Part shown: positions 1-64,000 of the stretch, piece by piece
Layout of the letters: each line of letters opens with the position of its first letter
Numbering within the stretch: the stretch's first letter is position 1
Assembly: GCF_900095705.1 (NCBI RefSeq)
Contig: NZ_LT608324.1
Coordinates: 1 to 64,000 of the forward strand
Direction of reading: 5' to 3'
Source: Fusobacterium massiliense
GTDB lineage: Bacteria; Fusobacteriota; Fusobacteriia; Fusobacteriales; Fusobacteriaceae
Length of the DNA: 64,000 bases
Position numbers and translations under genes: made by a program
Notes under the pieces: model-generated
What the model saw: the letters and a program-made list of their open reading frames with translations, nothing else
What the model was told of the DNA's origin: nothing
Databases searched by the model: none

Positions 1-12
1 TATACTCCTTAG

Positions 13-1519
<1,507 letters not shown>

Positions 1520-1625
1520 TCTTTTTTAAAGCTCATTTGCTTTTTTTGTTTACACCAAATTTATGGTTGCTTTTTGTCTTTTCTCTATTCTGTTGTTAAT
1601 GTCCTTTGTCATATCGACTTCCATA

Positions 1626-1654
1626 ATGATATCACTCTTTATGGTTTATGTCAA
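1626..1654 (-). promoter_or_regulatory. rRNA promoter (-35/-10)
   Basis: On the minus strand TTGACA (1649-1654) is followed after 17 bases by TATCAT (1626-1631), about 110 bases upstream of the 16S 5' end. This is a near-consensus sigma-70 promoter for the rRNA operon. Upstream (1655-1730) the minus strand carries a series of A-tracts that could act as an UP element. The leader between about 1520 and 1618 contains GAGCTTTAAAAAAG just before the 16S, which resembles a boxA antitermination site. Confidence 0.8.
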
Positions 1655-1775
1655 TATTTTTTTTACTTTTTTTCACTTTTTTTCTTTATTGTTTTTTTCT
1701 TTTTTAATTTCAATATTTTTTACTTTTTTTTAATAAATAAATAATTTTATTTTTTTATATAGATTATAAAAGTAA

Positions 1776-1801
1776 AAAGCCGTACCCAATAGCACGGCTT
1801 T
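1776..1801 (-). terminator. Rho-independent terminator of the lipoprotein gene
   Basis: The 8-bp stem AAAGCCGT/ACGGCTTT with a 10-base loop is followed on the minus strand by a T-rich run. It lies 20 bases past the lipoprotein stop codon. Confidence 0.85.
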
Positions 1802-1820
1802 GATTACTAAGATTTAAAAA

Positions 1821-2180
1821 CTATTTTTGAGTTACAGTAACTACTGCTTCTTTAAGGTCACCTAAAGTAAAGTTTCCTTCTTCACCTTTGATATGGATTT
1901 CATTTCCATTTTCATCAGCATATCTTTCACCGTCAGCAGATTCAGCTGCTTTTAATTCATATGCAGTTCCTGCTTCATCAGTTACAGTTGCAACACCGTC
2001 AGCGATTGATACAGTGAATACCTTTCCATCTTCAGTTTTAGCTTCATAAGTTACTGCAGTTGCTTCTGCTGGTGCAGCTGCTTCTGCTGCTGGTTGTTCA
2101 GCAGGTTTTTCCTCAGTTTTTTGTCCACAAGCTACTAAAAATAAACTCATAGCTAGTGCTAACATAGCAAATTTTTTCAT
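1821..2180 (-). CDS. Small predicted lipoprotein, Ala/Glu-rich
   Basis: A 119-residue protein of unknown function. The N-terminus has a lysine pair, a hydrophobic stretch and a lipobox LVAC, so it should be cleaved before Cys18 and lipidated. A low-complexity Ala/Pro/Glu linker (about residues 24-42) follows, then a small acidic domain of about 75 residues rich in Thr, Val, Glu and Gly, probably beta-stranded. AAGGAGGG precedes the ATG. It is a single gene with its own promoter and terminator, which suggests a separately expressed envelope protein. I do not recognise a family, and the call rests on the lipobox. Confidence 0.85.
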   Translation of the reverse strand: MKKFAMLALAMSLFLVACGQKTEEKPAEQPAAEAAAPAEATAVTYEAKTEDGKVFTVSIADGVATVTDEAGTAYELKAAESADGERYADENGNEIHIKGEEGNFTLGDLKEAVVTVTQK

Positions 2181-2211
2181 CTTTATAATCCCTCCTTGAT
2201 TTTATTTCGTT

Positions 2212-2240
2212 ATAATACATCATTTTTTTCTAAAAATCAA
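2212..2240 (-). promoter_or_regulatory. Promoter of the lipoprotein gene
   Basis: On the minus strand TTGATT (2235-2240), a 17-base spacer and TATTAT (2212-2217) lie about 35 bases upstream of the ATG. Confidence 0.6.
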
Positions 2241-2495
2241 GCTTTTTTTTATTTTTTTTAAAATTTTATTTATGTTTGTTTTTTGAATTTTTTAATTTCT
2301 TTTTTATGCTATGTTTGTTTTTAAAACACTTTTATTCTTTTTGAATTAACTCTTTAAATAAGCTTGATAAAAAAAATGAATATTTTATATTTTATTAATA
2401 TATTAAAGAAATTTAACTTTAGTAATTATTTACTATAAAAATATATCAAAATACAAACATAATAAAATACAAACATAATAAAGAATTCTTACATT
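2241..2495. other. AT-rich intergenic stretch with 9-bp inverted/direct repeats
   Basis: No gene is visible between the lipoprotein promoter and the lgt stop. The stretch holds TATGTTTGT twice (2271-2279, 2310-2318) and its reverse complement ACAAACATA twice (2453-2461, 2469-2477). The last two sit inside a 16-base tandem duplication. No clear terminator for lgt was found. Confidence 0.6.
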
Positions 2496-3359
2496 TTATC
2501 TTTTATTTCTGCCAACTTTTAACATAAATATAGAAATAAGAATTAACACTACACTTATCACATGAGGAGCTCTAAATCCAAAAAACATTAAATCTTCTGC
2601 CCTAAAGAAACTTACAAGAACTCTATTTATCGAATAGATTATAATATACCACCACCATAAATAACCAACCGGTCTATTTTCTTTTTTTCTAAGAACAAAC
2701 CAAATTATGAAAAACCCAATCAAATTTAAGACTAATTCATAAAGCATAGCAGGGTGTAATGCTAAATTTGAAAACTCACTTCCTGCTGGAGAACTCACTG
2801 GAAATACAACCCCCCATGGAACTAAGTCTTTAAAAGAACTTTTCTCTGTAACAGATAATCCTAGATAATAATTATACCATTCATAAAACTTTGGTTTCAA
2901 ATTAAATATTACAGAAAGAGGTGTGAAAGTTGGAACACCGTGAACTTCTCCATTCATAAAATTTCCTATTCTACCTATAGCCTGTCCTAAAATAAAAGGT
3001 GCAGCTGCAAAATCTCCTAATTTTAGGGGATTTATCTTTTTTATTTTTCCATATATTACTGTTCCAATAATTCCACCAATAATTCCACCGTGTATAGCCA
3101 TTCCACCATGCCAAACAGCTGGTATTTCAGCCGGATATTGTAAATAATGGTTTAAATTGAATAAAACATAATATATTCTACCTCCAATAAGTCCAGATAT
3201 AATGGCTACAAAAGCATAATTCTCAATCAATTCTGAATTAAAACCTTCATCTTTTGCCATCTTTTTAGCTATAGATATTCCTGTTATAAAAGCTATGGCA
3301 TACATAAGCCCATAGTAATGTATTTCAAAATTTCCTATTTTCAAAAGTATTGGATTCAT
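2496..3359 (-). CDS. lgt: Prolipoprotein diacylglyceryl transferase
   Basis: This inner-membrane enzyme moves diacylglycerol from phosphatidylglycerol to the lipobox cysteine of prolipoproteins. The 287-residue length is normal. The family signature around residues 137-150 is seen (GRIGNFMNGEVHG, containing the conserved RIGNFxNxE), as is the earlier HGGxxxHGG segment (WHGGMAIHGGIIGG). About seven hydrophobic segments are present. The ATG is preceded by AAGGAGAAA. It is the last gene of alr-popT-lgt, 15 bases after the DUF368 gene. Window proteins such as the 1821-2180 lipoprotein are its expected substrates. Confidence 0.95.
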   Translation of the reverse strand: MNPILLKIGNFEIHYYGLMYAIAFITGISIAKKMAKDEGFNSELIENYAFVAIISGLIGGRIYYVLFNLNHYLQYPAEIPAVWHGGMAIHGGIIGGIIGTVIYGKIKKINPLKLGDFAAAPFILGQAIGRIGNFMNGEVHGVPTFTPLSVIFNLKPKFYEWYNYYLGLSVTEKSSFKDLVPWGVVFPVSSPAGSEFSNLALHPAMLYELVLNLIGFFIIWFVLRKKENRPVGYLWWWYIIIYSINRVLVSFFRAEDLMFFGFRAPHVISVVLILISIFMLKVGRNKR

Positions 3360-3374
3360 CTAATTTCTCCTTTT

Positions 3375-4157
3375 TTATATACTTAACCACATTTGAATTA
3401 TTGAAAATACTATAATGCCTTCAATAAAAAACAGTGTTCTCTCTCTGTAATTTTTTAACAAATAATTTATTCCTTTAGAAAATATCACCAAACCTGCCCC
3501 TACTCCTAAGGCTAAAACTATCAATGGAATAAATATTATATAATTTTTATCTTTTAATGCTAAAGATAAAGAAGATATTAAATAAACTACATTATAATAT
3601 TCTCCAAGCATCATCAACAAAAGTGAACCAGATATTCCAGGTATTATCATAGCCCCTGCTGCAACAAGTCCACAGAAAAACAATTTTATTAAATATGAAG
3701 TTGCAAAGTTAGTGTTTTCTACAAGTTGAATAGTTACAGCTCCTGTTGTTTTATCTCCAAATTTTAAACTTAAAAATATAAACACTATCATAATTATTGC
3801 ACCATATATAAAAGAAAGTATATTTTTTCTTTTCTTATAATCTAGACCTTTTACAATATAAGGTATAGATGGCAATATAAGTAATGTAAATACTCCAACT
3901 GTTATTTTTGGAAAATTAGTTATGGAGTATTTTATTAAATTTGCAAACAAGAATATTCCTGTCCCTGCTCCAATTAAAACTACCAACAAATAAAGAAAAT
4001 AAGAAACTTTAGTCTTCCTATCTACCAAGAAAAAATTTCCTATTTTTTCTGTTATTGGGTCATATACATTAAGCATAACAGCTAAAGTTCCACCTGACAC
4101 TCCTGGAATAATATTTGCTATCCCTATAATAATTGATTTCAAAAAAAGTAATAACAT
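3375..4157 (-). CDS. DUF368 membrane protein, PopT-type undecaprenyl phosphate translocase
   Basis: A polytopic membrane protein of 260 residues. The DUF368 repeat motif occurs twice: ANIIPGVSGGTLAVML near the N-terminus and AMIIPGISGSLLLMML around residue 170. This internal duplication is typical of the family. DUF368 proteins have been linked to recycling undecaprenyl phosphate across the cytoplasmic membrane (PopT), so a role in cell-wall lipid carrier return is likely but inferred from family knowledge. It lies 13 bases after alr and 15 bases before lgt, which fits an envelope-biogenesis operon. Confidence 0.85.
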   Translation of the reverse strand: MLLLFLKSIIIGIANIIPGVSGGTLAVMLNVYDPITEKIGNFFLVDRKTKVSYFLYLLVVLIGAGTGIFLFANLIKYSITNFPKITVGVFTLLILPSIPYIVKGLDYKKRKNILSFIYGAIIMIVFIFLSLKFGDKTTGAVTIQLVENTNFATSYLIKLFFCGLVAAGAMIIPGISGSLLLMMLGEYYNVVYLISSLSLALKDKNYIIFIPLIVLALGVGAGLVIFSKGINYLLKNYRERTLFFIEGIIVFSIIQMWLSI

Positions 4158-4170
4158 TAATCAAAACTCC

Positions 4171-5235
4171 TTATCTTTTAAAAATTCTTTTTATTCTCAA
4201 TGGAGATATAGCTATTAAAAGCTCAAGCATACTACAACCTGTCTTAGCTTTTATTTCATTTGGTCTATGATATATTTGAACAGGGTCTCCAACATTTACT
4301 CTATCATCTACTTCTATAAAAGAATAGTCCATAGTTACTTGAGATACAGTGTATTCTTTTTTATTTATTAAGCAAACTGTATGTAAATTTGCCTTTAAAA
4401 AACCATCTCCATATCCTAATTTTATTTTAGCTATTTTTTGTGTACTAGTATTTAAACTATCTAAGCCTTCGTAAGCTATATATTTTAACTCATCAACATA
4501 GCTAACTGAAGCAACTCTCCCCATAAGACCTGTAAAAACCGGCTTTAACTCCATATCATAAAAACCTGCCTCTTGAAGTCCATACATAAGCATCCCAGTT
4601 CTTAAATGAGTTACAATTTCACAGTCATAATTAAAAATTCCAGCCGCATTTTGTAAATGTATCATTTGAAAATTTGCTTTTCCAAAACTATTTACAAGCT
4701 CAGTAAATTTTTTAATCAATTCTAAGCCATCATCATAACTAGATGAAAAAAGATGTGAATATATTCCCATAAATTTTAAACTATTATATTTAACAATTTG
4801 TTTTACTTCATCAACTTCTTCATATTTTATCCCATTTCTTCCATAACCAAAGTCTATTTTTAATGATAATCTCTCACTATCTATTTTATTAGCCAAGAAA
4901 TCTTTTAAATCTTTTATATTGTTTACACTAGGACATATTTGCTTATATTTATTTATAATTTCAATATCTTCAACACTTTCTAAGACTAAAATTCTAAAAT
5001 CTTCGATAGAATATTCTTTTAAATACTCTATAACAGATATTGCTTCTGAAAATCTAGCTGTTGCCCATGTTTTTATTCCAAAATCATATAGTGCTTTTGA
5101 AATTTGAAGTATATCATGCCCATACGCATTTGCTTTTATAATTGGTAACAATTCTTTTCCTCTATAATTTTTTAAATAATTAATATTTGAATATAAAGCC
5201 TTTTTATCTAATTCCATATAAAATGAAGTATCCAT
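4171..5235 (-). CDS. alr: Alanine racemase
   Basis: This PLP enzyme interconverts L- and D-alanine for peptidoglycan. The PLP lysine motif IKANAYGH is near residues 33-40. The C-terminal half carries the second-domain catalytic region (TMDYSFIEV, conserved as the TMDxxxxD segment). I place the start at the ATG at 5235 (354 residues) because GGAGG sits 7 bases upstream; an upstream in-frame TTG would overlap that site. An extended -10 (TGATATAAT, TATAAT at 5277-5282) precedes it. It is the first gene of the alr-popT-lgt operon, divergent from the permease gene. Confidence 0.92.
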   Translation of the reverse strand: MDTSFYMELDKKALYSNINYLKNYRGKELLPIIKANAYGHDILQISKALYDFGIKTWATARFSEAISVIEYLKEYSIEDFRILVLESVEDIEIINKYKQICPSVNNIKDLKDFLANKIDSERLSLKIDFGYGRNGIKYEEVDEVKQIVKYNSLKFMGIYSHLFSSSYDDGLELIKKFTELVNSFGKANFQMIHLQNAAGIFNYDCEIVTHLRTGMLMYGLQEAGFYDMELKPVFTGLMGRVASVSYVDELKYIAYEGLDSLNTSTQKIAKIKLGYGDGFLKANLHTVCLINKKEYTVSQVTMDYSFIEVDDRVNVGDPVQIYHRPNEIKAKTGCSMLELLIAISPLRIKRIFKR

Positions 5236-5276
5236 TTTCAATCCTCCGGTAAATTTACTAATTATTTTATCTTAGT

Positions 5277-5285
5277 ATTATATCA
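5277..5285 (-). promoter_or_regulatory. Extended -10 promoter of alr operon
   Basis: The minus strand reads TGATATAAT, an extended -10, about 42 bases before the alr ATG. No convincing -35 is seen. The same TGATATAAT form recurs upstream of azlC and the hemolysin III gene. Confidence 0.55.
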
Positions 5286-5390
5286 TAGATTAATAAATTT
5301 TATTAGTTTTATATCCTCTTGTATTATTCCATATTTACTGATAAAATGAAAGCTGTCTAAAAATATAAAAATATGAAAAGGAGTTTTATT

Positions 5391-6455
5391 ATGAATGTTA
5401 ATGATGTACTTGCAGCTCTAGGCGTTGTATTAAATGGTATACCTCAAGCTTTACTCGCTGCATCTTATGGTTTTTCTTCTGTTCCGACGGCTTTTGGTTT
5501 TATACTTGGAGCAGCAGCTTGTTTGTTTTACGGTTCTGCTATTCCAATTTCATTCCAGGCAGAAACTATAGCACTTGCTGGAATTTTAGGTAAAGATATT
5601 AGAGAAAGATTATCTATAATATTTTTCTCTGGGGTTACTATGGCACTTTTAGGAATAACTGGATTTTTATCTTCCATTGTTAATTTTGCAGGTGAAAATA
5701 TAATAAATGCAATGATGGCTGGTGTTGGGCTTATGCTAACTAGAATTTCTTTACAAGGTTTAAAAGAAAGTAAGGTTGTAACAGCCTCATCAATTTTTTC
5801 AGCTTTCATTACTTATTTTTTCTTTGGACAAAATTTAGTTTATACTATAGTTGTTTGTGTGATTTTTTCTAGCTTAGTTGCCAATATATTTAAAATTAAT
5901 TTTGGTGGTGGAATTATAGAAAATTATAAAAAAATTGAAATAAAAAAACCTATAATTAACTTAAATGTAATAAGAGGAGCTTTAGCTTTAGCTTGTTTGA
6001 CTATAGGAGCAAATATTGCTTTTGGTAATATTACAGCCTCTATGACAGGTAAATATACTGCAAACATAGACCAATTAACTATTTATTCTGGACTTGCAGA
6101 TGCAGTATCTTCTTTATTTGGTGGAGGTCCTGTTGAAGCTATAATTTCAGCTACTGCTGCTGCCCCTAATCCTTTATTAAGTGGTGTCTTAATGATGTTA
6201 ATTATGGCTACTATACTATTCTTTGGTCTATTACCAAAAATTAGTAAATATATTCCTGGACACTCAGTTCATGGATTTTTATTTATACTAGGAGCTGTTG
6301 TTACTGTGCCAACTAACACTGCTATGGCTTTTTCAACTGGAAGTCCTCAAGACTACATTGTAGCTGCAACTGCTATGGCTGTAACTGCTGCAAATGACCC
6401 TTTTATTGGATTACTTGTAGCTCTTATTGTTAAATATATATTTGTTTTATTCTAA
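5391..6455 (+). CDS. Putative NCS2-like purine/xanthine-type permease
   Basis: A 354-residue integral membrane protein with about ten hydrophobic segments and glycine-rich helices (for example GLADAVSSLFGGGPVEAIISATAAAPNP). This arrangement resembles NCS2 nucleobase permeases, although it is shorter than the usual 420-460 residues. The start is set at the ATG at 5391, because AAAAGGAG lies 7 bases before it; an ATG 18 bases upstream would overlap the ribosome site. A phosphoribosyltransferase gene follows 18 bases downstream, so uptake followed by phosphoribosylation of a purine base is the likely joint role. The substrate is not determined, and other permease families remain possible. Confidence 0.65.
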   Translation: MNVNDVLAALGVVLNGIPQALLAASYGFSSVPTAFGFILGAAACLFYGSAIPISFQAETIALAGILGKDIRERLSIIFFSGVTMALLGITGFLSSIVNFAGENIINAMMAGVGLMLTRISLQGLKESKVVTASSIFSAFITYFFFGQNLVYTIVVCVIFSSLVANIFKINFGGGIIENYKKIEIKKPIINLNVIRGALALACLTIGANIAFGNITASMTGKYTANIDQLTIYSGLADAVSSLFGGGPVEAIISATAAAPNPLLSGVLMMLIMATILFFGLLPKISKYIPGHSVHGFLFILGAVVTVPTNTAMAFSTGSPQDYIVAATAMAVTAANDPFIGLLVALIVKYIFVLF

Positions 6456-6473
6456 TTAGGGAGGAAAATAAAA

Positions 6474-7007
6474 ATGGATTATTACACTTTGAAAATTGGA
6501 GATTTAGAAAGAAAATTACCTATTATAAAATTATCAGAAGACTTATCAATAGCAAGTTTTGTTATTTTAGGAGATACTGAAATTGTAGAAAAAACTGCTC
6601 CTTTAATAGCAGAAAAATTACCTAAAATTGATTATATAGTTACAGCTGAAGCTAAGGGAGTTCCTTTAGCCTATGAAATTTCTAAAATTTTAAATCTAAA
6701 ATCATATATAGTGGCAAGAAAAAGCGTAAAAGCATATATGAAAGATGTAATTGAAGCTGAGGTTAATTCTATTACAACAACTAATCCACAAAAAATGTAT
6801 TTAAATGGAGAAGATGCTGAAAAAATTAAAGGTAAAAATATAGCTTTAGTAGATGATGTAATTTCAACAGGTGAGTCTCTTTCAACTATCGAATATCTTG
6901 TCAAAAAAGCTGGAGGAAATGTGGTTGCTAAAGCAGCAATACTTGCAGAGGGAGATGCTAAAAATAGAAAAGACATCATTTTTCTACAAGAATTACCTTT
7001 ATTTTAA
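6474..7007 (+). CDS. Phosphoribosyltransferase family protein (purine type)
   Basis: A 177-residue cytoplasmic protein with the type I PRTase PRPP-binding signature IALVDDVISTGESL (about residues 123-136). An apt-like N-terminus (IVTAEAKGVPLAYEIS) binds pyrophosphate in the family. This is closest in layout to adenine phosphoribosyltransferase or xanthine-type enzymes. The preceding permease gene supports purine salvage. GGGAGG precedes the ATG. The exact base is not decided, so no gene symbol is given. Confidence 0.8.
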   Translation: MDYYTLKIGDLERKLPIIKLSEDLSIASFVILGDTEIVEKTAPLIAEKLPKIDYIVTAEAKGVPLAYEISKILNLKSYIVARKSVKAYMKDVIEAEVNSITTTNPQKMYLNGEDAEKIKGKNIALVDDVISTGESLSTIEYLVKKAGGNVVAKAAILAEGDAKNRKDIIFLQELPLF

Positions 7008-7033
7008 ATAATTTAGATTTTTAAACTAAATAA

Positions 7034-7109
7034 AGTCTCTTGATAGCCGTATGAGTTCTACGAGTTCAATAAACACAGACTCTTCAAACTAATACGGATA
7101 TCAGAGACT
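7034..7109 (+). repeat. 76-bp palindromic repeat, copy 1
   Basis: A full copy in plus orientation (AGTCTCTTGA...TCAGAGACT), with arms CCGTAT/ATACGG intact. It lies between the convergent phosphoribosyltransferase and tannase-like genes and may also serve as their terminator. Confidence 0.9.
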
Positions 7110-7195
7110 ATTTTTTATGATTTTTTTATATTTAATTATTAAAAATACCTAAAATTTAATAATACAACTTATCTTTTTTTAAATGAAATATACAA

Positions 7196-8683
7196 TTATT
7201 TATTAACTATCTCATCAATCCAATCAAATAGTTCTTCAAGGTCATAATCTCCACCATGTCCTTGTCCCCAAGGAGAAAAGAAATCAACTTTTTTACCTAT
7301 ATTTTTTAATTTTAAAGATAAAATTACAGGTATAGCTAAAGATGTATCCTTATCTATAATTCCATGTCTAATTCTCCAATATTTAGGAGACTCAGGATTT
7401 TCTATGTAATTCATTGGATTCATTAATTTTATAATATTTGAATCAGCTTTCTCTTCTGAAAATTTTTCTTTATAAAAATTAGCAAAATGCTTATTATCCA
7501 CTATCTTAGTTCCAAAAAGATTATTTTCTCCAGAATCTAAATTAAAGGAATCAAAAGCTGGAGGTGTTTTCATTCTATCTCCTGATTTTATAAATTTATC
7601 CCAATCAGCTGATACAACTTTTGAATTTTCAAATATTAAATATTTTTCATTTTTCAAGTCTTTTCCCTCAGATATTGCTTTATTAGCTGAATCTTTTAAC
7701 ACAGTTGACAAATAATTTTTAAAACTTCCATTTCCTTCTTCATCTAAATATAAAGTATTTCCATTTTCATCTTTTAAAGAAAGATTATTTAAATAAATTG
7801 AAAAAAGCGGTTTTAGAGTATTTGAAATTTCTATTTCATTTTTATTTAATTCACCCTTTTGAATAGAACGTTTAAGACTTCTATCATTGAATTCCTCAGA
7901 GCTCGTATTTCTTGTTATAATCATTTTTGAATAATTATTTATACCATTAAATTGCCATTCATATGCTATGTCTGCATTTTCTAAATTTGTAATAGGACAA
8001 TATGATGAAACTGCATAGATATCATCTCTCCCTTCAACTGCTCCAATTTCATCTAAATATTTATTATAATCTTTAGAATTAGCACTAGCTCCTAAAAGAG
8101 CTGATAGAGCTCCTCCTGCACTTGTTCCATTTGAAATAATTTTTTCTGCATTACCCGGCATATCTTTATCATTGTAATGTAAATATCTTACTACTGCTTT
8201 TAAGTCTACTATACCTGCAGGAGCTTTTCCGGTATATAAACCTTCTTTATCTGTCAATGTTCTACCTCTTAATGCAGGAGAAACTACAACATATCCTTTT
8301 GATAAAGCATATAAAATAGAATTTGGACTCCCATCTTTTTTTAAATCAGGTTTTTCTATTTTACCCGGCATATATCCCCCAACAGAATTAGGTAAAAATA
8401 TCGGAGCCGTTTCCGAGTTATATTTTCCTATGCTCTCATTTTTAAAATATTCTTCAGGAATATATACATTCATACTTTGATAAGCTATATCAACAGGTTT
8501 AGCAACATAAATTATATTTTCAAAAGAACAATATTTTATATTTTTCCCATTTATACTAGCTTCCTTTATTAAATAATTATTCTTATCAAATTTTAACTTA
8601 CTATTGATAGAAATTTCTTTCTCTTGTGAAAATAATAAAGTTGAAAAAAGATTAAAAAATAAAAATAGATTTAATTTTCTCAT
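7196..8683 (-). CDS. Secreted tannase-like alpha/beta hydrolase (subtype B tannase family)
   Basis: A 495-residue protein with an N-terminal signal peptide (hydrophobic residues 5-19), so exported. The nucleophile elbow GTSAGG places the catalytic serine at about residue 188. Near the C-terminus RHGIIDKDTS offers the acid (about Asp444) and GQGHGGDYD the histidine (about His476), the same order as in subtype B tannases such as TanLp1. A highly active tannase is known from F. nucleatum subsp. polymorphum, so gallate-ester hydrolysis is the best guess. A different esterase activity is possible. AGGAGG precedes the ATG. It is a single gene with the 76-bp repeat downstream. Confidence 0.78.
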   Translation of the reverse strand: MRKLNLFLFFNLFSTLLFSQEKEISINSKLKFDKNNYLIKEASINGKNIKYCSFENIIYVAKPVDIAYQSMNVYIPEEYFKNESIGKYNSETAPIFLPNSVGGYMPGKIEKPDLKKDGSPNSILYALSKGYVVVSPALRGRTLTDKEGLYTGKAPAGIVDLKAVVRYLHYNDKDMPGNAEKIISNGTSAGGALSALLGASANSKDYNKYLDEIGAVEGRDDIYAVSSYCPITNLENADIAYEWQFNGINNYSKMIITRNTSSEEFNDRSLKRSIQKGELNKNEIEISNTLKPLFSIYLNNLSLKDENGNTLYLDEEGNGSFKNYLSTVLKDSANKAISEGKDLKNEKYLIFENSKVVSADWDKFIKSGDRMKTPPAFDSFNLDSGENNLFGTKIVDNKHFANFYKEKFSEEKADSNIIKLMNPMNYIENPESPKYWRIRHGIIDKDTSLAIPVILSLKLKNIGKKVDFFSPWGQGHGGDYDLEELFDWIDEIVNK

Positions 8684-8720
8684 AAAAAAATTCCTCCTAA
8701 AATAATATAAAAATAATTTA

Positions 8721-9044
8721 TTACAATTGATTTAATATTAATAAATAAAAAATTGTTCCAAGCAAAATTGATAGCATCAAATTTCTTTTCAAAACTTGTA
8801 ATATAGTTAAAACAATTAAAGTTAAAATCTCTGGTATACCATATGGATAAATAGAGAATTTTACTGTACTAAAACAGAAGCAAAACAAAATTGCCATTAA
8901 TGAGAATGGCAAGTATTTTTCATAATATTTTAAAATATTAGGTAAATCTCTTTTCGAAAAGATAATATGAGGTAAAGTTCTTGTAATTATAATGCTAAGA
9001 GCAATAACTAAAATAATTATAAAAATTTCTAAGCTACTATACAT
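8721..9044 (-). CDS. azlD: AzlD-type branched-chain amino acid transport subunit
   Basis: A 107-residue membrane protein with three to four hydrophobic helices and the AzlD feature ITRTLPHIIF near the N-terminus. It is the small partner of AzlC in a two-component exporter of branched-chain amino acids and analogues. Its start codon shares a base with the azlC stop, and AAAGGGGG lies just upstream. The coupling supports joint function. Confidence 0.85.
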   Translation of the reverse strand: MYSSLEIFIIILVIALSIIITRTLPHIIFSKRDLPNILKYYEKYLPFSLMAILFCFCFSTVKFSIYPYGIPEILTLIVLTILQVLKRNLMLSILLGTIFYLLILNQL

Positions 9045-9733
9045 TAAATTTTACCCCCTTTGTTTGTAGCTAATTTTTTCTTAAGTAAAAGTAAAGCTAA
9101 CATTGAAAAAATTATTGCTAGTAATATAAAATTATTCCCTACTAACAAAAATGCAGCAACAGAACAAAATAATCCTACTGTTGTCGGTACATAAGATTTA
9201 TCAAGCAATAATTGTGACAACATAACTAAAAAGAAAAACTCAGTTATTACATAATCTATTCCTGGAATAGATATTGAAATAAAGCCTCCGACTGTACATC
9301 CTAAAACCCAACTAGCATAAGCTATAAATGCTATCCATAGCATTGTTTTTGTTCTATTTAAATAATTAGGTATTTTGGAACTTGTAAAGACTGAATAAAC
9401 TTCATCTGTAAGTGTCAAAACTAAAAAAATATATTTTAAACAAGATTCTTTCTTTATTTTTTTAAATTCATCTATATGTGTCAAGCCATAAAAAATATAC
9501 CTTGAGTTTACAAATAGTGAAATTAAAAATATACTAAATAAAGGTGTATGATTTTTTAAAAATCCCACCATTAATATTTGAATAGAACCCCCATATATTA
9601 AAAGTGCTGATAAAAAAGACCATAATGGTCCATATCCAACTTCTTTCATTAGTATACCAAAAGCAACACCTATAAATATATAAGCAAAACTTATAGGAAG
9701 TACTTTTTTCATTGCAAATTTAAATTCTTCCAT
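9044..9733 (-). CDS. azlC: AzlC family branched-chain amino acid exporter
   Basis: An integral membrane protein of 229 residues from the ATG at 9733. A TTG 15 bases upstream is open too, but the GGGGTG just before the ATG favours the shorter form. The AzlC signature PISFAYIFIGVAFGIL is at the N-terminus and LLIYGGSIQILMVGFL around residue 50. It forms the large subunit with AzlD. An extended -10 (TGATATAAT, 9767-9775) lies upstream. The 76-bp repeat (9840-9915) separates it from the thioredoxin-like gene. Confidence 0.88.
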   Translation of the reverse strand: MEEFKFAMKKVLPISFAYIFIGVAFGILMKEVGYGPLWSFLSALLIYGGSIQILMVGFLKNHTPLFSIFLISLFVNSRYIFYGLTHIDEFKKIKKESCLKYIFLVLTLTDEVYSVFTSSKIPNYLNRTKTMLWIAFIAYASWVLGCTVGGFISISIPGIDYVITEFFFLVMLSQLLLDKSYVPTTVGLFCSVAAFLLVGNNFILLAIIFSMLALLLLKKKLATNKGGKI

Positions 9734-9766
9734 AAAACACCCCAACAATAAATATTAATGGCGTTT

Positions 9767-9775
9767 ATTATATCA
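9767..9775 (-). promoter_or_regulatory. Extended -10 promoter of azlCD
   Basis: The minus strand reads TGATATAAT about 35 bases upstream of the azlC ATG. No clear -35 is seen. Confidence 0.5.
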
Positions 9776-9839
9776 TATATTTAAAAAACAATAAAAAATA
9801 TATTTTAAAAATTTTTAACAAATTTTATAAAATAAATAA

Positions 9840-9915
9840 AGTCTCTTGACAGCCATATGAGTTCTACAAGCTCAATGAACACAGGCTCTTCGAACTAATA
9901 TGGACATCAGAGACT
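9840..9915 (+). repeat. 76-bp palindromic repeat, copy 2
   Basis: A full copy. Both stem arms differ from the usual sequence together (CCATAT with ATATGG in place of CCGTAT with ATACGG), so pairing is kept. The conserved tail AATTTTTATTTTTTAATTTTATAC follows at 9916 onward. It lies between tandem minus-strand genes. Confidence 0.9.
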
Positions 9916-9966
9916 AATTTTTATTTTTTAATTTTATACTTTTCTATAGATTAAAATTAATAAAAT

Positions 9967-10281
9967 TTAAATCCCTTTTGTTTGTTTTATTCGGTAGTCT
10001 AATTCAATAAAATCTATTATTCTAGCTTGTCTATGAAATTCTTTTCCTTGATAAAATAATATTACTACTGGAGAAGAATACAAATTTAACTGTCCCACTG
10101 CTTCTGGCATTGTTTCTGCTTGAATATAGTAAGCTGGATAGTTATTTTCATCAATTATTTCTTTAACTTTTGGAAAATCTACTTCACATACAGAACAATT
10201 TTCTGTTTTTATATATAATAAAAATTTTTCTTCTGTCTTAATTTTATCTAATAGCTCACTGTAATTTTTTATTCTATTCAT
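9967..10281 (-). CDS. Thioredoxin-like protein
   Basis: A 104-residue cytoplasmic protein with a thioredoxin fold pattern: a beta strand FLLYIKTENCSVC with the redox pair CSVC (about residues 29-32) and the cis-proline region YSSPVVILFYQG (about residues 68-79). The active site differs from thioredoxin's WCGPC, so it may be a specialised reductase or a bacilliredoxin/YtpP-like protein. It follows the hemolysin III gene by 15 bases and is probably cotranscribed. The partner is unknown. Confidence 0.8.
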   Translation of the reverse strand: MNRIKNYSELLDKIKTEEKFLLYIKTENCSVCEVDFPKVKEIIDENNYPAYYIQAETMPEAVGQLNLYSSPVVILFYQGKEFHRQARIIDFIELDYRIKQTKGI

Positions 10282-10296
10282 TAAAATTCTCCTTTT

Positions 10297-10944
10297 CTAT
10301 CTTTTATATAAGAAAAATACAATTGCTATTAAATGTAGAATAGCAGCAATATCTATAAATATATGCCATATTGTATGATAGTATTTTTTATAATCTTTCA
10401 TAAAAAAATAAGTTCCTATCGAATACATAAGTCCACCAAGAATAATTAATATTAAAAAAACTAAATTTGCTTTTTTTACTAAAGTTGGAAAGAAAAATAT
10501 GGCAATCCAACCCATGACTAAATAAAGAGTTAAACTTAATTTTGGCATACTTTTGGTTGATATTGATTTATATAAAACACCAATCAAAACTATTATCCAC
10601 TGTATAATAACTATTAAAATCCCTTTCCAACCACCAATAATTACTAAAGCTACCGGTGTATAACTTCCAGCAATTGCCACATATATAAAAATATGGTCAA
10701 GCACTCTAAATACGACTTTATGTGAACTATTGTATTCCATTGCATGATACAAAGTTGAACTCATAAACATTAAAAAAAGCGAAATTAAAAATATACTTAT
10801 CCCAGTAGCTTCTGTGTATCCACCATGAGAATATCCCCAAATACTTCCAATAGGAAGTAAAACTAAAGTTGCAACAGCCATTATTCCATGACTTATTACA
10901 TTTGCAAGTTCTTCTGAAAAAGAAAGTTTTCTATCTAAATCCAT
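10297..10944 (-). CDS. Hemolysin III / TrhA family membrane protein (PAQR-like)
   Basis: A 215-residue, seven-helix membrane protein with the metal-site motifs of the HlyIII/PAQR superfamily: ANVISHGIMA near residue 13, SSTLYHAMEYNS and VLDHIFIYVAIAGSYTP in the middle, and IWHIFIDIAAILH at the C-terminus. The histidines and the Ser/Asp are in place. In the family it is linked to membrane homeostasis (TrhA); the old haemolysin name is not evidence of toxicity. AGGGGATG precedes the ATG. Confidence 0.88.
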   Translation of the reverse strand: MDLDRKLSFSEELANVISHGIMAVATLVLLPIGSIWGYSHGGYTEATGISIFLISLFLMFMSSTLYHAMEYNSSHKVVFRVLDHIFIYVAIAGSYTPVALVIIGGWKGILIVIIQWIIVLIGVLYKSISTKSMPKLSLTLYLVMGWIAIFFFPTLVKKANLVFLILIILGGLMYSIGTYFFMKDYKKYYHTIWHIFIDIAAILHLIAIVFFLYKR

Positions 10945-11021
10945 AAAAATACATCCCCTACTTTATTAATTATTTCATCTATATTTATCATATTTATAAT
11001 CTATAAATATTAATGTGACTT

Positions 11022-11030
11022 ATTATATCA
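11022..11030 (-). promoter_or_regulatory. Extended -10 promoter of hemolysin III-thioredoxin pair
   Basis: The minus strand reads TGATATAAT, the same element as before azlC and alr. It lies about 80 bases upstream of the ATG in the divergent region shared with the OLD-like gene. Confidence 0.45.
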
Positions 11031-11044
11031 TATATAGAAAAAAA

Positions 11045-11053
11045 TGTTATAAT
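11045..11053 (+). promoter_or_regulatory. Extended -10 promoter of OLD-like gene
   Basis: The plus strand reads TGTTATAAT (TATAAT at 11048-11053), an extended -10 about 55 bases before the ATG. Confidence 0.5.
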
Positions 11054-11107
11054 AATAAGAAGGTTTTAAAATGCCATAATACTATATGAGATTTAGGAGG
11101 CTAATAT

Positions 11108-12406
11108 ATGAAATTATTAAATATACAAATAAAAAATTGGCAACTATTTTCAAATATAAGACTAGAATTAAAAGATTTTTTAGTTTTTACTGGAAATTTT
11201 AATAGTGGGAAATCTGCATTTTTTAAGGCTATGCTTTTCTTTTTTCAAGTTTGTAGTTTACATAAAGACGACATTAAAGATATAACTAAAGATGTTGAAA
11301 TAAGTGGAACTTTTAAAAATGATAATGGAGATTTATTTAATTTAAAACTCACAAGAAAATTTAATGAAAAAGAAAAGTATTATATAAATAACAATATATC
11401 TAAAAAATCCGAATCTAGTTGGCACGAGATAACAGAAAAAGAATATAAAAAGTACATTTCAAAAATATCTTTATTCTACATACCTGCTAACTTAGATTTA
11501 GAACAACTAAAATACTTGTTAAACAAGCTTTTTGAAAGAAAAGGCTTAGAAAAATATATAAATTTTTATCATACATTTAATTCAGCGATAAAAGAAAAAA
11601 TAAGTTTTAGTTATTACAGACATTTATTGATAGATTTATTGAATGAAGTTAGTTCTAATGAAAATAATAATTTTTGGGAAAATTGTATTCTTTTATGGGA
11701 AAAGCCTGAATTTTACTTAACTCCTCAAGAAGAAAGAGAATGTTATGAAATACTATTAAAAAATTCTCATTTAAATTTAATGATTCTCGTTTCAACAACT
11801 TCTAGTAGATTTATAGAACTTAACAATTATCATTCTCTATGCCTATTTAGAAAAACTAATAATGATATTGAAATTTTTCAATATCAAGGTAAACTTTTTT
11901 CTGGAGATGAGATAACAAATTTTAATATGAATTATTGGATTAATCCAGATAGAAGTGAAATATTTTTTGCTAAAAAAGTAATATTAGTTGAAGGACAAAC
12001 AGATAAAATTGTACTTTCATATCTAGCAAAAAAATTAAAAATTTATAATTATAGCTATTCTATTATAGAATGTGGTAGTAAAAGTACTATACCACAATTT
12101 ATAAGGCTTTTAAATGCTTTTAAGATACCATATGTTGCTGTCTATGATAAAGATAATCACTACTGGAGAAATGAAAGTGAACTATTTAACTCTAATCAAA
12201 AAAATATTTTAATTCAAAAAACAATTAAAAGAAATTTAGGTAGTTTTATAGAATTTGAAAATGATATTGAAGAAGAAATTTATCACGAAAGCAGAGAAAG
12301 AAAGAACTATAAGAACAAACCTTTCTTTGCCTTAGAAACAGTTGTTGATGAAAATTATAAAATACCTATAAATCTAGAAAAAAAGCTTCGAAAAATTTTT
12401 GAATAA
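11108..12406 (+). CDS. OLD-like protein: AAA/ABC-type ATPase domain plus TOPRIM domain
   Basis: A 432-residue protein. The N-terminal domain opens like SMC/RecF ATPases (LLNIQIKNWQLFSNIRLEL) and has a Walker A, GNFNSGKS (about residues 29-36). The region equivalent to Walker B reads ILLWEKPEFYLTP (about 194-206) where ILLxDEPExxLHP is usual. The H-loop reads STTS instead of STHS. No clear LSxG signature was found. The C-terminal TOPRIM is well kept: VEGQTDK (Glu295) and YDKD (Asp347, Asp349). Layout and size fit a short class 1 OLD-family nuclease, a group that includes phage-defence proteins; no UvrD-type helicase is next to it. AGGAGG precedes the ATG. DNA cleavage is inferred, and ATPase activity is doubtful. 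Confidence 0.72.
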   Translation: MKLLNIQIKNWQLFSNIRLELKDFLVFTGNFNSGKSAFFKAMLFFFQVCSLHKDDIKDITKDVEISGTFKNDNGDLFNLKLTRKFNEKEKYYINNNISKKSESSWHEITEKEYKKYISKISLFYIPANLDLEQLKYLLNKLFERKGLEKYINFYHTFNSAIKEKISFSYYRHLLIDLLNEVSSNENNNFWENCILLWEKPEFYLTPQEERECYEILLKNSHLNLMILVSTTSSRFIELNNYHSLCLFRKTNNDIEIFQYQGKLFSGDEITNFNMNYWINPDRSEIFFAKKVILVEGQTDKIVLSYLAKKLKIYNYSYSIIECGSKSTIPQFIRLLNAFKIPYVAVYDKDNHYWRNESELFNSNQKNILIQKTIKRNLGSFIEFENDIEEEIYHESRERKNYKNKPFFALETVVDENYKIPINLEKKLRKIFE

Positions 12407-12443
12407 TTTTATACTTATTTTTCTTGTAATTTCCTGTAAAATA

Positions 12444-12489
12444 TTATAGAATAAAACTTATTATTTATTATTTATTTTTTATTCTATAA
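12444..12489. terminator. 13-bp inverted repeat after the OLD-like gene
   Basis: TTATAGAATAAAA (12444-12456) pairs with TTTTATTCTATAA (12477-12489). The stem is AT-only except for one pair, so termination is uncertain. TATAGAATAAAA also occurs in the tail of the neighbouring 76-bp repeat. Confidence 0.4.
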
Positions 12490-12493
12490 GTAA

Positions 12494-12569
12494 AATCTCT
12501 TGACGTCCGTATGAGTTCTACGAGCTCAATGAACACAAGCTCTTCGAACTAATATGGATGTCAGAGACT
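12494..12569 (+). repeat. 76-bp palindromic repeat, copy 3
   Basis: A full copy between the OLD-like and MATE genes, followed by the conserved tail ending CTATAGAATAAAATT. The arms CCGTAT/ATATGG leave one G-T pair. Confidence 0.9.
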
Positions 12570-12612
12570 AATTTTCATTATTTGATTTTATACTTTCCTA
12601 TAGAATAAAATT

Positions 12613-12640
12613 AGTCTCTAACAACGACTATCAAGAAATT
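12613..12640 (-). repeat. Internally deleted 76-bp repeat remnant
   Basis: AGTCTCTAAC is joined directly to ACGACTATCAAGAAATT. This matches both ends of an inverted copy with the middle of about 48 bases missing. It lies 7 bases upstream of the MATE ribosome site. Confidence 0.6.
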
Positions 12641-12658
12641 TTATTTAGGAGGAGTTAA

Positions 12659-13999
12659 GTGAATAGTATAGGAAGCATAGAAAAAAAAGCATTAATTGCT
12701 TTAACAATTCCAATATTTTTAGAATTACTATTAGTGACTATTGTTGGAAATATAGATACTTTAATGTTGGGTTATTATAGTGATAAAGCTGTTGGAACTA
12801 TCGGAGGAATAACTCAACTTTTAAATATTCAGAATGTTATATTTAGTTTTATCAATATGGCTACTTCTATTTTAATTGCCCAATTCTTAGGTGCTAAAGA
12901 TCATAAAAGAGTCAAGCAAGTAATAAGTGTATCTATTGTATTAAATATCAGTTTGGGAATTATCTTAGGAGGAATTTATTTATTTTTTTGGAAAATTCTA
13001 CTACAAAAAATTAATCTTCCTGAAGAACTTATCAGTATAGGAAAAAATTATTTTCAAATGGTTGGAGGTCTTTGTATTTTCCAAGGAATAATACTATCTT
13101 GTGGAGCTATACTTAAAAGTCATGGTAGAGCCACTGAAACTTTAATTATAAATGTAGGAGTAAATATCTTAAATATTATTGGAAATAGTTTATTTATATT
13201 TGGTTGGCTAGGATTCCCTATTTTAGGACCTACAGGTGTTGGAATTTCAACAATTATATCCAGAGCCATTGGTTGTATTGTAGCCTATTATATAATGTGT
13301 AAGTACTGTAATTTCACATTTAAAAAATCTTTTTTGAAACCTTTCCCTTTTAAAATTATAAAAAATATTTTATCTATTGGCTTACCAACTGCTGGGGAAA
13401 ATTTGACTTGGAATATAGGACAACTACTTGTTGTAGCTATGGTAAATACAATGGGAACAGAAATAATAGCTGCCCGTACCTATTTAATGCTTATTAGTAG
13501 TTTTATAATGACTTTATCTATAGCTTTAGGTCAAGGAACTGCAATACAGATTGGTCATTTAGTAGGAGCTGGTAAAAATCATGAAGTTTATAATAAATGT
13601 CTAAAAAGTGTAAAAATTGCATTTATTTTTGCTTTTGTTACAACTACAATTGTTTGTATATTTAGAACTCCTATTATGCATATATTTACAACTAATCCTA
13701 AAATATTAGAAGCTTCTCTAAAAATATTTCCTTTTATGATATTTTTAGAAATGGGAAGAGTATTTAATATAGTTATTATTAACTCATTACATGCTGCAGG
13801 AGATATAAAGTTTCCTATGATAATGGGAATGACTTGTGTTTTTGCTGTTGCTGTATCTTTATCTTATTTATTTGGAATTTCATTTGGTTGGGGACTGATT
13901 GGAATATGGATAGCCAATGCTAGTGATGAGTGGATAAGAGGACTTGCAATGTATTTTAGATGGAAGAGTAAAAAATGGCAAAATAAAAGCTTTGTTTAA
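12659..13999 (+). CDS. MATE family multidrug/cation efflux transporter
   Basis: A 446-residue membrane protein with about 12 helices in two similar halves. Typical MATE segments are seen: LALTIPIFLELLL-like N-terminus, VGNIDTLMLGYYSDKAVG (about 25-42), TSILIAQFLGAKD, and in the second half GLPTAGENLTWN and GTAIQIGHLVGAG. It exports drugs or metabolites by Na+ or H+ antiport. The start is a GTG, supported by AGGAGGAG 4-5 bases upstream. The substrate is unknown. Confidence 0.9.
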   Translation: MNSIGSIEKKALIALTIPIFLELLLVTIVGNIDTLMLGYYSDKAVGTIGGITQLLNIQNVIFSFINMATSILIAQFLGAKDHKRVKQVISVSIVLNISLGIILGGIYLFFWKILLQKINLPEELISIGKNYFQMVGGLCIFQGIILSCGAILKSHGRATETLIINVGVNILNIIGNSLFIFGWLGFPILGPTGVGISTIISRAIGCIVAYYIMCKYCNFTFKKSFLKPFPFKIIKNILSIGLPTAGENLTWNIGQLLVVAMVNTMGTEIIAARTYLMLISSFIMTLSIALGQGTAIQIGHLVGAGKNHEVYNKCLKSVKIAFIFAFVTTTIVCIFRTPIMHIFTTNPKILEASLKIFPFMIFLEMGRVFNIVIINSLHAAGDIKFPMIMGMTCVFAVAVSLSYLFGISFGWGLIGIWIANASDEWIRGLAMYFRWKSKKWQNKSFV

Positions 14000-14039
14000 A
14001 AATTCTATTTCTCACAAAACTAAATTTAATATAGAAGTT

Positions 14040-14115
14040 AGTCTCTGACGTCCGTATTAGTTCGAAGAGCCTGTGTTCATTGAGCTCGTAGAACTCATAC
14101 GGCTGTCAAGAGACT
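14040..14115 (-). repeat. 76-bp palindromic repeat, copy 4 (inverted)
   Basis: A full copy in inverted orientation between the convergent MATE and metH genes. AGAGACTTTTTT at its plus-strand end gives a stem followed by a T-run, so it could terminate the MATE transcript. The usual AT-rich tail is poorly kept. Confidence 0.9.
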
Positions 14116-14197
14116 TTTTTGTTTATAAGGAAAGTATAAATTTAATATAAAAATTAATTTTTATTTTTATACTTTAAAATATTTTACAATTATATTA

Positions 14198-17100
14198 TTA
14201 ATACTTCGAATTATCATTACATAAATATAAGCCACATACAGAACTTAAAGGACTCATAGCAAATGATGTACTTAATTTTGCTCCTGTTCTTTCTCCATCA
14301 ACCATATCAAATACAACTTTCTTTAATGAATGGTCTGGTAATATAGGATAACCAATAGCCGGTCTTAAGAAAGTAGGAATTATATCTTCAGATACTCTTT
14401 TTTCCATATATTCAGATGCAGTTTCAGCTATTGCATTACACAATAAAGTTTCAAGTAAACTTAAATATTTATCATCTGCAAAAATTTTACTTCCAACAGA
14501 TATTACAAAAGCACCAACATAATCATCTTTTTCTATATATTGAGCAATTTCTGGAGAAATTTCAAATGTAAATCCTCCCATTTCAAGTACTTCATCTGTC
14601 TTCTTAGCTCTGAAATATCCATAAGCTACTCTAAATTCGACTTTTTCTTCTATCATTTTTTCATAGATTTTTTTCAAATCTTCTAAAGTCTTAGCTTCTT
14701 CTGGAGTATTCTTAACTCTTAAAGCATATAAAGCGATATCCCATTTTAATTCATCTTCAAAAATCTCAACTGGTAAAGATAAAAATTGTTTTCCCAGTAC
14801 TTTTGGTGTATATCTATTAGTTTTAGAAACTTCTGGAAGCAATTTCTTTTCTTCTATTTTATTTTCATTGGTATCCAAATATCTTTTAGCTAATTTTCTT
14901 AATTGATTTTGTTTTGTTTCTAAAAAGTCTTTTCTTTTTGTTGATAATAATTGAGAGACTACTGTTATAGTATCCATAGCATCTGTTACATGCAATGAAT
15001 AATCATAATTAGGTAATACTTTCAAACCTGTATGAAGTTTTGATGTAGCAGCTCCAGCAATTAAGATAGGTACTTGCATTCCAACTTTTTGAAATAAGTC
15101 TGCTACTCTTTCCATTTCTTTTAATGAAGGACTTATAAGTCCACTTAAAGTTACTACATCTGCATTTACTTCTTTTGCAGTTTCAACAATTTTTTCTTTA
15201 GGAACCATTACACCTAAATCTATAACTTCATAACCATTGCATTCTAAAACAGTTCCAACTATATTTTTACCTATGTCGTGTACATCTCCATCAACAGTAG
15301 CCATTAATATTTTACCTTTAGATGATGATTTATCAACCTTTTCTAAAAAAGGAGTTAAAATATCAACACAATTATTCATTACAGAAGCTGAACGAATAAG
15401 TTGAGGTAAATAAAGCTCCCCTTGCTCAAACAATTTTCCAATTTCTTGCATAGATGACATTAAAATATTTTCCAAAATTTCAAGAGCTTTATACTTTTTT
15501 AGAAGTTCATCTATAACTTCTTTTAAAGATTCACTTCCCCCTTGAATAAGAGCTTTTCTTATTTTATCTTCAGGTGTTTCAGCAAATATTTGTGCTTCTT
15601 CTTTTCTTTTAACAAGATTTAATGATAGAAGTTCTTCCATGTCTGTACTATCACCAAAAATAAAAGATTTTATTTTTTCTCTTTCATCATCAGACCAATG
15701 TGGAGCTTGCTCCTTTGGATTCAAAATAGCAAAATTAAATCCTCTTGGTACAGCTTCCTCTAAAAAGATATGATGAAATGCTGCTCTTAAAACATTATTT
15801 CCTCTAAAAGCAAATGATAAATTACTTAATCCTCCAACAATACCACAACCTTTTAGATTTTGATGTATATAATCAATAGTCTTAATAAACTCTCTAGCAT
15901 GATAACGATCAGCTTCTTGTCCTGTTCCAACACTTAAAATATTTGGATCAAAAACTATATCAGAATTTTTTACACCTATTGATTTTAATAAATCGTAGGC
16001 TCTTTGACAGATTTCTATTTTTCTTTCGGCACTAACTCCTTGACCTTTTTCATCAAAAGCCATAACAACTATGGCTGCTCCAAATTTTCTGATAATTTTT
16101 GCTTTTCTTAAAAACTCTTCTTCTCCTTCTTTTAAACTAATAGAGTTTACTATTGCTTTCCCCGAGGTATTTTTAAGCCCTTCTTCAATAACTGAAAAAT
16201 CTGATGAATCTATCATAATAGGCACTTTTGCAATAAAACTATCATTTTGTAAAACCCTTAGGAAATTTTTCATCTCCTCAACAGAATCTAATATTCCATC
16301 ATCTACATTTATATCTAAAACTTTTGCACCGGCATCAATTTGTTGTCTAGCGACCTCTAAAGCTTTTAGGTAATTATGCTCTTCTATCATTGTTCTAAAT
16401 AATTTAGAACCTGATATATTATTTCTTTCTCCAACACAAGTAAACTTATCTTTAAAATTATATGTTTCATTACCTGAAAGACAGTCTTCCAACAAACTTA
16501 CTTCTGGTAAAATTCTTGCTTTTTGACCTTTAACTAATTCAGAAATTGCTTTTATATGATCGTAAGCTGTTCCACAACAACCACCCAAAATATTTATAGC
16601 TTGATTTTCTATAAGTGGAAATAAGTCATCTCTCATCTTTTGAGCTGTCTCAACATAATCACCATTTTGATTAGGAAGACCAGCATTAGCATGTAAAGAA
16701 ATAAACTTTGTTGTTTTTTCCTTCATTTTAATAACCAAAGGAACTAAATCTTTTGCTCCGAAAGAACAGTTAAAACCAAAAGAAACAACGGAATCTCTAT
16801 CTAAACTGGTTATAAGAGAATCCATGCTTTGACCTGTAAGCAATTTACCTTGTCTATTAACAGTGGCTGATATTGAAATTGGAAGTTTTATATTTTTTTC
16901 TTCAAAAACTTCTTCAACACCAAGTAAAGCAGCTTTTGCAGTAAGCCCATCAAATATAGTTTCCAGTAATATTCCATCAACTCCACCATCAATAAGACCT
17001 GCCGTTTGAACTTTAATAACTTCTTTCATTTCATCAAAACTAACAGCTCTTTTATAAGGTATGTCTCCTACAGGAAATGATAAACTCTTATTTGTAGGAC

Positions 17101-17446
17101 CTATTGAACCAAAAACATAGACTTTTTTTCCACTTTGAATAACCGCTTCTTTAGCGATTTCAGCAGATTTTTTAGCTAGTTCATATACTTTATCTTCTAA
17201 ATGATAATCTTTAAGTGAAATAGCATTACAGTTAAAACTATTGGTTTCGATAATATCTGCTCCAGCTTCTATATATTTTTTATGAACTTCTAAAATAATA
17301 TCTGGTCTTGTTTCATTTAAAATTTCATAACAACCTTTGGCACCATTAAAATCCTCTGCACTTAATTCATATTTTTGTAAAACAGTTCCCATTGCCCCAT
17401 CTAATACCAATATTCTTTCCCTTAATTCTTTTTCAAATTCAAACAT
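14198..17446 (-). CDS. metH: Cobalamin-dependent methionine synthase
   Basis: A cytoplasmic enzyme that methylates homocysteine from methyltetrahydrofolate via cobalamin. All four modules are seen. The homocysteine domain ends with the zinc cysteines GGCCG (about residue 300). The pterin-binding domain starts at CVGERNNISGS. The cobalamin module has DGDVHDIGKNI, with the axial histidine, near 705-715. The activation domain carries RPAIGYPILPDH and ERTGAKLSTSFAMSP. The C-terminus stops at DNSKY, roughly 30 residues shorter than in E. coli. I choose the ATG at 17446 (1082 residues), with TGAGG just upstream, over an open TTG 27 bases earlier. It follows metF under the SAM riboswitch. Confidence 0.95.
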   Translation of the reverse strand: MFEFEKELRERILVLDGAMGTVLQKYELSAEDFNGAKGCYEILNETRPDIILEVHKKYIEAGADIIETNSFNCNAISLKDYHLEDKVYELAKKSAEIAKEAVIQSGKKVYVFGSIGPTNKSLSFPVGDIPYKRAVSFDEMKEVIKVQTAGLIDGGVDGILLETIFDGLTAKAALLGVEEVFEEKNIKLPISISATVNRQGKLLTGQSMDSLITSLDRDSVVSFGFNCSFGAKDLVPLVIKMKEKTTKFISLHANAGLPNQNGDYVETAQKMRDDLFPLIENQAINILGGCCGTAYDHIKAISELVKGQKARILPEVSLLEDCLSGNETYNFKDKFTCVGERNNISGSKLFRTMIEEHNYLKALEVARQQIDAGAKVLDINVDDGILDSVEEMKNFLRVLQNDSFIAKVPIMIDSSDFSVIEEGLKNTSGKAIVNSISLKEGEEEFLRKAKIIRKFGAAIVVMAFDEKGQGVSAERKIEICQRAYDLLKSIGVKNSDIVFDPNILSVGTGQEADRYHAREFIKTIDYIHQNLKGCGIVGGLSNLSFAFRGNNVLRAAFHHIFLEEAVPRGFNFAILNPKEQAPHWSDDEREKIKSFIFGDSTDMEELLSLNLVKRKEEAQIFAETPEDKIRKALIQGGSESLKEVIDELLKKYKALEILENILMSSMQEIGKLFEQGELYLPQLIRSASVMNNCVDILTPFLEKVDKSSSKGKILMATVDGDVHDIGKNIVGTVLECNGYEVIDLGVMVPKEKIVETAKEVNADVVTLSGLISPSLKEMERVADLFQKVGMQVPILIAGAATSKLHTGLKVLPNYDYSLHVTDAMDTITVVSQLLSTKRKDFLETKQNQLRKLAKRYLDTNENKIEEKKLLPEVSKTNRYTPKVLGKQFLSLPVEIFEDELKWDIALYALRVKNTPEEAKTLEDLKKIYEKMIEEKVEFRVAYGYFRAKKTDEVLEMGGFTFEISPEIAQYIEKDDYVGAFVISVGSKIFADDKYLSLLETLLCNAIAETASEYMEKRVSEDIIPTFLRPAIGYPILPDHSLKKVVFDMVDGERTGAKLSTSFAMSPLSSVCGLYLCNDNSKY

Positions 17447-17512
17447 TATTTTCCTCATTTCTATTTCAATCAATTCTTCTATATTTTATTAAAAAATCTA
17501 TTCACTAATGAA

Positions 17513-18379
17513 CTATTTTCTAATTATTCCTGTTGCATCTATAATTTTTTTTGCAGTTTCTGGTTTATTCATTGTATAAATATGTATACCATTTATATCA
17601 GAAGCAACCAAGTCTATTATTTGTTCTATTGCATAAGCAAGTCCTGCTTCTTTAAGTGCAGCTGGATTATCTTCATATTTTTCTAAAATTTTTAAAAATT
17701 TCTTAGGTATAGTACAAGAACAAAGTGAAGTTATTTTCTTTATTTGTTTTGCATTTGTTACTGGCATAATTCCAGCTACTAAAGGCTTATCTATTTGTAA
17801 TTTTTCTAGTTTATCTCTAAAGCTATAAAAAAATTCATTATCTAAGAAAATTTGTGAAATTAAAAAATCTACACCTGTATCAACTTTTTCTTTTAAATGA
17901 AACAAATCTAATAAATCATTAGTTTCTCTATGACCTTCAACATAATATGCTGCACCTATAGAGAATTTATCTCCCTTTTTTTCACGAATATATTTTATTA
18001 AATCTTTAGCATAATTAAAATCTCCAGGCTCTAAATCCCTATCAATTGGGTAATCCCCCCTTAAAGCTAAAATATTTTCTATATTATTTTTTTCTAACTC
18101 ATTTAAAACTCTATCTATTTCTTCTTTTTTAGAACCTATACAAGTAAAATGAGCTAATGATTCAACATTGTTCTGACTTTTTATTCTCTCTGCTATTTCA
18201 ACGGTTCTTCCTTTAGTATTTCCACCAGCTCCGTATGTAACACTTATAAAATCAGGATTTTCTAATGTTAATATATCTAAACAATTATAAACCTGATCTA
18301 ATCCTACTTTATCATTTGGTGGAAAAACCTCAAACGATGTTGTTAAAACTTTATTCTTAAAAATATCTCCAATTTTCAT
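17513..18379 (-). CDS. metF: Methylenetetrahydrofolate reductase
   Basis: A flavoenzyme that reduces methylene-THF to methyl-THF, the methyl donor used by MetH next door. At 288 residues it has the normal bacterial length. Family segments are seen: TSFEVFPPNDKVG near the N-terminus (catalytic Glu), VTYGAGGNTKGRT, HFTCIGSK, LALRGDYP, and FLISQIFLDNEFF. The start is the ATG at 18379 with GGGGGT upstream, not the TTG 12 bases earlier. It is the first gene of metF-metH. The leader contains a SAM-I riboswitch, its terminator and a truncated 76-bp repeat. Confidence 0.93.
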   Translation of the reverse strand: MKIGDIFKNKVLTTSFEVFPPNDKVGLDQVYNCLDILTLENPDFISVTYGAGGNTKGRTVEIAERIKSQNNVESLAHFTCIGSKKEEIDRVLNELEKNNIENILALRGDYPIDRDLEPGDFNYAKDLIKYIREKKGDKFSIGAAYYVEGHRETNDLLDLFHLKEKVDTGVDFLISQIFLDNEFFYSFRDKLEKLQIDKPLVAGIMPVTNAKQIKKITSLCSCTIPKKFLKILEKYEDNPAALKEAGLAYAIEQIIDLVASDINGIHIYTMNKPETAKKIIDATGIIRK

Positions 18380-18437
18380 AATTACCCCCAATCTAAAACT
18401 AAAAACAATATCTTATAACCCTAAATAAATAATTAAA

Positions 18438-18469
18438 AGCTCTTCAAACTAATACGGATGTCAGAAACT
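18438..18469 (+). repeat. Truncated 76-bp repeat, copy 5
   Basis: Only the second arm is present (AGCTCTTCAAACTAATACGG and the end TCAGAAACT), followed by a recognisable AT tail. The first arm is missing. It lies inside the transcribed leader of metF, between the riboswitch terminator and the start codon. Confidence 0.75.
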
Positions 18470-18504
18470 AAGTATCATTATTTATTTTCATACTTTTATA
18501 TATA

Positions 18505-18532
18505 ATAAAAAACCTAAGCCTTACGACTTAGG
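18505..18532 (-). terminator. Riboswitch expression-platform terminator
   Basis: On the minus strand CCTAAG and CTTAGG form a stem followed by TTTTTTAT. It lies just downstream of the SAM-I aptamer and upstream of metF, as expected for transcription attenuation. Confidence 0.85.
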
Positions 18533-18550
18533 AAACTTTTAATTATTCCT

Positions 18551-18629
18551 CCATCGATCAGGCATTAGCACCACACTTTTGCAGGTTGCTGAGACTTCAC
18601 TGGGCCTGTCCCTCCGTCTCTCTTTATGG
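18551..18629 (-). ncRNA. SAM-I (S-box) riboswitch aptamer
   Basis: On the minus strand the S-box core is clear: AGAGAGACGGAGGGACAGGC, then CCAGTGAAGTCTCAGCAACC, then GTGTGGTGCTAATGCC. P1 is closed by CCAT (18626-18629) with ATGG (18551-18554). It should bind S-adenosylmethionine and stop transcription of metF-metH when SAM is abundant. The aptamer boundaries are approximate by a few bases. Confidence 0.93.
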
Positions 18630-18647
18630 TTTTTTTTATTAGGAAAA

Positions 18648-18676
18648 ATAATACACTATTTTTTTTAATTTGTCAA
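18648..18676 (-). promoter_or_regulatory. Promoter of metF-metH
   Basis: On the minus strand TTGACA (18671-18676), a 17-base spacer and TATTAT (18648-18653) lie just upstream of the riboswitch. Confidence 0.8.
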
Positions 18677-18732
18677 TTCTAAATTACAATAATTTTTTTA
18701 TTTTAATTTAGAAAAATCTAAATCTTTTCCTA

Positions 18733-18761
18733 TTGACAAAACATTAAATATATAATATTAT
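18733..18761 (+). promoter_or_regulatory. Promoter of groES-groEL
   Basis: TTGACA (18733-18738), a 17-base spacer and TATTAT (18756-18761) lie directly before the CIRCE operator. Confidence 0.8.
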
Positions 18762-18774
18762 TATTTTATAAAAA

Positions 18775-18801
18775 TTAGCACTCTATTAATATAAGTGCTA
18801 A
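18775..18801 (+). promoter_or_regulatory. CIRCE operator (HrcA site)
   Basis: TTAGCACTC, nine bases and AAGTGCTAA differ from the CIRCE consensus by one base. It sits between the -10 and the groES ribosome site, so HrcA should repress groESL in the absence of heat stress. hrcA itself is not in the window. Confidence 0.93.
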
Positions 18802-18817
18802 TAAAAAGGAGGAAATT

Positions 18818-19093
18818 ATGAATATCAGACCTTTAGGAGAAAGAGTGGTAATTAAAGCTATCAAAAAAGAAGAAAAAACAAAAAGTGGAATTATATTAGC
18901 TAGTAAGAATTTAAATTCAGATAACCAAATTTTTTATGCCGAAGTATTAGCAATAGGAAAAGGAGAAAGTTTAGCAGATATAAAAGTTGGGGCAACCGTT
19001 ATATGTCCTAAAAATATTGGCTATGAAATAAAAGAAGATGATGAAAAATATATTATTATAAATGCAGAAGATATATTAGCTATTTCTGAATAA
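18818..19093 (+). CDS. groES: Co-chaperonin GroES
   Basis: A 91-residue cochaperonin that caps GroEL. It starts with the family signature IRPLGERVVIK, has the mobile-loop region KEEKTKSGIIL and the strand motif YIIINAEDILAI at the C-terminus. AAAGGAGG precedes the ATG. The CIRCE operator and a consensus promoter lie immediately upstream. groEL follows after 12 bases. Confidence 0.97.
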   Translation: MNIRPLGERVVIKAIKKEEKTKSGIILASKNLNSDNQIFYAEVLAIGKGESLADIKVGATVICPKNIGYEIKEDDEKYIIINAEDILAISE

Positions 19094-19096
19094 TAA

Positions 19097-20725
<1,629 letters not shown>

Positions 20726-20785
20726 ATTTAATAATTAGAGATTATTTTTTGATTTTAAATTTATACTTTCTAATGTCATAAATAA

Positions 20786-20861
20786 AGTCTCTTGACAGCC
20801 GTATGAGTTCTACGAGCTCAATAAACACAGGCTCTTCGAACTAATACGGACGTCAGAGACT
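20786..20861 (+). repeat. 76-bp palindromic repeat, copy 6
   Basis: A full, near-consensus copy (CCGTAT/ATACGG arms) between groEL and disA, with the tail AAACTTTGTTATTTAATC. Confidence 0.92.
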
Positions 20862-20901
20862 AAACTTTGTTATTTAATCTTATCCTTTCCTATGGAAAAA
20901 T

Positions 20902-20930
20902 AAAAAGACAGAATTTTTTTCTGTCTTTTT
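20902..20930. terminator. Bidirectional terminator between groEL and disA
   Basis: AAAAAGACAG pairs with CTGTCTTTTT across a 9-base loop. T-runs exist in both directions. It fits the convergent ends of groESL and the plsX-disA operon. Confidence 0.8.
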
Positions 20931-20947
20931 ATTTAAAAAATATATTT

Positions 20948-21997
20948 TTATTTTTGCATCTCTATTGTAAATTTCAATCTATTTATACCAGCTCTCAACG
21001 CTTTTATTTTAAATTTACTTATTTTTATAGCTACTAAATCATCATCCGATGCTTCTTGTAAGTCAGCAATATTATTAAAAGTTATTATAATTTTCTCAAC
21101 ATCTTTTTTTGTTAATTTACTTATTTTTTCTAAAATTCTATACCCTTTTGCATTAATTTTATTGTCTAATACTGTATAAGACTTATTATATCCTAGAGCA
21201 AAAGCTAAATTTTCTATTTCTAATAACTCTGAGTCAGATAGAGAAGATAGTATTTTTTTTACATCATTTATTTCAATTTCGTCTTCAAGATAATCTTTTA
21301 AGAAATTTTCTTCTTCTAAATCTAATTCAAATATAAGCTCCGAAACTTGTATTCCAGCTGCTCTTCCAGAAGTTCCTAACTCAACTAAATATCTTGATAA
21401 CTCTGCTCTTATTCTTCTAACAATTTCAAATCTTTGTAATACATTTGCAACATCTAGTACAGTTACAAGGTCATCTAATTCTAATATTGTTAAATTATCT
21501 AGATTTCTATTTAAAACATGTCTATAACTTTCTAATATTTTTAAATATTGAGAAACTTCTATATTTAATTCTTCTAAATTTTTTAATCTATATTTAATAT
21601 CACCTTTATACAAAGTTACAACTTTTTTTCTTTCTGAAATAGCTATAACCTCTCTTTTTAGTTGTTTTGCAGTTCTTTCAGCTGTTCTATGTCTAGTTCC
21701 ACTTTCTGTTGTAGTATATATTTTACTAGGTTGAATATGGACATTTGCATAAAGTATTTCTGTGCAATCTTCACTCAAAATAATAGCTCCGTCCATTTTT
21801 GATAATTCAAATATTTTTTCAGGGCTATATTTACAATTAATATTAAAGCCCCCATCTCTAACTTTTTCAACTTCATCATCATATCCTATAACTATCAAAG
21901 CTCCTATTCCTGCAGCCAAAATATTATCTATTCCAGCTCTAAGTGGTGTTCCTGGAGCTACTTTTGCTAATATATCTATTAATTTATTATCAGTCAT
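20948..21997 (-). CDS. disA: DNA integrity scanning diadenylate cyclase DisA
   Basis: It makes the second messenger c-di-AMP from two ATP. The 349-residue length and layout are standard: an N-terminal DAC domain with the catalytic DGAIIL (about residue 69-74) and RHRTAERTAKQ (about 102-112), a helical linker, and a C-terminal helix-hairpin-helix region for branched DNA. It is the last gene of the lipid/RNA/DNA operon and overlaps radA by 8 bases, the usual radA-disA coupling. Confidence 0.95.
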   Translation of the reverse strand: MTDNKLIDILAKVAPGTPLRAGIDNILAAGIGALIVIGYDDEVEKVRDGGFNINCKYSPEKIFELSKMDGAIILSEDCTEILYANVHIQPSKIYTTTESGTRHRTAERTAKQLKREVIAISERKKVVTLYKGDIKYRLKNLEELNIEVSQYLKILESYRHVLNRNLDNLTILELDDLVTVLDVANVLQRFEIVRRIRAELSRYLVELGTSGRAAGIQVSELIFELDLEEENFLKDYLEDEIEINDVKKILSSLSDSELLEIENLAFALGYNKSYTVLDNKINAKGYRILEKISKLTKKDVEKIIITFNNIADLQEASDDDLVAIKISKFKIKALRAGINRLKFTIEMQK

Positions 21998-23369
21998 TTT
22001 TTTTCATCCTTTCCAATAAATCATCTAAAGTTTTAAGATAAATTATTTTTAATTTATATTTCTTTTTTTCTATTTCTTTTCTATTAGATTCAGGAACATA
22101 AACACCTAAAAAACCTAATTTTTCTAATTCTTTTAGCCTTTTATCTACGAAAAATACTTTTCTTATTTCTCCTCTTAGTCCTAGCTCTCCTATGGCTGCA
22201 ATTTTTTGGCTTATTGCAAAACCTCTTGATACTGATAAAATTGATATTAAGACTCCTAAATCTGCAGCAGGGTCTTCTATTGAAAGTCCTCCTGGTACAT
22301 TTACAAATAAATCTTTTGTTCCTAATGGAACATTTAATTTTCTTTCAGCTATGGCTGTTAATATTTGTATTCTATTTTTATCATAGCCCTGAACAACTCT
22401 TCTAGGTATTCCAATTCCACTGTCTACAATTAAAGATTGAATTTCTAATAAAAAAACTTTTGTTCCTTCCAAAATTGGAACTACCATACTTCCTATATTT
22501 TTTTCTTCTCTTTCACTTAAAAAATACTCAGATGAATTTTTTATTTCTTTCATTCCATTTTCTTCCATACTAAAAACAGCAATCTCATTTGTTGAACCAA
22601 ATCTATTTTTAATACTTCTTAAAATTCTATAGTAAAGCCCCTCTTCTCCTTCAAAATTGAAAACTGCATCAACCATATGTTCAAGAAGTTTTGGACCTGC
22701 TACTTTTCCATCTTTTGTTATATGTCCAACAATAAAGAAAGAAATATTATATTTTTTAGCCATTTCAATAATTTTTAAAGTACATTCTCTTATTTGCGTA
22801 GGAGTTCCAGAAATAGAATCCATTGTCGAATTATATAAGGTTTGGATTGAATCTACCACTACAACTTTTGGTTTTCTTGTAACAACATACTCATAGATAT
22901 TTAAAATATCCATTTCAGCCATGATATAGATTCCATCACCGGAAATTTTTAATCTTTCTCCTCTGTTCTTTATTTGAGCGGGAGATTCTTCCCCAGATAT
23001 GTATAATACTTCTCCATATTTCTTGTATGAATTTACAACCTGTAAAAGTAAAGTTGATTTTCCTATGCCAGGATTTCCTGTTATTAGTACAACTTCTCCT
23101 TTTAAAAGTCCTCCTCCTAATAATCTGTCAAATTCGGCATAAGAAGTTTTATATCTATCTTCGTCCTTATATTCTATATCTTTAAATTCATACACTTTTA
23201 AATCAGAATTCGAATTACTAGCATTATTAATAGCTTTTTTTACATCTTTTGGTAAATCATCTTCTTCCTCAAAACTTGACCAAGAAGCACATTGTGGACA
23301 TCTTCCAAGCCATTTTGCACTTCTATAACCACATTCAACACAATAATACATCGTTCCTTTCGTAGCCAT
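21990..23369 (-). CDS. radA: DNA repair protein RadA
   Basis: A RecA-like ATPase that helps process recombination intermediates. At 459 residues it has all family parts: a C4 zinc finger CVECGYRSAKWLGRCPQC (about 9-26), Walker A GNPGIGKST (about 98-106), the KNRFG motif (about 255-259) and a Lon-protease-like C-terminal domain (GGLSIEDPAADLG). Only 2 bases separate it from coaD, whose end carries its ribosome site AGAGG. Confidence 0.96.
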   Translation of the reverse strand: MATKGTMYYCVECGYRSAKWLGRCPQCASWSSFEEEDDLPKDVKKAINNASNSNSDLKVYEFKDIEYKDEDRYKTSYAEFDRLLGGGLLKGEVVLITGNPGIGKSTLLLQVVNSYKKYGEVLYISGEESPAQIKNRGERLKISGDGIYIMAEMDILNIYEYVVTRKPKVVVVDSIQTLYNSTMDSISGTPTQIRECTLKIIEMAKKYNISFFIVGHITKDGKVAGPKLLEHMVDAVFNFEGEEGLYYRILRSIKNRFGSTNEIAVFSMEENGMKEIKNSSEYFLSEREEKNIGSMVVPILEGTKVFLLEIQSLIVDSGIGIPRRVVQGYDKNRIQILTAIAERKLNVPLGTKDLFVNVPGGLSIEDPAADLGVLISILSVSRGFAISQKIAAIGELGLRGEIRKVFFVDKRLKELEKLGFLGVYVPESNRKEIEKKKYKLKIIYLKTLDDLLERMKKND

Positions 23370-23371
23370 AA

Positions 23372-23863
23372 TTAACCTCTATATTTCTTTGCTCTATCTA
23401 ATACTATATTTATATTTTCTTTATCTACATATTCAGTTAAATCTTGTTCATAATATGCTAACTCTTTTACAAAGGTCGAACTCACATAAGTATATTTCTC
23501 AGATGTTGGAATAAAGAAAGTGTCAACTTTTCCATCTGATAACTTTTTATTTGCAAAAGAATAAGTCATTTCTTCAGAAAAATCCCTAATATCTCTCAAC
23601 CCTTTAATCAGAATACAAGAAGAATTTTTTAGCATAAAATCAACCAATAAACCTGCATGTTCTTGGACTTCAACTCTTTCATTTTCTTTATAAATTCTAC
23701 TTATTAAGTCTTTTCTTTCTTCTAGGTTAAACCAATAACTTTTTCTAGAATTATTCATTACAACAACTATTAACTTATCTACTATCTTTAATGCTCTTTC
23801 TATAATATCTTGATGTCCCTTTGTTATTGGATCAAAACTTCCAGCATAAACGGCTACTTTCAT
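23372..23863 (-). CDS. coaD: Phosphopantetheine adenylyltransferase
   Basis: The penultimate step of coenzyme A synthesis, transferring AMP to 4'-phosphopantetheine. At 163 residues, the nucleotidyltransferase motif GSFDPITKGHQDII is at the N-terminus and the second motif TYVSSTFVKELA is near residue 125. CoA and its phosphopantetheine arm feed ACP, encoded upstream in the same operon. Confidence 0.95.
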   Translation of the reverse strand: MKVAVYAGSFDPITKGHQDIIERALKIVDKLIVVVMNNSRKSYWFNLEERKDLISRIYKENERVEVQEHAGLLVDFMLKNSSCILIKGLRDIRDFSEEMTYSFANKKLSDGKVDTFFIPTSEKYTYVSSTFVKELAYYEQDLTEYVDKENINIVLDRAKKYRG

Positions 23864-23872
23864 ATTTTCCCC

Positions 23873-25276
23873 TTATTTATAAAGTTCTATTTTATATGTA
23901 TTTTCTAAATTTTTATCGTTCTCAATCACTATATTTTTAATAAAAAATTCTTTTTTAAATACTTCTTCTAAGATTTTTTCTAAATTTTTTGAAATTCTTA
24001 TTTTTATATTTTTTATATCCTTATCTTCCTTTAAATAATCTAACTCCTCTATTAGATTTAAAATAATTCTTTCTTCTAAAAAATTAAATTCATTTTCATT
24101 AAAAGATAATTTTTTATCTAAATAGTATTCAAAAAGATATTTTCCTTCATTCTTTCTTGTCATTTGAACTAAATCTAGCTCTGTATAATCAAACACATAT
24201 GTTTCAGCACTATCTTTTTTTAAGTTTTCTTTTAAATTGTCTAAAACAATTTTTTTATATTTTAGCTTTCTCATATTAATAAAATCTATTATTATAATTC
24301 CAGATAAATTTCTAAGTTTTACTTGTCTTGCAATCTCTTCACTCGCTTCTAAGTTTGTTTGAAATATAGTTTTTTCCAAATCATCACTTACACTTCTTCC
24401 AGTGTTTACATCAATACTTACTAAAGCCTCTGTTTTTTCAATAATCAAATATCCACCAGATTGCAACCATACTTTTTTTGAAAGTGCTGTATCTATTTGC
24501 TTTTTTATATTATATTTTTGAAAAATATTCTCATCTAAAAAATATTTTTTCATTTTTCTTAAAATTTCAAACTTATTATTTTTTTCTAAATATTCTTTTA
24601 TATATGAATAAGTTTCTTCATCATTAGTAATAATTTCGTCTACTTCATCAATATTTTTTTTATTTAAGACTTTATCAATAATTATATTATTATCAAATAA
24701 TAAACCTATTTTTTTTTGATTGAATTTTTTTGTAATATCTATATTAATTTCTAGTATTTTTTTGTATTCTTTTTCTAAAACATCTAAGTCTATATTTTCA
24801 GAAGATGTCCTAAAAATTATACCTTTTTCCTCTAATTCACTATAAATTTCAAAAAATTTTTTTAATTTTTCTTTCTTCGCTTCATCTTTTATTTTTTTAG
24901 ATATAGAAATTCCATTGGAATAAGGTAATAAAACCATGTTTTTACTATTAATAGAATAATCTAAACTTACTTTTGCTCCCTTGCTATCCCTTTCTGAAAT
25001 AAGTACTTGAACTATTAAATTATCTCCTATACTTATTTTATCTTTTAAATATCCATCATTCTTATTTTCAAATGATAAAAAGGCATTTTTTTCAAGTCCT
25101 ATATCTAAAAAAACAATTTTTCCTTCATTTAAAATATCTACAACCTTACCTTTATAGATATTTCCTATAATTTCTTTTTGAAAAATATTAGAAATATAAA
25201 TTTCCTCTAGTTTTTCATTTACAGTGTATGCAATTTTTATTTCATATTTATTCTTATTAAATATTAATCTTTGCAT
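23873..25276 (-). CDS. rng: Ribonuclease E/G family endoribonuclease
   Basis: A single-strand-specific RNase of the RNase G/E catalytic-core type, 467 residues from the ATG at 25276. An ATG 18 bases upstream overlaps the AGAGG ribosome site and is less likely. An S1-like domain is seen early (GNIYKGKVVDILNEGKIVFLDI, split). The catalytic metal residues are in SIDVNTG (D303/N305 equivalents) and IIIIDFINM (D346 equivalent). The zinc-link CPxC motif expected after LDLVQMTRK is absent, as that stretch has no cysteine. Dimer pairing may therefore differ from E. coli RNase E. Confidence 0.88.
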   Translation of the reverse strand: MQRLIFNKNKYEIKIAYTVNEKLEEIYISNIFQKEIIGNIYKGKVVDILNEGKIVFLDIGLEKNAFLSFENKNDGYLKDKISIGDNLIVQVLISERDSKGAKVSLDYSINSKNMVLLPYSNGISISKKIKDEAKKEKLKKFFEIYSELEEKGIIFRTSSENIDLDVLEKEYKKILEINIDITKKFNQKKIGLLFDNNIIIDKVLNKKNIDEVDEIITNDEETYSYIKEYLEKNNKFEILRKMKKYFLDENIFQKYNIKKQIDTALSKKVWLQSGGYLIIEKTEALVSIDVNTGRSVSDDLEKTIFQTNLEASEEIARQVKLRNLSGIIIIDFINMRKLKYKKIVLDNLKENLKKDSAETYVFDYTELDLVQMTRKNEGKYLFEYYLDKKLSFNENEFNFLEERIILNLIEELDYLKEDKDIKNIKIRISKNLEKILEEVFKKEFFIKNIVIENDKNLENTYKIELYK

Positions 25277-25304
25277 AAAATCCTCTTTTTTCATTTTAAT
25301 ATTT

Positions 25305-26315
25305 CTATAAAATATTTTCTCGTTTATAAATATTTTCGTTAATTTTTAAAACATTTATATCTAAATTATTATTTATCTTTATTTTAAAGTTTGGATAAAA
25401 TAATTTTTTATTAATCCCCTTTTGACCTACAATTTTTGAAATATTTTTTTCATTGACTTCAATATTTAAAGTATTTTCTCTTTCATAGATTCTTTTTAAA
25501 AAATTAAAATATAGTTTATTTTCTACTAAATCTCTAAAAGCTGGATGAAATGGACCAGCTATAATAACTCCATCAGCAGTTAAATCTTCACTTGGTTGCA
25601 AACCTACTCTTATTATATTAACTTTATTCTTTTCAAGAAGTGAATATATTTTTACTGTTCTTTCAACAGCCTCTTCTATCTCTAATGCTTTATATTTTTG
25701 AGCTTTATACATATATTCTAATTCTGTTCCTTTTATAACGAGTGTAGGATATATTCTTGCAATATCTGGATTAAAATCTAAAGATTTAATAGCTGATAAA
25801 AAATCACTTTCCAAAGTTGACTTTGGTAGTCCTATCATTAGTTGAACTCCTAATTCAAATCCGTATTTTTTAATTAAATCACACGATTTTTTAACTATTT
25901 CATAATTATAGTTTCTTCCTGTCGCCTTTAAAACTTCATCATCTAAAGATTGTACTCCTAATTCGATAGTCTTTACTCCGTATTTTTTTAACTGAGTTAA
26001 TATTTCATCATCTATACATTCTGGTCTTGTTGAAATTCTTACACCTTCAACATCTCCATTATCAATATATTTCTTAACAACCTCAAGATATTCTCTTTGT
26101 AACCCCATAGATATGCCAGTAAAAGTTCCACCAAAAAATGCCACCTGTTTAATGGAATTTTTTGGAAGAGTTTTTAAATAGCTTTCTATTATATTTTTTA
26201 AATCTTCCAAACTAACATCTGTTTCTCTACCGTTTATTTTTTTTTGATTACAAAAAACACAAGCATTTGGACAACCAAAATGACTTATAAATACTGGTAT
26301 ATTATAATGTTTCAT
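25305..26315 (-). CDS. Radical SAM protein, Elp3-like family
   Basis: A 336-residue radical SAM enzyme. The cluster motif is CPNACVFC (CX3CX2C, about residues 15-22). It is followed by FFGGTFTGIS, ISTRPECID and ELGVQSLDDEVL, which match the Elp3/coproporphyrinogen oxidase-like branch. The substrate is not known. Its position between rnc and rng suggests an RNA-related role, but this is inference. The gene start overlaps the rnc end by 14 bases, and GGAG lies 9 bases before the ATG. Confidence 0.82.
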   Translation of the reverse strand: MKHYNIPVFISHFGCPNACVFCNQKKINGRETDVSLEDLKNIIESYLKTLPKNSIKQVAFFGGTFTGISMGLQREYLEVVKKYIDNGDVEGVRISTRPECIDDEILTQLKKYGVKTIELGVQSLDDEVLKATGRNYNYEIVKKSCDLIKKYGFELGVQLMIGLPKSTLESDFLSAIKSLDFNPDIARIYPTLVIKGTELEYMYKAQKYKALEIEEAVERTVKIYSLLEKNKVNIIRVGLQPSEDLTADGVIIAGPFHPAFRDLVENKLYFNFLKRIYERENTLNIEVNEKNISKIVGQKGINKKLFYPNFKIKINNNLDINVLKINENIYKRENIL

Positions 26316-27006
26316 TATACTTTACTCCAAGTCTTTCACACAATTTTTTTGCTGCTAATTGTTCAGCTTTTTTCTTATTTCTTGCAACAGCTCTTTCTTT
26401 AAAAGTTTTTGCTGTAACTTCTATTTCAAATTCTCTTAGATGATCTGGTCCTTTTGTACTTATCATTTCATAAGTTGGTACGATTTTAAACTTTTTCTGA
26501 ATATACTCTTGCAATATACTTTTGAAATCTAAAATCTCTTCATTTTCCTCAACATGTTCTATATATTCTTTTATATAATTTAAAACAAAAGTTCTAGCTT
26601 CATCAATTCCCGAATCCATATAAATAGCTCCAAGAACAGCTTCAAACAGATCTGCAAGTATTGATTCCCTATCTCTACCTCCAGATAATTCCTCTCCCCT
26701 ACTAAGCATTAAAAAATCTGAAGTTCCTATTTTCCTAGTTATTTTAGCTAGTATAGGTTCACTTACAACCATTGATTTCATCTTAGCTATCATTCCTTCA
26801 GATGCATTTTGATATTTTTTATATAAGTATTCTGCAACGACAAGATCTAGAACTGCATCTCCTAGCAGTTCTAGTCTTTCATTACTTACATTTTTATATT
26901 TTCTATTTTCATTACCAAAGGATTTATGAATGAGAGCTGTTTTTAATAAAGTCCTATTATTAAAATAATAATTTAATCTATGCTCTAAATCTAATAGATT
27001 TTTCAT
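26302..27006 (-). CDS. rnc: Ribonuclease III
   Basis: A double-strand-specific RNase for rRNA and mRNA processing. At 234 residues, the catalytic signature ERLELLGDAVLDLVVAEY is near residue 42 and LADLFEAVLGAIYMDSG near 115. A C-terminal double-stranded RNA binding domain (about 160-230) ends with KKKAEQLAAKKLCERL. It sits between fabF and a radical SAM gene in the operon. Confidence 0.97.
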   Translation of the reverse strand: MKNLLDLEHRLNYYFNNRTLLKTALIHKSFGNENRKYKNVSNERLELLGDAVLDLVVAEYLYKKYQNASEGMIAKMKSMVVSEPILAKITRKIGTSDFLMLSRGEELSGGRDRESILADLFEAVLGAIYMDSGIDEARTFVLNYIKEYIEHVEENEEILDFKSILQEYIQKKFKIVPTYEMISTKGPDHLREFEIEVTAKTFKERAVARNKKKAEQLAAKKLCERLGVKYNETL

Positions 27007-27025
27007 AGTAACTCCCCTTCAAAAA

Positions 27026-28267
27026 TTATTTTTCAAATTTTTTCATTATAATTACAGAGTTATGTCCTCCGAATCCTAATGAATTTGACATTGCAACTTT
27101 TACATCTGTTTTTATTGCTTTATTTGGAACATAATTTAAATCACATTCTTCTTCTGTTTCATGTAAATTTATAGTTGGCGGTATTATACCATCAGCTATA
27201 GATTTAGCTATTATAACCCCTTCAATTCCTCCAGCAGCTCCAAGTCCATGACCTGTTGCTCCTTTTGTAGATGAAACATATAAATTATGAGCTTGTTCAC
27301 CAAAAAGTCCTTTTATTGCTCTAGTTTCAACAACATCATTAGTTGGAGTTGATGTTCCATGTGCATTAATATAAGTTACATCTTTTATATCTAAATTAGC
27401 ATCTTTTAATGCTACTCTCATAGCTTTTATAGCTCCTTCTCCATTTTCAACAGGTGCTGTAATATGGTGTGCATCACAAGTTTCTCCATATCCAACCATT
27501 TCTGCATATATTTTTGCTCCTCTAGCTAAAGCAGTTTCTAATTCTTCTAATATTAATATTCCTGCTCCTTCTCCCATTACAAATCCATCTCTATCTTTTG
27601 AAAAAGGTCTTGAAGCAGTTTTTGGTTCTTCATTTCTTCCAGAAAGTGCTTTCATATTGTTAAAAGAATTTATACAAAATGAAGTTATACAAGCTTCAGT
27701 TCCTCCAACTATCATAGCTTTTGCTCTTCCATGACGAATTAAATCAAAACCATCTCCGATAGAATGTGTTCCAGAAGCACAAGCTGTAACTATTGATTTA
27801 TTTGGTCCTTTTGCACCATAATAAATAGCAATATTTCCTGCTGCCATATTTTCAATCATTGCTGGTATAGTAAAAGGAGAAATTCTTCTAGCTCCTTTAT
27901 CAAGCATAGTTTTATATTGTTCTTCTAATACTTCTATCCCACCTATACCAGAAGATACTAAAACTCCTATTTCATCAGCATTATTTTCATCGATTTTTAA
28001 ATTTGCATCTTCAAGAGCCATTTTTGTTGCAACAAGAGCAAATTGAGTATTTCTTGCTAATTTTTTTACTTCCTTCTTTTCTATTCCATATTCAGTAGGT
28101 TCAAAATCTTTTACTTCTCCTGCTATTTTCACAGCTTCATTTTCAATATCATAAGATGTTATTAAATCTATTCCACTTTCTCCATTTATTAATTTTTCCC
28201 AACTTTTTTCAAGACCTATTCCTAATGAAGAAATAAGACCTAATCCAGTAACTACAACTCTTTTCAT
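27026..28267 (-). CDS. fabF: 3-oxoacyl-ACP synthase II
   Basis: The condensing enzyme for fatty acid elongation using malonyl-ACP. At 413 residues, the active-site cysteine is in VTACASGTHSIG (about 163), the two histidines are in NAHGTSTPTND (about 304) and GATGHGLGAAGG (about 340). AAAGAGGAG precedes the ATG. It lies downstream of acpP, from which it is separated by about 310 bases holding two repeat structures. Confidence 0.97.
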   Translation of the reverse strand: MKRVVVTGLGLISSLGIGLEKSWEKLINGESGIDLITSYDIENEAVKIAGEVKDFEPTEYGIEKKEVKKLARNTQFALVATKMALEDANLKIDENNADEIGVLVSSGIGGIEVLEEQYKTMLDKGARRISPFTIPAMIENMAAGNIAIYYGAKGPNKSIVTACASGTHSIGDGFDLIRHGRAKAMIVGGTEACITSFCINSFNNMKALSGRNEEPKTASRPFSKDRDGFVMGEGAGILILEELETALARGAKIYAEMVGYGETCDAHHITAPVENGEGAIKAMRVALKDANLDIKDVTYINAHGTSTPTNDVVETRAIKGLFGEQAHNLYVSSTKGATGHGLGAAGGIEGVIIAKSIADGIIPPTINLHETEEECDLNYVPNKAIKTDVKVAMSNSLGFGGHNSVIIMKKFEK

Positions 28268-28309
28268 AATTTCTCCTCTTTAGCTATTTATTATTTTTTA
28301 TATAAATAA

Positions 28310-28385
28310 AATCTCTTGACAGCCGTATGAGTTCTACGAGCTCAATAAACATAGGCTCTTCGAACTAATACGGACGTCAGAGACT
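28310..28385 (+). repeat. 76-bp palindromic repeat, copy 7
   Basis: A full copy (CCGTAT/ATACGG arms) inside the fab operon, between acpP and fabF, on the strand opposite to transcription. The tail GATTTTGTTATTTATTTTTATAC follows. Confidence 0.92.
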
Positions 28386-28450
28386 GATTTTGTTATTTAT
28401 TTTTATACTTTTTAAATTATTTATAGTTTCTTTATAAAATTAAAGAAAAA

Positions 28451-28558
28451 GGACTGTTGTAAATCTATTTAGATAGCAATTACATTTGTCTTAGAAAACC
28501 TAAGAAAACTACATTAAATAGAAAGTAATTTGCTATTAAGATTAAGTTACAACAGCCC
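28451..28558. repeat. Long imperfect hairpin, possible MITE or terminator
   Basis: A 108-bp structure. Outer arms GGACTGTTGTAA and TTACAACAGCCC pair almost fully. Inner arms around AGATAGCAATTAC and GTAATTTGCTATTAAG continue the pairing, and TCTTAG/CTAAGA forms a small inner hairpin. On the minus strand it ends in CCTTTTTC, so it may end part of the acpP transcript. The ends resemble insertion sequence termini, but no second copy is in the window. Confidence 0.6.
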
Positions 28559-28581
28559 TGTTTTATACTTAATAGAACATA

Positions 28582-28806
28582 TTATTTATTTGCTTCTATA
28601 TAGTTGATAACATCTTGAACAGTTTTGATTTTTTCTGCTTCAGTATCTGGAATTTCTACTCCAAATTCTTCTTCAAAAGCCATGATTAATTCAACTGTAT
28701 CTAGTGAGTCTGCTCCTAAATCATCTACGAAATTAGATTCAGGTTTAATTTGATCAGCTTCCACTCCTAATTGTTCAACTATAATTTCTTTTACTTTATC
28801 TAACAT
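28582..28806 (-). CDS. acpP: Acyl carrier protein
   Basis: A 74-residue acidic four-helix carrier. The phosphopantetheine serine is in [14 protein letters not shown]. The start is the ATG at 28806, with AAGGAGGA just upstream; an earlier in-frame ATG 39 bases upstream lies before that site and is unlikely. It carries the growing acyl chains used by FabD, FabH, FabF and PlsX of the same cluster. Confidence 0.96.
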
Positions 28807-28872
28807 TTTTTCCTCCTTAAAGTTATTATTAATATTATTATACACTATTTTAGTATATTTTCCAACTTTTTT

Positions 28873-29772
28873 TTAATTTTCTAAATTTTCAATATTTATT
28901 ACTTCTATATCTTTATCAATCTTTTTAATTAAACCAGATAAAACTTTTCCAGGGCCAATTTCATATATTTTAGTTACACCTAATTCTTTTAATTTATTTA
29001 TAGTATCTATCCATTTTACAGGACCAAAACTTTGTCTATATATTTCATCTTTAACTTCAATATCTGTATTTAATTCTGTTGCTGTTGTATTTGCTATAAT
29101 TTTTGTAGTTCCTACATTAAAATTAAAATTTTCAGCTTCTATTTTCAATTTTTCTCCAGCTTCTTTCATTAAAGATGAATGAAATGGTCCAGATACAGCA
29201 AGAGGTAATGCTCTTTTTGCTCCAGCTTCTTTTAAAGCAACACATGCTTTTTCAATAGCAACTTTTTCACCAGCTATAACAGTTTGATTAGGTTCATTGA
29301 AATTAACCGCTTCAACTACACCATCAATATTTTTCAATATTTCTTTTATTTTTTCAGATTCCATTCCAAGAACTGCTGCCATACTTCCATTTACTTTCTC
29401 AGCAACTTCTTTCATAATTCTTCCTCTTGCAGCAACTAATTTAACTGCATCTTCTACTGATAAATAATCCGCTCCACCAAAAGCTGCAAATTCTCCAACA
29501 GAATGCCCTGCAACATAATCAGCTTTTATTCCTTTTTCTTTTAAAAGTTCTGTTAAAACTAAGCTAAAACTAACTATAGCTGGTTGAGTATAGTCTGTTC
29601 TTTTTAATAATTCCTCTGTTCCTTCAAACATAACTTCTTTTAAATTTAAATCTAAAGAATTAAAAATTTTATCAAAAAGTTCTCTAGCTTTTTCATTTTT
29701 ATCATATAGTTCTTTTCCCATTCCGACATATTGTGTTCCTTGTCCTGGATAAACAAAAGCTATTTTTGACAT
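28873..29772 (-). CDS. fabD: Malonyl-CoA-ACP transacylase
   Basis: It loads malonyl groups onto ACP. At 299 residues, YPGQGTQYVGMGKEL is at the N-terminus, the nucleophile serine is in GHSVGEFAAF (about residue 91) and the catalytic histidine is in VSGPFHSSLM (about 200). GAGGAGG precedes the ATG. It lies between fabH and acpP. Confidence 0.97.
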   Translation of the reverse strand: MSKIAFVYPGQGTQYVGMGKELYDKNEKARELFDKIFNSLDLNLKEVMFEGTEELLKRTDYTQPAIVSFSLVLTELLKEKGIKADYVAGHSVGEFAAFGGADYLSVEDAVKLVAARGRIMKEVAEKVNGSMAAVLGMESEKIKEILKNIDGVVEAVNFNEPNQTVIAGEKVAIEKACVALKEAGAKRALPLAVSGPFHSSLMKEAGEKLKIEAENFNFNVGTTKIIANTTATELNTDIEVKDEIYRQSFGPVKWIDTINKLKELGVTKIYEIGPGKVLSGLIKKIDKDIEVINIENLEN

Positions 29773-29812
29773 TTTATTCCTCCTCGTTGTTCCATTTTTT
29801 TACTCTATAAAA

Positions 29813-30799
29813 TTAATATGCCCACTTCATAACAACAGAACCATAAGTAAGTCCTGCTCCAAATCCAGTTAAAGCTATATTATCTCCTTTTTTTACTAAA
29901 CCTTTTTCTAAAGCTTCTCCCAAAGCTACTCCTACTGAAGCCGCAGAAGTATTCCCGTATTTATTTAAGTTTATATAAAATTTTTCTAATGGGAATCCCA
30001 TTCTTTTTGAAGCAGAATCTATTATTCTTAAATTTGCCTGATGTGGGAATATCATATTTAAATCATTAACATTTAACTTTGCATTTTCTAAAGCCTCCAA
30101 GGTAACTTTAGGTAATACTTTTACTGCAAATTTAAATACTTCTTTACCATTCATAACCAAGAAATTTTCTCTATTTTTTATTGTTTCTTCATTGTTTGGT
30201 TTCTTTGTTCCTCCAGCTGGTATCTTAAGTATCATATCATCTTCACCTTCAGCTCCTATTGAAAAACCTAAGATTCCATAACCTTCTTCAACTTCTCCTA
30301 CAATAGCCGCTCCTGCTCCATCTCCAAATAGTACACAAGTATTTCTATCTTGCATATCTATTATTCTTGATAATGTTTCTGCTCCTATAACTAAAATATT
30401 TTTAAAAATTTTAGCACTAACCATAGAATGTGCAACTGAAAGGCTATAAATAAATCCACTACAAGCTGCATTAATATCAAAACAAGGTATATTAGTTAAG
30501 CCTAGCTTATGTTGTACTAAACATGCAGCTCCCTGAGCCATATAGTCTGGTGTACAAGTTGCAAGAATTATTAAATCAATATCATTTTTATTAATTTTTC
30601 CATTTTCTAATGCTTTTAAAGCCGCTTTATATGCTAAATCAGAAGTAGCTTCATCTTTGTCTGCAAATCTTCTTTCCTCTATACCAGTTCTCGTTCTAAT
30701 CCACTCATCACTTGTTTCAACAATTTTTTCTAGATCAAAATTTGTAACTATATTTTCTGGAACATAGTACCCCATTCCTTTTATTCCAACATTTATCAA
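29813..30799 (-). CDS. fabH: 3-oxoacyl-ACP synthase III
   Basis: It starts fatty acid synthesis by condensing acyl-CoA with malonyl-ACP. At 328 residues, the triad is complete: Cys in INAACSGFIYSL (about 113), His in FPHQANLRII (about 250) and Asn in NKYGNTSAAS (about 280). The start is a TTG, supported by GGAGG 7 bases upstream. It lies 2 bases after plsX. Confidence 0.96.
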   Translation of the reverse strand: MINVGIKGMGYYVPENIVTNFDLEKIVETSDEWIRTRTGIEERRFADKDEATSDLAYKAALKALENGKINKNDIDLIILATCTPDYMAQGAACLVQHKLGLTNIPCFDINAACSGFIYSLSVAHSMVSAKIFKNILVIGAETLSRIIDMQDRNTCVLFGDGAGAAIVGEVEEGYGILGFSIGAEGEDDMILKIPAGGTKKPNNEETIKNRENFLVMNGKEVFKFAVKVLPKVTLEALENAKLNVNDLNMIFPHQANLRIIDSASKRMGFPLEKFYINLNKYGNTSAASVGVALGEALEKGLVKKGDNIALTGFGAGLTYGSVVMKWAY

Positions 30800-30801
30800 T
30801 T

Positions 30802-31797
30802 TTATACCTCCATTATTTTTCTTAATTCTTCAATAAATTTAGATTCTATAAATTTCCCAGCTACTTTTAAAGCATTTTTTATTGCTCTATCATCAGAATT
30901 TCCATGTGCTTTTATAGATAACTCATTTAAGCCTAAGAAAATAGCTCCTCCATACTCTGAAGCATCAATTTTCTTTTTAACTTTTTTCATAGAACCTTTT
31001 ATTAATAATGCTCCTATTTTAGAAATTAAACTTTCTAAAATAGATTCTTTAACTATATGAAATATAAATTTCCCTATTCCCTCTGTTGTTTTTAATAAAA
31101 TATTTCCAGTGAAACCATCTGTTACAACAACATCAACTTCACCATCCATTATTCTAGTACTTTCTATATTCCCAGCAAAATTAATATCTTTATTTTCTTT
31201 TAATAAATTATAAGTTTCTCTAGTAAGTTCATTTCCCTTACTCTCTTCTTCTCCTATATTTAGAAGTGCAACTTTTGGATTTTTTTTATTTAAAAATACT
31301 TCCATATATTTAGAACCCATTATTGCAAATTGATTTAAAAATTCTGGTTTTGAATCTGCATTTGCTCCTAAATCTAAAAATAAAGTTCCTTCTCCTTTTT
31401 TATTAGGAAATAAGACAGCTATTGCTGGTCTTAAGACACCTTTTATTCTTTTTAGTTTTAACTGACTACTAGCAAGTAAAGCTCCTGTATTTCCACAAGA
31501 AACAGAAGCTTGAGCTCTTCCATTTTTTACCAAATCAATACAAACATTCATAGATGAATTTTTTTTATCTTTAACAGCTTTTATAGGATCATCTGTCATT
31601 TCTATAACATCATCTGCATTTTCAATCTCTAACCTTGAATCGTCGTACTTATATTTCTTTAATTCTTCTTCTACAATTTCTTTTTTTCCAACTAAAATAA
31701 TATTTAATTTTTTATTTTCTTCTAAAGCTTCAATAGCACCTTTTATTGTCGAGAAAGGGGCAAAATCTCCACTCATAGCATCTAAAGCTACTTTCAT
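30802..31797 (-). CDS. plsX: Phosphate acyltransferase PlsX
   Basis: It makes acyl-phosphate from acyl-ACP, the first step of phospholipid synthesis in the PlsX/PlsY route. At 331 residues, ALDAMSGDFAP is at the N-terminus, SCGNTGALLASS near residue 100, and NIGEEESKGNELTRETYNLL in the middle. It is the first gene of an eleven-gene minus-strand run ending with disA. AAGGAG lies before the ATG. Confidence 0.96.
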   Translation of the reverse strand: MKVALDAMSGDFAPFSTIKGAIEALEENKKLNIILVGKKEIVEEELKKYKYDDSRLEIENADDVIEMTDDPIKAVKDKKNSSMNVCIDLVKNGRAQASVSCGNTGALLASSQLKLKRIKGVLRPAIAVLFPNKKGEGTLFLDLGANADSKPEFLNQFAIMGSKYMEVFLNKKNPKVALLNIGEEESKGNELTRETYNLLKENKDINFAGNIESTRIMDGEVDVVVTDGFTGNILLKTTEGIGKFIFHIVKESILESLISKIGALLIKGSMKKVKKKIDASEYGGAIFLGLNELSIKAHGNSDDRAIKNALKVAGKFIESKFIEELRKIMEV

Positions 31798-32014
31798 AAT
31801 TTTTAACTCCTTAATTTTTTTACTATATCAGCTTATTATATCACAAATTCTTAGATTCTTTATCCAAAATATCTTTTTCTTATTTTTTAGACTTAAAAAC
31901 TTCATAAATAGTCTAAAATGTTTTAAAAATAAAAAAACAAGTGTTTTTTATATTATCTATTATATGCTATGTCTTTAAAATTGTAAAGAGCTAAAATTTT
32001 GTTTCAATATAAGT

Positions 32015-32043
32015 TTGACATATATAAAATAAAATTATATTAT
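32015..32043 (+). promoter_or_regulatory. Promoter of the cysteine-rich exported protein
   Basis: TTGACA (32015-32020), a 17-base spacer and TATTAT (32038-32043) lie about 32 bases before the ATG. Confidence 0.75.
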
Positions 32044-32074
32044 GTATTTGAAAAAATTTTAAGGAGGTTTTTTT

Positions 32075-32440
32075 ATGAAAAAATTAATGATTTGTTTAGG
32101 TCTTGTTTTAAGTATTAGTGGAGTTGTAAATGCTCAAGATTGTTGTTCTGCTGACACAAAAACTGATTGTTGCTCTAGTGAAAAAAAACATGATTGTTGT
32201 TGCGGAGATAAAAAATCTGATTGTTGCTCTGGTCATGCATGTTCTACTGAGAAGATGGATAATATGGATAAGATGAAAAAAGATATGAAAGATATGAAAA
32301 TAACTTTAGAAGAAAAAACAGCAGATTTAAAGAAAGAAATCTCAGAAGACAAAAATATAAAAGAAATAAAAACTAAAGTACAAAAAAAAGTTAAAAAAGT
32401 TGTTAATGAAATCAAAAATAGTACTACTAAACAAAATTAA
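32075..32440 (+). CDS. Exported protein with Cys-Cys repeats, function unknown
   Basis: A 121-residue protein. A signal peptide (about residues 1-20, ending VNAQ) should direct export. Next come repeated Asp-Cys-Cys units spaced by Lys/Asp/Ser (about residues 22-57) with at least eleven cysteines, then a Lys/Glu/Met-rich segment predicted as long helix or coiled coil. The cysteine pairs suggest metal binding or a disulfide-rich surface, but I recognise no family. It has its own near-consensus promoter and AAGGAGG. A 76-bp repeat with a T-run follows and may end transcription. Confidence 0.82.
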   Translation: MKKLMICLGLVLSISGVVNAQDCCSADTKTDCCSSEKKHDCCCGDKKSDCCSGHACSTEKMDNMDKMKKDMKDMKITLEEKTADLKKEISEDKNIKEIKTKVQKKVKKVVNEIKNSTTKQN

Positions 32441-32473
32441 TTAAGGTTGTATATTTAAAAATATAATAAAATT

Positions 32474-32549
32474 AGTCTCTGACGTCCGTATTAGTTTAAA
32501 GAACCTGTGTTTATTGAGTTCATAGAACTCATACGGCTGTCAAGAGACT
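32474..32549 (-). repeat. 76-bp palindromic repeat, copy 8 (inverted)
   Basis: A full inverted copy between the convergent cysteine-rich gene and mscL. On the plus strand the stem is followed by a T-run (AGAGACTTTTTTT). Confidence 0.92.
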
Positions 32550-32560
32550 TTTTTTACTTT

Positions 32561-32968
32561 TTATTTTTTAGCAATATTATTTAAAGCATCTCTAATTTCT
32601 GTTAATAATATTTCTTCATTTGATGGTTTTGGTGGAGCTGGTGCTTCTTCTTTCTTTTTATGTAATTTATTCATTATTTTGATAAAAATAAAGATACAAA
32701 AAGCTATAATTAAAAAGTTTATTACATCTTGTAAAAACATTCCATATCTTATTGCAGCTTGTTCAACCCCTTCAACCGGAGTGCCTATTTTATATTCAAG
32801 ACTAGATATATCTATGTTACCTAAAATAATTCCAAATATTGGCATTATTACATCATTAACAAGACTAGTCACTATCTTTCCAAAAGCACCCCCTATGATT
32901 ACCCCAACAGCCATATCTATTAGGTTTCCTCTCATTACAAATGACTTAAATTCTTCAAAAAATTTCAT
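32561..32968 (-). CDS. mscL: Large-conductance mechanosensitive channel
   Basis: A membrane pore that opens under hypo-osmotic stress. It is 135 residues from the ATG at 32968; the ATG 9 bases earlier is almost on top of AAGGAGAG. The N-terminal signature [27 protein letters not shown]-type helix (split here: [14 protein letters not shown] and [10 protein letters not shown]) is clear. A second helix (about 72-95) precedes a charged C-terminal bundle. It is the last gene after lysE and mnmA. Confidence 0.95.
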
Positions 32969-32999
32969 TCTGTACATCTCTCCTTAAAATTTTAATATA

Positions 33000-34088
33000 T
33001 TATTTTTCAATAAAGCCTCCGGCTATTACAATTCCTTCAGCATTATAAAAAACTATACCTTGACCAGGTGTAACAGCTCTAACTTTATTTTCTATAAATT
33101 TCACTTTAAATTTATCTCCGATTTTTGTCAATACACATTTATGTAAAATATCTCTCGATCTAGTTTTTGCAAAACATTCTAATCCATCTAAGTTTTCTAT
33201 TGAATTAACTAAAAATAAATTTAAGTTTGTTGCTATCAATTCATCTTTTTGTAAATCTTCATTACTTCCAACTATTATAGAATTTGTTTTTTTATCAAAT
33301 TCTAAAACATATAAAGGCTCTTCTGTTGAAATCCCTAAACCTTTTCTTTGTCCAATAGTATAAAATGAAAAACCTTTATGTTTTCCTAAGATTTTCCCTG
33401 TTTTATCCACTATATTTCCAACTTTTTCTGCTTCACCTTGTGTTTTTTCTATTAAAAATTCTTTTAGTTTTCCATCATCAACAAAACATATTTCTTGTGA
33501 ATCTTTCTTTGAGTAGACTCTAACTCCAAGGAATTTTGCAAGTTCTCTAAGTTTTGGTTTTTCTAAATCCCCTACCGGAAACATTATCTTTGATAGCTTC
33601 TCTTTTTTTATTTGAGACAAAAAATATACTTGATCTTTGTTTGCATCATCTCCAACACTAAGAAAACCTTTTTTTAACCTAGTATAGTGACCTGTTGCCA
33701 TAAAATCTGCACCTTTTTCTATTATAAAATCAAGAAGCTTTCCAAATTTTATATGTCTATTGCAAACCATACAAGGATTAGGAGTTCTCCCATTCATATA
33801 TTCGTTTACAAAATAATCCATTACCTTTTCTCTGAATTCATCTCTAACATCTAGAACATAATGCTCTATTCCTAAATCATCACAGACTTTTTTTGCATCA
33901 GAATCTTCATCTTTGAAAGTCTTCATTGTAACACCAAAAATATCGTATCCTTGTTGTTTTAGAATATATGCAACCGTTGAGCTATCAACTCCTCCACTCA
34001 TTGCAACTCCTATTTTCTTTCCTTTATTTTCTTCTTTAAATTCTAAATACTTTTTTAATTCATCTGTAATATTATTTGTGTTTCCCAT
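33000..34088 (-). CDS. mnmA: tRNA-specific 2-thiouridylase MnmA
   Basis: It adds sulfur to U34 of Lys, Glu and Gln tRNAs. At 362 residues, the ATP pyrophosphatase loop AMSGGVDSS is near residue 29, the first catalytic cysteine is in NPCMVCNRHIKFG (about 103) and the second in DSQEICFV (about 202). A C-terminal beta domain ends with FYNAEGIVIAGGFIEK. GAAAGGA precedes the ATG. It is cotranscribed with lysE upstream and mscL downstream. Confidence 0.96.
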   Translation of the reverse strand: MGNTNNITDELKKYLEFKEENKGKKIGVAMSGGVDSSTVAYILKQQGYDIFGVTMKTFKDEDSDAKKVCDDLGIEHYVLDVRDEFREKVMDYFVNEYMNGRTPNPCMVCNRHIKFGKLLDFIIEKGADFMATGHYTRLKKGFLSVGDDANKDQVYFLSQIKKEKLSKIMFPVGDLEKPKLRELAKFLGVRVYSKKDSQEICFVDDGKLKEFLIEKTQGEAEKVGNIVDKTGKILGKHKGFSFYTIGQRKGLGISTEEPLYVLEFDKKTNSIIVGSNEDLQKDELIATNLNLFLVNSIENLDGLECFAKTRSRDILHKCVLTKIGDKFKVKFIENKVRAVTPGQGIVFYNAEGIVIAGGFIEK

Positions 34089-34109
34089 TTATTTCCTTTC
34101 TTTATTTAC

Positions 34110-34745
34110 TTAAAAGCATAAAATTAACTTTTTTAATGATATTATAATTAAAATAAGTGCTAAAACAAATATCATTATATTTGCTATCTTTATAGCCTTT
34201 ATTACTTTTTCTTCACTAAACAATTTTTTAAAATGTGTTATCAAAGTACAAGTTAAAAACCATAAACTCATTCCACCTGTCCCAACTCCTATTAAAGTTT
34301 CTATAACAGTCTTTTTTAGTGGAATTTCTGGTTGCAATACTCTTAATACTGTAAATACAGATGCAATTATTAAAATGCTTGATATATTTACAATTGCAAA
34401 GCCCAACCCTGTCAAATAATTTTGTAATATACTTTTAAAATCAATTTTAATTTCATTTATTTCAACTTTATTCATAAGTTTTCTTACAGAAATTATCAAT
34501 AAAAATATTCCTATGACTAAAGAAAGATAATTTTCATATTTTATAATATAATCTTTTACTCTTGTTAAAAAAATCAAAGCCACTCCTGAATATACTACAT
34601 CAATTGTTACCATTCCTAAAGCAGTAATATATCCTTTCCATTTTCCTTCACGAATGGTCAGTTCCATGCAATATATACCAACAGGACCAAAAGGCAATGA
34701 TAGTATTAAACCCATTATTATTCCTTTAAAAATAGTTAAGTCCAC
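34110..34745 (-). CDS. LysE family translocator
   Basis: A 211-residue membrane protein with about six helices. The LysE/RhtB N-terminal motif is GLILSLPFGPVGIYCMELTIREGKWKG (split: LPFGPVG, then TIREGKWKGYITALG). The family exports amino acids, and the substrate is not known. The start is GTG, supported by AAGGAG 7 bases upstream. It probably heads the operon with mnmA and mscL. Confidence 0.85.
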   Translation of the reverse strand: MDLTIFKGIIMGLILSLPFGPVGIYCMELTIREGKWKGYITALGMVTIDVVYSGVALIFLTRVKDYIIKYENYLSLVIGIFLLIISVRKLMNKVEINEIKIDFKSILQNYLTGLGFAIVNISSILIIASVFTVLRVLQPEIPLKKTVIETLIGVGTGGMSLWFLTCTLITHFKKLFSEEKVIKAIKIANIMIFVLALILIIISLKKLILCF

Positions 34746-34837
34746 TATTCGCTCCTTATAGTTTTTGATAAAAATCTTTCTTTATTTTATCATATTTATC
34801 TTTTTTTTTCCAATTTTTAATGCTATACTAAATAAAA

Positions 34838-34914
34838 AGCTCTCTTGACAGCCGTATGAGTTCTACGAGCTCAATAAACACAGGCTTTTCGAACTAATAT
34901 GAACGTCAGAGACT
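34838..34914 (+). repeat. 76-bp palindromic repeat, copy 9
   Basis: A full copy with one extra base in the first end (AGCTCTCTTGAC). It lies in the divergent region between lysE and the winged-helix gene, so it cannot serve as a terminator for either. The tail ends CTATAGAAAAATAAAAT. Confidence 0.9.
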
Positions 34915-34970
34915 AATAAGCATTTAATTTTATACTTTCCTATAGAAAAATAAAATAGAAAGGAGCTCAA

Positions 34971-35330
34971 ATGTCAGAATTAGAAATAAAAATTATAAAA
35001 TTTTTATTGTCAGCATCTGTTTTTAGTGAAAATGCTATAATGAAAAATTTTGGAATAGATAAAAATACTTTAGAAAATATTTTTCAAAATTTAACTGAAA
35101 AAGGTTATCTTGAAAACTATGATGATTTCATAAAAAGAGAAAAATTAAATGAAGATATGGATTGTTGTAAATCCAAAGCAAGTTCTGGTTGTGGTGGAGG
35201 TTGCTCATCTTGTAATTCTTCAAACTCATGTTCTTCCGGCAGTTGTTGTAGTAATAATATTTTTAGTAATATCGATGATTTTTCTAAAATAAAAGTACTA
35301 ACTATAAAAGCCGTAGAAAAATTTGGTTAG
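34971..35330 (+). CDS. Winged-helix protein with internal Cys/Ser/Gly cluster
   Basis: A 119-residue protein. The first half (about 1-55) reads like a small winged helix (IIKFLLSASVFSENAIMKNF, then NIFQNLTEKGYLENY). A stretch of about 35 residues follows with eleven cysteines among Ser, Gly and Asn (CGGGCSSC, CSSGSCC), then a short C-terminal helix. The layout recalls FeoC, where a winged helix carries an Fe-S cysteine cluster, but feoB is not adjacent and the cysteine stretch is much richer. Metal or Fe-S sensing is plausible and unproven. AAAGGAG precedes the ATG. Confidence 0.75.
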   Translation: MSELEIKIIKFLLSASVFSENAIMKNFGIDKNTLENIFQNLTEKGYLENYDDFIKREKLNEDMDCCKSKASSGCGGGCSSCNSSNSCSSGSCCSNNIFSNIDDFSKIKVLTIKAVEKFG

Positions 35331-35334
35331 TTTT

Positions 35335-35427
35335 ACCTCGACAGTCCTATGAGTTCTGCAAGCTCAATGAACATAGGCTCTCAGAACTAATACGGACATC
35401 AGAGACCAATTTTGTTATTTAATTTTA
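35335..35427 (+). repeat. 76-bp palindromic repeat, copy 10, tail split by an IS
   Basis: The copy body is 35335-35407 with a degraded first end (ACCTCGACAG in place of AGTCTCTTGACAG). Its conserved AT tail continues to 35427, is cut by the ISL3 element, and resumes at 36977 with TACTTTCCTATAGAA. Confidence 0.85.
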
Positions 35428-36968
35428 GGTTGTATACTAAATGGTGTTGATAGAAAAAATTTCTATTAATGCCATTTTTTAATAAAAAAAAAATTGAGAC
35501 AATGAAATTTTCCTGTTAAAATTAAATCGCTCAAAATAACCATAAAGGAAGTGATTTCATTGTCTCCATCTGATTTTATCAAAAATATCTTAAATATTCA
35601 AGATAATAATATTTCTTTTCCAGAAGAAAACTATTTTCAAATTATTAAAAAAAACGATTTCTTTATTAAAGTTTTTAAAGGATTTCTTAAATCTAATCAC
35701 TGTGCTTGTCCACATTGTAACTCTAAAAATATTGTTAAAAATGGTTCAAGAATTCGTAAAGTTAGGTATATTCCTTACCAGAATTACAATATTGAACTTG
35801 AGCTTACTATACAAAGGTATATTTGTAAGGATTGTAAAAAAACTTTTTCACCTTCCACTAATGTTGTTAGTAATAATTCTAGTATATCTAATAATCTTAA
35901 ATATACTATCGCGCTTGAACTTCAAAAAAATATTTCTCTTACATCTATTGCTAAGAGATATAATATTTCCGTCTCTTCTGTGCAAAGAATTATGGATACC
36001 TGCTATTCTAATTTTAAAGTTAATAGAGAACATTTACCAGAAACTATTTGTATTGATGAATTTAAATCTGTTAAAAATATTGATGGCGCTATGTCTTTTG
36101 TTTTTGCTGACTTTCAAAGTAAGAGCATTATCGATATAGTGGAAGATAGAAGACTTCCTTCTCTTACAGAATATTTTTCTAGATTTTCTTTAAAATCTAA
36201 AAATAATGTGAAATATATTTGTATGGATATGTATGCTCCATATATTAGCTTAGTTAAATCTATCTTTCCTAATGGAGAAATAGTTTTAGATAAATTTCAT
36301 ATTGTTAACCTTATTAACAGAGCATTTAATCAAACTAGAATATATATTATGAACTCTATTCAAGATCCTTCTTTAAAAAGAAAATTAAAGAGATTTTGGA
36401 AGTTATTATTAAAATATTACCCTGACCTTTGCGAAATAAAATACTACTGTCAAAGTTTTAAGTACAAATTAAGTAGTAAAGATAAAGTAGATTATATTCT
36501 TGATAAAATACCTGAATTAGAAATTAATTTTAATATATATCAAGATATTATCCAAGCAATTAAACATAATAATTTTAAAAAATTTGAAGGAATAGTAGAA
36601 AAATATCTTGGAAGTAAAGAAAAAATTTCTGAGAAAATGAGAGTTGCTTTAAAAACTCTTAAAAAATATATGGAATATATTAAAAATATGTTTGAAACTA
36701 ATATTACTAATGGAGTAATAGAAGGTTTAAATAATAAAATTAAATCAATAAAAAGAACTGCATTTGGATATTCAAAATTTAGCAATTTTAAAAAGCGTAT
36801 ATTAATTCAAGAAGGAATTGTTTCAATTAATGCCTAATTTTTTTATGCAATAATGAATTTTAGTAACAATAAAAAAAGAGAATTTTCAAGTTTTTATTCT
36901 CAAAAATTCTCTTAATTATGCTAAGTCATAGTCTAAACTTTTTCATCAACACTATTTGACAAATAGCC
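35428..36968 (+). mobile_element. ISL3-family insertion sequence, 1541 bp
   Basis: The two ends form an imperfect inverted repeat: GGTTGTATACTAAATGGTGT on the left, and GGCTATTTGTCAAATAGTGT read inward from the right. Both continue with TGAT and an A-run. The element is flanked by perfect 8-bp direct repeats TAATTTTA (35420-35427 and 36969-36976), as usual for ISL3. It carries one transposase gene that looks intact, so it may be active. Confidence 0.92.
35560..36837 (+). CDS. ISL3-family transposase
   Basis: A 425-residue DDE transposase. A zinc-ribbon is seen near the N-terminus (CPHCNSKNI, later CKDCKKTF), then a helix-turn-helix (SIAKRYNISVSSVQRIMD). The catalytic core starts at ETICIDEFKS, continues with YICMDMYAPYI and DKFHIVNLINRA, and ends with ITNGVIEGLNNKIKSIKR (conserved Glu). 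I use the TTG at 35560, because AGGAA lies 9 bases before it; a GTG at 35551 touches that site. No frameshift is seen. Confidence 0.93.
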   Translation: MSPSDFIKNILNIQDNNISFPEENYFQIIKKNDFFIKVFKGFLKSNHCACPHCNSKNIVKNGSRIRKVRYIPYQNYNIELELTIQRYICKDCKKTFSPSTNVVSNNSSISNNLKYTIALELQKNISLTSIAKRYNISVSSVQRIMDTCYSNFKVNREHLPETICIDEFKSVKNIDGAMSFVFADFQSKSIIDIVEDRRLPSLTEYFSRFSLKSKNNVKYICMDMYAPYISLVKSIFPNGEIVLDKFHIVNLINRAFNQTRIYIMNSIQDPSLKRKLKRFWKLLLKYYPDLCEIKYYCQSFKYKLSSKDKVDYILDKIPELEINFNIYQDIIQAIKHNNFKKFEGIVEKYLGSKEKISEKMRVALKTLKKYMEYIKNMFETNITNGVIEGLNNKIKSIKRTAFGYSKFSNFKKRILIQEGIVSINA

Positions 36969-36996
36969 TAATTTTATACTTTCCTATAGAATTAAT

Positions 36997-37033
36997 AAAA
37001 GTCCCTTGACTGTACTACATTCAAGGGACTTTT
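36997..37033. terminator. Terminator downstream of thrS
   Basis: AAAAGTCCCTTGA pairs with TCAAGGGACTTTT across an 11-base loop, with T-runs on both sides. It ends thrS on the minus strand and could also stop transcripts from the IS side. Confidence 0.88.
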
Positions 37034-37050
37034 TTCTTTTATAATTTATT

Positions 37051-38964
37051 TTATTTATCAAATTTTATAGCTGCTTCATCAACAACCAAATTATAAAATT
37101 CTTCAAGAGACTTAGCTTCTTGTTCTGTAGAACCAAATCTTCTTATATTTACTTGATTATTTTCAACTTCATTTTTTCCAATTATAAGTTGCATAGGTAT
37201 TTTATATCTACCATTTGCTTCTCTTATCTTATATCCTATTGTTTCATTTCTATCATCAAGCTCTGCTCTTATTCCTAATTCTTGTAATTTATCCATAACT
37301 TGTTTTGCATAAGGAATACATTCATCGTTAAGAGTTAAAACTTTAACTTGAACCGGTGCAAGCCACATAGGGAATGCTCCTGCATAGTGTTCTATTAATA
37401 TTCCTATAAATCTTTCTATTGAACCATAAATAACTCTGTGTAACATTACTGGTCTATGTTTTTCTCCATCTTCACCAATATAAGTTACATCGAATCTTTC
37501 TGGTAAATTGAAATCTAATTGGATAGTTCCACATTGCCACATTCTTCCAATAGCATCTTTTATTTTAAAATCTAATTTAGGACCATAGAAAGCTCCATCT
37601 CCTGGATTAATTTTATACTTTCTTCCCAATTTATCCAATGCCCCTGCAAGAGCAGCTTCAGCCATATCCCAAATTTCTTGAGATCCTATTGCTTTTTCTG
37701 GTTTTGTTGATAATTCTATTTCGTATTCAAAACCAAATAATTTACTATAAAATTTATCTATAAGATTTACTACCCCAATTATTTCATCTTGAACTTGATC
37801 AGGTGTCATAAATATATGAGAGTCATCTTGAGTAAATGATCTTACTCTCATAAGTCCATGTAAGGCTCCAGAAAATTCATGTCTATGTACTTTTCCTAGT
37901 TCAGCAAGTCTTGCCGGTAGATCTTTATATGAATGTAATTGATGTTTAAATGATAATACTCCTCCTGGACAGTTCATCGGTTTTATAGCAAATTCTAATT
38001 CATCAATTTCTGAAGTGTACATATTTTCTCTATAATTGAACCAGTGTCCTGAAGTTTCCCATAATTCTTTATTTAGCATTATAGGTGTTTCCAATTGTTG
38101 ATATCCTGCTTTATCGTGTTCTTTTCTCCATAAATCAATCAACACATTTCTAAATATCATACCTTTTGGCAAGAAAAATGGAAAACCTGGTCCATACTCA
38201 CTAATAAAGAATAATTCTAATTCTTTTCCTAATTTTCTGTGGTCTCTTTTTTCAGCTTCTTCCATAAATTTTAAATGTGCTTTTAATCTAGCTTCATTTG
38301 AGAAAGAATATCCATATATTCTTTGTAACATTTTATTTTTTGAGTTACCTCTCCAATATGCCCCAGCAGCTCCTCTTAATTTAAATGCTTTTAAATAACC
38401 TGTAGATGGTACATGTGTTCCTCTACAAAGATCTGTAAAATCGCCTTGTTTATAGAATGATACTTCTTCTGTTTGAGGAATAGCCCCAACTATCTCAACT
38501 TTATACTTATTTTTATCCACATCTCTAAAGTATTCTAAAGCTTCATCTCTAGGTAATACATATTTTTCTAATTTTATATTTTCTTTCACTATTCTTTTCA
38601 TTTCATCTTCAATTTTTTGAATATCTTCTTCTGTAAATTGTTCTACTGGATCGAAGTCATAATAAAATCCATAATCAACTACTGGTCCTATTGTAACTTT
38701 TGTTTCTGGATAAAGTCTCATAACAGCTTGAGCCATTAAGTGAGCTGTTGAGTGTCTGATTATATCCTCTCCTTCTGGACTATCCATATCAATAAATTCC
38801 ACTGTAGCATCATGATCTAAGACATAGAACATATCTACATTTTTTCCATCTACTTTTGCTCCAACTGATTTTTTAGCAAGTGAATTACTTATTCCTTTTG
38901 CTATCTCAAACATATTTATATTATTATTATACTCTTTCTTTTCACCGTTAATACTTATTAGCAT
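37051..38964 (-). CDS. thrS: Threonine-tRNA ligase
   Basis: It charges tRNA-Thr and edits mischarged serine. At 637 residues it has the TGS domain (about 1-60), the editing domain with HSTAHLMAQAV (about 73) and the YGFYYDF region, the class II core with MNCPGGVLSFKHQLHSYKDL, RHEFSGALHGLMRVRSFTQD and QLDFNLPERFDV, and the C-terminal anticodon domain. AAGGAGG precedes the ATG. No T-box is seen in the 120-base gap upstream. It is the last gene after lptD. Confidence 0.97.
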   Translation of the reverse strand: MLISINGEKKEYNNNINMFEIAKGISNSLAKKSVGAKVDGKNVDMFYVLDHDATVEFIDMDSPEGEDIIRHSTAHLMAQAVMRLYPETKVTIGPVVDYGFYYDFDPVEQFTEEDIQKIEDEMKRIVKENIKLEKYVLPRDEALEYFRDVDKNKYKVEIVGAIPQTEEVSFYKQGDFTDLCRGTHVPSTGYLKAFKLRGAAGAYWRGNSKNKMLQRIYGYSFSNEARLKAHLKFMEEAEKRDHRKLGKELELFFISEYGPGFPFFLPKGMIFRNVLIDLWRKEHDKAGYQQLETPIMLNKELWETSGHWFNYRENMYTSEIDELEFAIKPMNCPGGVLSFKHQLHSYKDLPARLAELGKVHRHEFSGALHGLMRVRSFTQDDSHIFMTPDQVQDEIIGVVNLIDKFYSKLFGFEYEIELSTKPEKAIGSQEIWDMAEAALAGALDKLGRKYKINPGDGAFYGPKLDFKIKDAIGRMWQCGTIQLDFNLPERFDVTYIGEDGEKHRPVMLHRVIYGSIERFIGILIEHYAGAFPMWLAPVQVKVLTLNDECIPYAKQVMDKLQELGIRAELDDRNETIGYKIREANGRYKIPMQLIIGKNEVENNQVNIRRFGSTEQEAKSLEEFYNLVVDEAAIKFDK

Positions 38965-39009
38965 ATTTCCTCCTTATAATTTTCTATTTCTATATTATTC
39001 ACTTTTTAG

Positions 39010-39060
39010 AAAACTATAATATTATTTACTTTTTAAATTTTATTTATATATTATAGTTTT
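39010..39060. repeat. 13-bp perfect inverted repeat between lptD and thrS
   Basis: AAAACTATAATAT (39010-39022) pairs with ATATTATAGTTTT (39048-39060) across a 25-base loop. The stem is almost all A-T and no T-run follows on the minus strand. It could be a weak terminator or processing site. Confidence 0.55.
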
Positions 39061-39084
39061 ATATTTTATATTAATTATTCAATC

Positions 39085-42000
39085 TTAATAACTATTTTTT
39101 AATTGACTTGGTTTATCAAGTAGGTATCCATCAGGTTTTGTTGAAGAAGTTCCACCACCATTTTTTGCTCCAGCACCAAATAATGAATTATTTGGGAATG
39201 TTAACAATGTAAAGTGTATTCCTGCTCTCCATTCATAATCTCTAGAAGAAACTTTATATCTATTTTCATAAGAGATTGCCCATTCGTAGAATCCCATTTC
39301 TTTTCCTATTTCAATTCCTATACTGTCAAGAGAATTTTTTCTGTTTTTAGCTTTATCTTGGTCATTAAAATTATCATAAAACATTGCATAAGTTTTTACT
39401 CTCCAACCTTCACTTGGTTTTCCAACTTTAGCAAAAGCACTTAACTCATGTTGTCTTGTATCTTTACTCCAAGTATAATCTCCTGTTCTTTTTTTCCAAC
39501 TAGATTTTTCAGTAAATTTATATCCTACTCCTAATCTATTGTATGAATAAGTCAATCCACCTTCAAATTTTGATAGTGAGTCCTTTAAGTTTCCTGTCTT
39601 AGAATATCTTAAATTATTTTTTTCAAGTTTTACATACCCATTAAACGTTTTCTTATAATTTCCTAATCTAAAACTTTCATCAGAAATTTTTGTAAACATA
39701 AAGTTTCTATTATATTCTTGTCTTCTATCTAAAACACTTCTAATATTAGCAATATCTTCTGAAGTAACTTGTTCATTTGGTTTTTCATACTCAAGAGTTG
39801 CATATTTCATAAGTTCTTCTTCTTCAAATCTCTTATCTCTATAATCAAATGAAAATCTGTAAACATCTGTATTTCTAATTTCATCTTCAGAACGAGAATT
39901 ACCATATCTATAAGTTTTATACGAACCGTAGAAATCTTTTTCTACATCTCCATAAATATTGTATAAAACAGTATATTCTCTATTTTTTCTGTTTAAATAT
40001 TTATCATCTTCTGTTTTTAATTTATCACTACCTTGAGCATATGATGTTGTCAATTTACTGTTATCAAATTTATAAGCATATTTTATTCTATGTTCGTTAA
40101 TATTTTCTTTAAAGTCTGTAGTTGTAGTAAAATCATCAGCTTTAAAATCAATATTTGTATTAGAAAAACCTAATTCATGTTTTTTTGTTTCATAATCAAA
40201 TGAATAATTTTCTTCAGAAAAATCATTTATATTTTTTTGACTTCTTGTCTTATCAGTAAACCTTTTATTGTTTTTATAATTTAAACTTAATTTATTATCA
40301 TTATCAAACTTAAATTTTAAACCTGTTGAAAATTCTTCTCCACTTTTATTTTTTAAACCATATGGATTTTTTGTTTCTTTATATCCTATATCATAAGTAG
40401 TATTAACATTTTTAGTCTCAATATCAACACTATTATCTAATTTTATATAATTTTTCTTCGTATAAAGTCTTCTTTCTTCATTATTTTTTTCTCCAGAGAA
40501 AGAATACTTTTGAAATTCAGCTTTAAATTTATTTGTAACATTTAAATCTTGGCTTTTATATAAATATAAATCATTATTCATTTTCAAATTAATAGAGTTA
40601 GACTTATCACTTGAAGCATCGTATTTATCTTCTCTAAATGTACCATCTAATCCAAGTTTCCCAAAATTTCCAAGTTCAATATTTTGTCTACCTAATTCAA
40701 CTTCATAAAATTTAGATTTATTCACATAATCTTTATAACTATCATCAAAAAGTCCTTCTCTAGACCAAACTTCTGAATCAGTTTTACCAATAGCTACTCT
40801 ATAAATTTCATTGTCATTTTTCAGATTAAGATCTGCTCTTCTTTCAAGACTATCCTCAGAAATTATATTCTCAAATCTATTGTACTCTGCTGTTCTATTA
40901 TCTCCCAAAATAACACTTCTATAATTGTCTCTAACTGTATCTAATTTTCTATTAAGAGCCTTATATGAAACTGTTGGTGTAAAAATATAGTTTCCAGCTT
41001 TATAGTTTCCTAAAGATGCTGTTATATTTTCAAAGTTATTAAGTTCATATTTTGCAATAGTAGTTGGAGTATAATTTACATCTATACCTAAAACATTCTT
41101 ATGTTTTGTTGTTGTATTTATATCTTCTTCCCATAAGCTAAATCTTCTAAAATCATCACCATTTCTTTTGTCAAATGAAATACTAGCTCCATTTTCTTTA
41201 TGTATTAAGTCTGCTTTTATTCTTTCATTTTTTGACATTAAATCATTTGAAGTTGATCCAGGGTCTAAGTCATGTAAATAATCATAACTTGTAGTTAAAG
41301 TATACTTATCATTGTCTTTCTTCATAGCTAGATTAGTGTATAAATCATGATCTATACTTGAATCGAACGAAATATCATCAACTTTATCATAAACAATTAA
41401 GCCATAGGCTTTCTTATCACTAACTAAGTTCATTTTCCCAGAAAAACTTAGATCTTTTGCTTCTCCTAAATTATACAAATTGGCATTCAAATTATAAAAA
41501 CCTATATTTTTATCAAATTTATATCTATCCATTTTTAAAGATTTGTATACATTGTTATTATCATATTTTTCCATTACATCTGATAAACTACTTACCATGC
41601 TTCTAGTAGAGTTTTGAGATGTAAAATCAAAACTTCCATTTTCTCCATTATATTTATGACTAACTTCTACTTTATATCTTTTATGTTTTTTTTCATAGTC
41701 TGAGATTTCTAATCTATTTTCAGAATTTTTCTTTGCTTTAGATATTAACAAAAGATCATCTATATTTACTCTTGTTTCTCCCATGGTGTCAGTTTTATAC
41801 CAGTTTTCCCATCTACCTATTAACCAACCCATTTTATCTGCAAATTTTGGAGAAATTCCTCCTCTAAACTTATCTCCTCTATTTCCATATAGAACTCCCA
41901 TAGATGTTGCTGTTCCATAATCATCTGATGATTGAATTGTTACAAATAAAGGTACTTTCGAATCTTTACGAATATTTGCTCTAAACCAAGGAAAATTAAA

Positions 42001-42585
42001 AGGAGTAATATCTGTTCCTTTTATATACAAATTAGTATTTTTTAAAGTTATTTGTTTATCTGGCTCTATAAACATATCAGAAGATAATAAATGATAGCCC
42101 GCTTTACTCGGTTCTTTAGGGAAGTTTACTATTTTAAAATCAGTTGTTACCCAAGCATCTTTTGCATATATGTTCTCGTTCTCATATTTTATATAAGGAC
42201 TTCCAAAAAAAACTCTATCATTAGGAGCTTCTGCCCCGGTAGTTTTAGCCACATTCATATAGGCAAAACTATTATAAAGCTCTCCTTTTTCATTCTTTTG
42301 TGAAACATTTCCTTTTTCAGTTTCAATCTTTATATTTCCCGTTGGTTGATCTATATTTATAAGAGCATTATCCGAAAAAAACATTTCACCTGTAGCAGGA
42401 TCTCTCTTAAGTTTATAAAATAAAGCACTCATAGTCCCATTAGTTACTTTTACTCCATTATCTGAAGTTAGAGTATTTTCATTTAAATCTATTACAACTT
42501 CATCTGCATCTGAAGTAACAGTTTCTGCATATGAATTTGTTATTATTGCCGATAAGATAAGTAAAAAAATAACTTTTCTTTTCAT
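39085..42585 (-). CDS. lptD: LptD/OstA-type LPS assembly outer-membrane protein
   Basis: A 1166-residue exported protein, much longer than the 784 residues of E. coli LptD. A signal peptide (about 1-20, ending SYA) leads into an OstA/LptA-like domain with the typical opening TSDADEVVIDLNENTLTSDN and a segment about membrane-close features (FNFPWFRANI, VPLFVTIQSSDDYG). A very long stretch of alternating polar and hydrophobic strands follows, with many Asn, Lys, Asp and Tyr, ending near the C-terminus as a beta-barrel. It should insert LPS at the cell surface. The extra length is likely in surface loops. The cysteine pairs of E. coli LptD are not seen. Confidence 0.82.
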   Translation of the reverse strand: MKRKVIFLLILSAIITNSYAETVTSDADEVVIDLNENTLTSDNGVKVTNGTMSALFYKLKRDPATGEMFFSDNALINIDQPTGNIKIETEKGNVSQKNEKGELYNSFAYMNVAKTTGAEAPNDRVFFGSPYIKYENENIYAKDAWVTTDFKIVNFPKEPSKAGYHLLSSDMFIEPDKQITLKNTNLYIKGTDITPFNFPWFRANIRKDSKVPLFVTIQSSDDYGTATSMGVLYGNRGDKFRGGISPKFADKMGWLIGRWENWYKTDTMGETRVNIDDLLLISKAKKNSENRLEISDYEKKHKRYKVEVSHKYNGENGSFDFTSQNSTRSMVSSLSDVMEKYDNNNVYKSLKMDRYKFDKNIGFYNLNANLYNLGEAKDLSFSGKMNLVSDKKAYGLIVYDKVDDISFDSSIDHDLYTNLAMKKDNDKYTLTTSYDYLHDLDPGSTSNDLMSKNERIKADLIHKENGASISFDKRNGDDFRRFSLWEEDINTTTKHKNVLGIDVNYTPTTIAKYELNNFENITASLGNYKAGNYIFTPTVSYKALNRKLDTVRDNYRSVILGDNRTAEYNRFENIISEDSLERRADLNLKNDNEIYRVAIGKTDSEVWSREGLFDDSYKDYVNKSKFYEVELGRQNIELGNFGKLGLDGTFREDKYDASSDKSNSINLKMNNDLYLYKSQDLNVTNKFKAEFQKYSFSGEKNNEERRLYTKKNYIKLDNSVDIETKNVNTTYDIGYKETKNPYGLKNKSGEEFSTGLKFKFDNDNKLSLNYKNNKRFTDKTRSQKNINDFSEENYSFDYETKKHELGFSNTNIDFKADDFTTTTDFKENINEHRIKYAYKFDNSKLTTSYAQGSDKLKTEDDKYLNRKNREYTVLYNIYGDVEKDFYGSYKTYRYGNSRSEDEIRNTDVYRFSFDYRDKRFEEEELMKYATLEYEKPNEQVTSEDIANIRSVLDRRQEYNRNFMFTKISDESFRLGNYKKTFNGYVKLEKNNLRYSKTGNLKDSLSKFEGGLTYSYNRLGVGYKFTEKSSWKKRTGDYTWSKDTRQHELSAFAKVGKPSEGWRVKTYAMFYDNFNDQDKAKNRKNSLDSIGIEIGKEMGFYEWAISYENRYKVSSRDYEWRAGIHFTLLTFPNNSLFGAGAKNGGGTSSTKPDGYLLDKPSQLKNSY

Positions 42586-42644
42586 TTAACTCTCCCTAAA
42601 AACATTTGATTATATTTAAAGAATTATATCACAAATAGTCAATT

Positions 42645-43091
42645 TTATCTATTATTAGTTTTAAATTCTCTTTTTATATTTCTTTCTTGATCTTTCTTAG
42701 CTATACTTTCCCTCTTGTCATAATTTTTCTTTCCTTTTGCTATGGCAATTTGAATTTTCACATAGCCTTTTGATAAATGAACATCTATAGGTACTATTGT
42801 ATAACCTTTAATTTTTACCTTTTCATGTATTTTTTTTATTTCTTTTTTATGTAACAATAACTTTCTAACTCTTCTTTCTTCTGGATTATAAACACTTCCA
42901 AACTCCCATGGAACAACCGACATTCCCATTATATAAATTTCATCATTTATTATTCTCACAAAAGATTCTTTAATACTAACTTTTCCAGCTTTTATAGATT
43001 TTACTTCACTACCTTTAAGTTCTATTCCAGCTTCATATCTATCTTCTATGAAATAATCAAAAAAAGCTTTTTTATTGTTTGCAATTATCAT
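42645..43091 (-). CDS. smpB: SsrA-binding protein SmpB
   Basis: The tmRNA partner for rescue of stalled ribosomes. At 148 residues, NKKAFFDYFIEDRYEAGIEL is at the start, GSEVKSIKAGKVSIKESFV follows, and the basic C-terminal tail KKNYDKRESIAKKDQERNIK enters the mRNA channel in the family. TAGAGGTG precedes the ATG. It is downstream of rnr, the usual smpB-rnr pairing. tmRNA is not in this window. Confidence 0.96.
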   Translation of the reverse strand: MIIANNKKAFFDYFIEDRYEAGIELKGSEVKSIKAGKVSIKESFVRIINDEIYIMGMSVVPWEFGSVYNPEERRVRKLLLHKKEIKKIHEKVKIKGYTIVPIDVHLSKGYVKIQIAIAKGKKNYDKRESIAKKDQERNIKREFKTNNR

Positions 43092-43134
43092 ATTTCACCT
43101 CTATCTTTTATCTTTTATCTTTATATTTTTTATT

Positions 43135-45246
43135 TTAAAGTGATATCGGACTAACAACTATTTCTAAATTAAACATGTCAACTTTTTCAAGAAGAACTTC
43201 TAATTTATCTCCTAAATTAAATACAATTTCTTTATCATCTCTATCAAACATACAGTAATGTTCTTCATCAAATTCATAAAAATGTTTTGCCGTTGTTACA
43301 TCCCAACTACATTCAATATGTTCTTCTGTTTCAAAAAAAACTTTTCTTTGACTAAAGCCTGTAACCATAACTTCGAATACAGATCCAACTTTAGCTCTCA
43401 TATATTCAACTAATTTTATTTTTACACTTTCATCTTCGGCTCTCATAGCAATTCTTTCTGTTTTCGATATATGATTAGCTATCTCTTCTAAAAGTGAAGC
43501 TTTTAAAGTTTTCACGCTTTCATCTATACTAGAAAATAAGACCCTATGAACTAACAAATCAGCATATCTCCTAATTGGTGATGTAAAGTGAGTGTAATGT
43601 GATGAAGATAGCCCAAAATGTCCTATATCTTCTACTGTATATTTTGCTTGTTTTAAAGAGGTCAAAATCATTTTATGAACTAGCATACTAACATCTTTAT
43701 TTCTTGATTTTTCAATAATTTCTTGAAATTGTTTAGGATGGACATTATCTATATTTGGAATTTTATATCCAAACTTTGCCAATATTTCATTTAATCTATA
43801 TATTTTTTCTCTGTTTGGTTTTTCATGAGTTCTGTATACAGAAGCAAGTTCCATCCAATAGGTTCTTTCAGCTACACTCTCGTTTGCAGCTATCATAAAA
43901 TCTTCTATTATCTTTTCTGCTTCTCCTCTTTCTATTAGATCTACTTTCATAACTTTTTTATTTTCATCAAGTATAACTTTTATTTCCGGCAATTCAAAAT
44001 CTATGCTTCCTCTTACATATTTCTTTTCCCTTAATATTTTTGATAATTCAAGCATTTCTTTTAACATATCGTAAATATCTATATATTTATTTTTTAATTC
44101 TTGGTCATCATTCAATATTTTATTGACATCAGAATAAGTCATTCTGTGAACAGATTTAATTACCGACTTATAGACCTCATAATTTACAACATTCCCATTT
44201 TTATCTATTTCCATATCACAAGAAAAAGTTAGTTTTTCTTCTTTTTCATTTAAAGAACAAATACCGTTTGATATTTCTTTTGGAAACATTTGCAATACTC
44301 TGTCTACCAAATAAACTGAGTTTCCTCTTTCTCTTGCTTCTATATCAAGAGCCGAATCTTTTTTTACATAGTGAGATACATCAGCAATAGACACAATTAG
44401 TCGATAGTTCGAATTTTCCAACTTTTCAACATAAACAGCGTCGTCCAAATCTTTTGCATCTGCTCCATCTATTGTTATAATTGATAGCTTAGTTAAATCT
44501 TTTCTGTTTTTATAAGTTATCTTTTCATTATTAATTATAGTCTTAACTTCATTCATAGCTTCATCTGAAAAAGTTTCACTTAAACCTTCTCTAAAGATTA
44601 ATGCTTCTATCATATTATCACTGTCATTGGCTGAGCCCAAACATTTTATAACTTTTCCTTCCGGCTTTCTACTTTCATCTCCCCAAAAAGTTATTTCTAC
44701 TGCTACTAAATCTCTATCCTTAGCATTTCCTAATTTTGATTTTGGAATATAGATATCTTTTCCTAAAGAGTTTGTCGGTATAACAAAAGAAAAGTTTTTA
44801 TTCATATCTAATATTCCTACAGCAATATTTTTTCTTCTTTCTATTATTTTTAAAACTCTTCCTTCTGCTCCTCTATCACTTGTTTTATCTTTTAATATTT
44901 CAACAAGTACGGTATCTCCATCAAGAGCTGTAGCAAAATATTCTTTGGGAATAAATATTCCCTTTTTATCTTCACTATCTATTTCATCTACAAAAGCAAA
45001 TTTATTTTTTATTATTCTAAATATTCCTTTAATAAACTTTGTATCATCTGGCAAAACAAGTTTATTATTTTTATCTAAGGCTAAATCTCCTTGTTCAACC
45101 CAAGACATTATAATTATATTGTTATCTTTTCTCTTTTTAGGAGACCAATCTAAAAGACTTGATACTTGTCTAAAAGATAAACATTTTACATCTTTTAAAA
45201 TTTTTTTTATTTTTAAAAGATCTTTTTCTATATTTATATACACCAT
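43135..45246 (-). CDS. rnr: Ribonuclease R
   Basis: A 3'-5' exoribonuclease for structured RNA. It is 703 residues: an N-terminal winged helix (about 10-60), cold-shock domains (about 70-230), the RNB core with ITIDGADAKDLDDAVYVE (about 250-268) and SSSHYTHFTSPIRRYADL (about 545), and a C-terminal S1 domain. Two adjacent ATGs (45249 and 45246) are possible; the second has the better distance from AGGAGG. It overlaps or abuts the yqeK stop, so translation is coupled. Confidence 0.95.
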   Translation of the reverse strand: MVYINIEKDLLKIKKILKDVKCLSFRQVSSLLDWSPKKRKDNNIIIMSWVEQGDLALDKNNKLVLPDDTKFIKGIFRIIKNKFAFVDEIDSEDKKGIFIPKEYFATALDGDTVLVEILKDKTSDRGAEGRVLKIIERRKNIAVGILDMNKNFSFVIPTNSLGKDIYIPKSKLGNAKDRDLVAVEITFWGDESRKPEGKVIKCLGSANDSDNMIEALIFREGLSETFSDEAMNEVKTIINNEKITYKNRKDLTKLSIITIDGADAKDLDDAVYVEKLENSNYRLIVSIADVSHYVKKDSALDIEARERGNSVYLVDRVLQMFPKEISNGICSLNEKEEKLTFSCDMEIDKNGNVVNYEVYKSVIKSVHRMTYSDVNKILNDDQELKNKYIDIYDMLKEMLELSKILREKKYVRGSIDFELPEIKVILDENKKVMKVDLIERGEAEKIIEDFMIAANESVAERTYWMELASVYRTHEKPNREKIYRLNEILAKFGYKIPNIDNVHPKQFQEIIEKSRNKDVSMLVHKMILTSLKQAKYTVEDIGHFGLSSSHYTHFTSPIRRYADLLVHRVLFSSIDESVKTLKASLLEEIANHISKTERIAMRAEDESVKIKLVEYMRAKVGSVFEVMVTGFSQRKVFFETEEHIECSWDVTTAKHFYEFDEEHYCMFDRDDKEIVFNLGDKLEVLLEKVDMFNLEIVVSPISL

Positions 45247-45818
45247 CATGCCTCCTTTAAAATTTCATTTTTCATTTTTACTGTATTGATATGTTGTTTT
45301 TTACCAATACTTTTTAAAAATTTTTCGTTTTTTTCTATTTCTAGAAGTATTCCTTTATCTAAATTTCTATAAGTTTCCTCTCTAATTTCAACAACATCTG
45401 GATAATTTCTTCCAAGTTCTATTGCATCTGAAATATATACAATTTTTGATACTAAATTCATTTTTTCACAACCAATAGTATGATATTTAATTGCATTTAA
45501 TATATCTGTATCTTTTATTCCCAAATTATTTTCTACCCAATAAGCTCCAGCAAAACCATGTAAAATTTCATTATTTTCTAAATCTTCTTCTGTCAAATCA
45601 TTCATATAATTTTCTCTACAAACTTTTTTCATCCAATCTATATCCATTTCTTTTGCAATGTCATGTAAAAGAGAACCTATTTGACATTTTTCAATATCCG
45701 CATTATTTAATTTTGCAAGTCTTGTTGCCATTTCAACAACACCCATTATATGTTTAAATCTTTTTAGACTAACTTTTTCTTTTACAACTTTTTCTAAACT
45801 TTTAAAATCGTATTTCAT
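45246..45818 (-). CDS. yqeK: YqeK family HD-domain nucleotide hydrolase
   Basis: A 190-residue metal-dependent phosphohydrolase. The HD pattern is seen as FKHIMGVVEMA (first His), GSLLHDIAKEM (HD pair, about residue 50), and later ILHGFAGAYWV and KYHTIGCEKM. YqeK proteins split diadenosine tetraphosphate symmetrically. The start is the ATG at 45818 (TGAGG upstream) in preference to an ATG 15 bases earlier. It heads the yqeK-rnr-smpB set. Confidence 0.88.
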   Translation of the reverse strand: MKYDFKSLEKVVKEKVSLKRFKHIMGVVEMATRLAKLNNADIEKCQIGSLLHDIAKEMDIDWMKKVCRENYMNDLTEEDLENNEILHGFAGAYWVENNLGIKDTDILNAIKYHTIGCEKMNLVSKIVYISDAIELGRNYPDVVEIREETYRNLDKGILLEIEKNEKFLKSIGKKQHINTVKMKNEILKEA

Positions 45819-45934
45819 AACATACCTCAACATTTTATTCTTAACATTTAATTATATCACATTCTTTATAAAATAAAAAATTAGGTTTTATATTTTATGC
45901 TTATTTAAAAAGTATAAAATTAAATAGTAAAATT

Positions 45935-46010
45935 AGTCTCTGACGTCCATATTTGTTTAAAGAGCCTGTGTTTATTGAGCTCGTAGAACTCATACAACTG
46001 TCAAAAGACT
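45935..46010 (-). repeat. 76-bp palindromic repeat, copy 11 (inverted)
   Basis: A full inverted copy in the 310-base divergent region between yqeK and the ABC-F gene, with its AT tail on the left (45895-45934). Being between two gene starts, it does not act as a simple gene-end terminator here. Confidence 0.9.
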
Positions 46011-46110
46011 TTATTTATTTATAATTTTTATTAATAATGGAAAACTTACTATTGTAATTTACCTAATTTTCTAATAAATCAAAAAAATAGAATAGAAATA
46101 TTGGATTATA

Positions 46111-46119
46111 TGTTATAAT
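46111..46119 (+). promoter_or_regulatory. Extended -10 promoter of the ABC-F gene
   Basis: TGTTATAAT (TATAAT at 46114-46119) lies 35 bases before the ATG. The -35 is not recognisable. Confidence 0.55.
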
Positions 46120-46154
46120 GTGTAAGAAACAAAAAATATGGAGGTTTGATATTA

Positions 46155-47774
46155 ATGATAGCAACTGCTAATCTTGGAATGAGATTTTCAGGTAGAAAAT
46201 TATTTGAAGATGTAAATTTAAAATTTACTCCTGGAAACTGCTATGGAGTTATAGGAGCTAACGGAGCTGGAAAGTCAACATTTGTTAAAATACTTTCTGG
46301 AGAATTAGAAGCAACTGAGGGAGAAGTTATTTTTGAAAAAACAAAAAGAATGTCTGTTTTAAAACAAGACCACTTCCAATACGAAGAAGAAGAAGTTTTG
46401 AATGTTGTTTTAATGGGAAATAAAAAATTATGGGATATAATGGTAGAAAAAAATGCTATTTATGCAAAAGAAGATTTTACTGATGAAGATGGTATGAGAG
46501 CTTCTGAACTTGAAGGAGAGTTTGCTGAACTAAATGGTTGGGAAGCCGAAACTGAAGCTGAAACTTTACTTATGGGATTAAAAATTGGAGCAGAATTACA
46601 TCACAAATTAATGAAAGAATTAACAGAGCCTGAAAAAGTAAAAGTTTTACTTGCACAAGCACTTTTCGGAGAGCCAGATGTACTACTTTTAGACGAACCT
46701 ACAAACGGTCTTGATGTTAAAGCAATAGCTTGGCTAGAAAACTTTATTATGGGTCTTGAAAATTCAACAGTTATTGTTGTATCACACGATAGACACTTTT
46801 TAAATAAAGTTTGTACTCATATTACAGATATTGATTATGGAAAAATAAAAATGTACGTTGGAAACTATGATTTCTGGTATGAATCAAATGAGCTTATGAA
46901 AACTCTAATCAACAATAAAAACAAAAAATTGGAACAAAAAAGACAAGAATTACAAGAATTTATTGCTAGATTTAGTGCTAACGCCTCTAAGTCTAAACAA
47001 GCTACTTCAAGAAAGAAACAATTAGAAAAATTACAACTTGAAGATATGCAAATGTCTAACAGAAAATATCCGTTTGTTGAATTTAAATCAGATAGAGAAG
47101 CTGGAAACAATATGTTAAAAGTTGAAAATCTAACAAAAACAATAGATGGAGTTAAAGTTCTAGATAATGTATCATTTACAATTGAAACTGGGGATAAAGT
47201 TGTTTTCTTAGCTAAAAATGACCTAGTAAAAACTACTCTATTATCTATCTTATCTGGAGAAATAGAGCCTGATTCTGGTTCATATACTTGGGGAGTTACA
47301 ACAAGTCAAGCATATATGCCAAGAGATAATAGCCAATACTTTAACAATTCTAATTTGAATTTAATTGATTGGTTAAGACCATATTCTCCAGATGAACACG
47401 AAGCATTTATAAGAGGTTTCTTAGGTAGAATGTTATTCTCTGGTGATGAAACATTGAAAAAAGTTTCAGTTTTATCAGGAGGAGAAAAAGTTAGATGTAT
47501 GTTATCAAAATTAATGCTTTCTGGGGCAAATGTATTGTTATTTGATAACCCTAGTGACCACTTAGATTTGGAATCTATTACATCTTTAAACAAAGCTCTT
47601 ATAAAATTTAATGGAACAATTTTATTTGGAGCACATGACCACGAATTTATTCAAACAGTTGCTAATAGAATAATTGAAATTACTCCTAAAGGTGTCGTTG
47701 ATAAAATGATGACTTATGATGAATATTTAGAAGATGAAAATATTCAAGCTAGATTGGAAGAAATGTATAATTAA
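46155..47774 (+). CDS. ABC-F family ATPase, YkpA/YbiT type
   Basis: A 539-residue cytoplasmic protein with two ATP-binding cassettes and no membrane span, expected to act on the ribosome. Cassette 1 has Walker A GANGAGKST (about 34-42) and Walker B LLLDEPTNGLD (about 177-187), but its signature reads LTEPEK (about 156) instead of LSGGEK. Cassette 2 has the signature LSGGEK (about 440), but Walker A reads LAKNDLVKTT (about 352-361) and Walker B LLFDNPSDHLD (about 461-471). A weaker second site is usual for the YkpA branch, but the changes here go further. GGAGG lies 10 bases before the ATG at 46155. Confidence 0.9.
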   Translation: MIATANLGMRFSGRKLFEDVNLKFTPGNCYGVIGANGAGKSTFVKILSGELEATEGEVIFEKTKRMSVLKQDHFQYEEEEVLNVVLMGNKKLWDIMVEKNAIYAKEDFTDEDGMRASELEGEFAELNGWEAETEAETLLMGLKIGAELHHKLMKELTEPEKVKVLLAQALFGEPDVLLLDEPTNGLDVKAIAWLENFIMGLENSTVIVVSHDRHFLNKVCTHITDIDYGKIKMYVGNYDFWYESNELMKTLINNKNKKLEQKRQELQEFIARFSANASKSKQATSRKKQLEKLQLEDMQMSNRKYPFVEFKSDREAGNNMLKVENLTKTIDGVKVLDNVSFTIETGDKVVFLAKNDLVKTTLLSILSGEIEPDSGSYTWGVTTSQAYMPRDNSQYFNNSNLNLIDWLRPYSPDEHEAFIRGFLGRMLFSGDETLKKVSVLSGGEKVRCMLSKLMLSGANVLLFDNPSDHLDLESITSLNKALIKFNGTILFGAHDHEFIQTVANRIIEITPKGVVDKMMTYDEYLEDENIQARLEEMYN

Positions 47775-47855
47775 TTTTTAAATTTTTCTTTTTTTTTCTT
47801 AAAAGAAATGGTAAAATATATTATATTAATTTTAGTTTTGTAGGGAGGCTTTATT

Positions 47856-48074
47856 ATGAAAGAATTGGTTGCAAAATTAGGTTGGAAAAAATGTCACATC
47901 TCAACAGTAAATCATAAATTTGAAGATGCTACTATTTTAGATGTGAGTGATAACTTTGTTTTAATTGAAACAGATGAAAAAGAAAAAGTGCTAATTAATC
48001 TACAATTTGTTAGAATTATAGTTGAAGCTAAAGAAGGAGTTGGAGCTCCAGTATTTGTTCCACGTGATTTATAG
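47856..48074 (+). CDS. Small conserved-looking protein of unknown function (72 residues)
   Basis: A 72-residue protein with GGGAGG before its ATG and its own terminator (48083-48132), so it is very likely real. Alternating strands (KKCHISTVNH, ATILDVSDNFVLIETD, VLINLQFVRIIV) suggest a small all-beta domain, perhaps Sm/SH3-like, ending GVGAPVFVPRDL. It has one cysteine, no signal peptide and no membrane segment. I do not recognise a family. It lies between the ABC-F gene and ssb. Confidence 0.8.
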   Translation: MKELVAKLGWKKCHISTVNHKFEDATILDVSDNFVLIETDEKEKVLINLQFVRIIVEAKEGVGAPVFVPRDL

Positions 48075-48082
48075 TCTTTTTT

Positions 48083-48132
48083 AAGGCTATTGCATTTTTT
48101 CTTAATTTTGAATATTTGCAATAGCCTTTTTT
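48083..48132 (+). terminator. Terminator after the 72-residue gene
   Basis: AAGGCTATTGCA pairs with TGCAATAGCCTT, followed by a T-run. Confidence 0.9.
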
Positions 48133-48239
48133 CATTTTATAGAAATATATTAATTATTTAAAGTTAATAACTTTCTCTTATCTTAAATTAATATTAAAAT
48201 TAAAAAATAATGAAATTTCTTATATACTAGGAGGTTAAA

Positions 48240-48686
48240 ATGAACGTAGTTATATTGAATGGAAGACTTACAAGAGATCCTGAATTAAAATATGGACAAA
48301 GTGGAAATGCTTATTCTAGATTTTCAATAGCTGTTGATAGACCTTTCTCTTCTGGAGAAAATAAAACGGCTGATTTTATAAATTGTGTTGCTTTTGGTAA
48401 AACGGCTGAATTTGTTGGTGAATACTTTAGAAAAGGTAGAAAAATATTATTAAAAGGTTCTCTACAAATGAGCCAATATGAAAGTGAAGGTAAAAAGCTT
48501 ACTACCTATAATGTCATAGTTGATAATGTTGAATTTGGAGAAAGCAAGGGAACTAGTGAAGGTTCTTATTCAAACAATAGTTATTCAGCTCCTGCTGGCA
48601 ATAAAAATAATACAAATAATCATATTGAAGAACCAAGTTTTGAGGAACATTCTGGAGCAGATGTTGATGATGAGTTCCCATTCTAG
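48240..48686 (+). CDS. ssb: Single-stranded DNA-binding protein
   Basis: At 148 residues it has an N-terminal OB fold (MNVVILNGRLTRDPELKY, then FSIAVDRPF, ADFINCVAFGKTAEFVGEYF), a flexible Ser/Asn/Gly linker, and the acidic interaction tip DDEFPF at the extreme C-terminus. AGGAGG precedes the ATG. The next gene's ribosome site overlaps its stop, so the two are probably translated from one mRNA. Confidence 0.97.
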   Translation: MNVVILNGRLTRDPELKYGQSGNAYSRFSIAVDRPFSSGENKTADFINCVAFGKTAEFVGEYFRKGRKILLKGSLQMSQYESEGKKLTTYNVIVDNVEFGESKGTSEGSYSNNSYSAPAGNKNNTNNHIEEPSFEEHSGADVDDEFPF

Positions 48687-48697
48687 TGGAGGTAATA

Positions 48698-49276
48698 ATG
48701 GAAGAAAAAAAATATGTTAATATTACAAAAGTTTATACTAAAAGAGGAGATAAAGGAGAAACTGACTTACTTGGTGGTAGTGCAGCTAGAAAAGATAGTC
48801 TAAAAGTTGAATCTTATGGTTGCATCGATGAGGCATCTTCTTTTATAGGACTTGCAAGATTTCATACAAAAAATAAAGTTATGAAAGATAGATTAAAAGG
48901 AATACAAAATAAAATGCTTGTTCTTGGTGGTTTCTTAGCCAGTGATGAAAAAGGTAAAGAAATGATGAAAGATCAAATCAAAGAAGATGATATCAAATTG
49001 TTAGAAGAGTATATAGATGAGTATAACCAAAAATTACCTCCTCTAACACATTTTATACTACCTGGTGATGACGGAGTAGCTGCTTACTTTCATGTTGCTA
49101 GAACAGTAGTCAGAAGAGCTGAAAGAAGAATTGTATCTCTTACTGCTCAAGAACCTGGTTTAAATCCTCTTATTCAAAAATATGTTAACAGATTATCAGA
49201 TTTAATGTTTGTTTTAGCAAGATACTCTGAAGAAGTGGAAAATAAAAAATGGAGATCATCTAACTTAAATATTTAG
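48698..49276 (+). CDS. Cob(I)alamin adenosyltransferase, PduO type
   Basis: It converts cob(I)alamin to adenosylcobalamin. At 192 residues, the ATP-binding N-terminal motif TKVYTKRGDKGETDLLGG is followed by YGCIDEASSFIGLAR. RTVVRRAERRIVSL near residue 145 is the conserved arginine helix and VNRLSDLMFVLAR lies near the C-terminus. The start is the ATG at 48698, with GGAGGT just upstream, not the GTG at 48686 that overlaps the ssb stop. It fits with the cobalamin-dependent metH in the window. Confidence 0.93.
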   Translation: MEEKKYVNITKVYTKRGDKGETDLLGGSAARKDSLKVESYGCIDEASSFIGLARFHTKNKVMKDRLKGIQNKMLVLGGFLASDEKGKEMMKDQIKEDDIKLLEEYIDEYNQKLPPLTHFILPGDDGVAAYFHVARTVVRRAERRIVSLTAQEPGLNPLIQKYVNRLSDLMFVLARYSEEVENKKWRSSNLNI

Positions 49277-49291
49277 AACTTATAAAAAATT

Positions 49292-49319
49292 AAGCCGTAA
49301 AATTTTTTACGGCTTTTTG
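49292..49319 (+). terminator. Terminator after the adenosyltransferase gene
   Basis: AAGCCGTAAAA and TTTTTTACGGCTT form the stem, followed by TTTTG. Confidence 0.88.
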
Positions 49320-49360
49320 TTTATTGTATAGAAAAGTATAAAAAATAAGTAGAGAAAATT

Positions 49361-49434
49361 AGTCTCTGACGTCCATTAGTTCGAAGAGCCTGTGTTCATT
49401 AAGCTCGTAGAACTCATACGGCTGTCAAGAGACT
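49361..49434 (-). repeat. 76-bp palindromic repeat, copy 12 (inverted)
   Basis: An inverted copy of 74 bases, two bases shorter in one arm (GTCCATTAG). It lies between convergent genes. The AT tail is at left (49321-49360). Confidence 0.9.
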
Positions 49435-49463
49435 TTTTTTATAAAAATTATTCTGCTTTAAAA

Positions 49464-50738
49464 TTATAAATATCTAAAATAAATATAAACACTTGCTATT
49501 ATTAAATTTTCTATGGCTATTAAGCCACCAAATTTAAAAAATTGAACAAAATTTATCTTACATCCTGCTTTATCTGCAGCTCCAACGGCAACAACATTTG
49601 TTGCAGAACCTAACAAACTTAAATTTCCTCCTAAACACGAACCAAATGACAATGCCCACCAAAATGCTTTTGTTGTTCCAAGAGAATCAAAAGATGGAAT
49701 CATAATATGTAAAATTTTCGAGAAAGTTGCAGCATTAGCAACATTCCCAATAATTGATGTAAATATAGCAGACATCCACATTGTTGAGAACACAGCTCCT
49801 GCAAATTTTCCTTCTGTTAAACTTATCATTTTATCTCCAATATATTTAATTATATCAAGATTTTCAATTCCTTTTATCATCATAAATAAACCTATGAAAA
49901 AGAATAGAGTTTCCCATTCTACTCCTTCAAACATTTCTTTTGGCTTCTTTTTAGCAACTAGAGCTAATAAAACAGCTCCGGATAAAGATATCATTGCAAG
50001 TCCTTTATCAACAAAATTATTTAATATAAAACCAATTATTACTAATGAAAATATTATCATTGATTGTTTTAAAAGTTTTATATCTTTCAATGATCTACTT
50101 GAGTCCAATTCCATAATCTTAGCTTTTAATTCATTAGATACTTTCATATCTTTTGCATACATAAAATATACTGTTGCTAATAGAGATATCATTGAAAGTG
50201 CAGCTACTGGTGCTGTATTAAACAAAAATTCATTGAAAGTTAATTTTCCTTCAGCTCCAATAATAAGTTGAGTCGGATCTCCTATTAAAGTAGCTAAACC
50301 TCCAATATTTGCTGACATAACTTCTGTTATTACAAATGGGAATGGATCTAATTTTAACTGCTTTGCTAACAATATTGATACTGGTGCCATAAGTAATATT
50401 GTTGTAACATTATCTAAAAATGCCGAACATAAAGCAGTTACAACAGATAAAAGTACTATCAACTTGAATGGCTCTCCTCTAACAAGTTGAGCAACTTTTA
50501 TTGCAAACCATTGAAACAATCCAGTTTCTGAAACAAGTAAAACTATCATCATCATTCCTACTAAAAGGAATAGAACTTCTAATCTTTCATATATAGTCTC
50601 AAGAACTTGCTCTTGTGTGGTAATTCCTATTAAAGTCATAAGTAATCCACCAGCCATTGTTGCCCAAGAACTAGGAACTTTTTCTGTGATTATACAATAA
50701 AAAACTGCTACAAATATAATTATTCCTATAATTAACAT
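49464..50738 (-). CDS. ArsB/NhaD-type anion/Na+ transporter
   Basis: A 424-residue membrane protein with about 11 helices. It resembles the ion transporter superfamily that includes NhaD Na+/H+ antiporters and ArsB: SAFLDNVTTILLMAPV (about 112-127), EVMSANIGGLATLIGDPTQLI (split; GDPTQLI near 153) and the mirrored C-terminal SCLGGNLSLLGSATNVVAV. The DNVTT and GDPTQ segments favour the NhaD/P-protein side over a simple arsenite pump. GGAGAA precedes the ATG. It lies 22 bases after the EIIA-CBS gene. Confidence 0.82.
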   Translation of the reverse strand: MLIIGIIIFVAVFYCIITEKVPSSWATMAGGLLMTLIGITTQEQVLETIYERLEVLFLLVGMMMIVLLVSETGLFQWFAIKVAQLVRGEPFKLIVLLSVVTALCSAFLDNVTTILLMAPVSILLAKQLKLDPFPFVITEVMSANIGGLATLIGDPTQLIIGAEGKLTFNEFLFNTAPVAALSMISLLATVYFMYAKDMKVSNELKAKIMELDSSRSLKDIKLLKQSMIIFSLVIIGFILNNFVDKGLAMISLSGAVLLALVAKKKPKEMFEGVEWETLFFFIGLFMMIKGIENLDIIKYIGDKMISLTEGKFAGAVFSTMWMSAIFTSIIGNVANAATFSKILHIMIPSFDSLGTTKAFWWALSFGSCLGGNLSLLGSATNVVAVGAADKAGCKINFVQFFKFGGLIAIENLIIASVYIYFRYL

Positions 50739-50760
50739 TTTTTCTCCTTCATTATTACTA

Positions 50761-51696
50761 CTAAATATGTAAAACTTTCTTCAAAATATCAAACCTATTT
50801 ATTGTTCCTATGTATTTATTTGTTTTAGGATTTACAACATAAAGTCTGTGAATACCTTTGTACACCATCTTAAAACAAATCTCCATTATAGGAGTCTCTT
50901 TATCAATAACTAAATATTTGACATCTTTTCTATAAATATCCTTGATTGTTGCCGTATCCTCGTTAATCAAATATTCTTCAAAAGGTTCTCCAACAGTTAA
51001 AAAATTTAAATCACTCATAAGTGATAAATGTTCTGGAAGACCAAAACCTATTAATTCTCTTTCTGTAATTTCTCCTAAAAGTTCACCATTATCAGATAAA
51101 ACTGGTAAAGCTGATCTTTTTTCTAGTATTAATCTTTTTACTACTTCTTCCAAAGTATCATCTTCTTTTGCAGTTGTAAGATCTGGGCTTAAAACATCTT
51201 CTGCAGTTATTTTATGCTCTATTTCTATATCATTAGATGTTAATAATTCTATTATTTGCTTTGGATGAGATGTTCCTTTTAATTTTTCTATTATTTCTGG
51301 ACGTTTTAAAGCTATTTTTGAAATAGCACTCATAGTTTTTAATAAGTTTTTATTTTTCAAAACATCTGAAATTATTAGAAACACTATTTTAATATTATCT
51401 TTCTCATTAGTTCCACCAACTTCTGCTTCTAAATCATTTTTTACAGTAGCAACAGCTATTATAAAATCTGAGAAATCTTTCATTCTAGTATGAGGTAAAA
51501 ATATTCCACTTCCTATACAAGTAGATATTTCTTCTTCTCTTTTCAAAATATTTTTAATAATTTCATCTTTTTGTTTAGATACCGTCTTATTATCCTCTGC
51601 AACTTTTTCAACTATTTTTCTAATTATTTCCTCTTTAGAATTTACTTCCAAACTTGGAAATATATAATCCGGATTTAGATAACTTGAAAATTTCAT
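50761..51696 (-). CDS. PTS EIIA-like domain fused to a CBS pair
   Basis: A 311-residue cytoplasmic protein. Residues about 1-150 match the fructose/nitrogen EIIA fold, with the phospho-accepting histidine in GIFLPHTRMKDF (His69). Residues about 165-310 are a CBS pair (AEDVLSPDLTTAKEDDTLEE and later VKYLVIDKETPIMEICF, GIHRLYVVNPKTNKYIGTINR). CBS pairs usually sense adenine nucleotides. The start is the ATG at 51696 with GGAGGA just upstream, not the earlier in-frame ATG. It directly precedes a transporter gene and probably controls it. No PTS permease domain is seen. Confidence 0.85.
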   Translation of the reverse strand: MKFSSYLNPDYIFPSLEVNSKEEIIRKIVEKVAEDNKTVSKQKDEIIKNILKREEEISTCIGSGIFLPHTRMKDFSDFIIAVATVKNDLEAEVGGTNEKDNIKIVFLIISDVLKNKNLLKTMSAISKIALKRPEIIEKLKGTSHPKQIIELLTSNDIEIEHKITAEDVLSPDLTTAKEDDTLEEVVKRLILEKRSALPVLSDNGELLGEITERELIGFGLPEHLSLMSDLNFLTVGEPFEEYLINEDTATIKDIYRKDVKYLVIDKETPIMEICFKMVYKGIHRLYVVNPKTNKYIGTINRFDILKKVLHI

Positions 51697-51763
51697 ATGT
51701 TCCTCCTCGATTTCTAATAATATAGTATTATACATCTAAAAAATGTCTATTGCAAACAAATAA

Positions 51764-51833
51764 AGTTCCTCGATTCATATTTTATAAACTCAATGAACAT
51801 AGTCTCTTCAAACTAATACAGATGTCAGAGACT
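51764..51833 (+). repeat. 76-bp palindromic repeat, copy 13 (degraded)
   Basis: A degraded copy. The first arm is eroded (AGTTCCTCGATTCATATTTT), while the second arm (AAACTAATACAGATGTCAGAG) and the AT tail are kept. Confidence 0.8.
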
Positions 51834-51874
51834 AATTTTCATTATTTAAATTTATACTTCCCTTGTAAATAAAA

Positions 51875-51917
51875 AGCTATTAATAGTTAATGATAAAATC
51901 ATCAATTATTAATAGCT
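51875..51917 (-). terminator. Terminator of the aldolase gene
   Basis: AGCTATTAATA pairs with TATTAATAGCT, followed on the minus strand by TTTTTATTT. Confidence 0.82.
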
Positions 51918-51943
51918 CTCTAATTTATTTTTTAATTATTCTA

Positions 51944-52831
51944 TTATTTTATAGATGCTTCGTAAATTCCTTCTATTGTTTCTCCTATAGTTTTATCAAA
52001 TTCCGCATCAGTTTGTTGTGCAGATAAACCTTCAGTTAAAGCTCTTGAGAAACTTGCAATAACTCCTGTATTTTTAGATAAGATATCATTTGCTTTTTCT
52101 CTTGAATATCCTCCAGATAAAGCAACAACTCTTACTACTCTTGGGTGTTTTGTAAATTCTTCATAGAAGTTTTCTATTGTTGGTAAAGTCAATTTTAACA
52201 TTACATTTGATGTTTCTGGTAAAGCATTAAGATGTTTTCTAATTTCATCTCTTAATATTTCTTCACATTGAACTTTATCAACATTGTTTATATCTACTTC
52301 TGGTTCTATAATAGGTACAAGTCCAGCAGCTACTATTTGAGCTCCAACTTCAAATTGTTGAGCAACAACTCTTGCTATTCCTGCAGGAGAAGCTTTTTTA
52401 ATAACAGATCTCATTTTTGTACCAAATATATGTCTTTCATTAGCTTTCTTTAATAAATCAGCAAGACCTGGATTTGGTTTCATTGTTTGAACTCCATCTT
52501 CATCTAAATCATTAAGTCCTTTATCTATTTTTAAGAAAGGTAATACTCTTTTTTCTTCCCATAAAAAGTCAGCTGTATACTTCCCATCAATTTTACTGTC
52601 CATAGTTTGTTCGAATAAAATAGCTCCTAATATTCTATTTTCATTGAAAGCAGGACTTTTGATTATTCTAGTTCTCATTTTATGGATTAAATCAAACATT
52701 TCAGCTTCATTTGAATATTGATCTTCATTTACACCATATAGTTTCAATGCTTTTGGAGTACTTCCACCACTTTGGTCTAATGCAGCTATAAAACCTTTTC
52801 CATTTCTCATTTTTTCTAATTTTTCGTTCAT
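51944..52831 (-). CDS. fda: Fructose-bisphosphate aldolase class I
   Basis: A glycolytic aldolase forming a Schiff base, 295 residues. The N-terminal [18 protein letters not shown], the middle [16 protein letters not shown] and [12 protein letters not shown], and [13 protein letters not shown] (Schiff-base lysine) match the short class I enzyme known from Staphylococcus. AAGGAG precedes the ATG. It is a single gene with its own terminator. Confidence 0.94.
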
Positions 52832-52991
52832 TATCTCACTCCTTATATTAAAAAAATATCAACCTGAAAGTTTTTTCAAATTACCTAGTATACTTTACCA
52901 TATTTTTTGTTTTTTTTAAATCACTATTTTTAATTTTTTTTTAAATGGATACTTTATACTCTAAAAAGATAAGTATATTATCAAAAAAACT

Positions 52992-54812
52992 TTATTTTAT
53001 TAAACTATTTAAATTTTTAATAAATTCACTTGGGTTTTCAATATTAAATCCTTCTAAAATTAAAGCTTGATTGTATAAAACATTTACTAATTTATCAAAA
53101 TCTTCTGTTCCAACAGATGAAGTTAATTTATCAAAAAGTGTATGTTCTGGGTTTAAAGCTAAAACTTTTGTTGCCTTATTCATTTCTCCACCTGGCATGT
53201 CAGCAAGTACTTTTTCCATTTCCAAACTTATAGGACCTTTAGCAAGTAAAGCTGAAGCTCCACTTCCTATATTATTGCTTAATTCAACTTCAGAAACTTT
53301 ATCTTTCAAAATTTCTTTAATATTTTCAATAACCTTTTTATTTTCATCAGCTATCTTTTTTACTTTTTCTTCTTTTTCTACATCATCACTTAGTTTAAAA
53401 TCTGAACTATTTATAGATTTGAATTGTTTTCCACTATAATCCATCATAGCTGTTAAAGTAAATTCATCTATTTTATCAGTTAAAATTAAAACTTCTCTAC
53501 CTTGTTCCTTTAATTTTTCCATTTTTGGAAGTGATTTTACTGTATCTATATTTTCTGTAGGAACATAAAGAATTTCTTTGTTTTCTCCCATTCTATCTAC
53601 ATATTCTTTTAAAGTTACATATTTATCCTCATTTGAAGACATAAATATTAATAAATCTTGTAGCTTTTCCTTGTTCATACCAAACATATCTTGAACTCCA
53701 GCTTTAATACTTCTTCCAAACTCTTTCCAAAGTTCAATATATTTTTCTCTATCATTTTTTAAGACTTTTTCCAGTTCAGAAATAATTTTCTTTTCTAAAT
53801 TTTTAGATATAGTTTGTAATTCACTATTTTGTTGTAATATTTCTCTTGAAATATTAAGTGATAAACTATCACAATCTACAAGACCATTTATAAAGCTAAA
53901 GTATTCCGGAATTAAGTCTTCACATTTATCCATTATAAAAACATTTTTTGTATATAGTTGTAAACCTCTTTTAAAAGATTTAGTGTAGTAATCATAAGGT
54001 AATTTTTTAGGAATATATAGTAAAGCATTATACTCTATATTTCCTTGAACTTTTAGATTAAAATGTAATAAAGGGTCGTTCCAATCATGGAATGTAGCTT
54101 TATAAAATTCATTATAATCCTCATCTTTTAATTCTTTTTTATCTTTTTTCCAAATAGGTTTTGTTGAATTAATAACTTCATCTCCAAAATAAATTTCGTA
54201 TCTTATGTAATTAGAATATTTTTTTACAAGTTCTTTTATTTTCCAATCTTCTAAAAATTCATTACATGTATCATCTTCTTTTATATGAAGACTAATTTTT
54301 GTACCTCTATTTTCTATAGAAATTTCTTCAATTTCATAATCTCCATCTCCAGAAGATACCCACTTTACTCCTGTTTCTGAATAAGGAGATTTTGTTTCTA
54401 TAGTTATTTCATCAGCTACTATAAATCCTGAATAAAATCCTACTCCAAATTGACCTATAATATCAACTTCACCTTTTTTTGCTTCTTCAAGCTGTTCCTT
54501 AAATAATTTTGACCCAGACTTTGCAATAGTTCCAATATTTTCATCAACTTCATCATAAGTCATTCCTATACCGTTATCAGATATAGTTAAAATTCTATTT
54601 TCTTTATCAATAGAAATTTCTATTTTATATCTATCATCTCCATTTAAAATATTAGTATCTGTTAATGCCTTAAATTTTAATTTATCTATTGCATCGTTAG
54701 CATTAGAAATTAATTCTCTTAAAAATATTTCTTTATTTGTATAAATAGAATGTATCATTAGATTTAATAATTCTTTTGTTTCTGCTTTAAAAACCTTTGC
54801 TTCTTTTTTCAT
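52992..54812 (-). CDS. htpG: Chaperone HtpG (Hsp90)
   Basis: A 606-residue Hsp90-type chaperone. The N-terminal ATP pocket has ELISNANDAIDKLKF, ISDNGIGMTYDEV and GQFGVGFYSGFIVAD. The middle domain has the conserved NISREILQQN. GGGAGG lies before the ATG at 54812; an upstream ATG 15 bases earlier overlaps that site. A degenerate CIRCE (54834-54860) and a TTGACA promoter lie directly upstream. Confidence 0.96.
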   Translation of the reverse strand: MKKEAKVFKAETKELLNLMIHSIYTNKEIFLRELISNANDAIDKLKFKALTDTNILNGDDRYKIEISIDKENRILTISDNGIGMTYDEVDENIGTIAKSGSKLFKEQLEEAKKGEVDIIGQFGVGFYSGFIVADEITIETKSPYSETGVKWVSSGDGDYEIEEISIENRGTKISLHIKEDDTCNEFLEDWKIKELVKKYSNYIRYEIYFGDEVINSTKPIWKKDKKELKDEDYNEFYKATFHDWNDPLLHFNLKVQGNIEYNALLYIPKKLPYDYYTKSFKRGLQLYTKNVFIMDKCEDLIPEYFSFINGLVDCDSLSLNISREILQQNSELQTISKNLEKKIISELEKVLKNDREKYIELWKEFGRSIKAGVQDMFGMNKEKLQDLLIFMSSNEDKYVTLKEYVDRMGENKEILYVPTENIDTVKSLPKMEKLKEQGREVLILTDKIDEFTLTAMMDYSGKQFKSINSSDFKLSDDVEKEEKVKKIADENKKVIENIKEILKDKVSEVELSNNIGSGASALLAKGPISLEMEKVLADMPGGEMNKATKVLALNPEHTLFDKLTSSVGTEDFDKLVNVLYNQALILEGFNIENPSEFIKNLNSLIK

Positions 54813-54833
54813 AAAATTTCCTCCCATTTATTT

Positions 54834-54860
54834 TTAGCACTCTATACTATATATGGCTAA
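54834..54860 (-). promoter_or_regulatory. Degenerate CIRCE-like operator upstream of htpG
   Basis: On the plus strand TTAGCACTC, nine bases and TATGGCTAA. One half is perfect, the other matches GAGTGCTAA at six of nine positions. The spacing and position (between -10 and ribosome site) are the same as at groES. It suggests weaker HrcA control of htpG. Confidence 0.65.
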
Positions 54861-54877
54861 TAATTTTATATATTATA

Positions 54878-54902
54878 TATCACATTTTTTTTATTTTGTC
54901 AA
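54878..54902 (-). promoter_or_regulatory. Promoter of htpG
   Basis: On the minus strand TTGACA (54897-54902) is followed after 17 bases by TATATAAT. Either TATATA or the overlapping TATAAT could be the -10. Confidence 0.65.
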
Positions 54903-54918
54903 ACGAGAGAATTATTTT

Positions 54919-55001
54919 GGTTGTATTACTAAATGGTGTTTCTGGAAAAAATTTCAATTAATAGTTAATTTTTTATGTAATAATGAGATAGTGATAATAA
55001 A
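54919..55001 (+). mobile_element. Remnant of an ISL3-type element
   Basis: The left 28 bases (GGTTGTATTACTAAATGGTG and on) match the left end of the complete IS at 35428. The next 50 or so bases (TTTCAATTAATAGTTAATTT, then TTATGTAATAATGA) resemble the sequence around and after that IS's transposase stop (36816-36880). No right inverted repeat is seen. It looks like an internally deleted, decayed copy. Confidence 0.65.
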
Positions 55002-55031
55002 TAAAAAAGCTGTTACAAATTTGCAACAGCT
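55002..55031 (-). terminator. Terminator after the U32 peptidase gene
   Basis: AGCTGTT and AACAGCT with a short loop are followed on the minus strand by TTTTTTATT. It overlaps the last bases of the gene-proximal spacer and ends the ten-gene operon. Confidence 0.82.
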
Positions 55032-55038
55032 AATTTTC

Positions 55039-56262
55039 TTACAAAATTATTCTTAACATATCAAGTTCATTCATAGGCACATCTGTTTTTATTTTTACAA
55101 AAGAATTTGGATTTGCCGATTCTACACTTTCAGTTTCTCTACCCATTTTATCCAGTAAAATCATTTCAGGCATCACAAAATCTCTAACCTTTATTTCAGG
55201 ACTAACAATTTGAACTTCTTGTCCAACAAATAATTTATTTCTAATTGCAACTAGATATTCGTTATCACTTAACTTTTTCTCAATTTTTGCAACTAATTTA
55301 TGAGTTTGGCTATAAGAATTTCTATTATTATAGTTTAAAGATTCTTTACCTGCTTTTCCATGATAGAAACCTTCTGTATATGACCTATTTGAAATAGACT
55401 CAAGCTCAGTTTTCCATTCAGGATTATACTCATAATTCCCACTATAATAAGAATTTAATGCATCTTTATATACTTTTACACAATTAGACACATAATAAAT
55501 TCCTTTCATTCTACCTTCAATTTTAAGTGAATCCACTCCTGCATCTAAGATTTTATCTATCATTTCAATAGTACATAAATCTTTTGAGTTAAAAATATAT
55601 GTTCCATGTTCATCTTCATAAACAGGCATAGTTTCCCCAGGTCTAGTTTCTTCAACTAATGAATATTTCCATCTACATGCTTGAGCACAGTCTCCTCTGT
55701 TTGCATCTCTACCAGTCATATAGTTACTTAGTAGACATCTTCCAGAAATAGCCATACACATAGCTCCATGAACAAAAACTTCTAGTTCTATATCTGGAAC
55801 TTTTTCTCTTATTTCTTTTATATTTTCAAGTGAAATTTCCCTTGCTAACACTACTCTCTTGGCTCCCATATCTTTCCACATTTTTACAGAACGCCAGTTA
55901 GTATTACTTGCTTGTGTACTTATACTTATATTTAAGTTAGAATTTTCCTTAACAACCTGAAAAACTCCTAAGTCAGCAACTATTACTCCATCTACTCCAA
56001 CTTTTTCTAAAAATTTTACATAATCAGGTAAAGCTTCAAGTTCATCATTATGAGGTATTATATTTAAAGTTACATATACTTTTTTCCCTCTTTCATGTGC
56101 ATACTGTACAGCTTCCTCTAATTCTTCATCTGAAAAATTGTTGCTCCCTGCTCTTAAGTTAAACATCTTTCCACCCATAAAAACAGCATCTGCTCCATAG
56201 TGTAAAGCCATTTTAAATTTTTCCATATTTCCAGCAGGTGCTAGTAATTCAACCTTTTTCAA
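55039..56262 (-). CDS. U32 family peptidase, TrhP-like tRNA hydroxylation protein
   Basis: A 407-residue protein of the U32 family. The N-terminal ELLAPAGNMEKFKMALHYGA, the signature EVFVHGAMCMAISGRCLLSN (about 165-184) and the cysteines in NRGDCAQACRWKY match U32. Members near this type (TrhP/YegQ) work in hydroxylation of U34 in tRNA rather than as proteases. The start is a TTG preceded by AAGGG. It is the last gene of the operon, after dnaB. Confidence 0.85.
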   Translation of the reverse strand: MKKVELLAPAGNMEKFKMALHYGADAVFMGGKMFNLRAGSNNFSDEELEEAVQYAHERGKKVYVTLNIIPHNDELEALPDYVKFLEKVGVDGVIVADLGVFQVVKENSNLNISISTQASNTNWRSVKMWKDMGAKRVVLAREISLENIKEIREKVPDIELEVFVHGAMCMAISGRCLLSNYMTGRDANRGDCAQACRWKYSLVEETRPGETMPVYEDEHGTYIFNSKDLCTIEMIDKILDAGVDSLKIEGRMKGIYYVSNCVKVYKDALNSYYSGNYEYNPEWKTELESISNRSYTEGFYHGKAGKESLNYNNRNSYSQTHKLVAKIEKKLSDNEYLVAIRNKLFVGQEVQIVSPEIKVRDFVMPEMILLDKMGRETESVESANPNSFVKIKTDVPMNELDMLRIIL

Positions 56263-56292
56263 AATATCAATCCCTTCTAAATTATCTTTTTA

Positions 56293-57636
56293 TTATTTTA
56301 TTTTATCTGTATAACTTTTAAATTTAGTAATTTCATTTAAGAAAAGTAACTTAATTGTTCCAACAGCACCATTTCTATGTTTTCCAATTATAAGTTCACT
56401 TATTCCTTTATTCTCAGTTTCCGGTATATAGTAATCCTCTCTATACAAGAAAGCAACTATATCAGCATCTTGTTCTATTGCTCCCGATTCTCTTAAATCT
56501 GAAAGCATTGGCCTTTTATCCATTCTTTGCTCAACGCTTCTTGAGAGTTGTGATAAAGCTATTATTGGTACATTTAACTCTCTTGCCAACCCTTTTAAAG
56601 CTCTCGATATATCTGAAACTTCTTGTTGTCTATTAAATTCTCCCCTAGACACTCTCGTTCCATTTATTAATTGTAAGTAATCTATTACTATTAAATCTAA
56701 TTTATCATTACTTTTCATTTTTCTAGCATAAGATCTTATCTCCAATACATTTGTATTTGGCAAATCTGCAACAAATATATTTTTTGAAGATAAATTTCCC
56801 ATAGAAAAAGCCATTCTTGCCCATTCATCTTCTGTAAGATTACCCATTTTTATCTTTCCTTGACCAATTTCACTTTCCATAGCAAGTAATCTTTGATATA
56901 GTTGTTGAGCTGGCATTTCTAAACTAAATATTAATACATTTTTATTAGAAATATTTGCTGCATTTAAAGCTAAGTTTAAAGCAAAAGCTGTCTTTCCCAT
57001 TGCAGGTCTAGCTGCTAGAATTATTAAATCCGAATTATTTAGTCCCCCTGTCATTCTATCTAAATCAACAAAACCTGTTGGGATTCCTAAAATTTTATCT
57101 CTATTTTTTCTCATCTCATCAAGTCTTGTCAATTCATCAACAGACAAGGAACCTATATTTATTATCTCGCTTTTTAATATTTTATTAGATAAATTTAAAA
57201 CCATTTCTTCAGCTTTATCTACTATGGAATCTGCTGTTCCTTCTTCTCTATAAGCTATCTCTGTTATCTTAGCTCCAATATTACCTAATTTTCTAAGCAT
57301 AGCTTTTTCTTTTATTAGCTCTGCATATTCCAATAAATTATATGAGCTTGTAATATCTTCTAATATTTCACTCAAAACTTCTTGAATTTCTTCCTTATTT
57401 TTAAAATTACTTCTTTTGATTTCATCAGCAACTAAGACAGGATCTATTCCTCTACTCTCAGAATGTAATTTATTCATAAGCTCAAAAATAGCACTGTTTT
57501 CTGAGTTATAAAAATCATCTGCTCTTACTAAATCTTGTATCTCATCAAAAATTTCATTATCATAAAATATCCCCCCTATCAAAGCTTTTTCAGCTTCTAA
57601 ACTATGAGGAATTTTTTGTAAAATACTTTCTTCCAA
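56293..57636 (-). CDS. dnaB: Replicative DNA helicase DnaB
   Basis: A hexameric helicase for the replication fork. At 447 residues, the N-terminal domain (LPHSLEAEKALIGG-like: IPHSLEAEKALIGGIF) is followed by the RecA-like core GIPTGFVDLDRMTGGL, Walker A AARPAMGKTAFAL (about 208-220), Walker B LIVIDYLQLI and LSDLRESGAIEQDAD. The start is TTG, with AGGAGG 5 bases upstream. It follows rplI, as in many Firmicutes. Confidence 0.96.
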   Translation of the reverse strand: MEESILQKIPHSLEAEKALIGGIFYDNEIFDEIQDLVRADDFYNSENSAIFELMNKLHSESRGIDPVLVADEIKRSNFKNKEEIQEVLSEILEDITSSYNLLEYAELIKEKAMLRKLGNIGAKITEIAYREEGTADSIVDKAEEMVLNLSNKILKSEIINIGSLSVDELTRLDEMRKNRDKILGIPTGFVDLDRMTGGLNNSDLIILAARPAMGKTAFALNLALNAANISNKNVLIFSLEMPAQQLYQRLLAMESEIGQGKIKMGNLTEDEWARMAFSMGNLSSKNIFVADLPNTNVLEIRSYARKMKSNDKLDLIVIDYLQLINGTRVSRGEFNRQQEVSDISRALKGLARELNVPIIALSQLSRSVEQRMDKRPMLSDLRESGAIEQDADIVAFLYREDYYIPETENKGISELIIGKHRNGAVGTIKLLFLNEITKFKSYTDKIK

Positions 57637-57664
57637 GATATCCTCCTAAAATTTTTTAGTTATT

Positions 57665-58114
57665 TTACTTAGAAACTATATTTACTTTTAATATAGCTTT
57701 AACATCTGCAAATAATTTTATACTAACTTCATCTGTTCCCAATGATTTTATATTTGCTTCTATTTTCTTTTTATCTATATCCAAATTCAATTCTTCTTTT
57801 ATTTGGCTAGCTATTTCTTTGCTAGTTATAGCTCCAAACAATTTTCCATTTTCTCCAGATTTTACTGATATAGTTAAAACTTTTCCTTCTAGTATTTTTT
57901 TTACTTCTATAGCTTTTTGTCTTTCTTCTTCGTGTTTTTTAGCTTCTTTTTTCTTTCTATTTTCAATTTTTTGTAATTCTTCAGCAGTTGCTAACACAGC
58001 CTTTTTATTTTTTAATAAAAAATTATGAGCATATCCATCAGATACACTTACTATTTCTCCTTTTCTTCCTTGTCCTGCTACATCTTCTAAAAGTATTACT
58101 TGTATTTTTGCCAT
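57665..58114 (-). CDS. rplI: 50S ribosomal protein L9
   Basis: A 149-residue ribosomal protein. The N-terminal signature LEDVAGQGRKGEIVSVSDGY, then NFLLKNKKAV, is typical. A long charged helix (about 45-80) leads to the C-terminal domain with GKLFGAITSKEIA. GGAGG precedes the ATG. It lies in the yybS-type gene, rplI, dnaB order. Confidence 0.97.
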   Translation of the reverse strand: MAKIQVILLEDVAGQGRKGEIVSVSDGYAHNFLLKNKKAVLATAEELQKIENRKKKEAKKHEEERQKAIEVKKILEGKVLTISVKSGENGKLFGAITSKEIASQIKEELNLDIDKKKIEANIKSLGTDEVSIKLFADVKAILKVNIVSK

Positions 58115-58127
58115 TTTTTTACCTCCG

Positions 58128-58958
58128 TTATATTTTTATATCTCTACTTTCTATTACATCAAAACTCATTAAAGCTCCAAATACAAATGCAATCATAGGA
58201 TAAAATACTCCTATTCCTATACTAATTATATGCTTTAATATATTTGATTTTACATTTAAACCATCTAAAAAACCGTATATACATTTTATTCCATACCACA
58301 CAAATATAAATCTTGTTATATCTAATATATTTGCTGATATTATTGTACTTTCAATATTTAAAAATTGTTGTCCAAAAACTATAGCCATAAAAGGCAATAA
58401 CCAATAGCAAGATAAAGTCCAATGCTTATATGTATTAGCTCCTAATGAAAAAAATAAAAAAATATTTGCTAAGAATATATAACTAAATATGCTTGGGATT
58501 ATTGTAGCTTTTAATAAATCCATAGACATAATCACTTTTACTTCTGATACAAAATTACTATCCATTTTTTCTAACATATGTACTGCTGATTGCAAACTTG
58601 TAAATAAAAAATTTCTATCTATATACAAGTAAGCTAGCACTGCTCCAGAAGAAATCAATGACATTATAACTATCCTATCATAAGGTCCTATTCCTTTTAA
58701 TTGTAGCTTTGCAACAATTCTTAACAAAATTTCTGTTAAAAATGGAATAATAATATATAGTATCATTAATCTTATATTTATCAAACCTAGAACTATTAAG
58801 ACTAAAGCATTTACTAAACTTGCATATTTTCTACCATATATTCTTACTTTTGTTATTCTATAATACGGAACTAAATAGCTAAATACTGGCACTAAAAGGG
58901 ATATGAAAAAATATATAACTATCGTTGCTACTGATGAAATAAATTTTAAAATAGCCAT
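58128..58958 (-). CDS. DUF2232 (YybS-like) membrane protein
   Basis: A 276-residue protein with about eight hydrophobic segments and no recognisable catalytic motif. Its place directly before rplI and dnaB is the same as that of yybS, a DUF2232 protein, in Firmicutes, and its size and helix layout agree. The function is unknown. AAGGAGG precedes the ATG. Confidence 0.72.
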   Translation of the reverse strand: MAILKFISSVATIVIYFFISLLVPVFSYLVPYYRITKVRIYGRKYASLVNALVLIVLGLINIRLMILYIIIPFLTEILLRIVAKLQLKGIGPYDRIVIMSLISSGAVLAYLYIDRNFLFTSLQSAVHMLEKMDSNFVSEVKVIMSMDLLKATIIPSIFSYIFLANIFLFFSLGANTYKHWTLSCYWLLPFMAIVFGQQFLNIESTIISANILDITRFIFVWYGIKCIYGFLDGLNVKSNILKHIISIGIGVFYPMIAFVFGALMSFDVIESRDIKI

Positions 58959-58976
58959 TTTCCTCCTTAATTACAA

Positions 58977-60434
58977 TTAATTTCTTCCTGTAAGATAATT
59001 TTCTACATTTCTAAGAAATTCTTCTTCACTGTTTCTTTTATCTTTTTTTCTAGAATCTTTAGCCAATTCAAATTCTATATTTAAATTTGGTTCTTCAAAA
59101 AATTCTCTTATTATTACTGTGAAATCCTCTTTATATTCATTTGTTTCCATAGTTTCTTTTATAAAAGCCCACTTCGAATCTTCATAAATTATTGTTAGAA
59201 TATTATCTTCTATCTTATATGGACTAGCTCCCATTAAATATACTTTATAGTATATTGCATGAGAAACAGCACTTTCAAGAAAATCTTTCCAATTAGCTTT
59301 TACATCTGATAGACTTATTTTTACATTACTTTTCTTTGTTTTAGCCTCTTCATGTATTTGATATTTAGAGTCAGGCTCCGAAATGTATTTAACCTTAACT
59401 TCTTCTTTTTTAGGTTTTAATTTTTCTAAAATATCTGCTATTATAACATATCCTACAAGTTTTTTATCTTCTTCAAACTTAAATTTTCCTAAAACATCAT
59501 AAATTATAGATATTATTTTTAGCCCCTTATCTATATCAAGCATATTTTTTACAATACTATTTTTACAATATTTAGCAAAATCTTTAAAAAACAATTCTAA
59601 ATCAAAAGATTCAGATGATAATTTTTCTAATTCATCTATTATATCACATTCTTTTCCAACTAAAACTTTTTCTAAAAAGTTTTTTATTCTTGAACTAGGA
59701 GTTATGCCTAAAGTTTCTTCTGTAGTTTTTAAATCTATTTTTTCTCCGTTTGTTGCAACTATAAGTCTTTCCAAAATAGAAATTGAATCTCTCATACTTC
59801 CAGTTGCATTTTCATAGATTATTGGAAAGACTTCTTCTTCAGCACTAAAACCTTCTTCTTTTAAAATATATTCAAGTCTGTTTTTCATTTCTTCCAAACT
59901 TAAAGTTTTAAAATCATATCTTTGACATCTTGATATAATTGTAGGTAATATTTTATCTAATTCAGTAGTTGCCAATATAAATAAAACATGAGCAGGGGGC
60001 TCTTCTAAAGTCTTTAAAAGTGCATTGAATGCTTCTTTTGTTAGCATATGTGCTTCGTCTATTATATAGACTTTTTTTAATCCTTCAACAGGTTGATAAT
60101 TAATTTTTTCTTTTAAGTTTCTTATTTCTTCGATACTCCTATTTGAAGCAGCGTCTATTTCTATCAAGTCTGCAAATCTTCCTTCATTTATTGCTTGACA
60201 ATTTTTACATTCATTGCAAGGCTCTCCATCATCATGAAGATTTAAACAATTAACTCCTTTTGCTATTAATCTAGCTGTTGTTGTTTTCCCAACACCACGA
60301 GGTCCTGAAAAGAGATAAGCATGAGCCATAGAATTATTTTTTAAAGATAATTTTAAAGTCTTCACTATTTCATTTTCTCCAGAAATTTCAGAAAAATTAG
60401 CAGGTCTATATTTCCTATAAAGTGTTATATGCAT
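58977..60434 (-). CDS. dnaX: DNA polymerase III subunit gamma/tau
   Basis: A clamp-loader ATPase of 485 residues. Walker A GPRGVGKTTTAR is near residue 44, followed by zinc cysteines (CLNLHDDGEPCNECKNC). DEAHMLTKEAFNALLKTLEEPP carries Walker B (split after LTKE), and the sensor ISRCQRYDF includes the arginine finger. The C-terminal part is Lys/Glu-rich. No convincing programmed frameshift site was found. It lies 3 bases from the upstream regulator gene. Confidence 0.95.
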   Translation of the reverse strand: MHITLYRKYRPANFSEISGENEIVKTLKLSLKNNSMAHAYLFSGPRGVGKTTTARLIAKGVNCLNLHDDGEPCNECKNCQAINEGRFADLIEIDAASNRSIEEIRNLKEKINYQPVEGLKKVYIIDEAHMLTKEAFNALLKTLEEPPAHVLFILATTELDKILPTIISRCQRYDFKTLSLEEMKNRLEYILKEEGFSAEEEVFPIIYENATGSMRDSISILERLIVATNGEKIDLKTTEETLGITPSSRIKNFLEKVLVGKECDIIDELEKLSSESFDLELFFKDFAKYCKNSIVKNMLDIDKGLKIISIIYDVLGKFKFEEDKKLVGYVIIADILEKLKPKKEEVKVKYISEPDSKYQIHEEAKTKKSNVKISLSDVKANWKDFLESAVSHAIYYKVYLMGASPYKIEDNILTIIYEDSKWAFIKETMETNEYKEDFTVIIREFFEEPNLNIEFELAKDSRKKDKRNSEEEFLRNVENYLTGRN

Positions 60435-60437
60435 TTT

Positions 60438-61832
60438 CTACTCCAAATCATAATTATTCATCTTAGTTCTTAAAGTATTTCTTGTTATTCCCAATAACTC
60501 AGCCGTTTCAATTTTTTTACCATTTGTTATTTCCAACACTTGTTTTATTAGTTCTTTTTCAACTCTTGATATAACTTCATAATAGTAATCCGAATTTTTA
60601 TTATCCAATCTTAACTGCCCCAGTTCATTTTTAATAAGAGTTTCAAGTGAAATATTTCTTGCTTCTTCAGTCAAACTTAAAAGTTTTTCACCCATAACAT
60701 TTGGTGGTAAATCTTCTAGTAAAATACTTCCACCTCTTGCCATTGCAACTGCATATTTTATAGCATTTTTAAGTTCATTTACATTACCCGGCCAATCATA
60801 TCTCATTAGTTTTTTTAAGGCAACTTTACTAATTCCTTTTATATTCTTGTTCATCTCTTTATTACATTCGGCTATATAATGGTCTACAATAAAAGGAATA
60901 TCTTCTTTTCTTTCCCTTAAAGTAGGAATGTCTATTTCTAAAACCTTTAATTTTCTATAAAGTTCATCTATAAATAAACCTTTGCTTATTAATTCTTCTA
61001 AGTTGGCACTTGTCGATGCAATTATCCTCACAAAAGCATTAATAGGTTCTCCTGCCCCTAATCTAAAAAATTTATTCTCTTCTAGTAAAAATAGTATATT
61101 TGATTGCATTTCTAAGCTAAGAGATTCTACATTTGCTAAATGTAATATTCCTCCTTCAGCTTTTTCCAATTCTCCATATTGACTATATACTGCACCTTCA
61201 AAAGATCCTTTCTCATAACCAAATAGTTTTCTTTCAAGTAATGTTGATCTATAAGAATTACAATTTATACTTATAAGTGGTTTTTTATTTACAAAGCTAA
61301 ATTGGTGTATAGCTTTAGCAACACTAGTTTTACCAGTTCCTCTTTCTCCACTGACTAATACAGGAACAGAACTACTTGCTACCTTACCTATAACTTTATA
61401 TAAGTTTACCATTGCTTTACTACGACCTATTAATTTATCTCCCATTCCTATAGATTTATCAACTTTTTCTGCAAGTATTTTATTATCTTTTACAGATTTT
61501 TCAACAATTTTTACTATTTCTTCTTTTTTTTCTGGTTTTAAAATATAATCATAAGCACCAGCTTTAATACTTCCAGCTATAACTCCTAGATTAGATGTTT
61601 CCCCAAGTATAATAATGACAACTCTTTTTTGAATTTCTAATATTTTTGTAATTAAATTTATAAGTGCATCTTCCTTAGAATTTTTTTCATCAATCAAAAT
61701 TGCATCAAATTTCTTTGATTTTATTGCCTCCATAAAGTTTATAACATTATCGACAAATACTAATTCATTTTCAAAGTTATCTTCAAACTCCATTTTTAGA
61801 TCATTTTCTAGACGAAGACCTAATAATATCAT
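60438..61832 (-). CDS. NtrC-like AAA+ regulator with degenerate motifs
   Basis: A 464-residue protein with receiver-like (1-120), AAA+ (about 135-370) and Fis-type helix-turn-helix (ETAELLGITRNTLRTKM, about 445-461) parts. The receiver keeps Asp48 (AILIDEK) but lacks the N-terminal acidic pair. In the AAA+ domain Walker A is fine (GERGTGKT, about 162-169), but the GAFTGA loop reads GSFEGA (209-214), Walker B reads ILHLANVES (about 229-237) where LFLDEIGE is usual, and the arginine-finger segment reads FIDELYRKL. It may therefore be a DNA-binding regulator that does not drive sigma-54. It lies between tonB and dnaX. Confidence is high for the fold and low for activity. Confidence 0.82.
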   Translation of the reverse strand: MILLGLRLENDLKMEFEDNFENELVFVDNVINFMEAIKSKKFDAILIDEKNSKEDALINLITKILEIQKRVVIIILGETSNLGVIAGSIKAGAYDYILKPEKKEEIVKIVEKSVKDNKILAEKVDKSIGMGDKLIGRSKAMVNLYKVIGKVASSSVPVLVSGERGTGKTSVAKAIHQFSFVNKKPLISINCNSYRSTLLERKLFGYEKGSFEGAVYSQYGELEKAEGGILHLANVESLSLEMQSNILFLLEENKFFRLGAGEPINAFVRIIASTSANLEELISKGLFIDELYRKLKVLEIDIPTLRERKEDIPFIVDHYIAECNKEMNKNIKGISKVALKKLMRYDWPGNVNELKNAIKYAVAMARGGSILLEDLPPNVMGEKLLSLTEEARNISLETLIKNELGQLRLDNKNSDYYYEVISRVEKELIKQVLEITNGKKIETAELLGITRNTLRTKMNNYDLE

Positions 61833-61844
61833 TTTTCCTCCTTC

Positions 61845-62714
61845 CTATTTAAAATCAAAATTATAATCTAAATAAAAAGTCCCATTTACTGCTTTTCCAC
61901 CTTTTAGCAGCTCTACTCTCCAAGAACCCATAACCCTTTCAACTGCTGCATCTATCTCAGGAACACCACTACCATTAACTATCGAATAAGATAAAACATT
62001 CCCCATTTTATCAACCTTTAATTGTACTCTTATTTTCCCATGTTTTCCCGACTGTCTTGCACTTTGTGGAAACTCTGGCTTTCTATTTCTGTCACTCCAG
62101 TTCACTAAATAGCCCTTTTCAGATGTTCCCATCTTACTTCCAGATACTAATCCATTACTATAATTTACATTTTTTAATACTCTATCCACTACTTCTTCTG
62201 TTTCTGAAGATGGACTGTATCCACCATTAGGATTTCCAGCAATTTTAGGTTTTGATTGAGAAATTTGCTTTTTTAAATCGGCAAGTGATGGTTTCTTTTT
62301 TTCCACCTTTTCTTCTTTTGTTGTTTTTTCAATTTCTTTTTTTTCTTCTTTCTTTTTCTCTTCTTTTTTCTCAATTTCTATAGTCTTTTCTTCTTTAGAA
62401 ATTTGCTTTTCTTCCTTAGGTTGTTTTTCTGTTTTCTTTTCATTAGTAACTTCTTTTTCATCAATTTCTTTTTCAGTTTCAGCTTGTTCACCTTTTTTTT
62501 CTATGCTGGTTGCATCTAAATTTTGTTCTTTAGCATCTGCATTCTTTTCAGCTTTAAATTGAGTTGAAGCACCTGTTTCCATAGCAACTAAACCTATTTT
62601 TATTTCATCTGCTTGGGTTAAACTTTCATCTTTTTTATACACAGTAAGAGCAAATATTATAGCCACATTTATAGCAATTGATAAAACTAAACAAATTAAA
62701 TCATTTTTTTTCAT
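61845..62714 (-). CDS. tonB: TonB-family energy transducer
   Basis: A 289-residue inner-membrane protein. One N-terminal helix (LICLVLSIAINVAIIFAL) is followed by a long Lys/Glu-rich spacer (about 60-160) to cross the periplasm, then a C-terminal TonB domain with SARQSGKHGKIRVQLKVDK and YSIVNGSGVPEIDAAVERVM. It transmits force from ExbB-ExbD to outer-membrane receptors. The start is the ATG at 62714 with GGGTG before it. The exbD stop lies at the ribosome site. Confidence 0.93.
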   Translation of the reverse strand: MKKNDLICLVLSIAINVAIIFALTVYKKDESLTQADEIKIGLVAMETGASTQFKAEKNADAKEQNLDATSIEKKGEQAETEKEIDEKEVTNEKKTEKQPKEEKQISKEEKTIEIEKKEEKKKEEKKEIEKTTKEEKVEKKKPSLADLKKQISQSKPKIAGNPNGGYSPSSETEEVVDRVLKNVNYSNGLVSGSKMGTSEKGYLVNWSDRNRKPEFPQSARQSGKHGKIRVQLKVDKMGNVLSYSIVNGSGVPEIDAAVERVMGSWRVELLKGGKAVNGTFYLDYNFDFK

Positions 62715-62719
62715 TTTTA

Positions 62720-63160
62720 TCACCCATTTTTTATTGTGGTATCAATATTTATAGCACTTGCTCCTGCTTCTTTAAGTAAACTCATTATTTCTACAATAAA
62801 ACCATAATCTATACTCTTATCTGCTGATATTACTACATCTTTATTATCTGAAGCATTTAATTTGTCACTAACAAAATTTAAAAATTCTTCCAAAGTAACT
62901 TGTTCTTGATTATTTTTTGCTCCATCATCATATTTCACATATATATTTTTATCTTTATCTATAAGGATTTGAACTTCTTTTAAAGTACTTTTAGTTTTAG
63001 CAACAGTTGACTTTGGTAAGTCTATTTTAAAGGCTGCTGTATCATCAAAAGTAGTCGCCAACATAAAAAATATTAAAAGAAGAAACACTACATCTATAAG
63101 TGGAGTTATCTCAAGAATAAGGTCTCCCCCACTTCTTCTTTTTATTCTATCTATTTTCAT
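62720..63160 (-). CDS. exbD: Biopolymer transport protein ExbD
   Basis: A 146-residue protein with one N-terminal helix carrying the conserved aspartate (ITPLIDVVFLLLIFFML, about 18-34) needed for proton flow. A periplasmic domain follows (VVISADKSIDYGFIVEIMSLL). TAGGTAAAG precedes the ATG. It is part of exbB-exbD-tonB. Confidence 0.94.
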   Translation of the reverse strand: MKIDRIKRRSGGDLILEITPLIDVVFLLLIFFMLATTFDDTAAFKIDLPKSTVAKTKSTLKEVQILIDKDKNIYVKYDDGAKNNQEQVTLEEFLNFVSDKLNASDNKDVVISADKSIDYGFIVEIMSLLKEAGASAINIDTTIKNG

Positions 63161-63167
63161 ACTTTAC

Positions 63168-63779
63168 CTACTCTCTGAAATAATTTAATAACTCTGTTGA
63201 AGTTTTTTCTATATCACTTACTATCAAATCAATTCTTTTATTAAAATAGTTATAAAACATCATACAAGGAATGGCTACAATAAGCCCTCCTGCTGTTGTG
63301 TATAAAGCTTCAGAAATCCCTTTTGCAAGAACTGCTGCATCTCCTGTTCCATTTACTGATATTGAGTTAAAAGCAGTAATCATCCCTGTTACTGTTCCTA
63401 ATAAACCAAGTAAAGGAGATGTATGAGCTGCCATTGAAAGTAGCCACATATTTCTTTCTAATAATTTTATCTGTTCTATTGCTTTTTCCTTTCCTTTTTC
63501 TTCTAAAGCTGATAAACTTTCTTTATTTTCTTTATAACCATATACTAAAATATCTTTCAACACACTTGATGTCGATGATTTATTCGAGTTAAAATAAATT
63601 ATTGCCTCTTTAATTTTACCCTCTTTAATCATTTCTTTTACTTCAGATGGTAATTTTGTAAAATTACTTCTTTCTTTTAATATAAAATATGAAAATCTTT
63701 CTAAAACTGCATAAAGTCCAATTATCCCCATTAAAAGGATAACATACATCAGTGCTCCACCTGCATTAAGTATTTGCAT
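63168..63779 (-). CDS. exbB: ExbB/TolQ/MotA family proton channel
   Basis: A 203-residue protein with three helices: one near the N-terminus (LMYVILLMGIIGLYAVLERF) and two at about 110-175, where GLLGTVTGMITAFNSIS and YTTAGGLIVAIPCMMFYNYF carry the family signature. It forms the motor complex with ExbD and powers TonB. GAAAGGA lies before the ATG. Confidence 0.95.
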   Translation of the reverse strand: MQILNAGGALMYVILLMGIIGLYAVLERFSYFILKERSNFTKLPSEVKEMIKEGKIKEAIIYFNSNKSSTSSVLKDILVYGYKENKESLSALEEKGKEKAIEQIKLLERNMWLLSMAAHTSPLLGLLGTVTGMITAFNSISVNGTGDAAVLAKGISEALYTTAGGLIVAIPCMMFYNYFNKRIDLIVSDIEKTSTELLNYFRE

Positions 63780-63800
63780 TTCCTATCTTCCTTTCTTAAA

Positions 63801-64000
63801 CTAATTAAATAATTTATCCCAAAGTTTTTTGAAAAAAGATTTTTTTTCTACTCCTTCGGATAATTCTTCCACTAAATTTGCTGTATTTTCTTGATTGATT
63901 TTTATTTTATCTCCATTTTCTTTTAAATTTTCTCCAGAGATATTAACAGATGATGATTCTAAATTTTGATTTTTTAGTATCAATTCTTCTGTATCTATCT
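63801..64000 (-). CDS. C-terminal part of an unknown protein, cut by the window edge
   Basis: The reading frame is open from the right edge to a stop at 63801. A TTG at 63983 is in frame, but no stop lies between it and the edge, so this is probably the C-terminus of a longer protein. The visible 66 residues are rich in Asn, Glu, Lys and Ser and end FFKKLWDKLFN. It lies 21 bases before exbB, so it is probably in the same operon. The function cannot be judged. Confidence 0.6.
   Translation of the reverse strand, partial: IDTEELILKNQNLESSSVNISGENLKENGDKIKINQENTANLVEELSEGVEKKSFFKKLWDKLFN

What the first reader, a model, noticed from the sequence alone, without database searches (positions are those of the whole stretch)
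60438..61832. NtrC-like protein that has lost almost every activating motif
The acidic receiver pair is missing, GAFTGA is GSFEGA, Walker B LDE is LAN, and the arginine-finger segment is altered, yet Walker A and the Fis-type helix-turn-helix are well kept. This pattern suggests a conserved DNA-binding protein turned into a pseudo-enhancer-binding protein, perhaps acting with sigma-70 like TyrR. It sits inside an operon joining iron-type transport (exbBD-tonB) with dnaX.
Basis: partly seen in the sequence, partly recalled or inferred. Interest (0 to 1): 0.68.

Follow-up and report, generated by a model that had tools for sequence, protein, structure and literature searches.

The report
Motor-dead NtrC relative beside dnaX
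This gene encodes a relative of the ATP-driven activators that switch on sigma-54 promoters; its whole lineage has lost the parts needed to burn ATP and touch sigma-54 but keeps the ATP-binding loop and the DNA-binding end, even in relatives with no sigma-54 at all, so it has probably been rebuilt as an ordinary DNA-binding regulator of housekeeping promoters.

Summary
Window 60438-61832, minus strand, encodes a 464-aa receiver-AAA+-Fis protein with GSFEGA for GAFTGA, LAN for LDE, both arginine fingers and sensors I and II changed, and Walker A and the helix-turn-helix kept. 56 orthologues were compared; 51 form a core clade in one family. In all 51 the Walker B acidic pair is replaced (G/A then N/S) and the first arginine finger is gone. 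Some replacements are themselves fixed (E236 and E290 in 51/51). All domains are under strong purifying selection. 48 of 50 loci checked keep dnaX directly downstream, with exbB-exbD-tonB upstream. One orthologue from another family, in the same slot, is intact, so the ancestor was probably a real sigma-54 activator. The window's genome has rpoN, but in a module with its own intact activator. At least seven well-covered orthologue-bearing genomes lack rpoN by three searches. Best reading: a sigma-54-independent, ATPase-dead DNA-binding regulator of sigma-70 promoters. Targets, sign and signal are unknown; footprinting found no site. The kind is known (TyrR, HupR, VpsR); a 2011 survey already noted Thr-to-Glu in a Fusobacterium nucleatum EBP without sigma-54. 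New here: extent of loss, fixation, the intact relative, retention after rpoN loss.

The parts
60438..61832 (-). The gene: 464-aa pseudo-bEBP (pseudo-receiver, AAA+, Fis-type HTH)
61479..61832 (-). N-terminal pseudo-receiver (residues 1-118): beta-1 acidic pair absent, acceptor D48 present here but E in 28/51 relatives, K99 kept
60723..61439 (-). AAA+ (sigma-54 activator-type) domain and lid, residues 132-370
61326..61349 (-). Walker A GERGTGKT (162-169); G162, G165, G167, K168 invariant in 56/56
61191..61208 (-). L1 loop GSFEGA (209-214) in place of GAFTGA; Thr position is E/K/F/P/T/Q/N/A/S across the family
61131..61145 (-). Walker B LHLAN (230-234): D->A, E->N; core family G/A at 233 (51/51), N at 234 (50/51)
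61008..61010 (-). Sensor I Asn position, S275
60948..60974 (-). Arginine-finger segment FIDELYRKL (287-295): R288I (50/51 I), R294K (41/51 K, 9/51 R)
60771..60785 (-). Sensor II NVNEL (350-354): R352N (35/51 N; R kept in 8/51)
60441..60581 (-). Fis-type HTH (418-464), TNGKKIETAELLGITRNTLRTKMNNYDLE; most conserved part, 0.81 mean identity between genera
61845..62723 (-). tonB (TonB_C), operon neighbour upstream
62720..63160 (-). exbD
63168..63779 (-). exbB
58977..60434 (-). dnaX, 3 nt after the stop of the gene; adjacent in 48 of 50 loci checked
56293..58958 (-). Rest of the run: membrane protein of unknown family (58128-58958), rplI, dnaB

Best explanation
A sigma-54 activator of the NtrC type, sitting between tonB and dnaX in the ancestor, was converted into a sigma-54-independent DNA-binding regulator. 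SHOWN: sigma-54-contact and ATP-hydrolysis residues are replaced across the core family, Walker A and HTH are kept, selection is purifying, the gene order is old, and the protein persists where rpoN is absent. INFERRED: it binds but does not hydrolyse nucleotide; the AAA+ domain serves as a nucleotide-stabilised oligomerisation scaffold that arranges Fis-type HTH dimers on DNA; the pseudo-receiver gives a protein- or ligand-controlled input rather than phosphorylation; and it represses or recruits sigma-70-type RNA polymerase, in the manner of TyrR, HupR or Rhodobacter NtrC. Targets and sign are not known; envelope-energy genes of its own operon are plausible but no site was found there.
For: Motif loss shared by 51 core orthologues: Walker B D->G/A 51/51, E->N/S 51/51, finger 1 R->I/S 51/51, Thr of GAFTGA changed in 47/51. 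Replacements are fixed rather than drifting: E236 51/51, E290 51/51, N234 50/51, I288 50/51. Walker A invariant 56/56. HTH identity 0.81 against AAA 0.65 and REC 0.46 between genera. dN/dS (NG86) about 0.007-0.13, including 0.015-0.020 among three genomes without rpoN. rpoN absent by two Pfam domain models and a protein query in G003, G007 (one contig), G010, G011, G015, G026, G033, which keep the gene. In those genomes the other NtrC-like proteins recovered also lack GAFTGA. Syntenic intact orthologue G038 with rpoN gives direction. Family monophyletic, SH-aLRT 100. Operon heads carry a TGnTATAAT-type -10 in most genomes and no convincing -24/-12.
Against: No target, DNA site or expression data. 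The dyad search upstream of the operon gave nothing convincing beyond shuffles for GC-containing words. HTH conservation is no higher than in a paralogue used as control (0.82 against 0.89), so it shows kept DNA binding, not exceptional constraint. The gene is dispensable over evolution: in G004 and G017 tonB is directly followed by dnaX. rpoN is present in the window's own genome. Nucleotide binding is uncertain with Walker B Asp and sensor II Arg gone.
Confidence: 0.7

Rival explanations
1. It still works with sigma-54 in genomes that have rpoN, as an ATPase-dead partner that binds or poisons intact bEBPs, or co-binds their enhancers.
For: The window's genome has rpoN and one intact bEBP. 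Four core members have GAFTGA (G073, G074, G076, G077). The AAA+ fold is kept.
Against: Motifs are equally lost with and without rpoN. G007 (no rpoN, single contig) and G019 (rpoN) have 95% identical proteins with dN/dS about 0.02. The own-genome rpoN and intact bEBP form a divergent module of their own with palindromes and a -24/-12-like site.
Confidence: 0.1
2. Obligate hetero-oligomer with the second GAFTGA-less paralogue (461 aa, C5:29.5k), which keeps ATPase residues in most species, like HrpR/HrpS (comparison from memory).
For: Both are kept in most genomes of the family, including those without rpoN; one has hydrolysis residues, the other only Walker A.
Against: They are separable: G004 and G017 keep the paralogue without the gene; G003 (listed 100% complete) keeps the gene, and no paralogue of this type was recovered there.
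Confidence: 0.08
3. Architectural, Fis-like DNA-binding protein tied to replication (dnaX, dnaB neighbours) rather than a promoter regulator.
For: dnaX starts 3 nt after its stop in several genomes; operon with rplI and dnaB; Fis-type HTH.
Against: Full bEBP-type architecture retained, as in specific regulators; dnaX persists without it.
Confidence: 0.07
4. Decaying gene kept only for expression of dnaX.
For: Loses catalytic residues; absent in some lineages.
Against: dN/dS about 0.01-0.13, all frames open, new residues fixed, 48 invariant columns.
Confidence: 0.03

Closest known systems
Putative EBP of Fusobacterium nucleatum ATCC 25586 noted by Francke et al. 2011 (PMC3162934)
   Same: EBP homologue without sigma-54 in the genome, Thr of GAFTGA replaced by Glu; sigma-70 dependence suggested. 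Probably a member of this family: of the two EBP-like proteins usual in rpoN-less relatives, only this one shows Glu there.
   Different: That survey's main text reports only the Thr->Glu change and calls it an orthologue of PhhR; our family has a receiver-like N-terminus, not ACT-PAS. Its supplements were not readable here, so identity is inferred.
NtrC of Rhodobacter capsulatus and Caulobacter (via PMC10274813)
   Same: NtrC-type protein without GAFTGA acting at sigma-70 promoters; Rhodobacter NtrC needs ATP binding rather than hydrolysis.
   Different: Those have a deletion in L1 and a phosphorylated receiver; Caulobacter NtrC needs its Walker B Asp. Here L1 is substituted and the receiver and ATPase residues are lost.
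TyrR / PhhR
   Same: GAFTGA-less bEBP descendants working with sigma-70.
   Different: ACT-PAS N-terminus; the window protein scores 174 against a TyrR cut-off of 576.
VpsR / FleQ
   Same: bEBP-type proteins acting at sigma-70 promoters.
   Different: They are controlled by c-di-GMP; no GGDEF protein is found in the window's genome.
Aquifex NtrC1 (PDB 1ny5, 4l4u)
   Same: Best structural relative, receiver-AAA+ architecture.
   Different: All catalytic and sigma-54-contact residues intact.

Membership tests
sigma-54 bEBP (NtrC family) | GAFTGA loop | tested here: not met
   GSFEGA; Thr replaced in 47/51 core members
sigma-54 bEBP (NtrC family) | Walker A | tested here: met
   GxxGxGK invariant 56/56
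sigma-54 bEBP (NtrC family) | Walker B DE | tested here: not met
   AN here; G/A plus N/S in 51/51
sigma-54 bEBP (NtrC family) | Arginine fingers | tested here: not met
   R288I, R294K
sigma-54 bEBP (NtrC family) | Fis-type C-terminal HTH | tested here: met
   HTH_8 3.5e-12
sigma-54 bEBP (NtrC family) | rpoN in the genome | tested here: inconclusive
   Present in own genome, absent in at least 7 well-covered orthologue-bearing genomes
TyrR/PhhR | ACT-PAS N-terminus | tested here: not met
   Response_reg instead; below TyrR cut-off
TyrR/PhhR | Acts with sigma-70 RNA polymerase | not testable with these tools
   Needs biochemistry or genetics
sigma-70 NtrC (Rhodobacter, Caulobacter type) | Phosphorylatable receiver | tested here: not met
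   Acidic pair absent; acceptor D or E
sigma-70 NtrC (Rhodobacter, Caulobacter type) | L1 loop deleted | tested here: not met
   Loop length kept, residues substituted
VpsR/FleQ | c-di-GMP control | tested here: not met
   No GGDEF protein in G000, G002, G003, G007, G019

The most novel reading that the evidence does not exclude
A family-wide regulator in which the AAA+ motor was turned into a nucleotide-gated, non-hydrolysing oligomeric scaffold with its own fixed signature (GE[KR]GxGK ... L[GA]N[IV]E ... FI[DE]EL), with an intact orthologue in the same operon slot, so the switch from sigma-54 to sigma-70 regulation can be replayed step by step.
Probability: 0.35. Interest if true: 0.65.

Novelty: new variant of a known kind. 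Interest (0 to 1): 0.45.

Why it matters
Sigma-54 activators that have changed sides are known one by one, but rarely with the starting form preserved. Here one orthologous gene in a fixed operon position runs from intact through partly eroded to fully motor-dead forms, in genomes with and without sigma-54. That makes it testable which losses free such a protein from sigma-54 and what the retained Walker A loop is for.

Tried and rejected
Relatives in genome contigs: the single scan found only one weak archaeal hit. Single-sequence AlphaFold model: pLDDT 33, unusable, not searched; an alignment-based job was not sent because loci from the genome search are not on that tool's list of allowed inputs. 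DNA-site discovery upstream of the operon: only AT runs, with GC-containing dyads at shuffle level. Sigma-54 promoter scan of the operon loci: only weak matches. c-di-GMP as ligand: no GGDEF protein in the window's genome. Obligate partnership with the paralogue: presence and absence are separable. 'HTH unusually frozen': dropped after the paralogue control. XibR (NtrC-family iron regulator) as a model: it keeps GAFTGA and the receiver aspartates. G013 is not counted as rpoN-less: it is a draft that also holds a GAFSGA/LDE bEBP fragment.

Full report
WHAT IS THERE. The finding's interval is an ORF of 464 aa on the minus strand. Pfam and PDB searches give a receiver-AAA+-Fis architecture closest to Aquifex NtrC1. 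Sensor I (N275S) and sensor II (R352N) are changed as well. In the literature, GAFTGA mutants in most cases fail to activate transcription, and R299 of NtrC1 and the Walker B Glu are the gamma-phosphate-sensing residues (PMC7175178), so loss of all these predicts no sigma-54 remodelling.

ORTHOLOGUES. A protein search over 61 genomes of the same family found strong matches in 52; a phylum-wide search with the intact orthologue added three other families. I extracted 56 sequences, 51 of them in the core clade. Walker B is [GA][NS] in 51/51 and finger 1 is I or S in 51/51; the GAFTGA Thr is kept in only 4/51, and those four still have a dead Walker B. E236 and E290, where intact proteins have G and D, are invariant: the replacements are conserved, not noise. 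Identity between genera is 0.46 for the receiver, 0.65 for AAA+ and 0.81 for the HTH; a paralogue shows a similar ranking, so this says DNA binding is kept and no more. Pairwise NG86 dN/dS is about 0.007-0.13; several dS values exceed 1, so exact ratios are rough but all are far below 1.

DIRECTION OF CHANGE. G038, from another family of the order, has GAFTGA, LDE, both arginine fingers and sensor II intact, in the same slot (exbB-exbD-tonB-gene-dnaX), with rpoN in the genome. Rooted on outgroups it branches first in a clade with SH-aLRT 100, but long branches make the deep order unsure. Others are eroded differently: G037 APFSDG/FEE, G020 and G008 with no trace of the loop and KK/KE, G097 NFEG/FED. 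These different patterns suggest more than one loss, or loss by different routes. The missing acidic pair is shared by G038, so the receiver was probably decoupled before the motor.

SIGMA-54. The window's genome has rpoN. Beside it lies an intact 571-aa bEBP and a divergent catabolic operon with a -24/-12-like sequence TGGCATAATTCTTGCT and TTATCATTTTGATA-type palindromes: apparently a closed module that needs no second activator. Across relatives, rpoN is missing by PF04552 (above cut-off), PF04963 and a protein query in G003, G007, G010, G011, G015, G026, G033 and, in less complete drafts, G001, G016, G027; all keep the gene. The protein query is weaker than the profiles for divergent RpoN (G022: 2.9e-17), so the two profiles carry most weight. 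In the seven better genomes the other NtrC-like proteins recovered also lack GAFTGA. G007 (single contig, no rpoN) against G019 (same genus, rpoN) is the cleanest pair: proteins 95% identical, dN/dS about 0.02. Thus the protein cannot depend on sigma-54 in those species, and its sequence is under the same constraint with or without it.

CONTEXT. Of 50 loci checked, 48 have dnaX directly downstream; exbD and tonB lie upstream wherever the contig reaches. Further upstream are a small secreted protein, a large TPR protein and a DUF116 protein. The operon head has a TGnTATAAT-type -10 in most genomes. Two genomes without the gene (G004, G017) have tonB followed directly by dnaX: it can be lost without breaking the operon. 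In F. nucleatum, carbenicillin is reported (as unpublished data) to induce tonB-exbB-exbD, and a tonB deletion affects growth with carbenicillin (PMC11705814); whether that is this operon was not established here.

PRIOR KNOWLEDGE. Francke et al. 2011 (PMC3162934) noted an EBP in F. nucleatum ATCC 25586 with Thr->Glu in GAFTGA and no sigma-54, and suggested sigma-70 dependence. That is probably a member of this family. TyrR, DhaR, HupR, VpsR and alphaproteobacterial NtrC are known sigma-70 counterparts. The kind is therefore known; the class-level orthologue series, the combined loss of L1, Walker B, fingers and sensors with fixed replacements, and retention across rpoN loss are what this adds.

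JUDGEMENT. Sigma-54 independence: about 0.93. No ATP hydrolysis: about 0.85. DNA-binding regulator at sigma-70-type promoters: about 0.75. ATP-binding scaffold role of Walker A: about 0.5. Targets and signal: unknown.

Noticed in passing
own genome C5:29504-30811 (L044:3493-4878, minus): A second NtrC-like paralogue (461 aa) with GAFLGA; orthologues have GAFPGA, GAFSGA, GTFIGA and similar, usually with intact Walker B and arginine fingers, and persist in genomes without rpoN. A second bEBP line that may have left sigma-54.
   Followed up: partly
own genome C5, L045:1-8284: rpoN next to the only intact bEBP (571 aa, PrdR-like), divergent from a four-gene catabolic operon with a sigma-54-like promoter at L045:5129 and repeated TTATCATTTTGATA-type palindromes: apparently a one-operon sigma-54 system.
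   Followed up: partly
window 7059, 9865, 12519, 14064, 20811, 28335, 34864, 45959, 49383 (core positions): A dispersed inverted-repeat element of roughly 70-110 nt (core AGTCTCTGACGTCCGTATTAGTTCGAAGAGCCTGTGTTCATTGAGCTCGTAGAACTCATACGGCTGTCAAGAGACT), 9 copies in 64 kb, no Rfam match; two more copies flank the DUF116-TPR genes upstream of this operon.
   Followed up: partly
window 13-1518 (minus) and 18548-18632 (minus): 16S rRNA gene and a SAM riboswitch.
   Followed up: no
window 58128-58958 (minus): Conserved membrane protein between dnaX and rplI with no Pfam or NCBIfam match.
   Followed up: no
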